Shown piece by piece: positions 1-64,000 of a stretch of DNA of 64,000 nucleotides. This DNA is from an uncultured bacterium (GTDB taxonomy: Bacteria; Elusimicrobiota; Elusimicrobia; Elusimicrobiales; Elusimicrobiaceae): the NCBI GenBank assembly GCA_949294095.1, contig CASFFZ010000001.1, forward strand, positions 124,001-188,000, read 5' to 3'. Numbering within the stretch: position 1 is the first letter of the stretch; the number at the start of each line of letters is the position of its first letter. The position numbers and the translations under genes are program-made. The notes beneath the pieces are model-generated. The model had not been told where the DNA came from. It ran no database searches and worked only from the letters and a program-made list of their open reading frames with translations.

Positions 1-82
1 ATCCGACCCCAAAATTTTGCTAAAAGGCATTCTCTTAACGCTGTTTAGCAAATGACATTCCCGTTTCTTCCCAAATAAAAGA

Positions 83-120
83 GCTCTTCAACAGAAGAGC
101 TCTTTTATTTACCCCCCGAT
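83..120. terminator. Bidirectional intrinsic terminator
   Basis: Inverted repeat AAAGAGCTCTTC / GAAGAGCTCTTT with A-rich and T-rich flanks, so it could work on both strands. It probably ends a gene lying to the left of the window. Nothing coding is visible in bases 1-82. Confidence 0.8.
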
Positions 121-137
121 ACGTGAAATTGATAAGT

Positions 138-157
138 TTTACTTACCGGTAAGTAAA
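138..157. promoter_or_regulatory. 20-bp perfect palindrome, candidate operator
   Basis: TTTACTTACCGGTAAGTAAA is a perfect 20-bp palindrome about 80 bp upstream of the DedA start. There is no T-run, so it is not a terminator. Its size and symmetry fit a dimeric repressor site (TetR/GntR-like); the regulator is not in the window. Confidence 0.5.
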
Positions 158-236
158 TAATAACAAAATCATTGCCAAAATGCAATTTTTTCTTTCTTTT
201 CACAAGGCATTCCCCGCTATTTAGTACAATTTATAT

Positions 237-887
237 ATGGAATTATTATCGCAAGTACTTGATATTTTTTTGCACCTGGATGTGCATCTCAACGCCTGGG
301 CGGCCTGGATGGGCGTCTGGTTATACGTAGTAATTTTTGCAGTGGTTTTCTGCGAAACGGGCTTGGTGGTTACGCCTTTTTTGCCGGGGGATTCGCTGTT
401 GTTTGCCTGCGGGGCGCTGGCGGCGTCGGAAGGAAGCAGCATCAACCTGTATTGGCTGGTTCCCGTTATTTTTGCAGCCGCCGTGCTGGGGGATTTTTGC
501 AATTATGAAATAGGCAAGTGGCTGGGGCCGAAGGTTTTTACCAAAGAAGACAGTATCTTTTTAAACAAAGACCACCTCAACAAAGCCCACGCTTTCTACG
601 AAAAATACGGCGGCAAAACCATCATTTTGGCGCGCTTTATACCCATTATCCGCACGTTTGCGCCATTTGTGGCGGGCATTGGAAAAATGACGTACTTCCA
701 CTTTGCCTCTTACAATCTAATCGGCGCCGCGCTGTGGGTGCTGCTTTTCACGCTGGGCGGTTATTTCTTTGCCGATTTGCCCGTGGTGCAAAACCATTTT
801 CACTATGTCGTGGTGACTATTATCGTGATTTCGCTGTTGCCTGCGGTGTACGAGTTTTGGAACGCACATCGGCAGCCGAAGAAGTAG
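237..887 (+). CDS. DedA family integral membrane protein
   Basis: 216-aa inner-membrane protein of the DedA/SNARE-associated family, whose members are implicated in polyprenyl-phosphate or phospholipid translocation and envelope homeostasis. The family signature is seen at about residues 138-155: ARFIPIIRTFAPFVAG followed by GIGKM. Several hydrophobic segments span about 15-40, 50-85 and 145-205. No Shine-Dalgarno precedes the ATG; instead TACAAT (225-230) ends 6 nt before it, predicting a leaderless or nearly leaderless mRNA. The 3' end overlaps the convergent GH3 gene by 68 bp. Substrate unknown. Confidence 0.85.
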   Translation: MELLSQVLDIFLHLDVHLNAWAAWMGVWLYVVIFAVVFCETGLVVTPFLPGDSLLFACGALAASEGSSINLYWLVPVIFAAAVLGDFCNYEIGKWLGPKVFTKEDSIFLNKDHLNKAHAFYEKYGGKTIILARFIPIIRTFAPFVAGIGKMTYFHFASYNLIGAALWVLLFTLGGYFFADLPVVQNHFHYVVVTIIVISLLPAVYEFWNAHRQPKK

Positions 888-2517
888 TTTCGGGCGGCAG
901 CTGCAAATCCACCGGCAGTATGCCCTGCGGGGCCAAGTTGCCCAAGATGATATTCGCCGCCGTTTGCAAAGCATATTTATTTAACCCGTAGGTGGCCAAA
1001 ATAACGTCCGCCTCCGGGTAATTTTTGATATCATACGGGCTCATGGTGGAGATAAACACCACATTTTTATTTTCCTCAATCAGCCCGTGAATGGCGTTTT
1101 TTTGGTTGATGTTGGTTTTATCGGCCCATTGCAGGCTGGTTAAAATCAGCAAATCCGCCCCTTTGGCGCAGGCGGCGGCGCGCTGGCTGTCTTTTTTGCG
1201 CGGGGTAAGCGCCGCATTGTAACTGCGCACGTTCCACCCTTTCTCCAAAAACGGTTTGGAAAACCCCATCAGCTGGTCTGCAAAGCGCGAAGGCGCAAAA
1301 AACACCGCGCACACGGTGGGCTTTTTTCCCTCCGGCACCGTAAAGGGGATCAGGCCTTTGCGGTCGCGCACCAAGGTAACGGACTCGTCGCTTATTTTCT
1401 CCAGCTCCGCTTTGTACGCCTGTTCAATGGGGGCGGGGACTTCGGCCGTTCCGTCCAAGAGGCCCAATTCTTCTTTTAGGGCAAACATCCGCCGGGCGGC
1501 GTCTTCCACCCGCGGCTGCATGTTTTTTTGCTGGGTTTCCGTTAAAATTTGTTTAAACACCGTCAGCGGTTTAATGTAGCGGCCCAGCAAAATCATATCG
1601 GCCCCGCTGTCCAGCGCGCGCACCGCGCAGCCGGCAATGGTGCAAAACGAAGTGGCGCTTTTCATATCCAAGCTGTCGGTAACCACAAAGCCTTTAAATC
1701 CCATTTTTTCGCGCAGCAGATCATGCAGAATCGGCTTGGAAAAGGTGGCGATGTTTTTGCTGTCCAGCGCCGGGTACAAAATATGCCCCGTCATTACGCC
1801 GGGCACGCCTTGGCGCACAGCCTCGGCAAACGGAGCCAGGTGGATTTTTTGCAATTCTTCGTAACCAGCCTTTACCACCGGCACTTTGTAGTGGGAATCG
1901 GCTGACGTATCCCCATGGCCGGGGAAATGCTTGACGACGCTGATAATCCCCGCCGCTTTAAATCCGTTCATCAGCGAGATGCCCATTTTGGTAACGTTCT
2001 GCGGGTCTGAGCCAAAAGAACGCACACCGATAATCGGGTTATTGGGGTTGCTGTTGACGTCCAGCACGGGCGAAAAATTAATGTGGATTCCGGCCCGGCG
2101 CAGCTCCAGCCCGGCCAAATAAGCAATGGCGGCGGCGCCTTCTTCATCCTGCGCGGCCGAAAGCATCATGTTGGTAGGCAGGTAGTCAAACCCCAGCGTA
2201 ATGGGCGTGTAGACGGTGCCCCCCTCGTAGTCAATGGCGATTAACAGCGGAATTTGATGCGGGCTTTTGGCGGCCCAGCTTTGCAATTTTTCAATCAGCT
2301 CTTGGGTTTGCTTCAGGGAATAGTTGCCCCATTGAATCAGCACCCCGCCCACTTTGCCCTGCTCTATGGCCGGGCGCACCAGCGAAGCGCTGTCTATATC
2401 CACAAATACCACCAGCGTCTGCCCCAGTTTTTCTTCGTAGGACAAATCCTCAAACCGCGGGGCCGCCGCCAGCGGCAGCGCCGCACACAAGAGCAGTACG
2501 CTTAGCCAATGCTTCAT
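820..2517 (-). CDS. Secreted glycoside hydrolase family 3, beta-N-acetylhexosaminidase (NagZ-like)
   Basis: 565 aa with an N-terminal signal peptide (about residues 1-19, ending LAAAP). The GH3 TIM barrel carries the NagZ signature KHFPGHGD with the following D-S-H, and the nucleophile region VVTDSLDM. A second alpha/beta domain follows (about 375-545), as in two-domain NagZ proteins of Bacillus type. It probably removes GlcNAc from muropeptides or other glycans in the periplasm or outside. Its ATG overlaps the stop of the upstream phosphoesterase (ATGA), so the two are translationally coupled. The last 22 codons run into the convergent DedA gene, suggesting that an earlier stop was lost. Confidence 0.85.
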   Translation of the reverse strand: MKHWLSVLLLCAALPLAAAPRFEDLSYEEKLGQTLVVFVDIDSASLVRPAIEQGKVGGVLIQWGNYSLKQTQELIEKLQSWAAKSPHQIPLLIAIDYEGGTVYTPITLGFDYLPTNMMLSAAQDEEGAAAIAYLAGLELRRAGIHINFSPVLDVNSNPNNPIIGVRSFGSDPQNVTKMGISLMNGFKAAGIISVVKHFPGHGDTSADSHYKVPVVKAGYEELQKIHLAPFAEAVRQGVPGVMTGHILYPALDSKNIATFSKPILHDLLREKMGFKGFVVTDSLDMKSATSFCTIAGCAVRALDSGADMILLGRYIKPLTVFKQILTETQQKNMQPRVEDAARRMFALKEELGLLDGTAEVPAPIEQAYKAELEKISDESVTLVRDRKGLIPFTVPEGKKPTVCAVFFAPSRFADQLMGFSKPFLEKGWNVRSYNAALTPRKKDSQRAAACAKGADLLILTSLQWADKTNINQKNAIHGLIEENKNVVFISTMSPYDIKNYPEADVILATYGLNKYALQTAANIILGNLAPQGILPVDLQLPPETTSSAADVRSKTRTPQATAKSR

Positions 2518-3593
2518 GCATTTACCTCAATAATCGGGATTTCCGCCGGCGCCAAAAACCGCAGCGGAATACCCCAGTAAAACAGACCGGACGTGATGTA
2601 AAATTTCATTTGCTCCACGGCAAACAGGCCATACACCCGCGGAAACTGCAGCCGCACCAAAAAATTGAACGGAAAAATCTGCCCGTTATGCGTATGCCCG
2701 CTGACCATCAAATCGGCGCCCTGTCGGGCGGCCTCTTCGGCGTAAAGCGGCGTATGGCTTAAATAGAGAAGCGTACGGGCCGGATCGGCCTGGCGGAGAA
2801 GTTCTTCCACGTCCTGCGCGCGGACATGCGCCGTATGCACATCCTTCACCCCGGCCACTTGCACGCCGTTAGGCAGTTGGGTCAGTTCGTTTTCCAGCAG
2901 TTTTATTCCCGCTTCTTTATAAAATTCCTTGGACGCGTCGTACCCCACATAATACTCGTGATTTCCAAACACGCCGTACGCCCCCAGCGGCGTTTTGACC
3001 TGCGCCAGGCGTCTGGCATACGCCAAGCGGTTGGGCCCGTATTCAAAAATATCCCCCAATACCAGCAAGGCGTCGGGCTTTTGTTCTTCCACGCGTTTTA
3101 GCGCCTTGTCCAACCGGTTTAGCGAAACGCCCATCCCCAAATGCGCGTCCGACAACAGCGCCAGCTTCATTTTGGGCGCCCCGGGAATGGTAACCGAAAT
3201 GTGCTTTACGCGCGGGGCAGAAATCCCCCCGTAAACAGCCAGCGCCGCGGTAACCGCCATCAGCCCTACGCTAAGCGGCCCCAGCCACGCCCGCGCCTGC
3301 ACGTGAAAAAAGAACAGCCCCCACTGAATAAACGCACAAACCGCACAAATGCAAAAAGCCAAAAACGCAAGCCCCGCCCACGCATAGGCAAAATAATACG
3401 CCCAGCTTTCCCATACGCCCCAATGCGTGCGGGTGTAGGACATAAACACTTGGAACAAAACCGTCATCACCAGCGGCACCGCCGCCACCGGCACTTTCCA
3501 GCCTATTTGCGGGAAAGCAAAATACAGCCACGCCCCTACCGTTACCTGCATCAGCCACAGCACGATAGACGCCACCACAAAAAACGCACTCAC
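2514..3593 (-). CDS. Membrane-anchored calcineurin-like metallophosphoesterase (YkuE type)
   Basis: About 359 aa: four hydrophobic segments in the first 130 residues, then a calcineurin-like phosphoesterase domain. Metal-ligand motifs are visible in order: LLSDAHLG, VLGDIFEYG, VFGNHEYY, LSHTP and SGHTHNGQ. The family hydrolyses phosphoesters or pyrophosphates of lipids or nucleotides; the substrate is unknown. I chose GTG at 3593 because AAGGAG lies 8 nt upstream; a TTG at 3599 is in frame but sits too close to that site. It forms an operon with the GH3 gene. Confidence 0.85.
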   Translation of the reverse strand: MSAFFVVASIVLWLMQVTVGAWLYFAFPQIGWKVPVAAVPLVMTVLFQVFMSYTRTHWGVWESWAYYFAYAWAGLAFLAFCICAVCAFIQWGLFFFHVQARAWLGPLSVGLMAVTAALAVYGGISAPRVKHISVTIPGAPKMKLALLSDAHLGMGVSLNRLDKALKRVEEQKPDALLVLGDIFEYGPNRLAYARRLAQVKTPLGAYGVFGNHEYYVGYDASKEFYKEAGIKLLENELTQLPNGVQVAGVKDVHTAHVRAQDVEELLRQADPARTLLYLSHTPLYAEEAARQGADLMVSGHTHNGQIFPFNFLVRLQFPRVYGLFAVEQMKFYITSGLFYWGIPLRFLAPAEIPIIEVNA

Positions 3594-3664
3594 GTACAAC
3601 GCTCCTTCTTCAAAAAGTTATAAAAACTTACTTTTATATATTTTAAAAAATTTCCCATAATAAG

Positions 3665-3705
3665 TATAATATATTTATAACGTATACTATATAACAACAG
3701 AGGAC
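3665..3705 (+). promoter_or_regulatory. gltX promoter and ribosome-binding region
   Basis: Very AT-rich stretch with TATAAT (3665-3670) and TATACT (3683-3688), either of which could be the -10. AGAGGA at 3700-3705 is a suitable Shine-Dalgarno 10 nt before the gltX ATG. Confidence 0.5.
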
Positions 3706-3715
3706 ACCATACCTT

Positions 3716-5179
3716 ATGACCGTAAGAGTTAGATTTGCCCCGTCTCCGACTGGATTTTTACACATCGGAGGGGTTCGTACTGCGCTTTTTAACTACCTTT
3801 TCGCCAAAAAAAATAAAGGCACATTTTTACTCCGCATTGAAGATACCGACGAAGAACGCTCTACCCAAGCTTCCACCGATGCCATTTTTGAAGGCATGCA
3901 ATGGATGAATTTAAACTGGGACGAAGGCCCCATGCCAGACGGCACCAACAAAGGCCCCGACGCCCCCTATTACCAGGCTCAGCGCGCCGATATGGGCATT
4001 TATAAAAAATACATTGACCAGCTCCTTGCCGAAGGCAAAGCCTACAAATGCTACTGCACCGAAGAAGAATTGGAAGAAAACCGCCAAAAATGCCTGGCCG
4101 AGCACCGCCCGCCCAAATACAGCGGCAAATGCAGCCACCTGACGCCGGAGCAGCAAAAAGAGCTGGAAGCCCAAGGCCGCAAATACGTCATCCGTTTCCG
4201 CATGCCGCAGGAAGGCGACGTGGAATGGGACGATATGATCCGCGGGCACGTAAAATTTGCCAGCAAAGATTTGTATGACCTGGTCATCCAAAAAACCAGC
4301 GGCTACCCCACCTACAACTTTGCCGTCGTGGTGGACGACCATTTAATGCGCATGACGCACGTCATCCGCGGCGATGACCACATTTCCAATACGCCGGCCC
4401 AAATCCAGATTTACCGTGCCCTCGGCTGGAAAGAACCCATTTTTGCCCACCTGTCTATGATTCACGGGCCGGACGGCAAAAAACTTTCCAAGCGCCACGG
4501 CGCCACGAACGTAGTGGAATTTCGCAATATGGGCTACCTGCCCGAAGCGCTTAAAAACTATCTGGCGCTTTTGGGATGGGCCACGCCCGATTCCCAGCAA
4601 TTGTTTGCCCCCGGCGAACTGGAAGAAAAATTTGACATCTCCGGCTGCCAGCCCAGCCCGGCTGTAATGGATCCGGAAAAGCTGAACTGGATGAACGGGG
4701 AATACATCCGCGCAACTCCCCTTTCCCGCCTGACGGAGCTGGCCCTGCCGTTTATTGAAAAAGCCGGCATCAACGTTTCGGGCGTAGACCGCGCCCGGCT
4801 GGAAGGAATCATCGGGCTGGAACAGGAAAAATACAAATTGTTGACCGAAATTCCCGATTTGATCCGCTTCTTCTTTGAAGAACCGGTATTTGAACAGGAA
4901 GCGATTGACAAAGTTTTCTCCAAACCCGAAGCCAAGCAGGTGCTGGAAGGAATGATTCAAGTATACGGCAATTTAACCGACTTTACGGAAACCAACCTGG
5001 AAACCGCCGCCCGCGCTTACGCCAAAGAAAACGGCATGAAAGCGGGGCAGATTTTCCACCCGCTGCGCGTGGCCGTTTCCGGCCGTACCCACGGGCCCAC
5101 GCTATTTAAAATGCTGGAATACATGGGGAAAGACACCGTGCTCGCGCGGCTTAAAAACGCGCTGCAGTATTGCAAATAA
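3716..5179 (+). CDS. gltX: Glutamyl-tRNA synthetase
   Basis: 487 aa, the usual length for a class I GluRS. It charges tRNA-Glu (and possibly tRNA-Gln) with glutamate in the cytoplasm. The HIGH-type motif is at residues 8-20 (PSPTGFLHIGGVRTA) and the KMSKS-type motif KKLSKRHG near residue 257. A cysteine cluster (CYCTEE, then C in KCSHL) around residues 110-145 looks like the zinc-binding insertion. Followed after 27 bp by the GYF-type gene, probably in the same transcript. Confidence 0.97.
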   Translation: MTVRVRFAPSPTGFLHIGGVRTALFNYLFAKKNKGTFLLRIEDTDEERSTQASTDAIFEGMQWMNLNWDEGPMPDGTNKGPDAPYYQAQRADMGIYKKYIDQLLAEGKAYKCYCTEEELEENRQKCLAEHRPPKYSGKCSHLTPEQQKELEAQGRKYVIRFRMPQEGDVEWDDMIRGHVKFASKDLYDLVIQKTSGYPTYNFAVVVDDHLMRMTHVIRGDDHISNTPAQIQIYRALGWKEPIFAHLSMIHGPDGKKLSKRHGATNVVEFRNMGYLPEALKNYLALLGWATPDSQQLFAPGELEEKFDISGCQPSPAVMDPEKLNWMNGEYIRATPLSRLTELALPFIEKAGINVSGVDRARLEGIIGLEQEKYKLLTEIPDLIRFFFEEPVFEQEAIDKVFSKPEAKQVLEGMIQVYGNLTDFTETNLETAARAYAKENGMKAGQIFHPLRVAVSGRTHGPTLFKMLEYMGKDTVLARLKNALQYCK

Positions 5180-5206
5180 CTCCGCCCGATCCGGCAAGGA
5201 GCTGCC

Positions 5207-6976
5207 ATGAAGTACTGGTTTTTTGACGGAAATGACGTCGTCGGCCCGTTTGAGCCCAAAGAGCTTGCGGCCCGGCGCGGTTTTGCGGCGACCAGCCTGG
5301 TCTGCCCCGAAAATTTCAGCGAAGATCAAGACAGCTGGCGCATGGCGGCTTCTTTCCCGGATTTTCATTTTAATCCTTCGGAAGTTTTTTCCGTTCTTCC
5401 CCCCGAGCCCGAGTCAAGCACCGACTCCTTTGACGAGGAAATGGACACCTTGCTCAAAGAACGCTCCCCGCTGGGCAATCTGGAAGACAGCCCGGCCACG
5501 GAATCCCCCTCCTTAGAAATACCCAAAAAACCCGCCAAACCCGGCCCGATTGAAGATTATTTCAATCACATCAAAGGCGAAGATTTGGGAAATATCTTGG
5601 GAATACCCGATCCGAATGAAAACTCGGATATGAATCTGGCCCGCGCCCTGCAAACCCAATTTGAAAAAACAAACCCGCCAGCGGACAAAGAAGTCCACCC
5701 GATAGAAGACGACCCGTTTGACGAGTTTACCCCCAAAGAAGAACCCGAACCCCAGCCCGAGCAACAAACGCCCGCTTTGCACGCCGCCGCGGAAAAAACC
5801 GCCCCGGCGGCCGCCGATCCGGCGCCGGCCTCTATTCCCATTTCCAAAACGGAAGCGGAAGATTTCGTTTTAACCCCACACGGGCAAACCCCTGCGTCTA
5901 AGGAAAAACAACCGGCGCAGCCAACGCCTGCCAAACAAGAGGCTCCGGCGCCCCAACCGGAACAAGAATCTGTACAAACGACCTCTCAGCTGCCGGTGCT
6001 GGGCCAACCGGAAACGCAGCTGCCGCCCTTGCCGGAGCAAAAAATTGCTTCTTTTGCCTCTTCCCCCCAGTTTAACCAGACGCCCGAAGCGGCGCCTGCG
6101 CCGGCCGCCGAGCAAAAAACGATTTCCGAAGCGGAATCTTCCCAAAAGGAAGTCCCCGTAAAAGAAGACGCCCAGCCGGAAGAATTGGTGTCGGCCTCTA
6201 AACAGCCTGAACCGGCGGACGCTGCCCCTTCTCAAGCAACAGCTCCGGCCGACACTGCGCCTGCAGAAGACCCCAAAGAAGCGACGGTGCGGCATATTTT
6301 GGAAGGGAAATTGGAAGTATCCCCCACGCCGGAAGTATTGGAACCCATCAAAAATGTTACCGTAGAGCCGCAGGTAAACCATGTGCGCCCGCGCCTGAAA
6401 CAAACGCCGGAAATCCAGGAATTTCTAAACCAAACCCGCAACGAACGCATCGAGCGGGAACGCAGAAACAAAAAAGCCATGGCCGCCCTTTCGGTGCTTA
6501 TTGCTTTGTTGGCGGTAGGGGCAGCCGCCTATATTAACCAAAAAGTAATGGGGCCTTCGGCCCCGGCGGCAAGTACGGCCCCTCAAACGCCGCCGGCCGT
6601 TCAACCGACGCCGAACGCCCCGGCCGACTCCGGCGAATTGCTGCCGGATATTTCCGTCCCTCCGCCGCCGCAGACGATTACCGAGCCTTCCCAAGAAAAC
6701 AAGGCCCTTTCGCTGGTGCAAAATTACCAACTGCCCGGCAACAAAGGCACCGTTGCCGCCTATTTAAGCCGGCTTTACCGCTCCCAGCTTTCGCAAGGCT
6801 ATAGCGCCAGCTGGTCTGTGGAGCCTTTGCATAAAAGCACATATATTGTAAAATACAGGCTAACCAAAACCCGCATGGAACCGGTAGTCTATATCTTCCA
6901 GGCGGATGTGGCGGCCGGAAAACTGACCGGTGCTTTGAATAATATAACACTAGACTTGGTAGGAAAAATTCAATAA
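5207..6976 (+). CDS. GYF_2-like domain protein with acidic/proline-rich linker and one TM segment
   Basis: 589 aa. Residues 1-50 (starting MKYWFFDGNDVVGPFEPKEL) match the GYF_2/DUF4339 pattern (W/Y-x-D-G-x-x-x-G-P). A disordered linker rich in P, A, E and Q spans about 65-400, a single TM helix lies at about 424-445, and a short folded domain at about 505-589. The topology would put the GYF part in the cytoplasm and the C-terminal domain in the periplasm. The gene sits 15 bp before pilT, suggesting a link to the pilus or to protein scaffolding at the membrane. Function unknown. Confidence 0.6.
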   Translation: MKYWFFDGNDVVGPFEPKELAARRGFAATSLVCPENFSEDQDSWRMAASFPDFHFNPSEVFSVLPPEPESSTDSFDEEMDTLLKERSPLGNLEDSPATESPSLEIPKKPAKPGPIEDYFNHIKGEDLGNILGIPDPNENSDMNLARALQTQFEKTNPPADKEVHPIEDDPFDEFTPKEEPEPQPEQQTPALHAAAEKTAPAAADPAPASIPISKTEAEDFVLTPHGQTPASKEKQPAQPTPAKQEAPAPQPEQESVQTTSQLPVLGQPETQLPPLPEQKIASFASSPQFNQTPEAAPAPAAEQKTISEAESSQKEVPVKEDAQPEELVSASKQPEPADAAPSQATAPADTAPAEDPKEATVRHILEGKLEVSPTPEVLEPIKNVTVEPQVNHVRPRLKQTPEIQEFLNQTRNERIERERRNKKAMAALSVLIALLAVGAAAYINQKVMGPSAPAASTAPQTPPAVQPTPNAPADSGELLPDISVPPPPQTITEPSQENKALSLVQNYQLPGNKGTVAAYLSRLYRSQLSQGYSASWSVEPLHKSTYIVKYRLTKTRMEPVVYIFQADVAAGKLTGALNNITLDLVGKIQ

Positions 6977-6991
6977 CAAAGAGGGTTATCT

Positions 6992-8071
6992 ATGATTTTA
7001 ATGGACGATCTGTTCAAGTTGATGAAAGCCAAAAACGCTTCCGATATTCACCTGACGGTCGGCGTACCGCCGGTGTTGCGTATTCAGGGCCGCCTGTATG
7101 CCACCCAGTTTGAGCCGCTTACCAAAGAAACGGCGCAAACCCTCATCTATTCCATTATGACCGATGAACAACGCCAGCATTTTGAAGAAGATTTGGAATT
7201 GGACTTTTCGTTCGGATTAAAATCATTAGGCCGCCTGCGCGTAAACATCTATAAACAAAAGGGAAATGTAGCCGCGGCCTTGCGTTCCATTCCGAACGAT
7301 TTTAAATCGTTTGAAGAGTTAAACCTGCCGCCCGTGGTATACAACATCATGAAGCTCAACAAAGGACTGGTGTTGGTAACGGGGTGCACGGGATCCGGTA
7401 AATCTACGTCTTTAGCCAGCATGATCAACTACCTGAACATGAACGAAAGCAACCACATTATGACGGTAGAAGATCCTATCGAATTCGTCCACCCGCACAA
7501 ACGCAGCATCGTCAACCAGCGCGAAGTGGGTGCGGACACCCATTCCTTTGCCGCAGCCCTCAAGCACTTTTTGCGCCAAGACCCGGACATCATCCTGGTC
7601 GGCGAATTGCGCGACCGGGAAACCATGGAAGCCTGCCTGACGCTGGCCGAAACGGGGCACTTGGTGTTTGCCACCTTGCATACCAACGATGCGGTGCAGT
7701 CCATCAACCGTATTATTGACGTCTTCCCCGCCGAACAACAGCCGCAGATCCGCACGCAGCTTTCTTTCGTGCTGGAGGCGATTTTATCCCAGCAGTTAAT
7801 CCCCACCTTAACCGGCGGGCGCGCCATGGCGTGCGAAGTGCTCCTGGCCAACTCCGCCGTGCGCAGCTTAATCCGCGACGGCAAGGCCGAGCAAATTATC
7901 TCCACCATGCAAACCAACGTGGGCATGGGAATGATTACCATGAACCAAGCCTTGGGCGATTTGTATATCCAAAAGAAAATCAGCTATCAAGAGGCGCTTT
8001 CGCACACCAGCGATCCTTCCGGCTTGAAGACCTACCTCCAGCAAAAATTGGGGACGTCCAGCTTTAAATAA
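6992..8071 (+). CDS. pilT: Type IV pilus retraction ATPase PilT
   Basis: 359 aa, full length for PilT. Hexameric ATPase that depolymerises pili and powers twitching. Seen: N-terminal PAS-like part beginning DLFKLMKAKNASDIHLTVG, Walker A GCTGSGKST near residue 130, Asp box and Walker B around 155-205 (IILVGELRD), and the His box HLVFATLHTNDA. Three pilin genes elsewhere in the window provide likely substrates. No pilB, pilC or pilM-Q is in the window. Terminator follows at 8087-8121. Confidence 0.95.
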   Translation: MILMDDLFKLMKAKNASDIHLTVGVPPVLRIQGRLYATQFEPLTKETAQTLIYSIMTDEQRQHFEEDLELDFSFGLKSLGRLRVNIYKQKGNVAAALRSIPNDFKSFEELNLPPVVYNIMKLNKGLVLVTGCTGSGKSTSLASMINYLNMNESNHIMTVEDPIEFVHPHKRSIVNQREVGADTHSFAAALKHFLRQDPDIILVGELRDRETMEACLTLAETGHLVFATLHTNDAVQSINRIIDVFPAEQQPQIRTQLSFVLEAILSQQLIPTLTGGRAMACEVLLANSAVRSLIRDGKAEQIISTMQTNVGMGMITMNQALGDLYIQKKISYQEALSHTSDPSGLKTYLQQKLGTSSFK

Positions 8072-8086
8072 AAGTGTCCTGCGCCA

Positions 8087-8121
8087 AAAACGCCTTGGAA
8101 AAATCCAAGGCGTTTTTTTTA
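8087..8121. terminator. Bidirectional terminator between pilT and uvrC
   Basis: AAACGCCTTGGA / TCCAAGGCGTTT stem with A- and T-runs on the two sides; serves both convergent genes. Confidence 0.85.
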
Positions 8122-8137
8122 TGGCGTAAAAACCGGC

Positions 8138-9508
8138 TTACAAATCCCGGCCGGCGGGATCTTTGCCGTCTATTAGGCCTTCCTGGCTTTGGTGGCCGGT
8201 CAGCTCGGCCTTGCCGCGCAGTTTGCGGTGGTAGGTGATGGCAAAGCGGTGCACCTCGTCGCGGATTTCCATCAGCAGGTTAAGGGCCGGGTCGCCAATG
8301 GGCAGCTTAATGCTTTCGGCCGCGCCGGGCAGATAAATACCCTCGTGCGTTTCGGCCAAAGCAATAAACGGAATATAAAGGCCCGCCCGGTCAAACGCGT
8401 TCATGGCGGCTGAAATTTGGCTTTTGCCGCCGTCCAACAAAATTAAATCCGGCGTTTGGGACGGGTCGCGCTTTAATTGGCGCAGGCGGCGGTAGACGCT
8501 TTCTTCCATCATGGCAAAATCGCTGCCGCCCCGTTCGGGCAGTTTGGAGCGGATTTTAAAACGACGGTAATGCTCGTGGTTCTTTTCGCCGTTGATATAG
8601 CACACCATACAGCCCACGGCTTCCCGTCCAAATAAGTGCGAGTTATCAAACGCCTCTATATGCGCCGGCAGTTTATGCATGCCAATTACCTGCGCCAAAC
8701 GTTTTAGTTTGTCGGTATTTTCCATGGCTGTTGTAATCTGATCGTCTTTAAACCGCCCCACGATGACCCGCTCCTGCATGTGGGCCAGCGCCTGTAAAAA
8801 ATTGCGGTACACGGCGGCTTGCTCGTACTCCAGCTTTTGGGCGTGTTGGTGCATCAGCGAGGTAATGGTTTCGGTAATGTTGCCAAAGTGTCCGTCTAAA
8901 AATTCGGCCATGCGTTGGGCGATGGCGCGGTACTCCTCGTAAGAAATTTTGCCGGCGCAGGGGGCCGGGCATTGGCCGGTGTGATAATAAATACAGGTGT
9001 TAATTTTGCGTTCGTCCAACGGCTTCTGCCGCGAGAAATTCCATTTGCACGGACGGAGCGGCGCGTATTTGCTTTTCCACAAAAAGCGCATCAGACTTTT
9101 GACGATGCTGGACTTGGGGTAAGGGCCAAAATACAAATCTTTCCCGCGCACCACCCGGCGCGTGAGCTGCAGGCGGGGGTAGTCTTCCCCCATCGTCAGC
9201 TTTAAATACGGGTAGCTTTTGCCGTCTTTCCCCAACGAGTTGAAAAACGGCTGGTACTGCTTAATCAGCTTTTCTTCCAGCACCAAAGCATCGCGTTCGC
9301 TGGCGGTGGTTACATAGTCTATCTTGGCAATCAGCGGCAGCAGGCAGGGCAGCTTCCAGCCGCGGGAATAGAGGTTGGATTCCTGAAAATACTGTTTTAC
9401 CCGGTCGGACAGGTTTTTGGCTTTTCCGACGTAAATAATCGTGCCCTCTTTGGAGCGCATGATGTAAACGCCGGGTTTATTTGGTAAAATATCTAAACGG
9501 GGATCCAT
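8138..9508 (-). CDS. uvrC: UvrC-like excinuclease subunit lacking the C-terminal HhH domain
   Basis: 456 aa against about 600 for typical UvrC. GIY-YIG endonuclease domain at 10-95 (NKPGVYIMRSKEG, IIYVGKAKNL), cysteine cluster around 165-185 (CIYYHTGQCPAPC), UVR-like motif near 215-245, and an RNase H-like endonuclease domain at about 285-435 with candidate catalytic D in IEAFDNSH, D in ILLDGGK and H in ITYHRK. The protein ends shortly after this, so the tandem helix-hairpin-helix DNA-binding module is absent; the terminator follows at once. No Shine-Dalgarno; TAAAAT with an upstream TGT ends 6 nt before the ATG (leaderless candidate). Confidence 0.85.
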   Translation of the reverse strand: MDPRLDILPNKPGVYIMRSKEGTIIYVGKAKNLSDRVKQYFQESNLYSRGWKLPCLLPLIAKIDYVTTASERDALVLEEKLIKQYQPFFNSLGKDGKSYPYLKLTMGEDYPRLQLTRRVVRGKDLYFGPYPKSSIVKSLMRFLWKSKYAPLRPCKWNFSRQKPLDERKINTCIYYHTGQCPAPCAGKISYEEYRAIAQRMAEFLDGHFGNITETITSLMHQHAQKLEYEQAAVYRNFLQALAHMQERVIVGRFKDDQITTAMENTDKLKRLAQVIGMHKLPAHIEAFDNSHLFGREAVGCMVCYINGEKNHEHYRRFKIRSKLPERGGSDFAMMEESVYRRLRQLKRDPSQTPDLILLDGGKSQISAAMNAFDRAGLYIPFIALAETHEGIYLPGAAESIKLPIGDPALNLLMEIRDEVHRFAITYHRKLRGKAELTGHQSQEGLIDGKDPAGRDL

Positions 9509-9559
9509 ATTTTTATTTTAACATTTCCCGCGCCGACAGGGCGGATTGTTAAAAAGAAG

Positions 9560-9588
9560 TTGACCCGGAAAAAATAAAAGGATAAAAT
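9560..9588 (+). promoter_or_regulatory. rpsT promoter, sigma-70 type
   Basis: TTGACC (9560-9565), 17-bp spacer, TAAAAT (9583-9588). This shows that the housekeeping promoter of this genome follows the standard consensus. GAGGAA then precedes the rpsT ATG. Confidence 0.75.
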
Positions 9589-9623
9589 ATAAATAACCGA
9601 TTTTTGTATAGAGGAATTATTAA

Positions 9624-9902
9624 ATGGCAAAATTAAAAACTGGTAGACACACTAGCGCCATCAAAGCGCAGCGCCAAGCTGAAAAAAGAACTTCCGCAAA
9701 CAAAGGACTGACCAAAAAAGTCCGCTTGGCCACCAAAGCCGTAGTAGCCGCCGCCAAGACGAAAGCCGCTACGCTTAAAGAAGACTTGAAAAAAGCAGAA
9801 TCTTGCATTGACAAGGCCGCCAAAAAGAGCGTGATGCACTGGAAAACGGCCGCCCGCAAGAAATCCCGCTTGGCCAAAGCCGCTAACAAAGCTGCTAAAT
9901 AA
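9624..9902 (+). CDS. rpsT: 30S ribosomal protein S20
   Basis: 92 aa, very rich in Lys and Ala, with the S20 N-terminus KTGRHTSAIKAQRQAEKR and the second helix SVMHWKTAARKKSRLAKAAN. Binds 16S rRNA early in 30S assembly. Single-gene unit with its own sigma-70-type promoter and a strong terminator. Confidence 0.95.
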   Translation: MAKLKTGRHTSAIKAQRQAEKRTSANKGLTKKVRLATKAVVAAAKTKAATLKEDLKKAESCIDKAAKKSVMHWKTAARKKSRLAKAANKAAK

Positions 9903-9912
9903 GCCGGCATCC

Positions 9913-9947
9913 TTTTAAAAACCGCCCTTTTTAAGGGCGGTTTTTTA
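9913..9947 (+). terminator. rpsT terminator
   Basis: AACCGCCCTT / AAGGGCGGTT hairpin followed by a T-run. Confidence 0.85.
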
Positions 9948-9965
9948 TGCTTTTTAGAATGCCAC

Positions 9966-10000
9966 AAAAAAAGGCGTTTCCGTTTGGAAACGCCTTTTTA
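9966..10000 (-). terminator. Terminator of the NupG-type gene
   Basis: AAAGGCGTTTCC / GGAAACGCCTTT hairpin; on the minus strand it ends in a T-run just after the transporter stop. Confidence 0.8.
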
Positions 10001-10014
10001 AAACAAGCGGCCAA

Positions 10015-11331
10015 TTACGCTTCCGGCACGTGTTTGTATTTAAACACAAAGGCAAACAGAATTGCCACCACCAGCGAGAACCCCGCAAACACAAACCAGG
10101 ATTCACTCCAGCCGTTCATAATCGCCTTCGACACATCCGCCGGATACACCGACCCCGCCGGCAAAAAGCCGTTGGCCGCCGTATAGGCATTGATGTGTAC
10201 GTTTACCAATTTGTTAATTACCCACTGCGCGCCCAGCGTGCCGATCATGGCGCCAAAGCCGTTGGTCATCAGCATAAATACGCCCTGCGCGCTGGAGCGG
10301 ATGGCCGGGTCGGTTTCTTTGTCCACATACAAAGAGCCGGACACGTTAAAGAAGTCAAACGCCACCCCGTAGACAATCATGGAAAGCACCAACAGCACAA
10401 TGCCGGACGCTGTTGACGGATTGCCAATGCCGAAGAAGCCAAAGCGCAGCACCCAGGCAAACATGCTGATCAGCATCACTTTCTTGATGCCGAAGCGTTT
10501 TAAGAAGAACGGAATCAGCAAAATACAAAGCGTTTCGGACATTTGGGAAAGCGAAATTAACGCGTTGGCGTTATTGGCGCCCCAAGAGCCGGCAAACCCT
10601 TCCAAAGAGTTAAACCCGTTAATAAAGGGGTTGGCATAGGCGTTGGTTACCTGCAAGGACATCCCAAGCAGCATAGAGAAAATGAAGAAAATCGCCATTT
10701 TCTTTTCTTTAAACAAGGCAAACGCTTTGAGGCCCATGGCTTCCGCCAAAGTTTTGGCTTTGGTTTGGCAGGTGGGGCAGTTGGGCAACGTAAAGCAGTA
10801 CAGCCCCAGCACCAGCCCCAAAATACCGGAGAAATACCACTGCATATAGGTGTTTTGGAATCCGGTAAAGTTGGACGTCAGCATGGCGCAAATAAAACCC
10901 ACCGTACCGAACACGCGGATGGGCGGGAAGGACGTTACCGTATTAAAATTGTGCTGACGCAGCACGGTATAGGCCACCGAGTTGGAAAGGGCAATGGTGG
11001 GCATATAGAAAGCCACGCTGAACAAATACATGCCAAACACCGCCGCAAAGCTGACTTGCGGCAGCGAGCCGAAATAGGCCGCCGCGGCCATACCGACCGC
11101 CGCCAAGAAATGACAAATCCCCAGCAGTTTCTGGGCAGGCACCCAGCGGTCTGCCACGATGCCGATGATTGCCGGCATAAAAAGCGACACAAAACCTTGT
11201 GCCGCATAGAACCAACCAATCTTCTCCGCCAAGCCCGCTCCGGCCAGGAACGTACCCATAGACGTCAGATACGCCCCCCAGACGGCAAACTGGAGAAAAT
11301 TCATTACGGTCAAACGAATTTTAATGTTCAT
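10015..11331 (-). CDS. NupG/XapB-family nucleoside:H+ symporter
   Basis: 438-aa major facilitator protein with about 12 TM segments. The N-terminus (LQFAVWGAYLTSMGTFL), LFMPAIIGIVADRWV and FPPIRVFGTVGFI match the NupG subfamily closely. It would import nucleosides with protons. Two nucleoside phosphorylases and a YfiH/LACC1-type protein elsewhere in the window could use the imported substrate. Start is the ATG at 11331; an upstream in-frame TTG (11337) is less likely. No obvious Shine-Dalgarno. Confidence 0.85.
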   Translation of the reverse strand: MNIKIRLTVMNFLQFAVWGAYLTSMGTFLAGAGLAEKIGWFYAAQGFVSLFMPAIIGIVADRWVPAQKLLGICHFLAAVGMAAAAYFGSLPQVSFAAVFGMYLFSVAFYMPTIALSNSVAYTVLRQHNFNTVTSFPPIRVFGTVGFICAMLTSNFTGFQNTYMQWYFSGILGLVLGLYCFTLPNCPTCQTKAKTLAEAMGLKAFALFKEKKMAIFFIFSMLLGMSLQVTNAYANPFINGFNSLEGFAGSWGANNANALISLSQMSETLCILLIPFFLKRFGIKKVMLISMFAWVLRFGFFGIGNPSTASGIVLLVLSMIVYGVAFDFFNVSGSLYVDKETDPAIRSSAQGVFMLMTNGFGAMIGTLGAQWVINKLVNVHINAYTAANGFLPAGSVYPADVSKAIMNGWSESWFVFAGFSLVVAILFAFVFKYKHVPEA

Positions 11332-11495
11332 AAGCAAAATACCGCCGGAAACCCCGGCGCCACGTTACACGTCAACCTCCGTAGAATAGGCGGGAAAAAC
11401 AGCCCACAGCGGTTGTCCCGCCGATAAAATCATTGTACAAAAAAAGATATAATATAAGAAATAAATCGGCTCCCGCCGATGACGGAGGTATACAA

Positions 11496-11990
11496 ATGGC
11501 AGATTACAGCTTTGATATCGTTTCCAAAGTGGATTTGAATGTAATTTCGGAGGCCGTCTCCGCCGCGAATAAAGAAATTACCAACCGCTACGATTTTAAA
11601 GGAACCAATTCCAATATAGAGCTTAACCAAAAAGACAACGAGCTCAAACTCGCTTCCAGCGACGAATACAAGGTAAACACCCTGCGCGACATTATTTTTA
11701 CCCGCATTGCCAAGCGCGGCATTCCGCTTAAAAATATGCTCCCGCAAAAAATTGAAGCCGCTCTTGGCGGAAACGCCAAACAGACGGTCAAAATCCAGCA
11801 GGGCATCCCGGCCGACAAAGCCAAGGAAATTTCCAAAGCCATCAAGGACGCCAAACTGAAAGTTTCGGCTTCCATTCAGGGCGACCAGCTGCGGGTATCG
11901 TCCAAATCCAAAGACGAACTGCAAAACACCATGGCCCTCTTAAGAGGCAAAGATTTTGGAGTGGAACTCCAGTTTACCAACTACAGATAA
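11496..11990 (+). CDS. yajQ: YajQ family nucleotide-binding protein
   Basis: 164 aa, typical for YajQ/DUF520. N-terminus MADYSFDIVSKVDLNVISEA and NRYDFKGTNS are family hallmarks. Members bind nucleotides, in some bacteria c-di-GMP. Start chosen at 11496 because GGAGG (11484-11488) is correctly spaced; an in-frame ATG at 11433 would add 21 non-conserved residues. A small hairpin (CGGC / GCCG) lies in the leader near 11466-11480. Coupled to the TPR gene 2 bp downstream. Confidence 0.92.
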   Translation: MADYSFDIVSKVDLNVISEAVSAANKEITNRYDFKGTNSNIELNQKDNELKLASSDEYKVNTLRDIIFTRIAKRGIPLKNMLPQKIEAALGGNAKQTVKIQQGIPADKAKEISKAIKDAKLKVSASIQGDQLRVSSKSKDELQNTMALLRGKDFGVELQFTNYR

Positions 11991-11992
11991 CT

Positions 11993-13252
11993 ATGAATAA
12001 ACTGTTTATTACCGCTGTGGCGGTTCTTGTGGCCGCCCCCTGCGTCTGCGCGGCAGACGCCGCCGCTTCGTTTGAGTTTTATAAGAAGCAGGCGCTTACC
12101 CTTTCCGCCGAGCCTACCCGCGAGGAACGGGCTTTTTCCAAAACGCTGGCAGATAACCTCGGCACGTGGATTAAACAAAATCCTGCCCAGCCCGCAGTGG
12201 CCGACGCCCTGCTGTTGCAGGCCCGCCTGTACCTGCGCGCCGAAGAAGACGACCGGGCTTTGGTTACGCTGTTTACCCTGCGCCAGCAGTTTCCGCAGGT
12301 AGACATGGCGCTTCTTACGCCGCTGATGGCCGATGCCGTGCTGGCCGTAAACCCCAAAGAGCGCGACAGCGCCACCGCCTTGTTTATGGCGGTTCCGGAT
12401 GTGAAAACAACCACCCCGGCCCAGCGCCAAGCCCAGGCGTTGTATGCGCTTTCCAAACTTTCGGGGCGCTCTCTCTACGAGCCGGCCGCCCAAGCTTTTG
12501 AAGCGTTTTTTGTGGCCAACCCCAACTACGAAGATACCGATATGGTAGAACTGTGGTATGGCGACCTGCACCGGGTAAACGGCAACTATTTGGCGGCCAT
12601 TTCGCAATACAAAAAAGCCGGCGAACTGTACCCCCAAACACCCTACCGCGCGGCCAGCCTGCGCTTAATTGGCGATATTTATGCCGATAACTTAAAAGAC
12701 ACCGCCAACGCGATGGCCACCTATACCCAGGTGCTGCGCGAATTTCCGGGCTCGTCCGAAACGGGCATTGTGTACAAGCATATGGCCATTTTGGACGAAA
12801 ATAACAAACAGTACGACAGCGCCCTGATTAATTACGACAAAGCCATCGAGCTCCTGGGCGCCACCCCGGCCGCCTACGAAGCGTATCAAGGAAAGGCCGA
12901 CGTGTATACCAAAACCAAAAATTATGCCGCGGCTTACAACACCCTGCACCAAACGGCGGCCGTGTTCCAACAGGATGAAGAAAAATCTACCGCATCGCTA
13001 TTAAAAGCGGCCGATTTGGCCCGCAAAAAAATGCGCGATGACAACAAATATATTCAATCCATGGAAAAAGCGCTCTTGGCGCATCCGCAGGGCCCCAACG
13101 CACCCCAGCTGATGTACGATTTGGGCCGCGCCTATGAACAGCAAAACCGCAATGCCCAAGCGGTGGAAATTTACAAGAAACTCATCATCAGCCACCCGAC
13201 GGATAAGCTGGCCACCCGGGCTCAAGGGCGTCTTTCCCGGCTGGAAAAATAA
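11993..13252 (+). CDS. Secreted tetratricopeptide-repeat protein
   Basis: 419 aa with a Sec signal peptide (residues 1-20, VLVAAPCVCAADA; the cysteines could instead make it a lipoprotein). TPR-like helical pairs run through about 170-410, for example YLAAISQYKKAGELYPQTPY and ALINYDKAIELLG, resembling the BamD/YbgF style of periplasmic scaffold. It may organise an envelope complex. No catalytic motif. Starts 2 bp after yajQ and ends at the terminator 13268-13300. Confidence 0.75.
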   Translation: MNKLFITAVAVLVAAPCVCAADAAASFEFYKKQALTLSAEPTREERAFSKTLADNLGTWIKQNPAQPAVADALLLQARLYLRAEEDDRALVTLFTLRQQFPQVDMALLTPLMADAVLAVNPKERDSATALFMAVPDVKTTTPAQRQAQALYALSKLSGRSLYEPAAQAFEAFFVANPNYEDTDMVELWYGDLHRVNGNYLAAISQYKKAGELYPQTPYRAASLRLIGDIYADNLKDTANAMATYTQVLREFPGSSETGIVYKHMAILDENNKQYDSALINYDKAIELLGATPAAYEAYQGKADVYTKTKNYAAAYNTLHQTAAVFQQDEEKSTASLLKAADLARKKMRDDNKYIQSMEKALLAHPQGPNAPQLMYDLGRAYEQQNRNAQAVEIYKKLIISHPTDKLATRAQGRLSRLEK

Positions 13253-13267
13253 CCTTTTAGGGCCAAA

Positions 13268-13300
13268 CAAAAAACCCGCGTCTTACACGCGGGTTTTTTA
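13268..13300 (+). terminator. Terminator of the yajQ-TPR operon
   Basis: AAAAACCCGCGT / ACGCGGGTTTTTT hairpin with a T-run. The structured repeat element begins immediately after. Confidence 0.85.
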
Positions 13301-13302
13301 TG

Positions 13303-13665
13303 CCGTTGCCGTTTATCCTTATGATTGCGTGGTAACAAGGGTTTTCCCTGTTGTGTTGTTGCCGTTTATCCGCCCCTTTGTCCTGTTTCTAAAAAGCCTT
13401 TCAAACGAAAAGGCCCTTTTATTGCTTGAGCGAAGCGAGTTGTAAAAGGGCCCGTTTGAAAGTGATTTTTAGAGGACGCCGGGGCGGCGGTCTTTTTGAT
13501 ACTTTTTCTGCCGCCAGAAAAAGTTTCCCCTTGCCGGGGGCAGGCACTCTAGGCCCGTTGACACAATTGGTTCGAGCCACCCCGTTCCAGCTCTACCGCG
13601 CTCGAAACAATCCCCTTGCCGGGGGACGGAAGCCAAGGCCTATTAGTATGATTCGTTTAAACTAA
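13303..13665 (+). repeat. Structured extragenic repeat element, copy 1
   Basis: The 487-bp gap 13253-13739 holds this element, homologous to 63007-63586. Parts in order: GTTGCCGTT; hairpin 1 (13334-13352, loop TTTT); a conserved block GTTGCCGTTTATCCGCCC; hairpin 2 (13398-13462) with outer 10-bp stem CTTTCAAACG / CGTTTGAAAG and inner 10-bp stem GGCCCTTTTA / TAAAAGGGCC around a loop containing TTGAGCGAAGCGAGTT; a conserved block with GGGGCGGCGGTCTTTTT; hairpin 3 (13501-13524) ACTTTTTCTG / CAGAAAAAGT; then two CTTGCCGGGGG units 85 bp apart (13530, 13615). No coding potential is supported. Bases 13666-13739 hold nothing recognisable. Confidence 0.75.
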
Positions 13666-13739
13666 GCGACGAAAACAACACGGAACCCTTACAAAACGAT
13701 TCAAACAACAAAAATAATTAACTTGCCTAATACTTATTC

Positions 13740-14270
13740 TTATTCTTCTATGACCACCCAACCATTTCCCTGTACCTTTGCATTGTCCCCAAACAAAGAA
13801 AGACATAACTGTTGCCAATGTTTATTTTGTGACTTGTATGCAGGACGGCACTGCCTTAGCACACGCTTTGGCGAAGAATAATAGAAAGTTATTAAAGAAA
13901 TATCTTCATAAGAAGTGGTGTCTTTTCTACGAGAAATTTGTACGTAAGGATTTCCTCCTTCTGTACCAAAAGAGGATTGCATTTGGCCTTCTTTAAAATT
14001 TCCCTTTGAATTCGTTTGATACGTTACATCTAATTCCTCAAAAGAAGAAGCATATTTACCGTTGCTTAAATAATAAAGTTCCTGTGCCTTGGAAATATTG
14101 CGCTCCATTTGTAACATTGGCATCCAACGGCTTTTATCCACCGCTTTCTCGTATTGCGGCAACGCCACCGCCGCCAAGATGCCGATGATTAATACCACCA
14201 CTAACAGCTCTATAAGCGTAAATCCGGCGTTTTTACCGCCGGGGAAGGATTTCTGATAAATTTTTGCCAT
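13740..14270 (-). CDS. pilE: Type IV pilin, copy A
   Basis: 176-aa major-pilin-like protein. Short leader MAKIYQKSFPGGKNAG then the mature start FTLIELLVVVLIIGILAA, cleaved by prepilin peptidase after G16; E5 of the mature pilin is present. A variable globular domain follows with two late cysteines. The first 110 bp are nearly identical to pilin C and close to pilin B. The real start is ATG 14270; an in-frame TTG 6 bp upstream falls in the promoter. No Shine-Dalgarno: the promoter predicts a leaderless mRNA. Confidence 0.93.
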   Translation of the reverse strand: MAKIYQKSFPGGKNAGFTLIELLVVVLIIGILAAVALPQYEKAVDKSRWMPMLQMERNISKAQELYYLSNGKYASSFEELDVTYQTNSKGNFKEGQMQSSFGTEGGNPYVQISRRKDTTSYEDISLITFYYSSPKRVLRQCRPAYKSQNKHWQQLCLSLFGDNAKVQGNGWVVIEE

Positions 14271-14276
14271 ATGCAA

Positions 14277-14303
14277 AATTTATCAAAAAAAAAAACGAGT
14301 CAA
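14277..14303 (-). promoter_or_regulatory. Leaderless promoter of pilin A
   Basis: On the minus strand: TTGACT, 15-bp T-rich spacer ending TGA, TAAATT, then 6 nt and the ATG. The same module precedes pilins B and C. A perfect 8-bp hairpin (CAAGGCCT / AGGCCTTG, 14301-14319) abuts the -35. The rest of 14304-14609 shows only short inverted repeats and a terminator, with no gene. Confidence 0.6.
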
Positions 14304-14560
14304 GGCCTTCCAGGCCTTGGAGATCTGCCTCGAACAGCGTTCCGCAAATCACGGTGCTTACGGTAATAGGGAACAAATTGTCGCAAATGCTTTCGCAAGG
14401 GCCAGAGCCTAGCCTCCCAGGCCAAAGCTTGGCCTCCCCACGCTAGGCCCATTCATCCGGTTTTGAGCCACATTGTTTCTGTCTGTCAGCACGGCAGTAC
14501 AAAAAGAGCTTTGCGCAGGGTAGAAAGTATTTCCCTTTCATATGTTCTTTAAACGTGAAA

Positions 14561-14584
14561 GGCGGACAAGTTAACTTGTCCGCC
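14561..14584 (-). terminator. Terminator-like hairpin after the SEC-C gene
   Basis: Perfect 12-bp palindromic stem GGCGGACAAGTT / AACTTGTCCGCC downstream of the SEC-C stop; the T-run is short. Confidence 0.6.
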
Positions 14585-14609
14585 TTTACAAATTGGCTCG
14601 TCAAACGCA

Positions 14610-15005
14610 CTATTTGCCGGCCCCGCAGCATTTTTTGTATTTCTTGCCGCTGCCGCACGGGCACGGATCGTTGCGCCCGATTTTGGGCCCTTCGTGTACC
14701 ACGGTTTCCACCTTGGCCGCCGTACCGCCGTTGGCTTCGGCTTTCAGTTCGGCTTCGTGGGCTTTCATCCATTTTTTCATTTGGCGGATGCTCTTAAAGT
14801 CCACGCCGTCTTTTTCCATGCGTTTGGCAATATCTATAAAACGTTTTTTGATAGCCGGATCTTTAAGTTTGCCTTTAATCATATCCGGCAGGGAGTCAAT
14901 CTCCCGCTCCAAACGTTCTTCAATTGATTCTTTTTTGGAAGGCTCCGCCGCAGGCTGCTGCGGGGCGGATTCCCCTTCCTGTTTTTTCTTAAACGGATTC
15001 CACAT
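14610..15005 (-). CDS. SEC-C metal-binding motif protein
   Basis: 131 aa. Charged, helical N-terminal two thirds, then the SEC-C zinc motif at the C-terminus: [19 protein letters not shown], identical in form to the tail of SecA. Small free-standing SEC-C proteins are thought to act as zinc-dependent adaptors for SecB, ribosomes or chaperones; the role here is unknown. AAAGGAG lies about 12 nt upstream of the start. Same strand as and 20 bp downstream of the P-loop ATPase pair. Confidence 0.85.
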
Positions 15006-15025
15006 ACGTAATTACGGCTCCTTTA

Positions 15026-15589
15026 TTATTCGGAAATAAGTTTTTCTACAAAATTTTTGATAATTTCCGCTTTTTCAAAATAATGTTTTTCCCGCGGGAC
15101 GACCAGGCGGTTGGGGTGTTTTTCCCAAATTTTTAAAATTTTATCGTCAATTTCAAACGCCTGCTGCAAGCTTTCGGTGCGGACGTTGGTGGCCTGATAG
15201 AAATCTTTTTCCGGCGGCGGAGAAAGGTGAATGACCGCGTCGTAGCGGGCCAGTTCGGCCTCCAGGGAGCTGTGCATGGAGGTGAAAAAATTCTCCGGGC
15301 CGTACGGCCAGTAAACGGCGCCGTCGATAGACCCGCGGTCGCACACCATTACTTTGGCGTTGGAAGTAACTTCCGCCAGGTGCTCCAGCTGATGCACGGT
15401 ATAGAAAATGATGTTTTGCGCATGCTCAATGTGCACGGGGCTGTTGTCCTTGCGGGGGAAACCGCCGCTGTAAATCAGCGTAGCCGCTTCCTGCACAAGC
15501 GCGATTTTATTGCCAAACGTTTCTTTCAAGATGGAAAGAGCCGTGGTTTTGCCGCCGCTGGGGCCGCCGGTTAAAACGATTTTTTTCAT
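15026..15589 (-). CDS. P-loop ATPase/kinase of the AAA_28 (NadR-like) type, copy 2
   Basis: 187 aa. Walker A GGPSGGKTT at residues 8-16; MVCDRGSIDGAVYW carries the Walker B-like Asp; NVRTESLQQAFEIDDKI resembles the lid with an Arg. The fold resembles NadR/thymidylate-kinase-type nucleoside kinases. It is a tandem paralogue of the next gene upstream (about 65% similar by eye), separated by 3 bp. Substrate unknown. Confidence 0.75.
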   Translation of the reverse strand: MKKIVLTGGPSGGKTTALSILKETFGNKIALVQEAATLIYSGGFPRKDNSPVHIEHAQNIIFYTVHQLEHLAEVTSNAKVMVCDRGSIDGAVYWPYGPENFFTSMHSSLEAELARYDAVIHLSPPPEKDFYQATNVRTESLQQAFEIDDKILKIWEKHPNRLVVPREKHYFEKAEIIKNFVEKLISE

Positions 15590-15592
15590 AAG

Positions 15593-16162
15593 TTATCCTT
15601 TAATGATTTTTTCTACAAAATTTTTGATGACTTCCGCTTTCTCAAAAAAGTGTTCCGTTCCGCCTACGACCAAACGGTTGGGGTGTTTTTCCCAAATTTT
15701 CAGGATTTTGCGGTCAATTTCAAACGCCTGCTGCAGGCTTTCGGTGCGCACATGCGTGGACTGATAAAAAGCCGGGTTGGAAGGCGGCGACAAATGCAGC
15801 ACCGCATCGTAGCGGGCCAGCTCGGCATCCAGCGTGGTGCCCATGCGGGCAAAAAAGTCTTCCACTCCGCCGGGCCAATAGACGGCAGCGTCCACCGTGC
15901 CGCGGTCGCACACGATTAAAGGCGCGTCGGAAGATTCTTCGGCCAAGCTTTCCATTTCCCGCGTCGCATAGAAAATAATCTGTTGGGCGGCTTCAATATG
16001 GGGGCGGCTGTTGTCCTGCCGCGGAAACCCGCCGCTGAAAATCATCGTGGCGGCTTCGCGCACCAATTCTACTTTGGGGCCGAACGTCTCCTTTAAGATA
16101 GAAAGGGCAGTCGTCTTGCCGCTGTTGGGGCCTCCGGTAAGCGCAATCTTTTTATGCTTCAT
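15593..16162 (-). CDS. P-loop ATPase/kinase of the AAA_28 (NadR-like) type, copy 1
   Basis: 189 aa, paralogue of the downstream gene. Walker A GGPNSGKTT at 9-17, IVCDRGTVDAAVYW, and the same VRTESLQQAFEIDRKILKIW block. The first codons overlap the end of the M23 peptidase gene by 11 bp, so the order M23, AAA copy 1, AAA copy 2, SEC-C looks like one operon. What separates the two copies functionally is not evident. Confidence 0.75.
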   Translation of the reverse strand: MKHKKIALTGGPNSGKTTALSILKETFGPKVELVREAATMIFSGGFPRQDNSRPHIEAAQQIIFYATREMESLAEESSDAPLIVCDRGTVDAAVYWPGGVEDFFARMGTTLDAELARYDAVLHLSPPSNPAFYQSTHVRTESLQQAFEIDRKILKIWEKHPNRLVVGGTEHFFEKAEVIKNFVEKIIKG

Positions 16163-17438
16163 CCTGTTCCTCCGGCGCGGCCGGCTTGTTAAAAGCCTCT
16201 TTTTTCGCCGCGTCCAATTCTTTTAAGTATAACACTTTTAGCTCTTCAAATTCTTTCCGTTTGTCTTTGGGCACATCCCGCACGGCGGAATTGCGGTTTT
16301 TCATTTTTAAGAAATCCACAAATTTGTTTTTCTCTTTAATGCGAAAATCCAAATGCGGCCCCGTGGAAAGCCCCGTGCTGCCCACATACCCCACCGTTTG
16401 GCCTTGCTTTACTTTGGCGCCGGCCTTGATGCCTTTGCCGTAGCTTTTTAAGTGGCCGTACATGGTGGTGTAGCCGTTGGCGTGGCGGATTTCCACAAAG
16501 TTGCCGTATCCGCCGTTGCGCCCGGCAAAGCGAACGGTACCGTCCGCCACCGCCTGTACGGGCGTACCCGCCGGCGCGGCATAGTCAATCCCCAAGTGGG
16601 GGCGGCGCACCTTCAGGATGGGGTGCATCCTTCCGTACGAGAAGCGCGACGAGATGCGGTAATTGCGAAAGCTGATGGGCGATTTTAAGAACATTTTACG
16701 GCTCATTTTGCCGGTTTCGTCGTAAAAATCTCCTTCAAAATAGAAGGCGTTGGTCGTGGTGCCGCGTTCAATTTCTTTGTAAGAGGCCGCCAGCAAATCC
16801 TGCCCGGTAATCTCGCCCGAAGTGGTGTAATGTTCTTCCCACAAGGCGGAGTATTCGTCGCCGTTGCGGGTATCGGTGTTAAAGTCTATCGTCCAGGAAA
16901 AAGCGTCCGTAAAATCTAAAATAAGCGGCACTTCAAGCCCTTTGGAAAGCATGGAATTAAACAAAGAGCCTTCCACCTTCCCCGCGGCCGTTTTCACGCG
17001 GGTTTTAATTTCCACATCGCTCACGCCGGCAATTAACGCGCCTTCCACATTTGCCACGTAATAGCGTTTAAAGCCTTGCGTCAGCAACAGCAAAATAAAA
17101 TTTCCGTCCGAATCCACCGACACGGAATATACATCCTGTTTCTGCAGTTTGCGCGTATCCACCACGGAAGAAAGCTTGCTGACAATTTGCGCCACCAGTT
17201 GGTTGTCCAGCCCCGCTTCCTGCAGGGCCACATAAATCGGTTTTTCTTTCACGGTATATTCCACTACCGGAATTTCCCGCTCGTGCAGGTTTTCGCGCTC
17301 TTGGGTGTTTTTGGCGCGGGAAATTTCCACCGCCGCAAAAGTAGATACGGCAATCACGCACAGGGTAAGTACGTAAAAAAGGATATCGTGGTAGCGCCGG
17401 TAATGACGCTGCAAGAAAGCTAAAATCGTTTTTTTCAT
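16152..17438 (-). CDS. Membrane-anchored M23 family peptidase (LytM-like)
   Basis: 428 aa. One TM helix near residues 18-38, a middle region resembling LysM-like or OapA-type domains of M23 proteins, and the LytM domain at about 270-385: HLGIDYAAPAGTPV (Zn ligands H and D), YGHLKSYGKG, and GPHLDFRIK. The last motif is HLD rather than the usual HxH. A Lys/Glu-rich tail follows. Likely a periplasmic peptidoglycan endopeptidase or an activator of amidases. Start taken at ATG 17438 (MKKTILAFLQ); an upstream in-frame ATG at 17486 overlaps the ptb terminator. Confidence 0.85.
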   Translation of the reverse strand: MKKTILAFLQRHYRRYHDILFYVLTLCVIAVSTFAAVEISRAKNTQERENLHEREIPVVEYTVKEKPIYVALQEAGLDNQLVAQIVSKLSSVVDTRKLQKQDVYSVSVDSDGNFILLLLTQGFKRYYVANVEGALIAGVSDVEIKTRVKTAAGKVEGSLFNSMLSKGLEVPLILDFTDAFSWTIDFNTDTRNGDEYSALWEEHYTTSGEITGQDLLAASYKEIERGTTTNAFYFEGDFYDETGKMSRKMFLKSPISFRNYRISSRFSYGRMHPILKVRRPHLGIDYAAPAGTPVQAVADGTVRFAGRNGGYGNFVEIRHANGYTTMYGHLKSYGKGIKAGAKVKQGQTVGYVGSTGLSTGPHLDFRIKEKNKFVDFLKMKNRNSAVRDVPKDKRKEFEELKVLYLKELDAAKKEAFNKPAAPEEQDEA

Positions 17439-17450
17439 AGACACAGTCAA

Positions 17451-17472
17451 GGGCGGCCGCTGAGGGCCGCCC
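17451..17472 (-). terminator. Hairpin after ptb
   Basis: GGGCGGCC / GGCCGCCC stem just downstream of the ptb stop and just upstream of the M23 start. T-run weak. Confidence 0.55.
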
Positions 17473-17486
17473 TTTGCATGAAACAA

Positions 17487-18404
17487 TTATTTTTGATCTT
17501 TCAGATACGAGCAAAGCGCAATGGCGTTGAGCTTGACCTTCGGATCGTCGGCGCGGGAAGGCAGGATGACCGGGATTTTCGGCCCCACCAATACGGCCGC
17601 GGCTTCCATTTGCTCGCCAAAGAACGTAAGCGCTTTGTAAAGCGGGTTGGCCGCGTCCAGATCCGGCAGCATCAAAATGTCGGCGTCGCCGGCTACGGTT
17701 TTGCCCGCAATGCCTTTTTCGGCCGCTTTCTCGGCAGACAAAGAGATGTACAAATCATACGGCCCTTCTACCGTGCAGCCGGTAATTTTGCCTTCCGCAT
17801 TCAGCTGCGCCAAGGCCGCGGCATCCACCGTAGACGGGATTTTTTCGTTTACTTTTTCCACCGGGCACACGCAGGCCACTTTGGGGTGTTCCAAGCCCAA
17901 CTTGTGCATGGTGTTGACGGCGTTTTGAATGATTTTTACTTTTTGTTCCAAGGTCGGCGCAATCACGACGGCGGAATCCGTTACGGCAAACGGTTTTTTG
18001 TATTTGGGCGTGCTAAACAACACAAAGTGCGACAACAGCGCCCCTTCCGGCACCAGGTGGGCTTCTTTGTTCAGGATGGCTTTCATATAATACTTCGTAT
18101 CCACCAGCCCTTTAATCAAGAAATCGCCTTTTCCGGCCAAAATCTGGTCTACCGCCAGTTTGCACATGGTGGGGACGTCTTCGCAGTCAATAAACTCAAA
18201 CTTGCTTTCGTCCAGCCCCACTTTGGCCACCGTTTCTTTTACGGCCGCCAGCGGCCCGATTAAAATACCATGGGAAATAAGACCGTTCTCATCGGCCATT
18301 TTAATGGCTTGCAGGGCTTCTTTGTTATTGGCCCCCGGAACGACGACTCTGTTTGATTTTCCTTTCACCTGGTTAATCAAATCAGCAAAGCTTTTGAATT
18401 TCAT
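17487..18404 (-). CDS. ptb: Phosphate butyryltransferase
   Basis: 305 aa, the length of Ptb (PTA_PTB family). Converts an acyl-CoA (butyryl- or branched acyl-CoA) and phosphate to acyl phosphate. Seen: N-terminal VVPGANNKEALQAIKMA, KGLVDTKYYMKAIL, and the C-terminal VLVGPKIPVILPSRADDPKVKLNA typical of the family. It lies 33 bp after buk on the same strand, and the pair would make ATP from acyl-CoA. A true acetyl-specific Pta is less likely given the buk neighbour. Confidence 0.92.
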   Translation of the reverse strand: MKFKSFADLINQVKGKSNRVVVPGANNKEALQAIKMADENGLISHGILIGPLAAVKETVAKVGLDESKFEFIDCEDVPTMCKLAVDQILAGKGDFLIKGLVDTKYYMKAILNKEAHLVPEGALLSHFVLFSTPKYKKPFAVTDSAVVIAPTLEQKVKIIQNAVNTMHKLGLEHPKVACVCPVEKVNEKIPSTVDAAALAQLNAEGKITGCTVEGPYDLYISLSAEKAAEKGIAGKTVAGDADILMLPDLDAANPLYKALTFFGEQMEAAAVLVGPKIPVILPSRADDPKVKLNAIALCSYLKDQK

Positions 18405-18437
18405 ACGTTTTGTTTCTCCTTCAAGTAATAATACAGA

Positions 18438-19550
18438 TCAGCTATATTGTTTTACAATTTTCGGATTGTCCAGCGCCCGGCGGGCCGCGTCGCGAAGGGC
18501 GTCTTTTTCCTCGCTGCCGGGGAACACGTACATCGGCGCAATCCAGCCCACATAGCGGCTGATTTCCTGCGGAATAATTTTGCTGTGCATCAGCCCGCCC
18601 GTAAGCGCGATAAAATCCACTTTCCCTTCCAGCACCACGGCCATGGAGCCGATGTATTTGGAAATTTGGTAAATCATGGCGTCTTCGGCCAGTTTGGCCT
18701 CTTCGCGAGTGCAGTGAATCAGCGAACCGGGGCGTTTTTCCCCCGTGCGGATAAATTCTTCCAAATCTTTTACGTCCGACGTGCCGGTATACGCCACCAG
18801 CCCGCCTTTGCCGCGCAGCTTTAGGCGGATGTCGCGCAGGGTGTATTTGCCGGAAAAGCACATCTGCACCAGCCCCGCGTTGGGCGTGCCGCCGCTTCGC
18901 TGGGGGGTCATCGGGCCGTCGCCTTCGTAGCCGTTGTTGACGTCCACCACCTTCCCCTGCCGGTGTGCGCCCACGGTAATCCCGCCGCCGCCGTGGCAGA
19001 CGATGCAGTTTACTTTTTCGTAATGGGTGCCCATTTTTTCGGCGATTAAGCGCGCCACCCTTTTTTGGCTGAGGGCGTGAAAAATAGAGATGCGGGGATT
19101 TTCGGGCATGCCTGAATAGCGGGCAACGGGTTGGAGTTCATCAATGACCACCGGGTTGGCAATAAAGCTGGGGCAGCCGGCATATTGGGCGATTTCTTTG
19201 GCTAAAATCCCCCCTAAATTGCTGGGGTGGATGCCGCCGTAGCGGCCGGTTTCCAGATCGCTTACCATTTGATCGTTGACGGCGTACACGCCGCCTTCCA
19301 TGGCGCGGATAAAACCGCCGCGGCCGATGACGGCGTCAATCTCTTTAAGCGGCACTTTATGATCCAGCAAATAATCCAAAATCAGTTTGCGCCGCAAGGG
19401 CAATTGTTCGGTAACGTTTTTGCCTTCGTAGGGTTCCAAATCGGTCAGCGAGTAGCGTACGGTAACTTCAAAAACGGGTTTATCCCCCCTGTAATAGCCG
19501 ATATCATCCGAGGTGGATCCCGGATTAATGACTAGGATATTATAAGCCAT
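18438..19550 (-). CDS. buk: Butyrate kinase
   Basis: 370 aa, full length. Acetokinase-superfamily fold: N-terminal LVINPGSTSDDIGYY, GRGGFIRAMEGGVY, HGGGGITVGAHRQGKVVDVN and the C-terminal LTGGLMHS. Transfers phosphate from butyryl phosphate (or branched/2-oxoacid-derived acyl phosphates) to ADP. GGGGGAG precedes the ATG. First gene of the buk-ptb unit. Confidence 0.94.
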   Translation of the reverse strand: MAYNILVINPGSTSDDIGYYRGDKPVFEVTVRYSLTDLEPYEGKNVTEQLPLRRKLILDYLLDHKVPLKEIDAVIGRGGFIRAMEGGVYAVNDQMVSDLETGRYGGIHPSNLGGILAKEIAQYAGCPSFIANPVVIDELQPVARYSGMPENPRISIFHALSQKRVARLIAEKMGTHYEKVNCIVCHGGGGITVGAHRQGKVVDVNNGYEGDGPMTPQRSGGTPNAGLVQMCFSGKYTLRDIRLKLRGKGGLVAYTGTSDVKDLEEFIRTGEKRPGSLIHCTREEAKLAEDAMIYQISKYIGSMAVVLEGKVDFIALTGGLMHSKIIPQEISRYVGWIAPMYVFPGSEEKDALRDAARRALDNPKIVKQYS

Positions 19551-19611
19551 AACGCTCCCCCTTTTGCATATACCTATATTCTAACAAAATATCCGGCTTT
19601 TGGCCGTTAAA

Positions 19612-20322
19612 TTACGGCAGTTTTTCGGCTAATTTTTCGGCCCATTTTTTAAGAAAAAACAACTGCTCGCGCGAAAGCCCCTGCCTGGCTAACACGTGCC
19701 GCAAAAGCGCCTTGCGCTGGGCGGAGGAAAAATCGGTTTTAAATTGGGCCTTTTCAAACAAACGATCCGCCGCCGAGATAAAAATTTCTTTTTGCGCGTC
19801 CGTCGGCAGCTGCGGGCCGGCGCCGGGCGTGCGCAGGGCGGCAAAATCCGGCCGGCGGGAAAGCTCGTAACAGGTTAAAATGACGGCTTGGGCCAAATTA
19901 ATGGAGGGCTGTTTGGCGGCCGTTGGGATATTCAGCACGGCGTCGCACCGTTCAATGTCTTCATTGGAGAGGCCGCTTTTTTCGTTTCCAAACACCAACG
20001 CCACCCGCTTGGCTTGCTGACGGGCCAAGCGTTCGTTTAGCTGCGGAAGGGTAATAATTTCCTGGCGGATCTCCCGGTTTTTTAGCGCCGTAGACGCCAG
20101 CGAGAACTGTGCGTCCGCCAGGGCCTCGTCCAACGTTTCGCACCGGGCGGCGTGCTGCAAAATGTCGCCCACGCCCACCGCGCTGACGGCCTCGCGCCAG
20201 ACAGGCGGATACGGATCCACTACCCGCAAATCCGACAGCCCGAAATTGCCCATCGCCCGCGCACACGCCCCGATATTGTTCGGGTCGCGCGGGCGGACGA
20301 GGACAATGCAAAAAGCGGTCAT
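19612..20322 (-). CDS. SpoU/TrmJ-type RNA 2'-O-methyltransferase
   Basis: 236 aa. N-terminal SPOUT domain: IVLVRPRDPNNIGACARAM, VFGNEKSGLSNEDIERCD and NIPTAAKQPSINLAQAV are the three SpoU motifs forming the trefoil SAM site. A C-terminal helical extension follows, as in TrmJ (tRNA position 32 Nm). The reading frame is open for another 580 bp upstream, but that part is a shadow of lpdA. The ATG at 20322 overlaps the lpdA stop (ATGA), indicating coupling. Confidence 0.88.
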   Translation of the reverse strand: MTAFCIVLVRPRDPNNIGACARAMGNFGLSDLRVVDPYPPVWREAVSAVGVGDILQHAARCETLDEALADAQFSLASTALKNREIRQEIITLPQLNERLARQQAKRVALVFGNEKSGLSNEDIERCDAVLNIPTAAKQPSINLAQAVILTCYELSRRPDFAALRTPGAGPQLPTDAQKEIFISAADRLFEKAQFKTDFSSAQRKALLRHVLARQGLSREQLFFLKKWAEKLAEKLP

Positions 20323-21689
20323 TTGGCGGCCGCCTCTCCCAAAGATTCGGCAAACGTCGGGTGGGCAAAAATCACTTCTTTCAATTGCTCCACCGTCATC
20401 TGTGCGGCCAGCGCCACGCTGAGGGTGTGCACCAGCTCCGTAGCGTTGGCTCCCGCCAGCACGCCGCCGAGCAACCGGCCGGTGTTGGCGTCGCTGATGA
20501 GTTCGTAGTAGCCTTCCGTTTGGTCTTGCGCCACGGCGCGCCCGTTGGCCAATAAGAAAGCTTTGTGGGTTTTGACAGCAAAGCCCTGCGCTTCGGCTTG
20601 CGCACGCGTGAGCCCGGCCGAGGCAATTTCGGGCATGGTATAGATGGCGCGCGGCACGGCCTGGTTGTGATACACGGCCGGCACTCCGCACAAGTTGCTG
20701 GCGGCCACCTCGCCCTGGCGGCTGGCGGCGTGCGCCAGCTGGAAGAGGCCGTTTACGTCTCCCACGGCATAAATATCGTCTTTTAGCTGCAGCGTCTGCG
20801 GATTTACCTGCACGCCTTTGCGCGTCCATTCCACGCCGATATTTTCCATATGAAGCGCACTTAAATCCACCGTCCGGCCGATAGCGGCCAGCACCGCCGC
20901 GCACGAAAGCGTCTGCCCGTTGGAAAGCGTCAGCGTAAACCGGCCGCCTTCGCGGCGGACGGCCGTCGCGCTCGTGCCCGTGTAAAAATGAACCCCGCGC
21001 TTGGAAAGCGCCTGAGCAAGCACGCGCGCCGCGTTTTCATCTTCCAGCGGCAGGATGCGCGGCTGCATTTCAATCACGCTTACCTCCACCCCCAGCGAGT
21101 TCATCAAATCCGCCATTTCGCACCCAATCACGCCGCCGCCCACGATGGCAAGGGTTTCGGGCAGGGCGGGGATATCAAAAATAGTGGAATTGTCGTAAAT
21201 CTGGTCTTTCAGTTGGTCAAACGGCGGCGGGAAAAACGCTTCCGACCCCGCAGCCAAAATAACGCCGTCGCACGGGAGTGTTTTTTCGCTTCCGTCCGGC
21301 AATGTTACCGCCACCGTATGTGCGTCCCGAAAAGAAGCCACCCCCTGCAGCACTTCCACCCCGGCTTTTTTAAGCAGAAACGCAATTCCCTGCGTCAGCT
21401 TGTGGGTAGCCGCTTTCTGGCGGGCTTGGATTTTGGGCCAGTCCCGCAGGGCAAACAGCGCTTGCGCCGCTTCGTCCGCCCCGGCCGCACACAATGAAGA
21501 AATGGTTTTTACCGTGTGGAAACGGTGCGCCGCATCCAACAAGGATTTGGACGGAATGCACCCGCAGTTTAGGCACACGCCCCCCAGCTGGCCTTTTTCC
21601 ACCAGCGTTACTGTTGCCCCCAATGCGGCGGCTTTCAAAGCGGCCGGGTATCCGCCCGGGCCCCCGCCGATTACCACGATATTTTTCAT
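20319..21689 (-). CDS. lpdA: Dihydrolipoyl dehydrogenase
   Basis: 456-aa FAD flavoprotein (E3). FAD motif VVIGGGPGGYPAA, redox disulfide GGVCLNCGCIPSKS (an extra Cys lies between the two active ones), NAD motif AIVGGGVIGCEMA, second FAD motif IYAVGDVNG, and the catalytic C-terminal HAHPTFAE-like motif (FAHPTFAESL). ATG at 21689 has AGGTGA 7 nt upstream; a GTG at 21698 is the alternative. No E1/E2 or glycine-cleavage genes are in the window, so its complex is unknown. Proximity to ptb-buk recalls bkd clusters. Confidence 0.93.
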   Translation of the reverse strand: MKNIVVIGGGPGGYPAALKAAALGATVTLVEKGQLGGVCLNCGCIPSKSLLDAAHRFHTVKTISSLCAAGADEAAQALFALRDWPKIQARQKAATHKLTQGIAFLLKKAGVEVLQGVASFRDAHTVAVTLPDGSEKTLPCDGVILAAGSEAFFPPPFDQLKDQIYDNSTIFDIPALPETLAIVGGGVIGCEMADLMNSLGVEVSVIEMQPRILPLEDENAARVLAQALSKRGVHFYTGTSATAVRREGGRFTLTLSNGQTLSCAAVLAAIGRTVDLSALHMENIGVEWTRKGVQVNPQTLQLKDDIYAVGDVNGLFQLAHAASRQGEVAASNLCGVPAVYHNQAVPRAIYTMPEIASAGLTRAQAEAQGFAVKTHKAFLLANGRAVAQDQTEGYYELISDANTGRLLGGVLAGANATELVHTLSVALAAQMTVEQLKEVIFAHPTFAESLGEAAAK

Positions 21690-21767
21690 ATTTTTCACCT
21701 GTTTTATATGTCTTAGTTCTACCTATTGTAGCATTAAAAACAGTATAATAAAAAAACAGGAAACACT

Positions 21768-22457
21768 ATGGCAAAAAACAGTAAGCCTTCTTATATCGGA
21801 CACCGTGAACGCATCCGTGAAAAATTTGCTTCGGCCGGGCTAGACGCTTTTTTAGACCACGAAACGCTGGAACTGCTGCTTACCTACGCCGTTGCCCGCA
21901 AAGACACCAAACCGATTGCTTGGGCTTTACTTAAAAAATTCGGTTCTTTGTCCGCCGTGTTGGACGCCGATCCCGACCAGCTGATGACGGTGCCGGGCGT
22001 AGGGCCGAATACGGCCCAGTTTTTAAAATTAATCCGGGCCGTATTTAAAAAATACTCGTTTGAAGAAGTAAAAGAACGCATTACCATCCGCACCCCGCAG
22101 CAGGTGTTGGAGTATTGCAAAGCCTCCTTGGCCGGGAAAAAAGAAGAATGTTTGGAAGTCATTTATCTCTCAGTTCGCAATACGGTAATGAGTACGCAGG
22201 TGGTGGCCTCGGGGCTGATTGACCGGGTGGCCGTGTCGCCGCGCAAAATTGTGGAATGCGCGTTAGCGGCCAAAGCTTCCGCCATTATTTTGGTGCACAA
22301 CCACCCTTCGGGGGATGCCACCCCTTCCCCGGAAGACATCGCCCTTACGCAGGACGTCATCCGGGCGGCGGAACTGTTCGGCATTTCGGTGCACGACCAT
22401 ATTATCGTGGGCAAAGGCGCCCACTACAGTTTAAAAGCAAACGGAAAAATAGCATGA
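21768..22457 (+). CDS. radC: RadC family JAB/MPN-domain protein
   Basis: 229 aa, standard length. N-terminal HhH-like region (VPGVGPNTAQFLKLIR) and C-terminal JAB metalloprotease-like domain with LVHNHPSGDATPSPEDIALT and the later HDHIIVG. Historically linked to DNA repair; the actual role is uncertain. A TATAAT and AGGAAA precede the ATG. Its stop overlaps the cyuA start (ATGA). Confidence 0.93.
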   Translation: MAKNSKPSYIGHRERIREKFASAGLDAFLDHETLELLLTYAVARKDTKPIAWALLKKFGSLSAVLDADPDQLMTVPGVGPNTAQFLKLIRAVFKKYSFEEVKERITIRTPQQVLEYCKASLAGKKEECLEVIYLSVRNTVMSTQVVASGLIDRVAVSPRKIVECALAAKASAIILVHNHPSGDATPSPEDIALTQDVIRAAELFGISVHDHIIVGKGAHYSLKANGKIA

Positions 22458-23743
22458 ACATTTTAAAAGAAGTATTAAAATATCAGGTCTATCCGGCGAT
22501 GGGATGCACGGAGCCGGTGTCGGTCGCGCTGTGTGCGGCCTACGCCGCCAAAGAATTGGGCGAGCCGATCGCCCGGGCGGATTTTAAGCTCGACGCCGGC
22601 ACCTATAAAAACGGCATGGGGGTGCGCATCCCCAATACCGACGGGGAAAAAGGCAATCTGCTGGCGGGAGCCATGGGGATTGTGCTGGCTCAGCCGGAGC
22701 TGAACATGCAGATTTTGGGCGGAGCCGACAAACAAACCGTTGCCAAAGCCAAAGAATTGCTCCGGGCCCACCGGGTGCATATGGAAGTAGCGCCCGACGT
22801 ACACGGCTTTTACATTGAAGCCAAGCTGACGGGCCTTAGCGGCAAAACGGCCCAATGCATTATTGCCGGCAGCCATACGGAAGTGGTGTTTTTGGCGCAG
22901 GGGCAAAACGTAAAGATCAACCAGCTGCCGCTGGAAAACAATACCCAGCAGGCCAATGAGTTTAAAGCCGCCCTTAAAAAAGCCACCCTGGCGGAGTTGC
23001 TGGACGCGGCGGACAATGCAGACGAAGAAGATTTGGCCTATATTAAAAAGGGTGTAGAAATGAACTTAAAAGCCGCCGAACTGGGGCAGGCGCTGCAAAA
23101 AGTGGGCTTCTACATTAAAGAACTGGTGCGCAAGAAACTGCTTCAGATGGATTTAATTTCCTCCACCAAAATTTTAACTGCCTGCGCGGCCGACGCCCGC
23201 ATGGACGGCCAGGCCGTGGCGGTTATGTCCAGCGGGGAATCGGGCAACCAGGGCGTGGTCACCATTTTAGTGCCTTGGAAAGTGGGCAAAGAAATGGAAG
23301 TGGACGAAAAAACCATTTTAAAAAGCATCGCGCTTTCCCATTTGCTCAACGGCTACGTAAAAGTATTTACCGGCGAGCTGGCCCCCATTTGCGGCTGCGC
23401 CATTGCGGCCGGGGTGGGCGCTTCCGCCGCGATTGTGTACCAACAGCGCGGCAAATGCGTGCCGGCCGTTACCTTGGCTATCAACAACATCATCAGCGAC
23501 ATTGGCGGCATGCTCTGCGATGGAGCCAAAAGCGGCTGCGCCTTAAAAGTGGTCAGCTCCACCGACGCCGCCATCCGCGCCGCCTATATGGCCATTCACG
23601 ACTACGGCATTACGGAAGTGGAAGGGTTCGTCGGGAAAACGGCCGAAGAAACCATCCGCAATTTGGGCTCCATTTCCAGTATCGGCATGCGGCAGGTAGA
23701 CCCGATGATTGTGGATATTATGCAGGAAAAATGCAGGCAATAA
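22454..23743 (+). CDS. cyuA: L-cysteine desulfidase (CyuA/YhaM, UPF0597)
   Basis: 429 aa, typical of CyuA. Start at 22454 gives MNILKEVLKYQVYPAMGCTEPVS, the canonical N-terminus. Serine-dehydratase-alpha-type domain with cysteines for a [4Fe-4S] cluster in ICGCAIAAGVGAS and LCDGAKSGC. Breaks cysteine down to pyruvate, ammonia and sulfide; an oxygen-labile anaerobic enzyme. Translationally coupled to radC, an unusual pairing. Terminator at 23766-23790. Confidence 0.92.
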   Translation: MNILKEVLKYQVYPAMGCTEPVSVALCAAYAAKELGEPIARADFKLDAGTYKNGMGVRIPNTDGEKGNLLAGAMGIVLAQPELNMQILGGADKQTVAKAKELLRAHRVHMEVAPDVHGFYIEAKLTGLSGKTAQCIIAGSHTEVVFLAQGQNVKINQLPLENNTQQANEFKAALKKATLAELLDAADNADEEDLAYIKKGVEMNLKAAELGQALQKVGFYIKELVRKKLLQMDLISSTKILTACAADARMDGQAVAVMSSGESGNQGVVTILVPWKVGKEMEVDEKTILKSIALSHLLNGYVKVFTGELAPICGCAIAAGVGASAAIVYQQRGKCVPAVTLAINNIISDIGGMLCDGAKSGCALKVVSSTDAAIRAAYMAIHDYGITEVEGFVGKTAEETIRNLGSISSIGMRQVDPMIVDIMQEKCRQ

Positions 23744-23765
23744 GCGCACGCCGGCCGCCTTTTTA

Positions 23766-23790
23766 TCCGGCCGCCCGGCCGGATTTTTTA
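23766..23790 (+). terminator. cyuA terminator
   Basis: TCCGGCCG / CGGCCGGA stem followed by six T. Confidence 0.85.
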
Positions 23791-24519
23791 TTCCCGCGCA
23801 AACGTATACGCCAGCACACGGCGGGCCCCGGCCGCTTTTAAAGCGGCGGCACAGCCTTCCAGCGTGGCGCCGGTGGTGGCCACGTCGTCTATCAGCAAAA
23901 CGGTTTTCCCTTTTACCCATTCGGGCCGGCGGCAGGCAAAGGCGCCCGCCATATTTTGCCGTCTTCCCTCGCGGCCCAGCTTGGTTTGGCTGACGGTGTT
24001 TCGCACCCGCACAAGCGCCTTGGTTTGCACGAGCAGGCCTACCTGCGGCGCAAAAAAGCGTGCCAGCAATTCGCTTTGGTTATATCCGCGCTTGCGCCCG
24101 CGGCGCGGAAAAAGCGGCACCGGCATGACCACTTCGGCTGCGGCCAGTTCGGGATACCGGGCAAAATGCCCGGCCATCAGCCCGCCCATATACCGGGCCA
24201 AATAGTCGGCCCCGGCATATTTAAGCGCGTGCACCAATGCCCGCGAGGGCGTGTTAAACACAAAAGCAGATCGGATCACCCGGCACTTATATGTGCGCTC
24301 CTTACTGCCGCGGCAGGCATAGCAATGTGCGCCGCCCCCTGTAAGCACCGCTCCGCAGCGGCGGCAAATGTGCGGCCCGGGCGTTTTGAGCGCTTGGGTG
24401 CACACGGCGCACAGCGGCTCCTCTCGCCTCCATGGCAGGTCGCAGCCGCAGGCAAAACAAGTGCGCGGGAAGAAAAAATGCAACAGCAGCCGCCAAAGGG
24501 TCGTTAAAAATTTTTTCAT
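23788..24519 (-). CDS. comF: ComF family phosphoribosyltransferase-like protein
   Basis: 243 aa. N-terminal zinc-ribbon-like cysteine pairs (CFACGCDLPW, CAVC, CRRCG, CYACRG) then a PRTase domain with KTVLLIDDVATTGATLEGC, the PRPP-binding loop. ComF proteins help natural transformation in some bacteria; type IV pilus genes elsewhere in the window are consistent with that but do not prove it. Lies 4 bp after the SprA-like gene on the same strand. Confidence 0.9.
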   Translation of the reverse strand: MKKFLTTLWRLLLHFFFPRTCFACGCDLPWRREEPLCAVCTQALKTPGPHICRRCGAVLTGGGAHCYACRGSKERTYKCRVIRSAFVFNTPSRALVHALKYAGADYLARYMGGLMAGHFARYPELAAAEVVMPVPLFPRRGRKRGYNQSELLARFFAPQVGLLVQTKALVRVRNTVSQTKLGREGRRQNMAGAFACRRPEWVKGKTVLLIDDVATTGATLEGCAAALKAAGARRVLAYTFARE

Positions 24520-24523
24520 ACCG

Positions 24524-27500
24524 TCAGAATTGCACCGTTACGTTGGCCGCCACATTGTAGGCCGTATAATCTTCGGTTTCCACATACGCGTGGTTGAGCA
24601 GCGTAAACCCGCCGCCTACGGTAAAGCGCAGGTTTTGCGAAAGTTCATAATCCAGCGAGGTGCTGAAATCAAATTTTTTGTAGTTTTCCTTTACTTCCAC
24701 CGGAGAGCGTTTGTCCGTATACGAAAAAGTGGTATTCCAAATCACGCGGTTGGTGGCGTTGTACATTTTATTGATAAACGGCAGTTTAAAACCGCGCGGG
24801 AGGTTGAAGTCCCAGCGGAGGTTCAGGCTGGGGGTGGTTTCGGTGCTGCTTTCGCTGATCTGGCCCGCCACCAGCCATTTTTCGTGCGACGTGTGCAGCA
24901 GTTTGGGCGTAACACGCATGGAACCGATGTAAAAAGAAGTCTGGGCCGAAATATCGTTATCCTCAATGCGCTCCAAGCTGGTGCCGGCGCGCAAGTCCGT
25001 CTTGTCGGAGTTTTTGCGCGTATAGTTAAGCACCGTATCAAAATAATTAAACAGCATAAACCGCAAGTCCCCCCCGTACTGGGTGGTGTATTGTTCATCC
25101 GTCCCCGGGGTGGTTTGCTCCACCCAGCTGTAGCGCAGTTTTAAGTTGGACGAGCTGAACCAGCGGCCGCCGTAAAAGAATTTTTCCAAGTCGGAAATGG
25201 AAAACGTCATATCCGGCAAGGTCAAGCTGGTGGAGTCATACAGTGTGCCGGTTTGGTCGTTGGTTTGCAGGGTGCGGGTAAAGTTGTTAATCAGCGAAAT
25301 CGTCTTTAACGGGGCGGCGGCGCCTTCCAGGTTGTACTGCGAAAGCGGGCTCCAGCGCTGGGTGGAGGTGAACGTGTCGCGCAAGGTTAAGCTCTTGCGA
25401 TAGCCGTATTCGCCTACGTCTTTTAACGAACTGCGGATCCACAAATCTTTGCGGGAGTCGTAGTCGCTGTCCACGTCGTACCAGGAGTCCGCGTCCTGGA
25501 TGCGGTAACTGGAAGAAATGACAAACGTGTTAAAGAGCTTGCTGTTGGGTAAAATTTCATTTCCGTTTAGCGTCAGCGAGATGCCGCCGTCTGCATTGCG
25601 GTTGATGGTTTTTACTTCCCCCACCCCCACGGTTACCTGCTGCCCGGCGGCGTTAAGCGTTTTGGCCGTCAGGTTGTTGCTTTCCACAGTACTGATGTTG
25701 TAACTGACCGACGGCGCCAGCCATTTGGTAATTTTCCACGTGCTGTTAAAACCGGTGTTCTGGCTCATGGCTTTAGGATAGCTGATATTTTGGGCGGAAG
25801 TTTCCTGATAGGTGGTGCGGTCTTCCTTGCTTTTGCTTAAACTGTAGCTGGGGGTAAAGTTAAAATTATTCGTCGGCTGGTACGTAACCTTCATATTCAT
25901 TTTTTGGGTGTTTTCGTCGGTATTGTAGTAATTGTCAGACTCCAAATGCCGCACCCGGTCGTAATCAATGGACGAGTCGGTAATATGGTACCCGGCCGTA
26001 ATGTTTTTAAACGCACCGGCCGAATGCGTCAGCGTGGCGCCGTAGGTGCGGGCGTCGTCCTTGCGTTTCATGGCGTCGTACTCCACCTGATCTAGGGTAT
26101 ATTCCAAGCCGATCTGCGGGAAATTGTCCTTTTTAAAATCCCCGCGCACCACCGCGTTCTGCCGCTCCACTTTGCCTTTATCCAGCAAGCTGATGGTATT
26201 GTAATCCGTGGTATCCGTTACCAAGGGGGTTACGGTGCTGGAACGGGTTAAATTGGCCTGCATGGGAAATTCTTTAATTTTATCCACTTTCAGGAAGTAT
26301 TCTTCCTGCGTAACTTCCTGATTTTTGGATACGGCCAGCGGCGTTTCAAAATTGCTGTCCTGATACTTATACTTCGCGCCCGCACTGCCCCAGCCGTCCA
26401 GGTTTACCACTACATCTCCCTTATACGCCGTACCTTCCAGCGTAATGGCCTCGGCCAAGTGAATGACATTCAGCCACACTTCGCCCTGGCTGCCCAAAGC
26501 GGTTACCTGCTCCAACACTGCCGTATACGCTTTGCCGTCTTCCAGCGTAACCGCATACGAACCGTCCGCCTGGGCGGAAACGGTTTTTACCGCGCCCGCA
26601 GAAACCATAAAATTTTCATCGCCGTACAGCGCAAGCCCCGGCTGCAAAATGCCGCGGGCAAAAAGGGTTTGCGTGGTATCTGCCTGCGTAAACGTATATG
26701 TATAGCGGCTTTCGGCCTGCACGCCCGTGAACATCAAGCTGACTTCCCGGAAGTTAAGCAGCCCGCCCGGCCCCCGGTGATGCACCACCCGCACGTTGTA
26801 AGAGGGATCCGATATATTTTCAAACGAGTCGGGCACACCGTCCATGTCCGTATCCACCATTCGCAGGGAAATCAGCCGCCAGCCGCGGAAATCGGTGGGT
26901 ACGATAATCTTGTCAAAATTGTCTTCCGTACCCACTTTTAAAAAGAACTCCGTACCGGGCTGGTTTAACGGGCGGGCGCCGCCCTGCTCCATGGCGCCGT
27001 GCAGCAGAAAGCGAAATTCCCGGTGCTGGGTAAAATCCATACTGGAAAAGTTGCGGTTGGCATAGCGTTCGCCGGCCGGATTGTTTTCCGTGCTGTCGTC
27101 CCGCACGGGGGAAAGGCCGATGGTATTGAATTTGATGTTCAGGGCCTGATCCAAGGCGTTGGCCGAACCGGTGGCCTGCTTGTAATTATTTACCGAGCCG
27201 TACAAATAATTAAATACCGTCAGGCCGTCGCCGGTCGTATCGGCGAAAATGGGCTCGTAGTTGGTGTTGTCCACGTTATTAATGCCCGCTACGGAAAAAA
27301 CATCCGGGTCGGTTTCGTTTTGGGCGTTCCACGCCGTGCCGGACAGAGAGACATTGGCAATTTTAATCTGCCCTTTGAGCTTGCCGGCGCGTCTCATTTC
27401 GTCGGTTATTTTAAGTGTAATACGCAGGTGGCGCACGGCCGTCCACTGGGCTTTTTCATCGGTGGAAAGCAACAGCGGCATGGTGTAGGTCGTCCAAGCC

Positions 27501-30178
27501 GTATTGGACGCCGTATTGTTGACCATCCCGTCAATAGACGCCCCCGCAAAACCGAAGTTCCCCTGCGTGGGGATGCTTTCGGCATCATAAACGCCGTTGC
27601 CGTTTAAGTCCTGCGTATCAATGCGTCCGTTGGGCTGGGATTCGGGATTGTAGATGTTGTTTACAAACGGGTTATAGCGTTCTTCCGTGCCGTCCGGGTT
27701 GGTAAACAACCAACCAATATCTTCATTGGGTGCGAGGGTATTGCGGCAGTAAATGTCTTCGGTTTTGGGAACGTTGGTGCCGCATTGGGTGTTCATGCCA
27801 ATGGAAGAATCGGAGTATTCGGAAATGTTTCCGAAGGCAAAGTTGACCTGCGGGCCGTTTGCTTCGCCCAGCATGGTCAGCTCAAAGGAGGTTTTGCTGG
27901 ATAAATCCATCCCGCTTTGACTCAGCGGATAGACGATGGAAACTTCGTCGCGGCCTTCCTCGTCCAAAAACGGCTGCCCGGTGTTGGGGTTTATGGTGGT
28001 GGCCGGAAGCGTGAAATCGTAATTCAACACCAGCACTTGCTGTTTGTCGTTATAATTGGCGATGGAGTGCGGGTTGATTTCCAGCGAGGGCAAATCCTGC
28101 GTATCCCAATGGATAGAGTTTAAGAAAGCGGGTTTTCCGCTGGGGTTGGAAGCGAAAATCCAGTCCCTGAAAATGCGCGAGCCGGCCACCTGCTCGGTGG
28201 CTTCGTTCATACTGTCCACCATGGCGTAGCCAAACAAGTTCTGGTTTTTTTGGCTCTTGGCAATTTCGGCGCTGAAATCCACCGACAAAGGCTCCGCCAG
28301 CCGGATGTCCTTGCCGTTAATATCCGCCCCGTAAACGAGCAAATCTTTCGCGTAGTTGCCTACCTGCGGAACGGTGTTGGGTTTTTCGCCGCTTTCTTTG
28401 AGCATGGTAGCGCCCATGATGATTTTATCAAACAGTTTATAATCCAACCGGCCGCCCATTACCGAGTTGTTGGAGCTGGAGCCGGTGGTCGTGTCGTAGG
28501 TAATGTCAATGACGGAATTTTCCGTAATTTCATCCCCTTTGTAGAAGGTGATAAAACCGGAGGTATAGTCAATATAATAATCGTTGTTGCGCGTGAGGGT
28601 GCGGCCGTTTAGTTTGACGGTCTCGGATTCAATCACGATACCCGACTCTATAAAATACGTCTTCACGGTAGATTCGTACTGAATCTTGAACGTCAGGTTT
28701 TTAGAAGAAGTCGGCGTGGTGCCGTACAGGCCGGCATCGTTGATGCGGTAGGCCAAGTCAAAAATACCGCTGTCAAAATCCACGTCAATATACGTGGGAT
28801 AGGAATAATAGGGGCTGGTAAGCGCCTGGCCGTTGGCGTCTTGCAGCTGCAAAATAAAATTTCCTTTCCCGTTATCCTGCGTAATTTTCTGCGCGCCGAT
28901 GTTGTAATACGTTTTCAGTTCCAGCTTGTTGGCCGTTTCGGTAATCATGGCGGTGCCGGTTTCGATGGATTTATCGTTCTCGGTTTTAATCAGCTTAATC
29001 GTGCCCGGCTTGCCCAGCACATTGCTTAACTGGTTGCCGCGGGTGTCGCGGTAGTCCACGGCGATGACGCTCTCCGCCGTAACGGTGCGTTTGAACGTAA
29101 TAATGCCGCTTGCATAATCTACCGTATAGTCCACGCCGCGCGTCAACAGCTGCCACTTGGCGGGATATTCCGTGCTGCCCAGGGCATCGGTGGCAATGCG
29201 GTCTATCGGCACGTAATCGGAGGAGGTGGAGGAATCGTTGCTGTAGTAGTATATTTCTTCCGTTCCGGGCGAGATGCTGCCCATTACCGTGCGCCACTCA
29301 TCATACGCGGTGCGGTCTACCGGATAGCGGATGCTGCCGCCGTCGTCAATATACGGGCGGACGTTGCCGCCGAACGTCAAATCGTAATAAGTGCGGCGCA
29401 GATAGGAAGTATCCGCCAGCGAAATAATTTCCGACACGCTGCTGCCGATAAATTGCTTTTGTTTGCTGGAACCTTTGGTTTGCGAACCGATTAAATACAA
29501 ATTGGCGTTCTTGTGCTGCAAGTGCATTTTGGCGCCGAACAACTGTTTTTGATAGGCGATAAACTCCGTCTCCGGCAGCGATAAATTAATATCCCCAAAT
29601 TCGGCCAGCTGTACCAATTCCCCCGGTTTGCCGCGGTAAGCCACCGAAATGGTTTTTTCCTCTTCGCGCTGGTCGTCGTAGTCAATATCCACAAACACGC
29701 GTTCCAAAATTTTACCCTGCATTTTAAGCTGCATTTCCTGCTGCATTTCAAAGGTGCTGGTGTTGCGTTTATCAATATCGTTATTGGAATCCTGTTTGTA
29801 TTTTTGAGCCGCCATTTGAAACCCCAGCACATACCGCCCGGTTAAAGCGATGCTGGTGCCGTAGAGCGGCAGGGAGAGCGTAGGGTTTAAAAGCGTTAAA
29901 TCGGGGATCGGCTCCGGTTCGTTGTCCAGCTTATACGATCCTTCCACCGAGGTAACCGCTTGGCGCCAGAACTCGTTGGTAAATTTAAGCAGCTGGGCGT
30001 CGTCCGGCGGGTCTTGAATTGCGAGGGCGGCTTCTTCTTTTTCGGCTTGGTCTTGGGCAAAAATGTCGTATTGGTCACGGTCTACCAGGGTGTACGGCAA
30101 CGATTCGGCGCCGGCCGGAGGGGCGGCGACGAATTGCAAAATAAGCAGCAGGGCCACAGGCAGCCGCAGCATTTTCAT
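24524..30178 (-). CDS. Giant SprA-like outer-membrane beta-barrel protein
   Basis: 1884 aa with a signal peptide (about 1-24, ending AGAES). Residues ~90-400 resemble the SprA/Sov N-terminal region: an Asp/Glu-rich YDDQREEE stretch, then EFGDINLSLPETEF, YQKQLFGAKMHLQ and IGSQTKGSSKQKQF, followed by GVDYTVDYASGIITF. The middle holds aspartate-rich loops (DTDMDGVPDSFE, DLNGNGVYD) that could bind calcium. The C-terminal ~700 residues alternate as beta-strands and end in an aromatic residue (VAANVTVQF), like an outer-membrane barrel. SprA is the type IX secretion translocon of Bacteroidota; no other T9SS gene is seen here. Bacteroidota SprA is longer (about 2400 aa). Downstream comF is 4 bp away. 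Confidence 0.6.
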   Translation of the reverse strand: MKMLRLPVALLLILQFVAAPPAGAESLPYTLVDRDQYDIFAQDQAEKEEAALAIQDPPDDAQLLKFTNEFWRQAVTSVEGSYKLDNEPEPIPDLTLLNPTLSLPLYGTSIALTGRYVLGFQMAAQKYKQDSNNDIDKRNTSTFEMQQEMQLKMQGKILERVFVDIDYDDQREEEKTISVAYRGKPGELVQLAEFGDINLSLPETEFIAYQKQLFGAKMHLQHKNANLYLIGSQTKGSSKQKQFIGSSVSEIISLADTSYLRRTYYDLTFGGNVRPYIDDGGSIRYPVDRTAYDEWRTVMGSISPGTEEIYYYSNDSSTSSDYVPIDRIATDALGSTEYPAKWQLLTRGVDYTVDYASGIITFKRTVTAESVIAVDYRDTRGNQLSNVLGKPGTIKLIKTENDKSIETGTAMITETANKLELKTYYNIGAQKITQDNGKGNFILQLQDANGQALTSPYYSYPTYIDVDFDSGIFDLAYRINDAGLYGTTPTSSKNLTFKIQYESTVKTYFIESGIVIESETVKLNGRTLTRNNDYYIDYTSGFITFYKGDEITENSVIDITYDTTTGSSSNNSVMGGRLDYKLFDKIIMGATMLKESGEKPNTVPQVGNYAKDLLVYGADINGKDIRLAEPLSVDFSAEIAKSQKNQNLFGYAMVDSMNEATEQVAGSRIFRDWIFASNPSGKPAFLNSIHWDTQDLPSLEINPHSIANYNDKQQVLVLNYDFTLPATTINPNTGQPFLDEEGRDEVSIVYPLSQSGMDLSSKTSFELTMLGEANGPQVNFAFGNISEYSDSSIGMNTQCGTNVPKTEDIYCRNTLAPNEDIGWLFTNPDGTEERYNPFVNNIYNPESQPNGRIDTQDLNGNGVYDAESIPTQGNFGFAGASIDGMVNNTASNTAWTTYTMPLLLSTDEKAQWTAVRHLRITLKITDEMRRAGKLKGQIKIANVSLSGTAWNAQNETDPDVFSVAGINNVDNTNYEPIFADTTGDGLTVFNYLYGSVNNYKQATGSANALDQALNIKFNTIGLSPVRDDSTENNPAGERYANRNFSSMDFTQHREFRFLLHGAMEQGGARPLNQPGTEFFLKVGTEDNFDKIIVPTDFRGWRLISLRMVDTDMDGVPDSFENISDPSYNVRVVHHRGPGGLLNFREVSLMFTGVQAESRYTYTFTQADTTQTLFARGILQPGLALYGDENFMVSAGAVKTVSAQADGSYAVTLEDGKAYTAVLEQVTALGSQGEVWLNVIHLAEAITLEGTAYKGDVVVNLDGWGSAGAKYKYQDSNFETPLAVSKNQEVTQEEYFLKVDKIKEFPMQANLTRSSTVTPLVTDTTDYNTISLLDKGKVERQNAVVRGDFKKDNFPQIGLEYTLDQVEYDAMKRKDDARTYGATLTHSAGAFKNITAGYHITDSSIDYDRVRHLESDNYYNTDENTQKMNMKVTYQPTNNFNFTPSYSLSKSKEDRTTYQETSAQNISYPKAMSQNTGFNSTWKITKWLAPSVSYNISTVESNNLTAKTLNAAGQQVTVGVGEVKTINRNADGGISLTLNGNEILPNSKLFNTFVISSSYRIQDADSWYDVDSDYDSRKDLWIRSSLKDVGEYGYRKSLTLRDTFTSTQRWSPLSQYNLEGAAAPLKTISLINNFTRTLQTNDQTGTLYDSTSLTLPDMTFSISDLEKFFYGGRWFSSSNLKLRYSWVEQTTPGTDEQYTTQYGGDLRFMLFNYFDTVLNYTRKNSDKTDLRAGTSLERIEDNDISAQTSFYIGSMRVTPKLLHTSHEKWLVAGQISESSTETTPSLNLRWDFNLPRGFKLPFINKMYNATNRVIWNTTFSYTDKRSPVEVKENYKKFDFSTSLDYELSQNLRFTVGGGFTLLNHAYVETEDYTAYNVAANVTVQF

Positions 30179-30260
30179 AAGAAGAAAAAATACCTCATTA
30201 TTTCATTCTATAATATTTACCCTTTCTCTACCGTCCCCATTTATCGCTTTTTGCGCGCAT

Positions 30261-30289
30261 CAAAAAAGCCCCCTTTCGGGAGCTTTTTA
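30261..30289 (-). terminator. Terminator after the protease gene
   Basis: AAAGCTCCC / GGGGGCTTTT-type hairpin with flanking A/T-runs between the protease stop and the SprA-like gene. Confidence 0.7.
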
Positions 30290-30304
30290 AAACCGGTATT
30301 TCCC

Positions 30305-31480
30305 TTACGAAATGCCGACGGGAATCGTCCTGTCCACAAACCGGTGTTTCACAATTTCAAATTCCAGCACGTCCCCCGGCCGCACGTCCGGGAACAGTTT
30401 TTCCGCATGTTCCGGGTCAAAAGGCCCCGGATATTTAGGCAAATACACTTTTTGCAACAATGTGCCCGAAGCGTCAAAATGATAGACCCAGCCGATGTTT
30501 TCCTCCGCTTGCAGCTGCACAAATTTGCGCCCGTATACTTTAAATACCATTGGCGGCAGGCGAAGGCCTTGCTCCACGCTGCCCACCAGCCACTCCAAGG
30601 TTTGGCGGGCATTCACGGCAAACACCAGCCCGCGCTCCGGATCGTGCCCGCTGTAAATCCCGACCACCCGGCCCTGCGCGTCTAAAACGGGGCTGCCGCA
30701 CAAACCGTTAAACTCTTCCGACACGTCCGGACTGTCCATCACAATTTTAATTCCCTGCGCAAGCGTTACTTTTAACTCATCGATGCGGGCAAATCCTTCG
30801 GAAGCATAGGGGCTGCCCCACACCACCAATTCATTTCCCTTCTGCGGAAGGGAGGGCGCCAATTTTAAAGGGTGTACATACGATTGCACCTCTTGCGGCA
30901 ACGCAATGATGGCGGCATCCGGCGCATTAATGCCAAACGAGCCTGCCGCATTGACCACCAACCCATTATACAGAACCGGCTCGCCCTGTTCGGGATAAAT
31001 TCTTACCGCCACGGTATTTCCCCGCCGCCCTACCACATGATACGATACCACCGCATACAAACGGCCCGAGCCCGCCCGCACCACAAATCCGCTGCCCATC
31101 AGTTCCCCGCTGGCTCTGCCCACCACTTCCACCAAAGACGAACGAATATGTTTTTCAGTTTGTGCCAACGTGGGCTGTGCCTGCTGGGCCTGCTGGGCCA
31201 AGGCGGCACGAATTCGTCGGTTTACGATGGCCTCCGTGCGCATAGCCGCCTGCCGGCGGGCTGCAATTCCCGCTCGGTCGGCCGCGCACCCCTTTGCCGC
31301 CTGAACGGCGCCCGCGGCGGAACACATTTTTTCCGGCGCGTAGCGCAGGCCGTGCAGCAGGTTTTTTTCTATGGGGGTACTGCGCAATCCGCCGCTTAGG
31401 ATATTTTTAACCGGCACTTTTTGCGCATACGAAAATCCGCCCAAGCATAAACACAAAAAAAGGAAAATATACTTCTTCAT
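30305..31480 (-). CDS. Secreted trypsin-fold protease with Cys at the nucleophile position
   Basis: 391 aa. Signal peptide 1-19 (ends GFSYAQ). A Gln/Ala-rich helical segment (about 55-110) precedes a chymotrypsin-like domain (about 112-300): candidate His148 in VVSYHVV, Asp188 in NAPDAAIIAL, and GLCGSPVLD where Cys261 occupies the position of the catalytic Ser of GDSGGP. A beta-rich C-terminal region of ~80 residues follows. The start at 31480 (MKKYIFLFL) was chosen for the signal peptide; the open frame extends upstream without support. Exported, substrate unknown; transcribed just before the SprA-like gene but separated by a terminator. Confidence 0.75.
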   Translation of the reverse strand: MKKYIFLFLCLCLGGFSYAQKVPVKNILSGGLRSTPIEKNLLHGLRYAPEKMCSAAGAVQAAKGCAADRAGIAARRQAAMRTEAIVNRRIRAALAQQAQQAQPTLAQTEKHIRSSLVEVVGRASGELMGSGFVVRAGSGRLYAVVSYHVVGRRGNTVAVRIYPEQGEPVLYNGLVVNAAGSFGINAPDAAIIALPQEVQSYVHPLKLAPSLPQKGNELVVWGSPYASEGFARIDELKVTLAQGIKIVMDSPDVSEEFNGLCGSPVLDAQGRVVGIYSGHDPERGLVFAVNARQTLEWLVGSVEQGLRLPPMVFKVYGRKFVQLQAEENIGWVYHFDASGTLLQKVYLPKYPGPFDPEHAEKLFPDVRPGDVLEFEIVKHRFVDRTIPVGIS

Positions 31481-31604
31481 GCTTTTATTATATCCGCTCG
31501 GCCCGGCTCTCGCCAGAGCCAAAAGGCCTATATAGGGGCTGGGCCCCGCTACGGCAAGCGATTTCTTCAGCGGGTCGGTTTGATATTTTGTTAGAATAAT
31601 ATAT

Positions 31605-32699
31605 ATGCGTGTCAGCATCTTTACCAAATACATTGCAAAAAGTCTCCTGACGTTTTTTTTCGGCGTACTGGGCGTGCTGACTTTTGTTATTTTCATGAAT
31701 CAGTTCATCCGCATCCTGGACATGGCCATGACGTACGGCACCAGTTTCGGCTGGATTGTTTCTTCCCTTTTAAACGTGTTGCCCAATGTGTTTTGCTTAA
31801 GTGCGCCGATGGCTTTTCAAATTGCCATTTTGCTGACGCTGACCAACATGAGCGAACACGGCGAGCTGATTGCATTGCGGGCGGCCGGGTTTTCGTTTAA
31901 AGAGATCATCCGCCCCCTTCTTATTTGTGCCCTGGGGTTAACCGTTGTGCTGTTTGTCATGCAAAACTGGCTTACCCCCCGCAGTTACAAACGCCTCTTA
32001 GACCGCCGCAGCGAAGCCCGAAGCAAAATTACCAAAGTAAATTTGGAACCGAAAACATTTTTGAATTTGGGAGAATGGGACTTGTATCTGGAAAACCTGG
32101 ATAAAGACACCGACGTGGCCCATCAAATCCATTTAATTAAAAAAGAAGACAGCGGCGCCCTGAGCACCAAAGTAAACGCCTCTTCGGGCAAAGTGATTTT
32201 AACCAATACCGCCATCGGCCTGCAGCTCCAAGACGGCCAAATGCAGCGGCTGGATGCCCAAGACCCCTCTTCCTTCATTGCCGCGAATTTTGACGAGTAT
32301 ATTATGAGCATTTCCCTCCTAAAGGCTCAATACCGCCGCTTGCGCGTGGGGGAAATGTCCACCACCAAACTGCTTAGACGCATGCGCCAAATGCCCTTGG
32401 ATGCCGAAACCGTCAACGAATACCGCACCGAAATCAGCATGCGAAACGTGCTGGCCTTCTCCCCGATTGTATTGCTGTTTGTCAGCTGCCCGATCGGATT
32501 TTCGTTTGGGAAAAGAACCAATAAGGGCTGGGGAATGCTTTTTAGCGTGATCATCATTTTTACTTTTTATTTATTAATGACGCTGGGCCTCTCTTTAGGG
32601 AAAAAATACGGTTGGATTGCCTACCCCGGCCCATGGCTGCCGATTGTAGCCGGCATTTTTGCAGCCCGCTACCTGTGGAAAAAGAGGTTAAACATCTAA
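31605..32699 (+). CDS. lptF: LPS export permease LptF-like (YjgP/YjgQ family)
   Basis: 364 aa. TM helices at about 10-30, 55-80, 95-120 and three near 285-360, with a periplasmic beta-jellyroll between; the family layout of LptF/LptG. N-terminus FTKYIAKSLLTFFFGVLGV is typical. With LptB2 it extracts LPS from the inner membrane and feeds the Lpt bridge. TAGAAT with TGT in front ends 7 nt before the ATG. Followed immediately by its partner. Confidence 0.88.
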   Translation: MRVSIFTKYIAKSLLTFFFGVLGVLTFVIFMNQFIRILDMAMTYGTSFGWIVSSLLNVLPNVFCLSAPMAFQIAILLTLTNMSEHGELIALRAAGFSFKEIIRPLLICALGLTVVLFVMQNWLTPRSYKRLLDRRSEARSKITKVNLEPKTFLNLGEWDLYLENLDKDTDVAHQIHLIKKEDSGALSTKVNASSGKVILTNTAIGLQLQDGQMQRLDAQDPSSFIAANFDEYIMSISLLKAQYRRLRVGEMSTTKLLRRMRQMPLDAETVNEYRTEISMRNVLAFSPIVLLFVSCPIGFSFGKRTNKGWGMLFSVIIIFTFYLLMTLGLSLGKKYGWIAYPGPWLPIVAGIFAARYLWKKRLNI

Positions 32700-32700
32700 T

Positions 32701-33786
32701 ATGCGGATTTATTTCTATATCGCCCGAAAATTCTGGGGGCCTTTTTTCTTTGCGCTGGGCGTGTTTACGGCGCTGGTGGTGCTGGGCGATACCTTTGAAA
32801 AAATGAAAAACCTGGGCAACGGCGTAACCACCATGACGGATTTGCTGGCCTACTCGCTGGCTACTTTTCCCAACTGGCTGGCCACCATTATGCCGGTTGC
32901 CTGCCTGCTGGGCGCCATTTCCGTCATCTCCGAAATGGTGGCCAACGGCGAATGGACGGCTTGCGTGGCCAGCGGCTTTGCTCCGCGGCAATTGTTCAAG
33001 CCCGTCATCCTCTGCATTTTGGGCGTGGTGCTGGGCACGATGGCGCTGCAGGAATTTGTCATCCCGCCGTTAAATGCCAAGTCCGAACGCATTTACAATA
33101 CCCGCATTAACCCCTCGGAACATCCCTTTAACCCCGATGCGGAACAGGACGTTATTTTAAAAATTTCTCCCAACCAAATGTTGTTTGCCAAAGAAGTGAA
33201 CCTTAAAGAGGGCACCATGAACCGCGTTTCCCTGGATACCTACGACGCCGGATGGAACATCGCCAACCAAATTGTAGCCGACCAAATGGTGTGGAACCCG
33301 GATACCAAAAGCTGGCTTTTTTCCAAGGGCATTCAGCGCGTGTTCATAGACCCGATGGACACCACGGAAGAATCTTTTGATACGGCCGATTCGCCCGTGC
33401 GCTTGGATCCGTCCGACATGGCCATAGACCGCACCGATAACAAACTCCTCAGCATCCGCGAGCTGTACAAACGCATTCATTTTTTTAAGAAAAGCGGCCT
33501 TTCCTCCTATGCGGCGCAAACGATGCTTCAATCCAAGCTGGCCACCCCGTTTGTTACGCTTATTATGTGCCTGCTCGGCATGCCTTTTGCCATCAGCGTG
33601 CGGCGCAAAAGCAAAATTTTAAACATCATTGCTTCGCTGGTAATCGCTTTTACCTTTTGGTGGCTGATTACGATGTTTACCTCTATCGGCGAAAACGGGT
33701 ACATCAACCCCTATTTGGCCGGCTGGGGCCCCGTGCTGGTGTTTGCGGTAGTCGTATTTTTTGAATTTAAATGGCTTAAGTTGTAA
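32701..33786 (+). CDS. lptG: LPS export permease LptG-like (YjgP/YjgQ family)
   Basis: 361 aa with the same topology as the gene 1 bp upstream: TM segments at 12-35, 50-75, 95-120, and three at about 275-360 around a periplasmic domain. N-terminus YIARKFWGPFFFALGVFTAL. Assigned as LptG by order; sequence alone does not separate F from G firmly. The pair shows that the organism exports LPS or a related glycolipid and has an outer membrane. Confidence 0.87.
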   Translation: MRIYFYIARKFWGPFFFALGVFTALVVLGDTFEKMKNLGNGVTTMTDLLAYSLATFPNWLATIMPVACLLGAISVISEMVANGEWTACVASGFAPRQLFKPVILCILGVVLGTMALQEFVIPPLNAKSERIYNTRINPSEHPFNPDAEQDVILKISPNQMLFAKEVNLKEGTMNRVSLDTYDAGWNIANQIVADQMVWNPDTKSWLFSKGIQRVFIDPMDTTEESFDTADSPVRLDPSDMAIDRTDNKLLSIRELYKRIHFFKKSGLSSYAAQTMLQSKLATPFVTLIMCLLGMPFAISVRRKSKILNIIASLVIAFTFWWLITMFTSIGENGYINPYLAGWGPVLVFAVVVFFEFKWLKL

Positions 33787-33801
33787 AATTTTCCGTCGGC
33801 C

Positions 33802-33840
33802 AATAAAAAAGCCGCCTGCTGATGCAGGCGGCTTTTTAAA
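33802..33840. terminator. Bidirectional terminator lptG / response regulator
   Basis: AAAAAGCCGCCTGC / GCAGGCGGCTTTTT hairpin between convergent genes. Confidence 0.9.
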
Positions 33841-33850
33841 TTTAAACCCA

Positions 33851-34210
33851 TCAGTGCGATACCCGCTGAATGGCCGACAGCAGCTCATCGGTGTCAAACG
33901 GTTTATACAGCACGCCGTCCGCCCCCAGCCGCTGGGCTTCTTCCAAAATCGTATCCTGCCGCAAACCCGTTACAATCAGCACTTTTACCTGCGGCAAATG
34001 TTTTTTGAGTTTGGCCAAAATATCCAATCCGTTTTCCGTCGGAAAGAAAATATCCAGCAAAATCAGCCCCACTTCGTGGTTTTCTAATTTAGCGAACAGT
34101 TCCGCAGAACCGCCCGCTTCAAAAACAACTTCAAAACCGGATGATTCCAGCACATTTTTAATGGCTGAACGCAAAATGACAGAATCATCCACCAACGCTA
34201 TTTTCAACAT
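33851..34210 (-). CDS. Single-domain response regulator (CheY-like)
   Basis: 119 aa, a receiver domain only. Acidic pair in ALVDDS, phosphoacceptor Asp in GLILLDIFFP, Thr in LIVTGL, and Lys in LYKPFD. No output domain, so it acts by protein contact or as a phosphorelay step. The cognate kinase is not in the window. AGAGGAA precedes the ATG. It lies 9 bp after the phosphohexomutase gene on the same strand. Confidence 0.9.
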   Translation of the reverse strand: MLKIALVDDSVILRSAIKNVLESSGFEVVFEAGGSAELFAKLENHEVGLILLDIFFPTENGLDILAKLKKHLPQVKVLIVTGLRQDTILEEAQRLGADGVLYKPFDTDELLSAIQRVSH

Positions 34211-34219
34211 GCATTCCTC

Positions 34220-35629
34220 TTATTTTTGGTAAGGAGCTGCTATCTTTTCTCCAAATTCCAACAAAGCCTGCGTATCCTTTTTGGTTGCGCTTTCGGCATA
34301 AATGCGCAAAAGCGGCTCCGTGCCGGAAGGACGCAAAAGCAACCATTCGTCGTTATCAAAAATAATTTTAAGACCGTCAAAAGTAAGGGTTTCCGCAATC
34401 CGGCGGCCGTTGATTTTTTTGGGAAGTTTTTTGCGCAGTTTTTCGGCCATGACGGCTTTATCCACCGGTTTGGAAATCGGCAAATCCTTCCGCATATATA
34501 CGGAGGCTCCGTATTCCTGCACCACATCCGCGCACAACTGGCTGGCTTTTTTGCCGGTGGCGGCCATAATGCCCAAAAACGCCAACGCCACCGTTAGGCC
34601 ATCCCGGTCGGGCAAATTGCCTTTCCACGCAAACCCGCCCGATTCTTCCACGCCAAAAGCCACATCGTCCAAGCTCATCCGCTCGGCTACATTTTTAAAT
34701 CCCACGCCCACTTCTTCAAACAGCATCTCATGCTTGCGGGCAATGCGTTTGAGCAAATAGCCCATGGAAACCGTCTGCACGATTTTCCCTTTTAATTTTT
34801 TATTCTTTACCAAATAGTTGCACAAAACGGCCGCAATCATACACGGGGTCAAATAGGTGCCCTTTTCATCCACCAAGGCTACCCGGTCGCCGTCGCCGTC
34901 AAAGGCAATGCCCAATGCGGCTTTTTTTTCGGTTACCGTTTTCTTTAAAACGGCCAAATTTTTCTCCACCGGCTCCGGCTGCTCCCCCGCAAACGTGGGT
35001 TCCCGCTCCGAACGAAGGGCAATTACTTGTTTGGGAGAGAGGAATTTTTCCAAATAACCGGCCGCCGCCCCGTGCATATAATCAATAACTACTTTGGATT
35101 TGAAAGTTTTTAATTTCTTGGTGTTGGCATGGGCCGCCACATATTTAAAATACAGGTCGGAGCAATCTTTCTGTTCCGCTTTTTGCCCGTATAGGAATAA
35201 TACGGAATTTTGATCCAGGTATTCTTCTATCTCTTTCGTCACGCGCGAAGACGCAGACCCGCCCGCCAGCTTGATTTTAATGCCGTTGTAGTGGGCCGGG
35301 TTATGGCTGGCGGTTACCATGACGCTCATCCAGAATTTGCTTAAGCTTAAACACGCTGCCACCGGCGTAGAAATCGGGCAGGAAGAAAGCGTAACGTCTA
35401 TTTTATTGGAACGGAAGATGCTGGCAATATCGGCCGCAAACAAATCCGACATAAACCGGCGGTCGTACCCTACAAAAATTTTAGGCTGTTTGCCGTTTTC
35501 TCCCACCGGCGCATTTTCGTTGATATAGTCGGCCAAAGCCTGCGCCAAACGGCGCACGTTTTCAAAGGTAAAATCCCATGCGATAATGCCTCTCCAACCG
35601 TCGGTACCGAACTTAATCTCAGCTGCCAT
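34220..35629 (-). CDS. Phosphoglucomutase/phosphomannomutase family protein
   Basis: 469 aa of the alpha-D-phosphohexomutase family. N-terminal KFGTDGWRGI, phosphoserine loop VTASHNPAHYNG, metal loop FDGDGDRVAL, sugar-binding GVEESGGF and the phosphate-binding loop RPSGTEPLLRIYAE are all present. Interconverts hexose 1- and 6-phosphates for glycolysis or sugar-nucleotide synthesis; Glc, Man or GlcN preference cannot be read off. GGGAG precedes ATG 35629; an in-frame start further upstream adds 14 unconserved residues. Confidence 0.92.
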   Translation of the reverse strand: MAAEIKFGTDGWRGIIAWDFTFENVRRLAQALADYINENAPVGENGKQPKIFVGYDRRFMSDLFAADIASIFRSNKIDVTLSSCPISTPVAACLSLSKFWMSVMVTASHNPAHYNGIKIKLAGGSASSRVTKEIEEYLDQNSVLFLYGQKAEQKDCSDLYFKYVAAHANTKKLKTFKSKVVIDYMHGAAAGYLEKFLSPKQVIALRSEREPTFAGEQPEPVEKNLAVLKKTVTEKKAALGIAFDGDGDRVALVDEKGTYLTPCMIAAVLCNYLVKNKKLKGKIVQTVSMGYLLKRIARKHEMLFEEVGVGFKNVAERMSLDDVAFGVEESGGFAWKGNLPDRDGLTVALAFLGIMAATGKKASQLCADVVQEYGASVYMRKDLPISKPVDKAVMAEKLRKKLPKKINGRRIAETLTFDGLKIIFDNDEWLLLRPSGTEPLLRIYAESATKKDTQALLEFGEKIAAPYQK

Positions 35630-35754
35630 ACATTCTCCCGTTTTTTTGTGGTAAATTCCTTTTGCTCGCAATTTCCGTTCTTTCTATATAACAAACTTGC
35701 CGGCCCATTTATTTCATGCGGATTTCCCGTGCGGAACTCCGCCTTGCAAAACAG

Positions 35755-36098
35755 TGGAGGTGGGGGGATTCGCACCCCCGTCCGAACATCTTCTCCAACC
35801 GGGCGCTACAAGTTTAGCTTCGCTTTTGTAACCGCCGGCTAAGCGCGAAGCGGCACGCCTGCGGTTTGGTTCGTGGGTCTTAGGCAAAGCCGGACGAACC
35901 GCGCCCGCTTTGCCGCATTCCATATAATAACCGTGATCCCTTAGCGTATGGAAGACACCAAAGGCACGGTGGGACTAAGCGTTAGCCCAAGCGACTTGAT
36001 TGTCGTTAGTTATTTTTTTGGCCCTATTTTAGCCGGCCTGGCCAACCGGCACTTGCTCCCGGGCGGCAACAGATACCCGTCGAATCTATTACACCCCC
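35755..36098 (-). ncRNA. ssrA: tmRNA (transfer-messenger RNA)
   Basis: 344 nt. The 5' strand GGGGGTG pairs with 3' CACCTCC (one G-U) to make the acceptor stem, followed by unpaired A; CCA is not encoded. The 5' ATTCGACGGG block and T-arm GGGGGTGCGAATCCCCC are diagnostic. The tag frame reads ...ITNDNQVAWANA then TAG (stop at 35975-35977); if the resume codon is GCC (36022-36020) the tag is AKKITNDNQVAWANA. It rescues stalled ribosomes with SmpB. The terminal ANA differs from the usual LAA/VAA. Confidence 0.93.
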
Positions 36099-36192
36099 GT
36101 TATATACGGAAATTGTCAAAGAGCTCTTCCTGTAAAAGAGTATTATATTGTATCATTTCTTATAACAATTTTGCGCAGCAAAGGCAATATAT

Positions 36193-36603
36193 ATGTACGT
36201 AACCACCAAACCCACCATTTATTTGATTGACGGCCTGAACCTGGTGCGCAGTTTTTTGTATGAATTTGCAAGAACGGAAGAAGAAGTAACGGCGGATTTC
36301 CTTGATTTTTTAAGCGAAATTTCACAAGACGAGCACTACGCTATGCACCAGTACGAAGTGATTTTTGACGGTTCCTTCCGCCCCGTAGGCCCGCTGTACC
36401 GCGGCGGGGTGCATATTTCTTTTTCCGAGGAAGACTCCGCCGACCAAATCATCTACGAGCGCGCCGCTTATTTAAGCCAAAGCGGCAGCCGCGTGATTGC
36501 CGTAACGGACGACCGCCAGCTGCAGCAGGCGCTAAAAGAACTGGGTGTAAAAACTTTTTTCTGCCGCAAATTTTATAACAGTTTAAAAACATTTGAAAAA
36601 TAA
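36193..36603 (+). CDS. YacP/NYN-domain ribonuclease-like protein
   Basis: 136 aa. PIN-like NYN fold: YLIDGLNLVRS, EVIFDGSF, ISFSEEDSADQIIYERA and VIAVTDDRQLQ supply the acidic residues of the metal site. Relatives (YacP/Rae1) are ribosome-associated mRNA endonucleases. It is shorter than Bacillus YacP (about 170 aa). Lies between tmRNA (divergent) and tRNA-Leu; a role in RNA turnover is plausible from both fold and neighbourhood. Confidence 0.8.
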   Translation: MYVTTKPTIYLIDGLNLVRSFLYEFARTEEEVTADFLDFLSEISQDEHYAMHQYEVIFDGSFRPVGPLYRGGVHISFSEEDSADQIIYERAAYLSQSGSRVIAVTDDRQLQQALKELGVKTFFCRKFYNSLKTFEK

Positions 36604-36663
36604 ATTCTTTCCCATAAAAAAAGTGCAAAGGCGATATTTTTTTGTTAAAATAACTGTAGAAGA

Positions 36664-36746
36664 GGGCTGGTGGCGGAATGGCAGACGCGACAGACTTAAA
36701 ATCTGTTGACCGCAAGGTCGTGGGGGTTCAAGTCCCCCCCTGCCCA
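36664..36746 (+). tRNA. tRNA-Leu (UAA)
   Basis: 83 nt class II tRNA. D-arm GGCGGAATGGCAGACGC, anticodon stem-loop CAGA-CTTAAAA-TCTG giving UAA, long variable arm TGACCGCAAGGTC, T-arm GGGGGTTCAAGTCCCCC. Acceptor GGGCTGG / CCTGCCC has a U-U mismatch at pair 5-68. CCA not encoded. Confidence 0.93.
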
Positions 36747-36792
36747 CTTAACACTTCCTGCCATTCAATCAAACCCACCGGTACAAAAAGCT

Positions 36793-37461
36793 ATGTTAGA
36801 AGACATCAACCGCACCCTTTCTAAATGCCTTAGCTGGGTTGGCACCGTGTTGCCGTTAGGAATTAAATTTTTTGCAGTGGCCGTAGCGGCTGCCGCCGTT
36901 TTGCTGTTTTTTGATTTGCGCACCTTGGGCGTATTGTGCTTGCTGGCGGGTTGTTTCTGTGCGTTTTTCTTCCGCGATCCGAAACGCGAAACCGTTTTTG
37001 CAGACGATGAAATCGCCTGCCCGGCGGACGGAACCGTCCTCTCCATTAAAACCGAGGATGACCCCAACTCCGTCGTTATCCGCATTTTCCTGTCTATTTT
37101 TGACGTACACATCCAACGCTCTACCGTCAACGGAAAAACGGGCGAAATTTTTTATAACAAAGGAACTTTCCTCTTTGCCAATAACCCCGCCGCCGATAAA
37201 AACGAGCGCAATTTAATTCAGCTCTTCCGCAACGGGAACCCCGCGCAGTTTGCCCATGTGGAGCAAATCACCGGCGCTGTTGCGCGGCGCATTGAATGCT
37301 GGGTAAAACCCCAGCAGGACGTAAAAATCGGCGGGCACCTGGGATTAGTGCGCTTTGGCTCGCAAGTGGCGGTTTATCTGCCGAAAAACGCCGTGCGTGT
37401 TTTGGTAAAAGAAGGCCAAAAAGTACAGGGCGGGATTACTGTTCTGGGGCTGTGGAAATAG
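36793..37461 (+). CDS. psd: Phosphatidylserine decarboxylase
   Basis: 222 aa, the short archaeal/Gram-positive-type Psd. Two hydrophobic helices at about 20-60, then a catalytic beta-domain; FDVHIQRSTVNG carries the active-site His, and VRFGSQV near residue 190 is the self-cleavage site where the Ser becomes the pyruvoyl group. Makes phosphatidylethanolamine from phosphatidylserine. Start at 36793; upstream open frame lies in the tRNA. Forms an operon with pssA 9 bp downstream. Confidence 0.92.
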   Translation: MLEDINRTLSKCLSWVGTVLPLGIKFFAVAVAAAAVLLFFDLRTLGVLCLLAGCFCAFFFRDPKRETVFADDEIACPADGTVLSIKTEDDPNSVVIRIFLSIFDVHIQRSTVNGKTGEIFYNKGTFLFANNPAADKNERNLIQLFRNGNPAQFAHVEQITGAVARRIECWVKPQQDVKIGGHLGLVRFGSQVAVYLPKNAVRVLVKEGQKVQGGITVLGLWK

Positions 37462-37470
37462 AGGTTTGAT

Positions 37471-38265
37471 ATGCAAGAAGAAAACAAAGAAACCAAAGTG
37501 GTAGACCGGATTAAACATACCGGCGCTTTGACGGCGCCTTCCCTGTTTACCCTTGGGAATTTAGCCTGCGGATTCTTTTCTATTTTATCGGCGGCCCGCG
37601 GCAATTTTGCCCAAGCCGGCTGGCTGATTTTGGCGGCCGCCGTGTTTGATATGCTTGACGGGCGCATCGCCCGTTTATTAGACGCTGAAAGCGATTTTGG
37701 CGTAGAAATGGATTCCTTGGCCGATGCCGTTTCGTTCTGTGCGGCGCCGGCTTTTTTAATGTATTTTTTCGTTCTGCACGCCCAGCCGCTGTGGGGCGCG
37801 CCGATTGCCTGCGTCTACACCTGTTTTGGGGTATTGCGCTTGGCCAAATTCAACACGATGGCCCACGCGGGAGAGGGATCCAAAAAGTATTTTTCCGGCC
37901 TGCCCGTGCCGGCGCCGGCGGCGCTGTTGGCTTCGTTTGCCATTTCCTACAGCATTATGGAAGGCGAAATGGGCGGGCGCAACATCCACCTGCTGACCTT
38001 GTACCTGCCGCACCTGTATAATTTTGTGTGGTTTGCGATGCTGATTTTGTCGCTTTTGATGGTATCTAATATCCCGTATGCGGCTTTTAAAGCCAAACGC
38101 GAAAAGCGCTTAAGCGTGTGGACGCTTTTACTGATCGTGTTTTTGGTAGTAATGTTAATCCGTTTTCCACAAGACGTTATCTTTATCGTATTTTCCCTGT
38201 ATGTAATTTTCGGATTATTGGCTGTATTATATAGGGCATTCCGTGGTATTAAAGTAGAAAAGTAA
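37471..38265 (+). CDS. pssA: CDP-diacylglycerol-serine O-phosphatidyltransferase
   Basis: 264 aa, polytopic. CDP-alcohol phosphotransferase motif D-G-x2-A-R-x8-G-x3-D-x3-D is seen as DGRIARLLD then FGVEMDSLAD at about residues 66-90. Joins serine to CDP-diacylglycerol, giving the substrate of Psd encoded directly upstream, so the pair covers PE synthesis. GAGG precedes the ATG. Confidence 0.94.
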   Translation: MQEENKETKVVDRIKHTGALTAPSLFTLGNLACGFFSILSAARGNFAQAGWLILAAAVFDMLDGRIARLLDAESDFGVEMDSLADAVSFCAAPAFLMYFFVLHAQPLWGAPIACVYTCFGVLRLAKFNTMAHAGEGSKKYFSGLPVPAPAALLASFAISYSIMEGEMGGRNIHLLTLYLPHLYNFVWFAMLILSLLMVSNIPYAAFKAKREKRLSVWTLLLIVFLVVMLIRFPQDVIFIVFSLYVIFGLLAVLYRAFRGIKVEK

Positions 38266-38279
38266 ATTGTTTTAAACAT

Positions 38280-38310
38280 AAAAACCCCGGTTTTAAACCG
38301 GGGTTTTTCA
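38280..38310. terminator. Terminator between pssA and pilin B
   Basis: AAACCCCGGTTT / AAACCGGGGTTT hairpin with T-run; convergent genes share it. Confidence 0.85.
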
Positions 38311-38835
38311 TTTAATAACACAATAATTGAAACCATTTTCTCCTACCAAAAACCAACTATTCCCACATAAGGCCATACACGGTATTTTTGACTCTTCCGA
38401 TTTTGATACGCAATTCATTTGGCCGATATAATTATAATAAATGTAATAATTCCTAATGGCTGAAGAGTCCGCCCCATTGCGAATCGCCACCGCTTCAAAT
38501 CCTTCCTGCGTATTGGGTTGAACTTTAATATAGTATGAAAAATTTTTTAGACGTATGGTTTTTTCATCTATTTTTTCGCCGTTTGGAATTACATCCAACT
38601 CCTCTAGGCTTTGGGCAACTTGTCCATTTGCCATCTTATAGAGCTGCATACTTTGCACAAGGTTACGCAAATTGGCAAGCGCTTCCACGGAACGGGATTT
38701 TTCTACCGCTTTCTCATACTGAGGCAAAGCCGTCGCGGCTAAAATACCAATAATTAGAACTACCACTAATAGTTCTATAAGGGTAAATCCGGCATTTTCG
38801 CCGCCAACGAATGATTTTTGATAAATTTCATACAT
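38308..38835 (-). CDS. pilE: Type IV pilin, copy B
   Basis: 175 aa. Leader MYEIYQKSFVGGENAG then mature FTLIELLVVVLIIGILAA, E5 present. The globular domain differs from copies A and C after about residue 45, but shares the ANG..A.SLEELDV block and late cysteines. Most diverged of the three at the 5' end. Start is ATG 38835, predicted leaderless. Confidence 0.93.
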   Translation of the reverse strand: MYEIYQKSFVGGENAGFTLIELLVVVLIIGILAATALPQYEKAVEKSRSVEALANLRNLVQSMQLYKMANGQVAQSLEELDVIPNGEKIDEKTIRLKNFSYYIKVQPNTQEGFEAVAIRNGADSSAIRNYYIYYNYIGQMNCVSKSEESKIPCMALCGNSWFLVGENGFNYCVIK

Positions 38836-38841
38836 AAGCAA

Positions 38842-38868
38842 AATTTATCAAAAAAAAAACCGAGTCAA
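38842..38868 (-). promoter_or_regulatory. Leaderless promoter of pilin B
   Basis: Minus strand: TTGACT, 15-bp T-rich spacer ending TGA, TAAATT, 6 nt, ATG. Same module as pilins A and C, but without the hairpin at the -35. Confidence 0.6.
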
Positions 38869-38900
38869 GCCTCTGTCTCTGTAAAAGGTTTCTCCAATAA

Positions 38901-38932
38901 ATAAAAACGCCGGGGATAAATACCCGGCGTTT
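38901..38932 (-). terminator. Terminator downstream of the RDD gene
   Basis: AAACGCCGGG / CCCGGCGTTT hairpin with a T-run on the minus strand. Confidence 0.75.
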
Positions 38933-39007
38933 CAGTTCAAACGATTAAGGCTGAGTCGTACCTCGTTCCCTCCTCTTTCTTTTTCAACGACACGTAACAC
39001 GTCCAGT

Positions 39008-39871
39008 TTATTTAGAAGTCCAATAAACCGGCGTATTGCGGGCGTCTTTGGCCCGTGCGGAGATCTTATACGAATTACCTTGAACCCCAATTTTAAATCC
39101 TTTAGGATGCAGTATCTTTTGCGTATCCCGCTGGAATTGCACCGGATCTCCGGACAATAAAGACAGGCGCAGCAAATCGTTGGTATAGCTGCCATAACGG
39201 TTGTAATGAGCTTCTTCCAGCAAGGCGATCTTCCCCAAATGCTCTTGGGCGCGGCGGATATAGAATTGCTGCAGGGAACCCAATTTCCCGAAAAATTGCG
39301 TATACGTAACGGTTGCAAAAGCCACCAGCAACACGCCGCCCAGCAAGCGCACCAGGGTGCGTTCCAGCCAGGTTTTTTCGCGGATTTGCACCACCACGCT
39401 GCCGCCGAAGAAATCCTGCAAAGCGCGGTGTTTGTCTTCAAAAAAGGCCAGCAAGAAGCCGCACATTAACAGGGCCGCACTGAAATAATATCCAATCGCG
39501 CGCAAAAAAGCCCGCGGCAGCGAAATGGGGCCGCTTAAATCTTTTTTAACCACCGCAATCCCCACCAGGGCCTTGCCCAAGGTAACGCGGTCGCCGCTGG
39601 AGAGAATGGTTTCGTACAAAACAAACAAAAGGTTAATACCGATAAATACAGAAAGAATTTGCCACAGCTCGGTTACCGGGCCCATTACTTTTAAAATAAG
39701 GGCGGCAATCAATTGCGCCGGAATGAATACGACGCCATAGTCAATAACCAACGCCACAAAGCGTTCCGTTACCGAAGCGTATTCCACTTGTTTGGTTTCG
39801 GCGGTTGTTGGGGCAGGCTGCTGCGGAGCGGGGGTTTCCGGCTCCATGATATTAATGCGTTTTTCAATCAT
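39008..39871 (-). CDS. RDD family membrane protein with C-terminal pilin-like tail
   Basis: 287 aa. Pro-rich N-terminus, then an RDD domain with TM helices at about 40-65, 70-95 and 120-150. A fourth helix (about 172-192, LVRLLGGVLLVAFATVTYTQFF) starts a C-terminal extracytoplasmic part of ~95 residues: YIRRAQEHLGKIALLEEAHYNRYGSYTNDLLRL. That stretch resembles the alpha-1 and loop of pilin-type proteins in this genome (an A-x-E-x-Y-Y-x-x-N-G-x-Y pattern), an interesting but unproven similarity. RDD proteins are poorly characterised, some linked to ion transport. Confidence 0.7.
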   Translation of the reverse strand: MIEKRINIMEPETPAPQQPAPTTAETKQVEYASVTERFVALVIDYGVVFIPAQLIAALILKVMGPVTELWQILSVFIGINLLFVLYETILSSGDRVTLGKALVGIAVVKKDLSGPISLPRAFLRAIGYYFSAALLMCGFLLAFFEDKHRALQDFFGGSVVVQIREKTWLERTLVRLLGGVLLVAFATVTYTQFFGKLGSLQQFYIRRAQEHLGKIALLEEAHYNRYGSYTNDLLRLSLLSGDPVQFQRDTQKILHPKGFKIGVQGNSYKISARAKDARNTPVYWTSK

Positions 39872-39923
39872 ATTAAGAAGGCCCTCCGTCTAGTTATTAT
39901 AACAAGTTTTTTCCTGCCGAAAC

Positions 39924-39954
39924 AAAAACGGACGGGGATGCCCCCGCCCGTTTT
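39924..39954 (-). terminator. Terminator of the sodium/solute symporter gene
   Basis: AAAACGGGCGGGGG / CCCCGTCCGTTTTT hairpin with T-run on the minus strand. Confidence 0.75.
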
Positions 39955-39967
39955 GCCAGATGGTTTG

Positions 39968-41566
39968 TTACGCGGCAATCCCCGCACGCGAGAACAATAC
40001 ATATACGCCAAAAACACACAGAATAATTGCAATACTGACCACTACCCGCATATTCCACGGGGTTGTATCTACAATATGCAAATCTTTGCCGTCGTCGTAC
40101 TTATTTGGGGCGGGCCAAAATCTGCCGGTAATGTACATAAACACAATGGAAATCACAAACAATACCGCCAGCACATGCAAGAAGTGCAAGTCCGTTTTCA
40201 CAATGCCCAATTGGGTCAGGCCGTAGCCGATCATAAAGAAAATCAGCGTTACTTTGGCGGCCCACGCCGGCGCGGTTTTATTGAGCATGCCGAAAATAAT
40301 CAGCGTAAAAATCGGCACGTTGTAAAAACCGTTTACCATTTGCAGGTAGTTAAACAAGCCCGAGGGCGCCATGGCAATCAGCGGGGCAACGCACATGGAG
40401 AAGATCGCCAAAATAACCCCCACGTATTTGCCTTTGGTTACCAGTTCTTCATCGGTAGCGGTGGGCTTGATAAGCGGCTTATAGATATTCAGCATAAACA
40501 GCGTGGAAGAGGAGTTCAGCGCCGCGTTAAACGAGCTCAAAATGGCGCCAAACAATACCGCCGCAAAGAAGCCGATCAAATAGAACGGAAGCACTTTGTT
40601 TACCAGCATCGGGTAAGCCATATCCCCCACTTTCAAGGGGTTGTCCTGGAAAATATGGAAGGCCACAATGCCCGGAATAATCAGATAAATCGGCCCGATT
40701 AATTTAAAAATGGCCGCCAAGAAAAGGCCTTTTTGCCCTTCTTTCAAGTTTTTAGCCGCCAGGGCGCGCTGAATAATCGTTTGGTTGCAGCCCCAATAGA
40801 ACAAATTGACCAGGAACATCCCCGTAAACATGGTGGCAAACGGAACCGGATCGTTCGGGCCGCCAATGGCGTTGAATTTTTCGGGGTGGGCTTTAACCAC
40901 TTCCGTCAGTCCGCCCAAAATATCCCCGCCGCCCACATAGGCAAGCGCAAACAGCGGCACCATCAGCCCGCCGAAAATAAGGCCGATCCCGTTTAACGTA
41001 TCGGCAATGGCCATAATGCGAAGGCCGCCGAAAATGGTGTAGAGACAGCCCAACACGCCAATCGCCACCACCACCACGATAATGGCCATCATTTCGGACA
41101 TGCCGAACGTTTCCATAATGTTAAAAATACCGCCCATGCCGATAGCCCCCGAATACAGCACCGTAGGCAGCAAAATCAGCACATAGCCGGCCAGAAAGAG
41201 GAAATTTACAAACTGCTTGGTGGCCGAGTCATACCGCTCGCCCACAAAATCCGGGATTGTGGCATACCCTTTTTTAAGGTAGCGGGGCAGGAAGAAAAAA
41301 GCCACGATAATCAGCGCCAAAGAGGCTCCGATTTCGTAGCCGATTCCGGACATGTTGAACATATATCCTTGTCCGTTCAGCCCTACCATCTGTTCGGTGG
41401 ACAGGTTCGTCAGCAGCAGCGAAGCCGCAATCACCCACCCGGTCAGTCCTCTTCCGGCCAAAAAATAGCCTTCCGAGGAGGAAGCGTCTTTTTTTCTGGT
41501 CAGATAATACGACAGCCCCAACACGAGCGCCGTAAAACCCACAAACGACGATATCGTCAGCAGCAT
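39968..41566 (-). CDS. Sodium/solute symporter (SSS family, SglT-like)
   Basis: 532 aa with about 14 TM segments. Typical SSS features: GYFLAGRGLTGWVIAASLLLTNLSTEQMVG and a conserved core around TM 1-5, ending with a C-terminal TM cluster. The closest recognisable subgroup is SglT/YidK sugar symporters, but the substrate is not certain. Good Shine-Dalgarno GGAGG upstream. Single-gene unit. Confidence 0.85.
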   Translation of the reverse strand: MLLTISSFVGFTALVLGLSYYLTRKKDASSSEGYFLAGRGLTGWVIAASLLLTNLSTEQMVGLNGQGYMFNMSGIGYEIGASLALIIVAFFFLPRYLKKGYATIPDFVGERYDSATKQFVNFLFLAGYVLILLPTVLYSGAIGMGGIFNIMETFGMSEMMAIIVVVVAIGVLGCLYTIFGGLRIMAIADTLNGIGLIFGGLMVPLFALAYVGGGDILGGLTEVVKAHPEKFNAIGGPNDPVPFATMFTGMFLVNLFYWGCNQTIIQRALAAKNLKEGQKGLFLAAIFKLIGPIYLIIPGIVAFHIFQDNPLKVGDMAYPMLVNKVLPFYLIGFFAAVLFGAILSSFNAALNSSSTLFMLNIYKPLIKPTATDEELVTKGKYVGVILAIFSMCVAPLIAMAPSGLFNYLQMVNGFYNVPIFTLIIFGMLNKTAPAWAAKVTLIFFMIGYGLTQLGIVKTDLHFLHVLAVLFVISIVFMYITGRFWPAPNKYDDGKDLHIVDTTPWNMRVVVSIAIILCVFGVYVLFSRAGIAA

Positions 41567-41774
41567 GGATTCCTCCGTTTGAAAATAAAGAATTGCAAAA
41601 CTCCGGCGGCAGCCGGCCCTGCTTGAGAATGTTTCCTATTAACCCGCCGCACACGCCAAGTGGCGGCAGCAGTCCTTGATTTCTGTCGGGTTAATATTTA
41701 TACTTTGTAGTAGCCGGGCTGCTACTTTCATTGTAAATATAATCCGTCTGTTAGTCAACGGGGAGGGCAACAAT

Positions 41775-42314
41775 ATGGTTATTTGGTTCTTGTTTGGTGC
41801 AATGTGCATGCTGGTGGTGTTACTCATGTTGGCGTATGTAAAATTTGTATCGCTTAATAAAGCGGCGCATCAGGCATGGCAGCAGCTGGATAATAATATG
41901 AAAAACCGCGCCGAGCTGATCCCCAGTTTGGCCTTGTCGGCCGCCTCTTTTCCGGAATTAGACCGGGAATTTATTTATGAACTTTCCCATTTAAAAGAAG
42001 CCTGCCGCAAAACCAGCACCTTGCAGGAACGGGTGCAGCTGGAAAGCGATATTACCAAAAAATTCAAAAAAGTTTTTACCGCCGCCATGCACCACCCGGA
42101 ATTAAAAGAAGACGAACACTTTTTAAAACTTCAAAGAAGCATTATCCATGCGGAAGGGAAAGTGCAGTCTTCCAAGAAAAAGTACAACAGCGCCGCGCGC
42201 GATTTTAATACCATTACCGGGGTAATTCCCCTCAATTTAATCGCCAAAATGTTTGAATTTGAACCCTACGAATACTTTGATTTTGACCCCAGCCTGGAAA
42301 AAATTATGCAGTAA
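41775..42314 (+). CDS. LemA-like membrane protein, divergent copy
   Basis: 179 aa. One N-terminal TM helix (about 2-25), then a four-helix LemA-like domain: SLNKAAHQAWQQLDNNMKNRAELIPSL corresponds to the usual LRNRVTEAWSDIEVQMKRRYDLIPNL of LemA, and YNSAARDFNTITGVIPLNLIAKMF to the C-terminal LemA helix. Start fixed by GGGAGGG at 41761-41767. Convergent with htpX and its adjacent canonical lemA. Confidence 0.75.
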   Translation: MVIWFLFGAMCMLVVLLMLAYVKFVSLNKAAHQAWQQLDNNMKNRAELIPSLALSAASFPELDREFIYELSHLKEACRKTSTLQERVQLESDITKKFKKVFTAAMHHPELKEDEHFLKLQRSIIHAEGKVQSSKKKYNSAARDFNTITGVIPLNLIAKMFEFEPYEYFDFDPSLEKIMQ

Positions 42315-42326
42315 CCTTTTGATGCC

Positions 42327-42357
42327 AAAAGCCCCGGCCATACGGCCGGGGCTTTTG
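42327..42357. terminator. Bidirectional terminator
   Basis: AAAAGCCCCGGCC / GGCCGGGGCTTTT hairpin between the LemA-like gene and htpX. Confidence 0.85.
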
Positions 42358-42372
42358 CGTGGGGAAAGTTCG

Positions 42373-43416
42373 TCAAATTCTTCCGTCCATTTCCCGCAAA
42401 GCTGCAATGCGCGCTTCAATCGGCGGGTGCGTGGAAAACATGCCCGACAAAGACGCAAATAAGCTCTGTTTGTGAAGCGGGTTTTCAATACACATGGCCG
42501 CCATGCTGGCATGTTCGTCCAACACTTCCACCCGGGGATCGGTGCTGATTTTGCGCAAGGCGCTGGCCAGTGCGGCCGGGTGGCGCGTCATTAAAGCGGC
42601 GGTAGCATCGGCCTGAAACTCCCGCGTGCGCGAAATCGCCAGGCGGATAAGCGGCGCAATTAAATAACCGTATAGAGCGAAAAAAACGCCTAATAAAAAC
42701 ATAAGGGCCGCCGCACCGCCGGAATTTTTGCTGCTGCGCCGGCTGGAGTGCAGCCCGATCCGGAAACAAATTTCCGATAAAAACGTAAAAAAAGAAATGC
42801 CCGCCACCGTAATTAACATCAGCCGGATATCCCGGTTTTGAATGTGGGCCAATTCATGCGCCACCACGCCTTCCAATTCGGCCCGCTCCAGCTTCAGCAC
42901 GATACCTTTCGTCAGCGCTACGGACGCGTGTTCCGGATCCCGCCCGGTGGCAAAGGCATTCAGCGAGGAGTCGTCTATAATATAGATACGCGGGGTGGGC
43001 ATCCCTTGCGAAATACACAGGTTTTCCACCAAATTATAGATTTCCGGTTGGTCTTCGCGGTGAATTTCAACCGCCCGCGCGCCATGCAATAAAAGTTGGT
43101 CTCCCATAAAATAGGCGATCACAATCCACAATACGGCGCCTGCCCACAGCCAAGGCAGCACCTGCAGGGCCGTTTGGTTGGCGCGTTCCAGCGCAGCGGG
43201 AGCGCCTGATGAAGCAGCTTGGGAATAAGCCCGCCCGGCAGCCGCTTGGGAATAAACGGCACCCGTAGGCGCCCCTTCCCAGTAGGAGCTGGAGCCCAGC
43301 TGGTAGAACCCGAACAAACACAAATAGCCCAAAATGACAAAAGTAAGCGGAAACAACAAAACAAGCAGCCAAGTGCGCCGCTTGTTTTGTTCAATATGAT
43401 CGTAGATGGTAGCCAT
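42373..43416 (-). CDS. htpX: HtpX-like M48 zinc metalloprotease
   Basis: 347 aa. TM helices at about 15-40 and 95-115, the zinc motif VVAHELAHIQNRD (HEXXH) at about 185, two more TM segments at about 200-265, and the downstream E in REFQADATAA as third ligand. C-terminal HPPIEARI is the usual ending. Membrane quality-control protease. It follows lemA by 2 bp, a gene pair common in bacteria. An unusual Ala/Ser/Gly-rich loop (about 45-90) sits between the first TM helices. Confidence 0.9.
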   Translation of the reverse strand: MATIYDHIEQNKRRTWLLVLLFPLTFVILGYLCLFGFYQLGSSSYWEGAPTGAVYSQAAAGRAYSQAASSGAPAALERANQTALQVLPWLWAGAVLWIVIAYFMGDQLLLHGARAVEIHREDQPEIYNLVENLCISQGMPTPRIYIIDDSSLNAFATGRDPEHASVALTKGIVLKLERAELEGVVAHELAHIQNRDIRLMLITVAGISFFTFLSEICFRIGLHSSRRSSKNSGGAAALMFLLGVFFALYGYLIAPLIRLAISRTREFQADATAALMTRHPAALASALRKISTDPRVEVLDEHASMAAMCIENPLHKQSLFASLSGMFSTHPPIEARIAALREMDGRI

Positions 43417-43418
43417 TT

Positions 43419-43982
43419 TCAGAATTGTACTTTTACTGCGTTGCGGGCTTCCTGTTCTTCTTCGGCCAGTTCAAAGAAATCCTGTTTTTCAAAGTGGAAC
43501 ATGGAAGCAATGATGTTGCTGGGGAACAATTCAATTTTGGTGTTTAGGGCCAGCACATTGCCGTTGTAAAAGCGGCGCGCCGCCTGCAGTTTGTCTTCCG
43601 TATCGCGCAGTTCGCGCTGCAATTCCATAAAATTGGCGTTGGCTTTTAAGTCCGGGTAATTTTCCGACAAGGCAAATATGGATTTCAACGCCCCCGTCAG
43701 CATGTTTTCCGACTGGGAAACTTCTTTTACGTCCCCCTGCGCCGCCATGGCGATATTGCGCGCCTGGATGACTTTTTCCAACGTGCCGCTTTCGTGCTTG
43801 GCATATCCCTTTACGGTTTCCACCAAGTTGGGAATCAAATCATACCGGCGTTTCATTTGCACTTCAATATCGCTCCACGCTTCGGTTACGCGGTTCCGAA
43901 GCAGAATGAACTTATTATACGTCGTCATGGCATAAATGCCGAATCCCGCCAAAATTAAAACAACCAGCCAAAGTCCGTTCAT
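43419..43982 (-). CDS. lemA: LemA family protein
   Basis: 187 aa. N-terminal TM helix (about 3-20) and the LemA domain: LRNRVTEAWSDIEVQMKRR, YDLIPNLVETVKGYA, YPDLKANANFMELQRELRDT, ARRFYNGNVLALNTKIELFP. Cytoplasm- or periplasm-facing helical bundle of unknown mechanism, often with HtpX. AGGAGAG precedes the ATG. First gene of lemA-htpX, 8 bp after the LtaS-like gene. Confidence 0.93.
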   Translation of the reverse strand: MNGLWLVVLILAGFGIYAMTTYNKFILLRNRVTEAWSDIEVQMKRRYDLIPNLVETVKGYAKHESGTLEKVIQARNIAMAAQGDVKEVSQSENMLTGALKSIFALSENYPDLKANANFMELQRELRDTEDKLQAARRFYNGNVLALNTKIELFPSNIIASMFHFEKQDFFELAEEEQEARNAVKVQF

Positions 43983-43990
43983 TTTCTCTC

Positions 43991-46012
43991 CTAATCGTCG
44001 CGTTCATCGCGTTTTTGATTGTGATAAAACTGATAGCGCGAAGTTTCATACAACCCCAGCGCCAGGTTTTTCATATGCTCAAAACGGGCCGGATCTTTCT
44101 TTGAGATATCTTCATTATAATTATCCGCCGTAAACTTGTAAAGACCCTCTTTGCCGCCGGAATTATGATAGTAGTATTCCCCCTGCACAAAGCCAATGGT
44201 GGCGGGCGAACTGGCCCAGCCGTAAATCAGCGAACCCGGTTCCGCGTCGGTATTGGTCAACACGTCGCGCCCGATGGCCCGCGTAAAATACGGGCGGCCC
44301 AAAATTCCCATTACAATGGGCAGAATATCCACTTGGCTGGCCGTGCGGCTGATGACTTGCGGCTGTTCAATCGGTTTGCCGGCGATAATCAGCGGAATTT
44401 GGTGGTTAATCAGGTTTAAATCCACGTAGCCGCGCGGCATATTTTCGGACTGCGGGGCCGAAAGCCCGTGATCGCCGAAAATCAGGAAAATCGTATTGTC
44501 ATAATAATCCGATTTTTGGGCCAATTTAAAAAATTCCCGCAAGGCATGGTCGGAAAAACGCAGCGAGTTGTATTCCGCCACGCTGACAAAACTGCGTTTG
44601 TGCGCCAAATCTTCGCCGATATCTTTGGGTTCAAAGCCGGCGTTGTCGTCCGGAATCGTATAAGGGCGGTGGTAGCCGGCCGTTTGGATAATGGCAAAGA
44701 AGGGCTTCTGCTTGGTTTTTTGTTCTTCGTCCAAAATACGGTTTGCCTCCCGGAACAAATCCAAGTCCGAAATGCCCCACACATCGTTGCGGTGTTCGTT
44801 TTTAAAATGGCCTTCTTCATACATATGCACATCCGTCAGGTTATGTTCCAAAATCCCGCGGATGTTGCCCCAGCTGGCGCTGCCGCCGATGAAGAAATAC
44901 TTTTCATAATCCCGCAAGGCGTTTACCACCACATGCTGGTCTACAATCAGCGGGTTGCGGGAACTGGTTTTAAACGAAGTTACGTCCGGAATGCCCGTTA
45001 CCGTAGCAAATACGGCCCGTGCGGTGGCGGAAGTGGGCGCAAAGAAATTATTAAACAGAATGGATTTTTCCGCCAATTCTTTTACAAACGGGGTAGGATC
45101 TATGTCGGGGTTGGTCATGGAAAGTTTGTTCCAGGCCAGCGATTCCATAAAGATGACCACCACATTGTAATCTTTCTGTTCGGCGGCGGGTTTGCCGGCA
45201 ATGACCCGTTCAAAATTCAACGTTTCTTTATCGGGCTGATCCGCCTGCAGGTATTTGGAAACGGTGTCATAGTACTGGCGGGTTTTTTCTTCGTCATAGC
45301 TGTCCGCCTTGACAAACCGGGCCGTATCATAAATGTTCAGCACCGGGTTCAGCGTCAGATTGCAGATAAAGTTATTGGTGGAGTGATACGCATTGCTCCA
45401 GCGCAGCGGATATTGGCTCAGCTGCCCAAACATAAGCGCCGCCGTCAGCAACAGGCCGCCAAAGAACCAGCCCAAATTGCCTTTCCAGCGGTAAGAATCC
45501 GTTTGGGCAAACGCCTTTTTCTGCACGTAATTGGCAAACCAGCCGCCCAAAACGCCCCATAAAACAAGCACCAGCACGCCCCATACCACCGGATAGGTTT
45601 CCCACGCCATTTGAAGGGAAATCAGCGGGTTTTCGGCATATTTTAAAATGGAATAGTTGATGCGCATGGAAATATAAGAATAATGCGCAAAATCCAAGAA
45701 ATACACCAACAGCACAACGGCTTCCAATACGCCGTACAGCCACGCCATTCCTTTTCGGAGGAATTGTGCTTTATGCCAGAACGCGCAAACGGTAAAATAT
45801 AATCCCAGCGGTATGGCCAAGGCACAAGCCAAGCGCATATCAAATTTGGCGCCTACGTAAAAAGTCTCCCATAATTCCGGGTAGGACTGCGGCACCAACG
45901 CCGCCCGAAATACAAACAGGAAAATACCGCGCATCAGCGTAAAAACCAACCAGTTCGCCAAGATGAACCCGAAGTAGCCTTTAATCCATCCCGGCAGGAC
46001 AATTTTCTTCAT
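43991..46012 (-). CDS. LtaS-like phosphoglycerol transferase (sulfatase fold)
   Basis: 673 aa. Five TM helices in residues 1-195, then an extracytoplasmic sulfatase-type domain: VVVIFMESLAW (metal Asp/Glu position), NNFFAPTSATARAVFAT with the likely catalytic Thr, FFAIIQTAGYHRPY, and IFLIFGDHGLSAP with the metal D-H pair. This family makes lipoteichoic acid in Gram-positives; in diderms members add phosphoglycerol or phosphoethanolamine to membrane glycans. GGAGG precedes the ATG. Probably heads an operon with lemA-htpX. Confidence 0.85.
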   Translation of the reverse strand: MKKIVLPGWIKGYFGFILANWLVFTLMRGIFLFVFRAALVPQSYPELWETFYVGAKFDMRLACALAIPLGLYFTVCAFWHKAQFLRKGMAWLYGVLEAVVLLVYFLDFAHYSYISMRINYSILKYAENPLISLQMAWETYPVVWGVLVLVLWGVLGGWFANYVQKKAFAQTDSYRWKGNLGWFFGGLLLTAALMFGQLSQYPLRWSNAYHSTNNFICNLTLNPVLNIYDTARFVKADSYDEEKTRQYYDTVSKYLQADQPDKETLNFERVIAGKPAAEQKDYNVVVIFMESLAWNKLSMTNPDIDPTPFVKELAEKSILFNNFFAPTSATARAVFATVTGIPDVTSFKTSSRNPLIVDQHVVVNALRDYEKYFFIGGSASWGNIRGILEHNLTDVHMYEEGHFKNEHRNDVWGISDLDLFREANRILDEEQKTKQKPFFAIIQTAGYHRPYTIPDDNAGFEPKDIGEDLAHKRSFVSVAEYNSLRFSDHALREFFKLAQKSDYYDNTIFLIFGDHGLSAPQSENMPRGYVDLNLINHQIPLIIAGKPIEQPQVISRTASQVDILPIVMGILGRPYFTRAIGRDVLTNTDAEPGSLIYGWASSPATIGFVQGEYYYHNSGGKEGLYKFTADNYNEDISKKDPARFEHMKNLALGLYETSRYQFYHNQKRDERDD

Positions 46013-46189
46013 AATTCCTCCGAAAGTAGCTTTCTTATATCATATCAAATCTCCTGCACTTTCCCCAACGGCCTTTTCCGCGCAAAGGGCCTAGGCGCCG
46101 TGGGCCTTTTCGTTCGCGCAAATAGGACTAAAGGCCCTTGTGAGGGGGGGTATAAAAACTTTATGCTATATAAAAGAATAGGAGGATAT

Positions 46190-47647
46190 ATGGCCGTTGG
46201 AAAATACCTCGTTTTTTGTTTTATCGCCGTCTTTACCGCCACTTCGGCGCTGGCCCAAGGCGCCGGCAAGGCGGTTGCCAAAACGATTGAAAAGTCCGTT
46301 ACAGCTTCTAAACTGTTACAACAAAACGCTTCCACGCCGGCTCTTAGCGAATATATACTAAAAAATTATTTTTCTTCCCTAGAAGAGTTCCGCCATGCCC
46401 TGCGCGCAAACCCCGCTTGGGCGCTTTCGCCGGCGGCGGATTTCAGCCGGGAGCAGCTAAAGGCCATGGGGCTTTCGCTGCCCGCCCTTCCGGCGGCTTC
46501 GGCGGATGCGGCCGTGAAAGAAAAATACCTCCAGGAACTTTCCGATATTTTGTACCGCGAGACCCAAGCCTTGGGTCAAATTGTAAACGCCACTACGATC
46601 CCGGCCATTCGTCCGGCCCATTTTCAAACGGTCGCCGCAGCAGCCGTCAAAACTCATGAACAACGCCCCCTGCTCAAGCCCTTTACGGTGCCCAACCCGG
46701 AAGCGTTTTTTGCAGCGGGCAGCCCCGATCTTTCCCTGCAAGTGGCCGGGGTGGGCCAAGTAAGAATTACGCCTTTTATCCCTTCCCAAGACAGAAGCAG
46801 CCCGCTATACATAAATCCGGTGGAATACGGCTTTTTCTGCTCTCATATCCTGGCCGGCCCCCAGCAGGCGCTTGATCAAATCGCTCAGAACGACCGCCTG
46901 CCCAAACGACAAAGAGATTTACTGTTCTCGGTCATGAAAAATGCCTCTTCTTTACTGGATTTCAACTTTGTGCGCAAATACATTGTTGAATTTAAACACA
47001 TCCCGCTGATAGAAACCCCCGCTAATACGGAAATGGAAGCGCTCTACCAAACCCAGGGATACGCCGCAGAACAGGAAAAGCGGTTAATTCAAAAATTAAA
47101 ATCCGTCGGCCGCTGGACGGCGGAGGATTACGAAGCCTTTATCAGCTGGTCGGTTTATCTGGAGCCCCAACAGGCGCAATTGCTGCTTAAAGCGGTTACC
47201 TATTTAGAGCCGGACGCGGCCCTGCTGGTGCTGTCGCACCCGCTTCAGTCCGGAATCGTCAAACAAATTGACGAACAAATTACCTTCCTTCAAAACAATC
47301 ACCAACAGGTATGGCCCAACGGCATCGTTTTGACCAAAATCCCTTTGCCGCAGGAACCCCTGCAGATGCAGCAGGCTTGGAAACAAGAATTAACGGAATA
47401 CGTGTCCATCTTGGAAAAGCGGCTGTCCAAGCTTATCCAAGAAAGAGATTTCCTGCAGCGCACGCTGCAGCGGGTTTCGATCCAGGCGGTGGGCATCGCG
47501 GGCAACAAGGCGGAATCCGCCGCCGTACAAACCGCTATGCAACTGGAAATTTCGGCGCATTTGGCCCGCTTGAATCGGCTGATTGAACAAATTCAAGAAC
47601 GCCTTTATCCGATTAACAAAGAATTGGAGGCCATGGAATTCCTCTAA
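46190..47647 (+). CDS. Secreted helical protein of unknown function, paralogue 1
   Basis: 485 aa. Signal peptide (1-22, ending TSALAQG). Predominantly helical. The N-terminal block YFSSLEEFRHALRANPAW and KEKYLQELSDILYRETQALG recurs in the next gene, as do a central QEKRLIQKLKSVGRWTAEDYE-like block, WSVYLEPQQAQLLL, and a C-terminal coiled-coil-like region (about 400-485). No known domain recognised. Start at 46190 fixed by GGAGG 5 nt upstream. Followed by its paralogue 44 bp later. Confidence 0.8.
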   Translation: MAVGKYLVFCFIAVFTATSALAQGAGKAVAKTIEKSVTASKLLQQNASTPALSEYILKNYFSSLEEFRHALRANPAWALSPAADFSREQLKAMGLSLPALPAASADAAVKEKYLQELSDILYRETQALGQIVNATTIPAIRPAHFQTVAAAAVKTHEQRPLLKPFTVPNPEAFFAAGSPDLSLQVAGVGQVRITPFIPSQDRSSPLYINPVEYGFFCSHILAGPQQALDQIAQNDRLPKRQRDLLFSVMKNASSLLDFNFVRKYIVEFKHIPLIETPANTEMEALYQTQGYAAEQEKRLIQKLKSVGRWTAEDYEAFISWSVYLEPQQAQLLLKAVTYLEPDAALLVLSHPLQSGIVKQIDEQITFLQNNHQQVWPNGIVLTKIPLPQEPLQMQQAWKQELTEYVSILEKRLSKLIQERDFLQRTLQRVSIQAVGIAGNKAESAAVQTAMQLEISAHLARLNRLIEQIQERLYPINKELEAMEFL

Positions 47648-47691
47648 TCAATGCGGCGCGGCGGTATATTAAATCAATCGGAAACTTTTTT

Positions 47692-49131
47692 ATGCGAACA
47701 TCCCACAAAATTCTGAGTTTGTTTTTGTTGTTGTCTCTGAGCGCAGGGGCCGGCGCGCATCCCCCGGCCAAGGGTTTATCGCAGTTGTTAAAATCGTCCT
47801 TCACGGCCCCGCGCACGGTCTTGGAAAACGGCACCTTGTCGGCCGCGCAAAAAAAATTGCTGACGGCCCATTTTTCCGCGCTGGAAGAAACCCGCCGCAA
47901 TTTGTTTCAAAATCCAGGCTGGGTGCTGTCGGAGCAGTTCAACCCGACCGCCCGCCGGCTGCAACAGTTAAATTTGCCCCTTCCCCCCAAGCCGCCCGCC
48001 GGCGCCTCTACCGCCGAAAAAGAACAGTACCTGCAGCAGCTCAACCGTATCCTTTACCGCGAAAGCAAAACATTGGGCCAGATTCTCAACCGCACCCCGC
48101 GCCCGGCCCTTCCCAAACGCCGGCTGATGCACCGCCCGCCGCAACAGCCGCAAACACAACTTTTGTCCCAGGAAAATTGGGAAAAACTGCTTACCGCGCA
48201 CAACCCCAACCTGCTGTGGGGCACCCCTAATTGGGATCAGGTGCGCATTCGGCCGCTTCGTTTCTCCGCCCGCCCGGCCGATCCCGCTTACATAGACGAC
48301 GAGGTTTGGGAAGAGATCGTGGCCGAAATTCATTTTCCCAAATATGCTTTCTATGATTTAGTACTGCAGCATCCGAAATTGTCCCCGGCGCAAAAACAAA
48401 CGATTCTGTGCGCCGCGGAAGAAGCGGCCGCGCTTTTAACTTATGAGTTCGTGCAAGTATACATGACGGTGTTCGGCTCGCTGCCCCAAATAGAAGACAT
48501 GCAGGCCGCCCTCCCTCCCGCCGCCAACGGTTTGGAGACCTATGCGAAGAACGTTCAAAAAAACCTGATTTTAAAATTAGAAAAACAAGGCACCTGGAAC
48601 GAACAGGAATTTGAAATGTTTTCCCAATCGTCGGTATATTTGGAACCGAAAAAAGCAAAAGCGGTACTTGGCGCCGTAACGTATTTGGAACCCCAAGCCG
48701 CGCTTTGGCTGCTGGAACATCCGCTGGAGAATCCCCTCTCCCGGGCGATTATGCAACAAACCCGCCGGGCCCGCGACCGGCAGGATCGGCTCTGGCCGGA
48801 AGGAATCATCTTCCCCAAATTGGATACGCACATTAATTTTAAAAGAATGATGTACTCCCGCCAACAAGCGCTGAAAGCTTACTTGGATATTTTATGGAAG
48901 CGGCTGCAGCTGGTTATGGACAAACAGGAAATCGTCCAACAAGCCGACCAGCTGCTGAAGGGAACCCCCTTGCCGGCCGGCAGTTCTGCCGACGAAAAGA
49001 GCGAAAACCTTGCCATTCAAATTTTTATTACCGCCAAGCAAGTCCGCCTGCAAAAAACAATGCAGGAGATTTCCCTTCGCATACAGCAAATAGACGAGGA
49101 GCTTCGCTCTCTGCAGCGGAATTATCCGTAA
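47692..49131 (+). CDS. Secreted helical protein of unknown function, paralogue 2
   Basis: 479 aa. Signal peptide (1-20, LSLSAGAGAH). Same architecture as the preceding gene: HFSALEETRRNLFQNPGWVL, EKEQYLQQLNRILYRESKTLG, SSVYLEPKKAKAVLGAVTYL, RLWPEGIIFPKL, and a C-terminal coiled-coil-like tail. The repeated YLEP...VTYLEP element occurs in both. Tandem duplication with strong divergence. Function unknown; export suggests a periplasmic, surface or secreted role. Confidence 0.8.
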   Translation: MRTSHKILSLFLLLSLSAGAGAHPPAKGLSQLLKSSFTAPRTVLENGTLSAAQKKLLTAHFSALEETRRNLFQNPGWVLSEQFNPTARRLQQLNLPLPPKPPAGASTAEKEQYLQQLNRILYRESKTLGQILNRTPRPALPKRRLMHRPPQQPQTQLLSQENWEKLLTAHNPNLLWGTPNWDQVRIRPLRFSARPADPAYIDDEVWEEIVAEIHFPKYAFYDLVLQHPKLSPAQKQTILCAAEEAAALLTYEFVQVYMTVFGSLPQIEDMQAALPPAANGLETYAKNVQKNLILKLEKQGTWNEQEFEMFSQSSVYLEPKKAKAVLGAVTYLEPQAALWLLEHPLENPLSRAIMQQTRRARDRQDRLWPEGIIFPKLDTHINFKRMMYSRQQALKAYLDILWKRLQLVMDKQEIVQQADQLLKGTPLPAGSSADEKSENLAIQIFITAKQVRLQKTMQEISLRIQQIDEELRSLQRNYP

Positions 49132-49257
49132 AAACCCGTTTTTCCGCCGGCGCGGAACGCGCGCTGAGCCTGACAGCGGGGGGAGCTTCTCTTTCCCGCC
49201 GGAAAATGCTATGCTGGAAGTCTCTCCCCCTGCGGAGAAAAAAAGGAGGCAGCAACT

Positions 49258-50571
49258 ATGCGAATGATTGATATCATCATCAAAAAACGAAACGGCAAGA
49301 CCTTAACACAAGAGGAATTTAATTTTGTGGCCAACGGCGCCGCCAAAGGCACCGTGCCCGACTATCAGCTTTCCGCTTTTTTAATGGCGTGTTTTTTGCG
49401 CCCCCTTTCCGATAAAGAAACCGCCCTTTTTACCAAAGCGATGGCCCACTCGGGCGGACGGTTGGATTTTTCTTCCGTCAAGCTGCCCAAGGTAGACAAA
49501 CACTCCACCGGCGGCGTGGGGGACGGCATTTCTATGGCGCTGGCGCCTCTTGTGGCGTGCGCCGGCGTAGCCGTACCGATGATGTCCGGCCGCGGCCTGG
49601 GGCACACGGGCGGCACGCTGGACAAGCTGGAATCCATGAAAAATTTTGAAGTGCGCGTACCGGTTAAGCTCATCTACCGGCAAATTCAAAAACTGGGCGT
49701 CTGCATGTTTGGCCAAACGCAGGATTTGGCTCCGGCCGACAAAAAGCTCTATTCCCTGCGGGACGCCACCGGCACCGTGGAAAGCCGGCCGCTGATCGTG
49801 GCCAGCATTCTGTCCAAAAAATACGCCGAAGGCGTGGACAGTTTGCTGATGGACGTTAAATACGGCTCCGGCGCGTTTATGCAAAAACTGGAAGACAGCC
49901 GCAAACTGGCCCGCGCTTTAGTCAGCACCGCCAAGCTTTTGGGCTTAAAATGCCGCGCCCTGATTACTTATATGGATCAGCCCTTGGGCCGCGCCATCGG
50001 CAACGCCAACGAAATGCTGCAAACGGTGCTTATTCTGAAGGGCAACAAAGAGCTGGCGCCGGATTTTTATGAACTGTTAATTGAAGAAGCCGCCAACATG
50101 CTCGTCATCAGCGGCAAGGTAAAGGACGTCAAAAAAGCGCGCGCGCTGATGGAAGAAAAAATCGCCAACGGCGAAGCCGCCGCCAAACTGCGCGAGATGA
50201 TTAAATGGCAGGGAGCCAGCCCCGAAGCGGTGGACAATCCCGTCAAATACTTCAAAAACGCAAAGCTGAAATTTGAATTTAAAGCCGCCGCCAACGGCTT
50301 TGTGGAGCATATTGACGCCAAAACCGCCGGTATGGCCGGCGTACTGTTGGGCGCGGGGCGCAACACCATGGAAGACGCCATTGATTACGGCGCCGGAATT
50401 TGGCTGGATAAAAAAGCCGGCGACGCCGTGAAGAAAGGAGACGTCATCGCCACGCTTTACGCGTCCGACAAAAAACGCTTGGCAGACGGGGTGGCCCTTT
50501 TTGAACAGGCCGTAAAAATAGGCAAGAAAAAACCCGTTCCTTATAAAATTGTAAAAGAAGTGATCAAATAA
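49258..50571 (+). CDS. Pyrimidine-nucleoside (thymidine) phosphorylase
   Basis: 437 aa, full length. Signature KHSTGGVGDGISMALAPL plus MSGRGLGHTGGTLDKLES bind phosphate and nucleoside. C-terminal domain with GAGRNTMEDAIDYGAGI is typical of Pdp/DeoA. Splits thymidine/uridine/deoxyuridine to base and (deoxy)ribose 1-phosphate; pairs functionally with the NupG-type importer. GGAGG lies 8 nt before the ATG. Confidence 0.93.
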   Translation: MRMIDIIIKKRNGKTLTQEEFNFVANGAAKGTVPDYQLSAFLMACFLRPLSDKETALFTKAMAHSGGRLDFSSVKLPKVDKHSTGGVGDGISMALAPLVACAGVAVPMMSGRGLGHTGGTLDKLESMKNFEVRVPVKLIYRQIQKLGVCMFGQTQDLAPADKKLYSLRDATGTVESRPLIVASILSKKYAEGVDSLLMDVKYGSGAFMQKLEDSRKLARALVSTAKLLGLKCRALITYMDQPLGRAIGNANEMLQTVLILKGNKELAPDFYELLIEEAANMLVISGKVKDVKKARALMEEKIANGEAAAKLREMIKWQGASPEAVDNPVKYFKNAKLKFEFKAAANGFVEHIDAKTAGMAGVLLGAGRNTMEDAIDYGAGIWLDKKAGDAVKKGDVIATLYASDKKRLADGVALFEQAVKIGKKKPVPYKIVKEVIK

Positions 50572-50572
50572 C

Positions 50573-50600
50573 AAATCCCCCGCTTAGGCGGGGGATTTTT
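50573..50600. terminator. Terminator after the phosphorylase gene
   Basis: AAATCCCCCGC / GCGGGGGATTT hairpin with T-run; convergent with asmA. Confidence 0.85.
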
Positions 50601-50622
50601 ACAGATAACCAAAAGCCGGCAA

Positions 50623-52944
50623 TCAGTCCGCCGAGTCGGGCGTTTCTGTCGTTTCGGGCGCTTGCTCAGAAGAGGCTTTCTCCTGCGGGGCCGTTTCTGG
50701 TTCGGCGGGCATTCCCTCAGGCGTTTGCTGCGGCGCGGGTTTCTTTTTAAATAAGCCAAACAATCCGCCGATTCCTTTTTTTACCGAGCGGCTTGCAAAA
50801 TTATTGCTAAGCCCCTGCGTAAGGAGCGACGAAACCGAGCCGAGCAAACTCATGCTTCCTTTCGGTTTCGACACCGTCCCCCCTACTTTCACCGTCAGCG
50901 GCATGATGCCGTCCGCCTCGTGTTTGCCGGGGGCGGCCTGCACCGTCATATCCAGTTCGCCGGTGTTGAAATCGGTTTTCCCGTCCAGCGTAAACGAAAC
51001 CATATCCGACACAAACGTCCCGCCGTGCACGTCCGCCACGCCCTGCGTGAACTGTACGGAAGTGGCAAATTTATCATACGCCATCCGCCCGTCTATTTTC
51101 CGGTCGGTATACGGCACCATAATTTGCATGGGCTGCCCGTCCGGGCCGGTAACGGTTTTCACCACCAAATCGGCTTCTGCTTCCTCTTCCTCATCTCCGG
51201 CGCCCATTACGTTTAACAACCCGTTGCCTAATCCGTCCAATACTGCAAACACGTTCATGGAATTAAACACTTTGCCCACAATGTTGATGGACAGGAACAG
51301 CACTTTCGTAACGGCGTTGGCATTGGTCAGGCGGTAGAGGTCTTTAATTTCGCCGCTGCCCATGGAAAGCGTTAAATTGCCGTGGGTTTGTTTTAAATCC
51401 GGCGTAACGCCTGTAAGCTCGGAGCGGAACACTAGGTCGGTGCCGTACACGTACGGAGCGTCCAGCGAGGCGATCTGTATATCCGCGCGGATGTTTACCG
51501 GCGGCAGCGGCCAGGCCTCTTTGGGGGCGGCCACCAATTGCGTATCCGCCACAAAGCCGTCCGGCGTTTGGGGCGGCTCAACAACCGCCGCCATGGGCGC
51601 AAGCGCCACCCGGCCCGCCCGCAGTTGCAAGTCGGCATCTATTTGCTGGGGCTGTTGGGATACGTCTAATTTGCCTTCAAATTTTTCTCCGTTTAATTTC
51701 CCGTTAAACGTGCCTGTTGCGCTTCCCTGAGTAAACGCCGCATTTTCCTGTGCGGAAAAAGCCAGCGTAACCCCCGTAAATTTGCCCGTGTGCTCAATTT
51801 GAACGGATCCGCCCTGCAAGGCCAGCTGCGCTTGGGCGCCTTCTTTATTCCAGGATCCCGTCCCCTTTAAAAGGCCGGACGGGCGGTATTGTTTTTCCCA
51901 AGGCGGGAATAAGGCCGCCGCCTGCGCCGCGTCTATTTCAAACGAAGAATCCACCTCGTACGCGGGTTTATCGCCATAGCGGACATTTCCCGCAAACCGG
52001 GCCTGCACCCCGGGCATGGAAAAATCAAAATCCGTTACCGCCAGTTGCTGCTCGGCAGGAGTCAGCCGAAACCGGGTGTTTACTTCAGCCTGCGAAATGG
52101 CAAACGGCGGCACCTCGGGCAGCAGAGAGGCCAACGCCTGCGCCGATAAATTTTGAAGCTGCAGTTTAGCCGCCACGGCAGGCTGCACGAGCGAATCCGC
52201 CTGCAATTGCAGCTGCAGGCGGGCGTCTTGGTATTGGGCGGAAAAATCCGTAATGTTAACCGACGCGTTTGCCAAATTTAAATCTTTTAAAAGGACTTCC
52301 GCTTTTAATTCCGCGGGAAGGGTAAACACTTGGCCGTCTTTTTCATACGAAAGCGTGGAACGAAAGCGCACCGCCACCGGCTTGCCAAAAGCAAAATGCC
52401 GCACCGTAAAAAACACCTCTTTGGCCGCGGCGCGGGTATGGGTTTGCTCGTCCGAATAATCCAGCTGCAAATGCTGCACCGTCAGTTGGCCCAGCGTAAT
52501 ATCCGGCGGCACCTGGAAAGACGGTTCTTCTTTCGGGGCCGTTCCCGGCGTTGGCGCCCCCATTCCCTGCCAGTTAAACGTGCCGTCCGCCAAGCGTTCC
52601 AGATGTATTTGCGCCCCGTTGACGGTTAACGAGCGGATTTTAAAATCGCCGCGCAGCAAATATAATAAATCCGCCCGCAGCCGCACGCGATCCAAGGATA
52701 AAAAAGTGCCGTTTTTAAATCCGCCCGCTTCGGAAATTTCCAACCCGTCCAGCTTGACCCCCATAAAACTGGCGGACATTTTTTCCAGCCGCACTTCCCG
52801 GTTTAAAAGAGCCGCGGCTTTTTCCACCGTCCAACCGCGCGTCCAATCCCAGCCGGAACCCCAGCGCAGCATCAAATCCGCTCCAAAAACCAAAATAAGC
52901 ACGCTTACCGCCGCCAAGGCGGAGCGCCTAAGCCATTTTTTCAT
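50623..52944 (-). CDS. AsmA family protein
   Basis: 773 aa. Single N-terminal TM anchor (about 8-28), then a long beta-rich periplasmic region with AsmA N- and C-terminal patterns: LRADLLYLLRGDFKIRSLTV, VRYGDKPAYEVDSSFEI, and the C-terminal MDVFAVLDGLG-like and TVKVGGTVSKPKGSM blocks. AsmA/TamB-type proteins form hydrophobic grooves that carry phospholipids toward the outer membrane. The tail (about 735-773) is acidic/Pro-rich and disordered. Its start overlaps the end of queH by 17 bp. Confidence 0.8.
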   Translation of the reverse strand: MKKWLRRSALAAVSVLILVFGADLMLRWGSGWDWTRGWTVEKAAALLNREVRLEKMSASFMGVKLDGLEISEAGGFKNGTFLSLDRVRLRADLLYLLRGDFKIRSLTVNGAQIHLERLADGTFNWQGMGAPTPGTAPKEEPSFQVPPDITLGQLTVQHLQLDYSDEQTHTRAAAKEVFFTVRHFAFGKPVAVRFRSTLSYEKDGQVFTLPAELKAEVLLKDLNLANASVNITDFSAQYQDARLQLQLQADSLVQPAVAAKLQLQNLSAQALASLLPEVPPFAISQAEVNTRFRLTPAEQQLAVTDFDFSMPGVQARFAGNVRYGDKPAYEVDSSFEIDAAQAAALFPPWEKQYRPSGLLKGTGSWNKEGAQAQLALQGGSVQIEHTGKFTGVTLAFSAQENAAFTQGSATGTFNGKLNGEKFEGKLDVSQQPQQIDADLQLRAGRVALAPMAAVVEPPQTPDGFVADTQLVAAPKEAWPLPPVNIRADIQIASLDAPYVYGTDLVFRSELTGVTPDLKQTHGNLTLSMGSGEIKDLYRLTNANAVTKVLFLSINIVGKVFNSMNVFAVLDGLGNGLLNVMGAGDEEEEAEADLVVKTVTGPDGQPMQIMVPYTDRKIDGRMAYDKFATSVQFTQGVADVHGGTFVSDMVSFTLDGKTDFNTGELDMTVQAAPGKHEADGIMPLTVKVGGTVSKPKGSMSLLGSVSSLLTQGLSNNFASRSVKKGIGGLFGLFKKKPAPQQTPEGMPAEPETAPQEKASSEQAPETTETPDSAD

Positions 52945-53497
52945 TTTCTTCTTTCTTCCTGATACTGTATTTGCACCCGCAGTATTCCTGCTTATACAGG
53001 TGCAGTTCTTCAATTAACGCCCGGCGCAGCTCTTCCAAGCCGCCTTTTCGCCAGTTAACCGCCACATACGGTTTCCCCACGTGCATCCACGCCCAGCGGG
53101 CGGCGTCGTTTACCTGGTCTAAATCTTTGTAGCGCGACACGCCCAATACGGAGGCAAACGCATCAAACTTATGCTCCTTGGCGTATTCCGCCGCCCGCTT
53201 AAGCCGCAGGGCAAAACACGCCGAGCAGCGCTTCCCGCGTTCCGGTTCGTTTTCCAATCCTTTTACGCATTCGTCCCAGACTTCCGGTTCGTAGGGCAGT
53301 TCGGCAAATTTTACGCCCAGCGCCGCACACGCGCGTTTTTGTTCGTCGCGGCGTTTTACGTATTCGGCGGCGGGGTAAATGTTGGGGTTGTAAAAAAGCA
53401 CCGTCACGTCCACGCCGTTTTGCGACAGTTTTTTCATGACCGCGCACGAACACGGCGCACAGCAGGATAACACAAGCAGTTTAGCGGGCAGTTGCAT
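52928..53497 (-). CDS. queH: Epoxyqueuosine reductase QueH
   Basis: 189 aa. Cysteine pattern of QueH: CCAPCSC near residue 12, RCSACFALRL in the middle, and EYCGCKYS at the C-terminus, giving Fe-S and metal ligands. Last step of queuosine synthesis in tRNA wobble positions, replacing QueG in many anaerobes. Start at ATG 53497: TGC-TACACT ends 6 nt upstream, so the mRNA is probably leaderless; the upstream in-frame extension is not conserved. Confidence 0.92.
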   Translation of the reverse strand: MQLPAKLLVLSCCAPCSCAVMKKLSQNGVDVTVLFYNPNIYPAAEYVKRRDEQKRACAALGVKFAELPYEPEVWDECVKGLENEPERGKRCSACFALRLKRAAEYAKEHKFDAFASVLGVSRYKDLDQVNDAARWAWMHVGKPYVAVNWRKGGLEELRRALIEELHLYKQEYCGCKYSIRKKEENEKMA

Positions 53498-53567
53498 ATA
53501 TATAGTGTAGCAAAAGCAATACGGCAAGCGCATTTTTTACAACGCTAAAAAAGGATTATTCCCCCAC

Positions 53568-53598
53568 AAAAAAGGGCGGATGCGCTCCGCCCTTTTTA
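53568..53598 (-). terminator. corA terminator
   Basis: AAAGGGCGGA / TCCGCCCTTT hairpin with T-run on the minus strand. Confidence 0.85.
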
Positions 53599-53612
53599 TA
53601 CGCTTAAATCGC

Positions 53613-54527
53613 TTACCAATTTTTATGCCGCCAGTACATCATTACCAGCCACACCAAAATCAAACAAATACCGATGAGCATCCAAAACGCGTCCGGATGG
53701 CCGGAAAGCGGCAGCGCCACGTTCATCCCGTAAGCGCTGACCACCAAGGTGGGCACCATCATCCAAATGGTAATGACGTTTAATTTTTTAATCAGCAGGT
53801 TCAAATTGTTGTTTACAATGGAAGCACGCGCATCCAGCAGCTGCGCCAAAATGTTGGAATAAATATCGGCCTGGGTTTTGCATTGCATATTTTCCACGAT
53901 GATATCGTCCAGCATTTCTTCGTCTTTTTCGTCAAACCCGATCCGGGCCGAGAGGTTGCGCGCTTTTTCAAACACAAATCCGTTGGAGGTAATGGCCTCG
54001 GCATAATACACCAAGCTTTTTACCAAACTGAACAGATTAAGCAGATACGTATTATCCATAGATTCGGTGATTTTATCTTCAATTTCCTCGGAAATCATAT
54101 GGATAATGCGCAAATGTTCCACATAATGCGAAATGGAATTATAAACGAGTTTCAGGAACACTTCTTTAATGGAAGAAACCGTATGGAAACGCTTGCCGAC
54201 AAACAGCGGAATATCTTCCGCCAGCACCACAATCAGTTTTTCTTCAAACAGGAACATCCCCACCGAAGCCACTTTAAATTCCAGCTGGTCTTTGCCGGAA
54301 TAATTTTTCGGCCGTTTGTAAATCATCACGATATGCTCCGGCTCAAATTCCAAGCGGGGCAGTTCGTCCGGGTCTAGGGCGGAGGCCAGGGTGTGCTCGT
54401 CAATTTGGCAGGTCTCCACCAAATAGCGTTGCTCTTCCACCGACGGATTGGTATAGACATATACCTGGGCAACGTCGCCGGTGGTTTCCGTCAGTTTTTT
54501 CTCTATAATTTGATATTTTTTCAGCAT
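53613..54527 (-). CDS. corA: CorA-type divalent cation transporter
   Basis: 304 aa. Large cytoplasmic N-terminal domain (about 1-245), then two TM helices with the YGMN motif (AYGMNVALPLSG) between them and a short basic tail. Pentameric Mg2+ (Co2+/Ni2+) channel. Somewhat shorter than E. coli CorA (316 aa). No regulatory leader or riboswitch apparent in the 75 bp upstream. Confidence 0.92.
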   Translation of the reverse strand: MLKKYQIIEKKLTETTGDVAQVYVYTNPSVEEQRYLVETCQIDEHTLASALDPDELPRLEFEPEHIVMIYKRPKNYSGKDQLEFKVASVGMFLFEEKLIVVLAEDIPLFVGKRFHTVSSIKEVFLKLVYNSISHYVEHLRIIHMISEEIEDKITESMDNTYLLNLFSLVKSLVYYAEAITSNGFVFEKARNLSARIGFDEKDEEMLDDIIVENMQCKTQADIYSNILAQLLDARASIVNNNLNLLIKKLNVITIWMMVPTLVVSAYGMNVALPLSGHPDAFWMLIGICLILVWLVMMYWRHKNW

Positions 54528-54602
54528 GCTATCTTCCCGTTTTTGGCAAGCTATATTTAAATGATACCACCAAACAACGCCCTTGTAAAGCTTTTTACCG
54601 TC

Positions 54603-55964
54603 CTACTCCCGGGCGGTGCGGCGGGCGGCCTGCAGCTCTAGAGCCAGATAGGTTTTCGTTTCTGCAAACACTTCTTTACGAAGCAGCCACAGCGACAGAA
54701 TGTTGGGCAGGCACATCAGCGCAATCGCCGTGTCCGCCAGTTCCCACACAAGCTTGGGGCTTAAAAATCCGCCCACCCCCATAACCGCCAGCCACATCCA
54801 ATACACGCCCTTCTCTACATTTACCCCCAGGCAAAACTGCACCGCCTTGGCGGTATAATAACTCCACCCGACCAAGGTGGAAAATGCAAATAAAGAAAGC
54901 GAAATTAACAGCAGCCATGCGCCGCCGGGCAATGCGGAAAAGGCATCCTCCGCCAATTGCGCCCCAAACAAGGAGCCTCCGCCCCAATCGCCCGCGATTA
55001 CCACCGCAACCCCCGACAGCAGACAGATGACCAGCGTATCCCAAAATACGGTGGAGGCGGAAATCAACCCCTGCCGCACCGGGTTGGGCGTTTGCGCCGC
55101 CGCCGCGGCAATGGCGCCGCTTCCGCTGCCGGCCTCGTTAGAAAGCACCCCGCGCGACACCCCGTAGCGCACGGCTTCTTTGAGCGTAATTCCAACCGCT
55201 CCGCCCACAACCGCCGTTCCGCTAAACGCGCTTTTAAAAATACACGCTATCGCCCAAGGCAATTTATCCAAATGGCAGACAATTACCCCCATGCACAACA
55301 GAATATAGATAATCGCCATCAGCGGCACCAACCACTTGCAAAACGCCGCAATTTTGCGCACGCCGCCCAAAATAACCGCGCCCGTCAGCCCCATCAGAGC
55401 AAGCGTCGTTAAAACAGGAGGCGCCTTCACGACGGAATCATAAATGGCCACCAGCGAATTGGTTTGAATCAGCGCGTCTGCAAAGCCCATCAGCGCCGTA
55501 GCAAGCGCAAAAACAGCGGCCGTTTTTTTCATGTGAAGCCCTTTTTGAAGCACATACATCGGGCCGCCTACGTATTCCCCCGCTTCGTTTTTTTCGCGGT
55601 ATTTTACGGCCAATACCGCTTCGGCGTACTTGGTAGCCATGGCAAAAAAAGCGGAAAGCATCATCCAAAACAGCGCCCCCGGCCCCCCGGTGGATACGGC
55701 CGCCGCCACCCCCACAATGTTGCCGGTGCCCACCATGGCCGCCAGCGCAATAACCAACGCGCCAAAACTGCTTACGGCCCCGGAGGCGGTACTTTTTTTA
55801 AGCGAAAGAGAAATGGCCTGCAGCAGATGTTTTTGGATAAATTTTAATTCCCACGTAAAATAGAAGCTGATGCCCACAATCAGCACCAACATGGGCCCGC
55901 CCCATAACAAGGCATTGCCTTTGGCTACGGCCTGCGTCAGCAGGTTCATGACACTCTGTTCCAT
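54603..55964 (-). CDS. Sodium:alanine symporter (AGCS family)
   Basis: 453 aa with about 10-11 TM segments. Family marks: ALAAMVGTGNIVGVAAAVSTGGPGA, FWMMLSAFFAMATKYAEAVL, SNEAGSGSGAIAAAAA and the C-terminal GWSYYTAKAV. Takes up alanine or glycine with Na+. AAGGAAG precedes the ATG. Stands alone between corA and the divergent nucleoside phosphorylase. Confidence 0.93.
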   Translation of the reverse strand: MEQSVMNLLTQAVAKGNALLWGGPMLVLIVGISFYFTWELKFIQKHLLQAISLSLKKSTASGAVSSFGALVIALAAMVGTGNIVGVAAAVSTGGPGALFWMMLSAFFAMATKYAEAVLAVKYREKNEAGEYVGGPMYVLQKGLHMKKTAAVFALATALMGFADALIQTNSLVAIYDSVVKAPPVLTTLALMGLTGAVILGGVRKIAAFCKWLVPLMAIIYILLCMGVIVCHLDKLPWAIACIFKSAFSGTAVVGGAVGITLKEAVRYGVSRGVLSNEAGSGSGAIAAAAAQTPNPVRQGLISASTVFWDTLVICLLSGVAVVIAGDWGGGSLFGAQLAEDAFSALPGGAWLLLISLSLFAFSTLVGWSYYTAKAVQFCLGVNVEKGVYWMWLAVMGVGGFLSPKLVWELADTAIALMCLPNILSLWLLRKEVFAETKTYLALELQAARRTARE

Positions 55965-56030
55965 TCGCTTCCTTCTTTTGGTATAGTATTAGTTGCAGCA
56001 AAAAACACAACTTGTAAATTTTACAAAACT

Positions 56031-56777
56031 ATGCCCCTTCTATTCCCGAAAAATAAAAAACCTTCTTTAAAAGAAATTTCCACCCCGGCCGGCTATGTTC
56101 GGCATGTGGCGGCCGGCTTAAAATTGCCGTCTAAAGCGGTTTTATGCCCCATTTCTTCGCTTACGCGCTATATAGAGAGCCATGCCCAATATAAAAAATA
56201 TAATTGCGAGGCAGACATCTACGCGTTAACCGGCCAAGATCTATGCTACGTTACAAACTTCGGTTCCGGCGCCCCGGGCATGGCCATGGCGTTGGAAGTA
56301 TTAATTGCACTGGGCGTAAAAGAATTTGTTTTTATCGGTCTGGCGGGTTCGCTGCAGGAAGAAGTGGAGCCGGCGGATATCGTGCTGTGTGCGGAAGCGT
56401 TGTGCGATGACGGCACCTCCCCCTGTTATACCGCCCGCGAAACCACCGCGCCCAATAAAGCCTTATTTGCCAAACTTACCAAACAGCTGCAAGCCGCCGG
56501 GAAAAATTTCCACGTCGGGCGCAATTGGACGACGGATGCCATCTTCCGCGAAACAAAAGAGGAAGTAAAACACTACCAGAAAAAGGACGTTCTGACGGTG
56601 GAAATGGAAGCGGCGGCTTTCTATGCCATATGCGCCAAGCGCAAGGCAAAAGGCGCGGCGGCGTTTGTAATAAGCGATAAATTAGACCGCCTGAAATGGG
56701 AGCCGCACTTTGGGGAAAAGCCCATTTTCCGCGCGTTGGAGCAACTTTTTGAAGCGGCCCGAAAAGCCCTTTCGTAA
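56031..56777 (+). CDS. Nucleoside phosphorylase (PNP/UDP family)
   Basis: 248 aa. Phosphate- and ribose-site motifs: NFGSGAPGMAMALEVL, FIGLAGSLQ, VEMEAAAFYAI (the M-E pair that binds ribose) and AAFVISDKL. Similar to uridine phosphorylase or purine nucleoside phosphorylase DeoD; base preference unclear. A -10 like TAAATT lies 10 nt before the ATG, leaving almost no 5' leader and no Shine-Dalgarno. Confidence 0.88.
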   Translation: MPLLFPKNKKPSLKEISTPAGYVRHVAAGLKLPSKAVLCPISSLTRYIESHAQYKKYNCEADIYALTGQDLCYVTNFGSGAPGMAMALEVLIALGVKEFVFIGLAGSLQEEVEPADIVLCAEALCDDGTSPCYTARETTAPNKALFAKLTKQLQAAGKNFHVGRNWTTDAIFRETKEEVKHYQKKDVLTVEMEAAAFYAICAKRKAKGAAAFVISDKLDRLKWEPHFGEKPIFRALEQLFEAARKALS

Positions 56778-56802
56778 AATCGGCTACACTTTTGCGGCAT
56801 CA

Positions 56803-56833
56803 CAAAAACCCCCGGCCAAACCGGGGGTTTTTC
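56803..56833. terminator. Bidirectional terminator
   Basis: AAAACCCCCGG / CCGGGGGTTTTT hairpin between the phosphorylase and kinase genes. Confidence 0.85.
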
Positions 56834-56858
56834 ACACCAAAACATTCGCCGCCTGCTT

Positions 56859-58346
56859 TTAGTAGTGGGTGCGCTCCAGATCTTCGGGCAGCGGGTCAAT
56901 GGCTTTTAAGCGGCTCCAAAATTCATCAATGGTTTGGATGCGTTCTTTGGGGTCTTCTTTTAGGGCATCTTCCAGCAGGCCGTCCACCGCCGGCGGGATA
57001 TTGGGCGCCAGTTTGGACGCCGGGACAATTTTCTTTTTGGCGATATCAAACCCTTTTACCGTCCACGGCACTTGCCCCACCAACGCTTCATACAGGCACA
57101 GCGCCAGCGAATATACGTCCGACTGTTTGCGCATAAATCCTTTTTGCTGTTCGGGCGCCATATAAGCGGGCGTACCCGCCACGGTGCGGGCGCCGGTTTC
57201 GTGGTCTACCGATTTTTTGGCTACGCCAAAATCCATGACTTTGGCTTTGTCGTCATCAAAAATCATAATGTTGCCCGGTTTTAAGTCGCAATGGATAATA
57301 TCCTGCGAGTGGGCGTACTGCAAGCCGCGGCAGACGTATTCAAAAATCCGTTTCGCCTTGGAAAACGGCAGCCGGCCGTCAATATCCAGCCGGGTTTCCA
57401 GCGTTTGGCCGTCCACATATTCAAAAACCAAATACAAAGAGCTTTCCGACTCTATTACCGTGTAAATTTCTACAATACACGGGTGGCGCAAAAGCGCTAC
57501 CATCCGCGCTTCGGACAAAAACTGCTCCCGCACATAGGAGCTGCGCACCAATTCCGGCCGCACGCGCTTGATAGCCACTTTGCGCTTGAGCACTTTGTCG
57601 TAAGCTTCATATACTTTCCCCATGCCGCCTTCGCCAATCTGGCGGATAAAGTCGTACTGTTCCTTTACTTCTACTTCCCGGCGGGAAAAGGCATTTCGCG
57701 GCTGGCGGAACACATCTTCATACCGCCAGTACACAAACAACAATACCGCTATAAACACCGCCACAAAATACAGCACTATCCAGCGCGGAGTGGATTTTTT
57801 TTGCACGGTTTTCGCCGGGTCAGCCGCCGCCTTAACGGAAGTTTTGGCGTCAAGTTCCTCCTGCAGCTTTTGGGCCAGCAGCGAAGAAGGATTAAGTTTC
57901 AAAGCGGTCTCCGCGTCTATGCGGGCGCGTTCATAATTTTGCAAATGCAAATAGGCTCCGCCGCGCAGCACATAGGCGCGAAAATCCTGCGGGGCCACGG
58001 CTATCGCCTGACCGGCAGAATACACAACGTCGTCATATTTTCCCAATCTGTCATACGCAATGGCCAACAGCAGATGGAAGCGGTTGTCCAAAAAGTTTTT
58101 GGCTGTCAGATCATTAATACGGTGAATTACCTCATGAAAGCGGCGTTCTTTAAGCATTTGGTTTAAAGAAGCAATTTCCGTATTGCGGGCTTGTTGGTTA
58201 AAAACTTTTGTTTGAACAGAGGTATTGGCTTGGGAAGAAAAATTTCCCCCCACAATCAGCGGCGCGTTTTGTTCTGCCGGAGCCGCACAGAGTACCGCTC
58301 CATACAACAGAACCCCCGCCAGTAAAAGAATACCTTTTTTAAACAT
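56859..58346 (-). CDS. Membrane Ser/Thr protein kinase with periplasmic TPR domain
   Basis: 495 aa. Signal/anchor 1-20; helical TPR-like region about 45-170 (YDDVVYSAGQAIAVAPQDFRAY, NYERARIDAETALKLNP); TM 189-207; Hanks-type kinase about 230-480 with G-loop GEGGMGKVYEA, Lys260 in VAIKRV, HCDLKPGN (Cys replaces the Arg of HRD) and DFG. Domain order is reversed from PknB-like kinases, with the sensor at the N-terminus. Start ATG 58346 chosen because TGC-TAGAAT ends 6 nt upstream; ATG 58352 is in frame too. Confidence 0.85.
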   Translation of the reverse strand: MFKKGILLLAGVLLYGAVLCAAPAEQNAPLIVGGNFSSQANTSVQTKVFNQQARNTEIASLNQMLKERRFHEVIHRINDLTAKNFLDNRFHLLLAIAYDRLGKYDDVVYSAGQAIAVAPQDFRAYVLRGGAYLHLQNYERARIDAETALKLNPSSLLAQKLQEELDAKTSVKAAADPAKTVQKKSTPRWIVLYFVAVFIAVLLFVYWRYEDVFRQPRNAFSRREVEVKEQYDFIRQIGEGGMGKVYEAYDKVLKRKVAIKRVRPELVRSSYVREQFLSEARMVALLRHPCIVEIYTVIESESSLYLVFEYVDGQTLETRLDIDGRLPFSKAKRIFEYVCRGLQYAHSQDIIHCDLKPGNIMIFDDDKAKVMDFGVAKKSVDHETGARTVAGTPAYMAPEQQKGFMRKQSDVYSLALCLYEALVGQVPWTVKGFDIAKKKIVPASKLAPNIPPAVDGLLEDALKEDPKERIQTIDEFWSRLKAIDPLPEDLERTHY

Positions 58347-58410
58347 AAGCATATTCTAGCACAAAGAAAGGGTTTTGTTCCAACCTTACAGAATTAATAT
58401 AATAAGGAAT

Positions 58411-59211
58411 ATGAAAAAACAACCCATCGGCGTATTTGATTCGGGCTTGGGCGGGCTGACCATTTTAAACGCACTGCGCCGCACCCTGCCGCATGAAGAT
58501 TTAATTTATTTTGGCGATACCGCCAACGTGCCTTACGGGTCTAAATCCAAAACCGCCGTTACAAAATTTTCATTGGCGATTGCCCGTTTTTTAGAAAGTT
58601 TAGGAGTAAAACTGATTGTGGTGGCCTGCAATACCGCCTCGGCCCAGGCGCTGGCGGAACTGCGGCGGCAGATTTCCGTGCCGGTTATGGGCGTAATTGA
58701 ACCCGGCGCCGAAAAAGCCGCCCGAACCACCCGCAACGGGCGCATTGCCGTATTGGGGACGGAAGGCACCGTAAGAAGCCGGGCCTATCCCAAAGCCATT
58801 TTAAAACGCAGCCCCCAAGCGCGCATTTTTCAGCAGGCCTGCCCGCTGTTTGTGCCGCTGGTGGAAGAAAACTGGGGCAAAAAACCCGCCGCCGAACTTA
58901 TTGCCCGGGAGTATTTGGCCCGCGTACAGAAAAGCGGTTCGGATACGGTAATTTTAGGATGCACGCATTACCCGGTACTTAAGCCGGTGCTGCGCAAAAT
59001 TTTAGGCAAACAGGTAACGCTTGTAGATTCCGCCGACACGCTGGCCCAGGCCGCCCGCGCGTTTTTAGCGGCCCGCGGCCAAGCGGCCGTTCAAGGCAAA
59101 GGCCGCGTGCAAATATACGCCAGCGACGACCCGGCCCGCTTCAAACGCTTGGCCGGATATTTGCTTTCCGGCAAAATAGGAATCGTACGGCTTAAAAAAC
59201 TGGATCTATGA
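58411..59211 (+). CDS. murI: Glutamate racemase
   Basis: 266 aa. IGVFDSGLGGLTIL, VVACNTASAQALAELR with the first catalytic Cys, and ILGCTHYPVL with the second. Makes D-glutamate for peptidoglycan. TATAAT (ending 58403) sits 7 nt before the ATG; an AAGGA lies in between and could serve as Shine-Dalgarno only if transcription starts further upstream. Stop overlaps the next start (ATGA). Confidence 0.95.
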   Translation: MKKQPIGVFDSGLGGLTILNALRRTLPHEDLIYFGDTANVPYGSKSKTAVTKFSLAIARFLESLGVKLIVVACNTASAQALAELRRQISVPVMGVIEPGAEKAARTTRNGRIAVLGTEGTVRSRAYPKAILKRSPQARIFQQACPLFVPLVEENWGKKPAAELIAREYLARVQKSGSDTVILGCTHYPVLKPVLRKILGKQVTLVDSADTLAQAARAFLAARGQAAVQGKGRVQIYASDDPARFKRLAGYLLSGKIGIVRLKKLDL

Positions 59212-59900
59212 ACATATACGCAGACAATCGGATGCTTTCTTTGGGGCTGGTGGGCGGCACGGTATCGCGCCACGCCGGCAACATGCGCACAGCAGACGCG
59301 CAGGCGGCCGTATACCAGCAGTTAAATATACCGGCCAAGCAGATTTTGCACTTTCATCAAACCCACAGCGACCGCATCATCCGCATCGCTTCCGATGCGG
59401 ACGCGCTGGCCTTTCAAAACCAGCCCGAACAAGAAGCCGATGCATGGCTTTTTTCCTGCGGGGGCTGGGGGGCGGCCATTTTAACGGCGGACTGCGTACC
59501 GCTGTTTTTATGGGATGAAACCGCTTCCGTATTCGCCTTGGCGCACTGCGGCTGGCGCGGGGTAGTGGGGCAGCTGCCCTACAAAACCGCCTTGGCTATG
59601 AAGGACGCCGGCGCCCAAGGCACCCTGTACGGCTGGCTGGGGCCGCATATCCAAAGCTGTTGTTTTGAAGTGCAGCAGGACGTGGCCGCCCAGTTCTCGG
59701 CCCAGAGCGTTATTCATAAGGACGGCAAAATTTTTGTCAATTTAAATACGGAAATTTTGCTCCAGCTGCAGCTGGCGGGCCTTGCCGCGGCGGACGTCAA
59801 AACGCCTTATTATTGCACGTGCGGGGACAAAGAAAATTTCTTTTCCTGGCGGCGCGACCACGTAAAAGACAGTTTGCTTTCGTTTATTTACAAGCCGTAA
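59208..59900 (+). CDS. YfiH/LACC1 family purine-nucleoside phosphorylase-like protein
   Basis: 230 aa. Zn-site motifs: HFHQTHSDRI, ILTADCVPLFLWD, LAHCGWRGVV and GPHIQSCCFEV. Members are now viewed as adenosine deaminase/purine phosphorylases or as editing factors in peptidoglycan synthesis that remove misincorporated serine; coupling to murI fits the latter. Overlaps murI by 4 bp. Terminator at 59898-59930. Confidence 0.88.
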   Translation: MNIYADNRMLSLGLVGGTVSRHAGNMRTADAQAAVYQQLNIPAKQILHFHQTHSDRIIRIASDADALAFQNQPEQEADAWLFSCGGWGAAILTADCVPLFLWDETASVFALAHCGWRGVVGQLPYKTALAMKDAGAQGTLYGWLGPHIQSCCFEVQQDVAAQFSAQSVIHKDGKIFVNLNTEILLQLQLAGLAAADVKTPYYCTCGDKENFFSWRRDHVKDSLLSFIYKP

Positions 59901-59930
59901 AAAAGCCCCGGTTCAACCGGGGCTTTTAAA
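59898..59930. terminator. Bidirectional terminator
   Basis: AAAAGCCCCGGTT / AACCGGGGCTTTT hairpin between the YfiH and antiporter genes. Confidence 0.88.
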
Positions 59931-59931
59931 T

Positions 59932-61245
59932 TTAATGTTCCGCCGGGGGATTGACCGCCGCAGGCTCCGCAGCAGCCGCCCCTTGATCCGGCTGCGCGGG
60001 GACAGGCGCGCCCGCCTCTTGCGCGTGGCGGAAGAACATCGCCTTTCCCAGCCATTGAAGCCCGCCTTTTTCAATCCGAAAAGACATCAGGTTGGAGAGC
60101 ACCACGCTAAAAAAGATAACCGCATAAATGACGTCTTGGATAACCGCCCCCTCCTGCGGCAGCTGCGAGGCAATCATCGCCGCCAGCACCGCGCTGACCA
60201 ATCCGTTGGGGCACATGGCCATAATCACGGAACAATCCGAACGGGTAATTTTTTTAGATACGCAATAATTAACCGTCGGCGCCCGAAACACCAGCTTGGC
60301 CAGCGCCAGCAACAGGCCAATGGCGAGCAAATCCATCCGCCCCAGCCGAATGCAAATGCCCATATAAACGAAAAACAGCGTTTTAAAAATAAATTCAATT
60401 TCGTCAAAAAAGTCCTTTTCTCCGCTGTTTAAAGACAACAGCCGGCGGTAATCCAGCTTGGGCAGCCACAGCCGCTTAATAAGCCGTATATTCCCCGCCA
60501 CCACGCCGAAAGCCAAGGTGGCTATGGCGCCGTCTCCGCCGATCAGTCCGCTTACGCTGTACACCAAAAGCACAAAGGCAAACGTCAGCGAAATAGCATT
60601 TTCCAGCCGGCGCACCCGGTTTAAAATGCTCATCCAAAACAATCCCGCCGCCAGCGCAAACACAATGCCGATGCCAAACGATTTGATAATCCCCGCCGCC
60701 AACGCGCCGGCAGACACCGTCCCCCCGTGGGACGCCGCCGACAATAACGCCAGCGCCAGCACAATGGAGTACACGCCCGTCAGGTTGGCTTCCAGAAAAA
60801 GAATGGTTTTGGTGGTTTTGGCCACTTTTAATTTGGCCAGCATGGGAGTGATGATGGCGGTGGAATTATCCGCCACGATGGCGCCGATGATCAGCGCGTA
60901 AATTTGCGGGATGCCCAGCGTCCATTGGGTAATAAACGCGATCAAGACCGTAATGAGCAGGAAGCACACCGTGGTCAGTAATAACCCCTGCCCCACGGCA
61001 CCGCGCAGCGACAAAATGCGAAAATCCAGCCCGCTTTTAAACAGCACCACAATAAGGGCCAGCGTGGTGAAAATCTGGCCGGCTTCTCCGAACGAGGCCG
61101 GGCTGACCACGTGTAAAATGGGCCCCATTAAAATGCCCAAAATCATAAGAGGCAACACATCCGGCAGGCGCGTTTTTTCAAACAGGGACGAAAAAATATG
61201 CCCCAAAAACAGGAGTACCCCGATAAATAAGATGGCGTAGGTCAT
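59932..61245 (-). CDS. Monovalent cation:proton antiporter (CPA2 family)
   Basis: 437 aa with about 12 TM segments over residues 1-395. Family features: LPDVLPLMILGILMGPIL, LFKSGLDFRI and IVADNSTAII in the ion-binding part. A hydrophilic Ala/Pro-rich tail of ~30 residues follows; no RCK/TrkA-N domain. Likely Na+/H+ or K+/H+ exchange. TATAAT (61252-61257) ends 6 nt before the ATG with no Shine-Dalgarno, another leaderless candidate. Confidence 0.88.
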   Translation of the reverse strand: MTYAILFIGVLLFLGHIFSSLFEKTRLPDVLPLMILGILMGPILHVVSPASFGEAGQIFTTLALIVVLFKSGLDFRILSLRGAVGQGLLLTTVCFLLITVLIAFITQWTLGIPQIYALIIGAIVADNSTAIITPMLAKLKVAKTTKTILFLEANLTGVYSIVLALALLSAASHGGTVSAGALAAGIIKSFGIGIVFALAAGLFWMSILNRVRRLENAISLTFAFVLLVYSVSGLIGGDGAIATLAFGVVAGNIRLIKRLWLPKLDYRRLLSLNSGEKDFFDEIEFIFKTLFFVYMGICIRLGRMDLLAIGLLLALAKLVFRAPTVNYCVSKKITRSDCSVIMAMCPNGLVSAVLAAMIASQLPQEGAVIQDVIYAVIFFSVVLSNLMSFRIEKGGLQWLGKAMFFRHAQEAGAPVPAQPDQGAAAAEPAAVNPPAEH

Positions 61246-61305
61246 ATAAAAATTATACGAAAAAGGGCTCTTGCGCGGGGGAAGAATATTTATTTAAATA
61301 TGCTT

Positions 61306-62235
61306 ATGGAACACAATGCAAAAATTTTATTGGCGGACGATTCCCACGCCATCCGTTTTTTAGTGTCCGAAATTCTGACCAACGCCGGCTTTACCGTTAT
61401 TGAAGCCGAAGACGGACAGGAAGCCATTGAAAAAACCTATAAAGAAAACCCCGACCTGCTGATTTTGGACTATGAAATGCCCAAAAAGACAGGTTTTGAC
61501 GTCGTGCGCGAAGTGCGAAGCCGCACCGGCTACCTGCACACGCCGATTATTATTTTTACGGCGGTAACCGAAAAATCCACCAAGCTCGAAGGCCTGGGAT
61601 TAGATATTGACGACTATTTAACCAAACCCGCCGACGAAGACGAAATTGTCGCCCGCGTGAAGCTGCTTTTAAAGCGCAACAAACAAAAAATGGACTGCAA
61701 CCCCTTAACCCGCCTGCCGGGCAACCCCTCCATTCAAACGCGGGTGGAAGCCGAAATTGCCAGCGGCCGGCCGTTTGCGGTGCTGTATTGCGATTTAAAT
61801 AACTTCAAATCGTTCAACGACAAATACGGCTTTGAAGCCGGCGACCGCGTGCTGAAAACCGAGGCGGACGTAATCGTACACGCGGCCGAGCAAGATCCCA
61901 CTTCTTTTGTGGGGCATATCGGCGGGGACGATTTTATCGTGGTCTGTTCGTTTGACAAGGCCGAAGCCATCGCCCAAGAAATTACTTCCAAAACCGATGC
62001 CTTGGCCCCTACGTTTTATAACGAGGAAGACCGCAAAAACGGGTATATGGTGTCCACCAACCGCAGGGGAGAAATGGAAAAATTCAAATTCCTCTCCATC
62101 GGCATCGGCATTGTGCACAACACCAAAAAACCGCTTACTTCGTTTGCCATGGTCAGCAACATTGGCAGCGAACTCAAATGCTTGGCCAAACAGCACGAAG
62201 GAGGCAGTTTTTACGTGTTAGACCGCCGCGCCTAA
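61306..62235 (+). CDS. Response regulator with GGDEF domain (GGDDF variant)
   Basis: 309 aa. Receiver domain 1-125: LLADDS, phosphoacceptor LLILDYEMP, IFTAV, TKPADEDE. GGDEF domain about 140-305: NPLTRLPGNPSI, LYCDLNNFKSFNDKYGF, and signature HIGGDDFIVV, in which Glu of GGDEF is Asp. An insert with NRRGEMEKFK precedes the last strand. May be a weak or inactive diguanylate cyclase. Promoter TTGCGC-N17-TTAAAT ends 6 nt before ATG 61306; ATG 61300 is in frame but lies at the -10. Confidence 0.87.
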   Translation: MEHNAKILLADDSHAIRFLVSEILTNAGFTVIEAEDGQEAIEKTYKENPDLLILDYEMPKKTGFDVVREVRSRTGYLHTPIIIFTAVTEKSTKLEGLGLDIDDYLTKPADEDEIVARVKLLLKRNKQKMDCNPLTRLPGNPSIQTRVEAEIASGRPFAVLYCDLNNFKSFNDKYGFEAGDRVLKTEADVIVHAAEQDPTSFVGHIGGDDFIVVCSFDKAEAIAQEITSKTDALAPTFYNEEDRKNGYMVSTNRRGEMEKFKFLSIGIGIVHNTKKPLTSFAMVSNIGSELKCLAKQHEGGSFYVLDRRA

Positions 62236-62245
62236 GCTTTGCCTG

Positions 62246-62283
62246 CAAAAAAACGCCCCGCTCTTTGGAGCGGGGCTTTTTAT
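62246..62283. terminator. Bidirectional terminator
   Basis: GCCCCGCTC / GAGCGGGGC hairpin with A/T-runs between the GGDEF gene and pilin C. Confidence 0.88.
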
Positions 62284-62838
62284 TTATTCTGCGATGACAT
62301 TCTTAAAACCAAGCGTAGCACAAAGCTGTTTGCCCCTTTGCGTACTTTCCCGTACGCGGTAAATGCATACTTCATCGCCTACATAATCGCCGTGATCAAA
62401 CCCGATCCGAATTCTGGCCAGTTGTTTATCGGAGCAAGTAATGCGGCCTACGGTGGAATCCGGACACAGAAAAACCTGTATTGCTCCGCCTACATAAGCC
62501 CCCTGCGGCATCATATTGTCTATAAAAAAATCTTTCCCGCAAATCCACTCATTTCCTCTTGCTAAGGCAGGCTCGCAGTCCTCCACATAATTCACGTCCA
62601 AATCGCGCAAATCGGCCGCATACTTCCCATTGGCAAGGTAGTAGGCTTCCTGCGCCCGTTTAATGCCATAAGCTCTTTGTATATAATCGCTCATTCTGGC
62701 CTTATCTACTACCGATTGATATTTCGGCACAGCTATCGCGGCCAAGATACCGATTATTAATACCACTACTAAGAGCTCTATAAGCGTAAATCCGGCGTTT
62801 TTACCGCCGGGGAATGATTTTTGATAAATTTTTGCCAT
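62284..62838 (-). CDS. pilE: Type IV pilin, copy C
   Basis: 184 aa. Leader MAKIYQKSFPGGKNAG identical to pilin A, mature start FTLIELLVVVLIIGILAA, E5 present. C-terminal domain unlike A and B, with six cysteines over residues 95-180. LANGKYAADLRDLDVNYV aligns with the equivalent loop of the others. Start at ATG 62838, predicted leaderless. Confidence 0.93.
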   Translation of the reverse strand: MAKIYQKSFPGGKNAGFTLIELLVVVLIIGILAAIAVPKYQSVVDKARMSDYIQRAYGIKRAQEAYYLANGKYAADLRDLDVNYVEDCEPALARGNEWICGKDFFIDNMMPQGAYVGGAIQVFLCPDSTVGRITCSDKQLARIRIGFDHGDYVGDEVCIYRVRESTQRGKQLCATLGFKNVIAE

Positions 62839-62844
62839 ACGCAA

Positions 62845-62873
62845 AATTTATCAAAACAAAAAAACCGAGTCAA
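62845..62873 (-). promoter_or_regulatory. Leaderless promoter of pilin C
   Basis: Minus strand: TTGACT, 17-bp spacer ending TGA, TAAATT, 6 nt, ATG. Hairpin AGGGGCG / CGCCCCT (62873-62889, 3-nt loop) touches the -35, at the same place as the unrelated stem of pilin A. Confidence 0.6.
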
Positions 62874-63006
62874 GGGGCGAGCCGCCCCTCCCCACTCAAT
62901 ACCCGTTCATCCGATTAGTTTAGGCCACACTACTTAGGCAATGTAGCATCCTTACGAAAGGATAGCGGCTGACCGTTCCACTATATAAGGAATTTCTTTT
63001 TATGTG

Positions 63007-63234
63007 TCGTTGCCGTTCAGATACGCTGTTACGCTGTAAAAAGGATTTTTCCTTTTGATGTTGTTGCCGTTTATCCGCCCTTTTGTTCTGCTTATAAAAA
63101 GCCTTCCAAGACGAGTGGAAATTTTATTGTTTGAGCGCAGCGAGTTATAAAATTTCCGGCTTGGAAGTGATTTTTATAGGACACTGGGGCGGCGGTCTTT
63201 TTCGTACTTTTTCTGACGCCAGAAAAAGTACCCC
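63007..63234 (+). repeat. Structured extragenic repeat element, copy 2
   Basis: Second copy of the element at 13303-13665. Hairpin 1 (63038-63056, AAAAGGA / TCCTTTT); hairpin 2 (63103-63167) with outer stem CTTCCAAG / CTTGGAAG and inner stem GGAAATTTTAT / ATAAAATTTCC around a loop with TTGAGCGCAGCGAGTT; hairpin 3 (63205-63230) TACTTTTTCTG / CAGAAAAAGTA. Loops and flanks match copy 1; the stems mostly do not but still pair. The gap 62839-63663 holds the pilin C promoter, a diverged repeat unit near 62895-62955, this element and the tandem array; no gene is supported. Confidence 0.75.
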
Positions 63235-63586
63235 CTTGCCGGGGGCAGGCATTCAATGCTCACTCATCCGACTAAGTTACGCCACACTATTTAAGCAATA
63301 TAACACTCTTATACCACGACCTCTTGCCGGGGGCAGGCATTCAATGCTCACTCATCCGACTAGGTTACGCCACACTATTTAAGCAATATAACACTCTTAT
63401 ACCACGACCTCTTGCCGGGGGCAGGCATTCCATGCTCACTCATCCGACTAAGTTACGCCACACTATTTAAGCAATATAACACTCTTATACCACGACCTCT
63501 TGCCGGGGGCAGGCATTCAATGCCCACTCAACTGACTAGTTTACGCCACACCGTTAACGCAGTACCGCGCACCTTAAACCGACATC
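63235..63586 (+). repeat. Tandem array of 88-bp units
   Basis: Four units start at 63235, 63323, 63411 and 63499, each with CTTGCCGGGGGCAGGCATTC followed by CACTCATCCGACTA-type and GCCACACTATTTAAGC blocks. The first three are nearly identical; the fourth diverges in its second half. 88 is not a multiple of three, so the array does not encode a repeat protein. Confidence 0.85.
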
Positions 63587-63616
63587 AGCCAAAACACCTT
63601 TTTACACACCCTATAA

Positions 63617-63650
63617 AAGAAAAGCCCCGCTCCTTAGAGCGGGGCGTTTC
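63617..63650 (-). terminator. Terminator of the fluoride channel gene
   Basis: GCCCCGCTC / GAGCGGGGC hairpin downstream of the crcB stop; similar to the one at 62246-62283. Confidence 0.8.
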
Positions 63651-63663
63651 CGTTTCAAATCAT

Positions 63664-64000
63664 CTACCACGCGTGGTGCAGCCGAAACCCGGCCCACACC
63701 GCCGCCAAACACACCAGTACGTTCAAAAGCACATTGCAGGCCGCCAGGAAAAACTCCCGGTTGTGGTACAGCGAAAGCGTATCCAACGAAAAAGAGGAAA
63801 ACGTGGTAAACCCGCCCAACAGCCCCACGACTATAAATAACCGCGCCGGGTGGGACGGATTTTCAAAATGCGGGGCCAAATAACCGATGGCCAAACTGCC
63901 CAGTACATTCACGGCCAGCGTGGCCCAATGCCCGCGCCAGGCAAACGCGGCCGCCCCCATACTCACGCCGTAGCGAAGCGCCGCGCCGATAAAACCGCCT
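63664..64000 (-). CDS. crcB: Fluoride channel CrcB/FluC, partial (start beyond window)
   Basis: About 112 residues visible; the frame stays open to the window edge, where GGFIGAALRYGVS matches the usual Fluc N-terminal motif (GGxxGAxxRY), so only about 5-10 residues are missing. NVLGSLAIGYL and GLLGGFTTFSSFSLDTLSL are the conserved pore motifs (N, and the TFS Phe box). Exports F- as a dual-topology dimer. No fluoride riboswitch can be judged since the 5' region is outside. Confidence 0.9.
   Translation of the reverse strand, partial: GGFIGAALRYGVSMGAAAFAWRGHWATLAVNVLGSLAIGYLAPHFENPSHPARLFIVVGLLGGFTTFSSFSLDTLSLYHNREFFLAACNVLLNVLVCLAAVWAGFRLHHAW

What the first reader, a model, noticed from the sequence alone, without database searches (positions are those of the whole stretch)
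24524..30178. SprA-like giant outer-membrane protein outside Bacteroidota
The protein has the signal peptide, N-terminal SLPETEF/QLFGAKMHLQ/GSQTKG motifs and long barrel-like C-terminus of SprA/Sov, the translocon of type IX secretion. If confirmed, this lineage may have a T9SS or an ancestral, simpler translocon. It is 500 residues shorter than Bacteroidota SprA, and no por/gld genes are in the window. No protein here has an obvious T9SS C-terminal domain, so the cargo is open.
Basis: partly seen in the sequence, partly recalled or inferred. Interest (0 to 1): 0.65.

Follow-up and report, generated by a model that had tools for sequence, protein, structure and literature searches.

The report
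T9SS translocon protein in Elusimicrobiota
[quoted passage not shown] its genome and relatives also hold the matching carrier and cargo proteins, which suggests that this secretion machine, possibly without its usual motor, is widespread in a phylum where the open literature searched here does not describe it.

Summary
Window 24524-30178 (-) encodes an 1884-residue secreted outer-membrane protein that is a full-length SprA/Sov homologue. It matches the NCBIfam SprA model (E 4.6e-31, but 107 bits against an equivalog cut-off of 200) and not Pfam SprA_N. A profile of its relatives finds only SprA in the PDB. AlphaFold2 models of its two overlapping halves match SprA first in Foldseek (E 9e-41 and 3e-24) and together align to SprA residues 167-2388. 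The genome belongs to a gut genus of Elusimicrobiota; SprA is present in 167 of 177 good genomes sampled across the phylum. The rest of a type IX export core lies elsewhere in the genome: a PorV-family carrier (93 bits, cut-off 90) and, directly upstream, a large exported protein ending in a diverged T9SS C-terminal domain, split here by contig ends but intact in congeners. Environmental relatives hold 9-34 PorV proteins each and many type A CTD proteins, with PorV genes directly downstream of CTD genes. GldL, GldM and a C25 sortase domain were not found, but no positive control was available. Best reading: a T9SS-type translocon outside the FCB group, apparently simplified, with carriers paired to cargo. 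No function was tested.

The parts
24524..30178 (-). SprA/Sov-type translocon gene, 1884 aa
30107..30178 (-). Sec signal peptide, residues 1-24 (read directly from the sequence; no predictor was run)
   Evidence: a hydrophobic N-terminus is conserved in the relatives
29384..29854 (-). Most conserved SprA block, residues 109-265 (matches positions 98-254 of TIGR04189); contains SLPETEF, QLFGAK, GSQTKG
28241..29857 (-). N-terminal half: barrel strands at residues about 108-255 and 571-646, with soluble parts between them (residues about 108-646)
   Evidence: AlphaFold2 model; aligned to SprA
27332..28204 (-). Jelly-roll domain resembling carbohydrate-binding modules, residues about 659-949
   Evidence: Z 9-11 to CBM families besides SprA; CBM_11 in 5 of 22 relatives
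24527..26488 (-). C-terminal barrel region, residues 1231-1884: 28 predicted strands of 10 or more residues, ending in QF
   Evidence: AlphaFold2 model; SprA match
23788..24519 (-). ComF-like phosphoribosyltransferase, conserved downstream neighbour; not thought to be part of the system
   Evidence: Pfam; found in 16 of 20 loci of the other family
31605..32699 (+). LptF/LptG permease, conserved divergent neighbour
   Evidence: Pfam; found in 19 of 20 loci of the other family
32701..33786 (+). second LptF/LptG permease
   Evidence: Pfam; found in 18 of 20 loci of the other family

Best explanation
The protein is the outer-membrane export pore (SprA/Sov type) of a type IX-like secretion system of Elusimicrobiota. 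Cargo proteins cross the inner membrane by Sec (inferred from their signal peptides). A C-terminal beta-sandwich domain (CTD) then takes them through the SprA barrel, where a PorV-family carrier binds the CTD and moves it to the cell surface. In this genome the likely main client is a large exported protein encoded directly upstream of porV, beside Tad pilus genes. In environmental relatives many PorV paralogues lie next to their own CTD protein, so carriers appear to be cargo-specific. Shown: homology and predicted fold of the pore, presence of PorV-family and CTD proteins, their gene pairing, phylum-wide spread of the pore. Inferred: that they work together, the order of steps, the surface destination. 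Unknown: the energy source, since no GldL/GldM was found.
For: Pore: TIGR04189 E 4.6e-31; a profile of 22 relatives hits only SprA (6h3i/6h3j, E 1.3e-15) in the PDB, in three collinear stretches; AlphaFold2 halves (mean pLDDT 80 and 82) rank the four SprA structures first with a wide gap to the next entry (E 9.3e-41 to 3e-29 against 1.5e-5; 3.3e-24 to 8e-22 against 1.6e-7), aligned to SprA 167-1496 and 976-2388. Spread: 61 of 61 order relatives, 213 of 248 and 167 of 177 good genomes in the phylum. Carrier: own PorV 93.2 bits against cut-off 90; PorV family in 59 of 61 relatives, 9-34 copies in the environmental family; the Tad-linked PorV in 34 of 34 good genomes of the genus. Cargo: CTDs over the TIGR04183 cut-off in all 24 environmental genomes; the 8 best-scoring PorV loci all have an upstream same-strand CTD ORF, and all 10 gut-genus loci read have an upstream protein (1460-1794 aa) whose C-terminus matches a CTD profile built from the other family; independent match to the PorZ CTD, E 5.6e-8. 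Own genome: last 23 residues of that cargo on C8 just before porV, its N-terminal part at the end of C3.
Against: The SprA match is below the NCBIfam equivalog cut-off (107 of 200 bits; relatives 100-129) and Pfam SprA_N does not match any of 22 relatives. GldM, GldL and a C25 sortase domain were not found in 61 genomes, although nothing rang in the controls either. The gut-genus CTD is diverged and TIGR04183 finds none in the own genome. The own cargo gene is not contiguous in the assembly. sprA is not linked to porV. Each half was folded alone, so the closed barrel itself was not modelled. No experiment was done.
Confidence: 0.82

Rival explanations
1. A complete T9SS with a diverged GldL/GldM motor and GldK/GldN ring that the Bacteroidota-trained models cannot see.
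For: The absence searches had no positive control; SprA itself is so diverged that Pfam SprA_N misses it, so other parts could be missed too.
Against: No match at E 1e-3 to GldM in 61 genomes of two families; the single GldL match (E 2e-4, L168) lies in a RmuC-like coiled-coil ORF. PorV and CTD models did work across the same genomes.
Confidence: 0.3
2. A SprA-fold outer-membrane protein with a different job, for example lipopolysaccharide or lipid handling, as its conserved neighbours lptF/lptG hint.
For: lptF, lptG and comF flank sprA in both families, whereas porV and CTD genes do not.
Against: SprA is known only as a protein translocon, and this phylum also holds PorV and CTD proteins in paired genes. 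LptF/LptG are general LPS export permeases and the gene order may simply be old.
Confidence: 0.08
3. Contamination or recent transfer from a Bacteroidota gut bacterium.
For: The genome is a multi-contig, incomplete assembly whose relatives are gut MAGs, where Bacteroidota abound.
Against: Same gene in 61 of 61 order relatives and 69 of 76 genera of the phylum, including groundwater genomes; conserved flanks; only 18% and 14% identity to Flavobacterium SprA in the structural alignments.
Confidence: 0.01

Closest known systems
SprA of Flavobacterium johnsoniae (PDB 6H3I, 6H3J, 8GL6, 8GL8) and Sov of Porphyromonas gingivalis
   Same: Fold over nearly the full length, conserved N-terminal block, many-stranded barrel, partner PorV and CTD cargo present in the same genome.
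   Different: About 520 residues shorter, 14-18% identical in the structural alignments, below the SprA equivalog cut-off, in a phylum outside Bacteroidota.
Reduced T9SS gene sets of Bacteroidetes incertae sedis (PMC7323717)
   Same: That paper lists Sov, PorV, PorU and others there, without PorK, PorL, PorM or PorN. So a set without the motor and ring genes has been reported before.
   Different: Here also no C25 sortase domain was found, and PorV is multiplied and paired with cargo genes in relatives.
PorP/SprF-like shuttles linked to type B CTD cargo in F. johnsoniae (PMC12618676)
   Same: Carrier genes linked to the genes of their own cargo.
   Different: There, type A CTDs all use one PorV. 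Here the paired carriers belong to the PorV/PorQ family and the cargo has type A-like CTDs.

Membership tests
SprA/Sov translocon | Sequence match to the SprA family | tested here: met
   TIGR04189 E 4.6e-31; profile match only to SprA in the PDB, E 1.3e-15
SprA/Sov translocon | Score above the NCBIfam equivalog cut-off | tested here: not met
   107 bits against 200; five relatives 100-129. So called a SprA-type homologue, not a SprA equivalog
SprA/Sov translocon | Pfam SprA_N domain | tested here: not met
   no Pfam SprA_N match in the protein or in 22 relatives; a genome search with PF14349 also found none, but its controls did not ring either
SprA/Sov translocon | SprA fold over the whole length | tested here: met
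   two overlapping AlphaFold2 halves, SprA ranked 1-4 by Foldseek in both, covering SprA 167-2388
SprA/Sov translocon | One closed barrel of about 36 strands | tested here: inconclusive
   28 long strands in the C-terminal part and 8 in the N-terminal part were predicted, but the halves were folded separately; the figure of 36 for SprA is from memory of the 2018 structure paper
Type IX secretion system | PorV-family carrier | tested here: met
   own genome C8:44449-45414, NF033709 93.2 bits, cut-off 90
Type IX secretion system | CTD-bearing exported cargo | tested here: met
   met in relatives; in the own genome only the last 23 and the N-terminal residues are assembled
Type IX secretion system | GldL/GldM (PorL/PorM) motor | tested here: inconclusive
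   no credible match in 61 genomes, but no positive control rang
Type IX secretion system | GldK/GldN ring, SprE/PorW, PorT | not tested
Type IX secretion system | PorU sortase (C25 peptidase domain) | tested here: inconclusive
   no PF01364 match in 61 genomes, no positive control; the listed NF033707 matches cover only its C-terminal, CTD-containing part
Type IX secretion system | Secretion depends on SprA and the CTD | not testable with these tools
   needs a cultured strain

The most novel reading that the evidence does not exclude
Elusimicrobiota have an ancient T9SS that works without the GldLM motor and without a C25 sortase. Each cargo has its own PorV carrier, and the energy for release comes from another source. 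Some cargo reaches giant size (an ORF of 17,603 codons ending in a CTD-like domain).
Probability: 0.3. Interest if true: 0.8.

Novelty: new variant of a known kind. Interest (0 to 1): 0.62.

Why it matters
T9SS is described as specific to Bacteroidota or the Fibrobacteres-Bacteroidetes-Chlorobi group. A phylum-wide pore with carriers and CTD cargo in Elusimicrobiota would move the origin or spread of the system, and would make a question testable: is the rotary motor needed for type 9 export, or was it added later? It also names likely surface proteins for a little-known gut genus and explains why automatic annotation overlooks the pore (below the curated cut-off, no Pfam domain).

Tried and rejected
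Single-sequence search of the PDB found nothing real; the profile was needed. Pfam SprA_N in the own genome: none, controls silent. The single GldL match (L168) is a RmuC-like coiled coil and was rejected. PorU model matches were rejected as sortase evidence because the listed ones cover only the C-terminal, CTD-containing part. Literature: SprA + T9SS + Elusimicrobia none; 'type IX secretion' + Elusimicrobi gave five papers. In the three I searched inside, no passage shown links a T9SS to Elusimicrobiota (for the first only 12 of 15 places were shown, none of them the T9SS mention). T9SS + Elusimicrobi gave three, the third searched with the same outcome. PorV + Elusimicrobi gave one pig-gut paper, not opened. 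Only open-access text was searched. In the VIA second look at the C-terminal half, generic barrels score as high as or higher than SprA (16.6 against 14.4), but over far fewer residues; Foldseek separates them clearly. I counted strands of 10 or more residues outside the middle domain by hand, so 36 is approximate.

Full report
Observation. The motifs lie in the best conserved block of the family; many of their residues are invariant among 22 sequences at 35-88% identity to this one. The NCBIfam model for SprA/Sov matches at E 4.6e-31 in three stretches, but at 107 bits against a curated cut-off of 200; five relatives score 100-129. Pfam SprA_N does not match. The protein is thus a clear homologue that the curated name-giving threshold would miss.

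Organism. Named relatives up to 91% identical are Elusimicrobiales MAGs, and named gut relatives include Candidatus Avelusimicrobium. The genome is 1.48 Mb in 13 contigs, 92.7% complete. All 80 best loci in a scan of 84,980 species came from contigs titled Elusimicrobi- or from unnamed bacteria; that search used close peptide patterns and does not test other phyla.

Fold. The protein exceeds the folding limit, so residues 24-1165 and 735-1884 were predicted apart, with 58 aligned sequences each. Mean pLDDT is 80 and 82. In both cases the four SprA structures are the top Foldseek hits, far ahead of the rest: 9.3e-41 to 3.2e-29, next 1.5e-5; 3.3e-24 to 8e-22, next 1.6e-7. Structural alignment covers SprA 167-1496 (842-875 residues, 18% identity, Z 13.6-14.8 for the three best chains) and 976-2388 (820-844 residues, 14%, Z 13.8-14.4). 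The C-terminal part alone has 28 long predicted strands. The closed barrel itself was not modelled. A jelly-roll domain at residues about 659-949 resembles carbohydrate-binding modules.

Distribution. Present in 61 of 61 genomes of the order. In a spread of 248 genomes of the phylum, 213 have it, and 167 of 177 with good completeness; most listed absences fall in one family, many in one genus of small genomes. Gene order lptF-lptG / sprA-comF is kept between the two families (lptF 19, lptG 18, comF 16 of 20 loci).

Partners. PorV family: 59 of 61 genomes, 9-34 copies in each of the 24 environmental-family genomes. In the own genome one clear PorV at C8:44449-45414, 93.2 bits over the cut-off of 90, next to Tad/Flp-type pilus genes (secretin, T2SSE ATPase, T2SSF). 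CTDs: TIGR04183 over its cut-off in all 24 environmental genomes. The eight best-scoring PorV loci all have a CTD ORF upstream on the same strand (six of the eight overlap or supply seeds of that CTD profile, and in those the CTD is also visible by eye, while L137 and L138 are independent). In the gut genus, ten of ten porV loci read have an upstream protein (1460-1794 aa) with a signal peptide-like start and a diverged CTD that the environmental-family profile recognises, with an independent match to the PorZ CTD. In the own genome this cargo gene is cut: its last 23 residues stand before porV at the end of C8 and its first part at the end of C3. That the two ends are one gene is inferred from relatives.

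What was not found. GldM, GldL and a C25 peptidase gave no credible match in 61 genomes. The controls held no genome in which these rang, so absence is suggested, not shown. GldK, GldN, SprE and PorT were not tested.

Mechanism. From F. johnsoniae work, the CTD is bound in the SprA pore by PorV loops, and the authors deduce that release of the carrier-cargo complex needs energy from the motor (PMC10994853). By homology the Elusimicrobiota pore and carriers would do the same first steps. If GldLM is truly missing, the energy step must differ. Pairing of PorV paralogues with their own cargo resembles the logic of PorP/SprF shuttles (PMC12618676), but with PorV-family proteins.

Comparison with the literature. 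Reviews confine T9SS to Bacteroidota or the FCB group. Gene sets without motor and ring were reported in Bacteroidetes incertae sedis (PMC7323717), so lack of PorKLMN alone is not new. Searches of the held open-access library for T9SS, PorV or type IX secretion together with Elusimicrobiota returned a handful of papers. In the four I searched inside no passage shown describes the system there; not every place was shown in the first, and the others were left unopened. Subscription papers and database annotation may know more.

Verdict. A SprA-type translocon of a type IX-like system in Elusimicrobiota: identity well supported, function inferred, motor question open.

Noticed in passing
L182+L188+L189 (an environmental relative, G037:C11:39360-92171, minus strand): An ORF of 17,603 codons ends in a CTD-like domain at its very C-terminus; five other relatives have long ORFs, open over the 16-17 kb fetched, with a similar end. 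Assembly of such a gene was not checked against reads.
   Followed up: partly
L147, L169-L178: The single PorV plus CTD cargo pair of the gut genus sits beside Tad/Flp-type pilus genes, and in many MAGs the contig breaks just upstream of porV, inside or near the cargo gene.
   Followed up: partly
environmental-family genomes: Many such genomes have a CTD in a short open frame of about 180-200 codons, possibly a small conserved CTD protein.
   Followed up: no
family f12, genus g41: SprA is missing or left only as weak matches in many small genomes of this genus, which looks like reductive loss.
   Followed up: no
window 13740-14276 and 38308-38841 (-): Two separate pilin-like ORFs with nearly the same GFTLIELLVVVLIIGILAA start lie in the window without other pilus genes seen beside them.
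   Followed up: no
window 30305-31696 (-): Trypsin-like peptidase gene between sprA and lptF, absent at this place in at least one congener (L162) and in the other family; its true start is probably internal.
   Followed up: no
window 15026-15589 and 15593-16162 (-): Tandem pair of similar small ORFs with a P-loop-like GGPxxGKTTAL motif.
   Followed up: no
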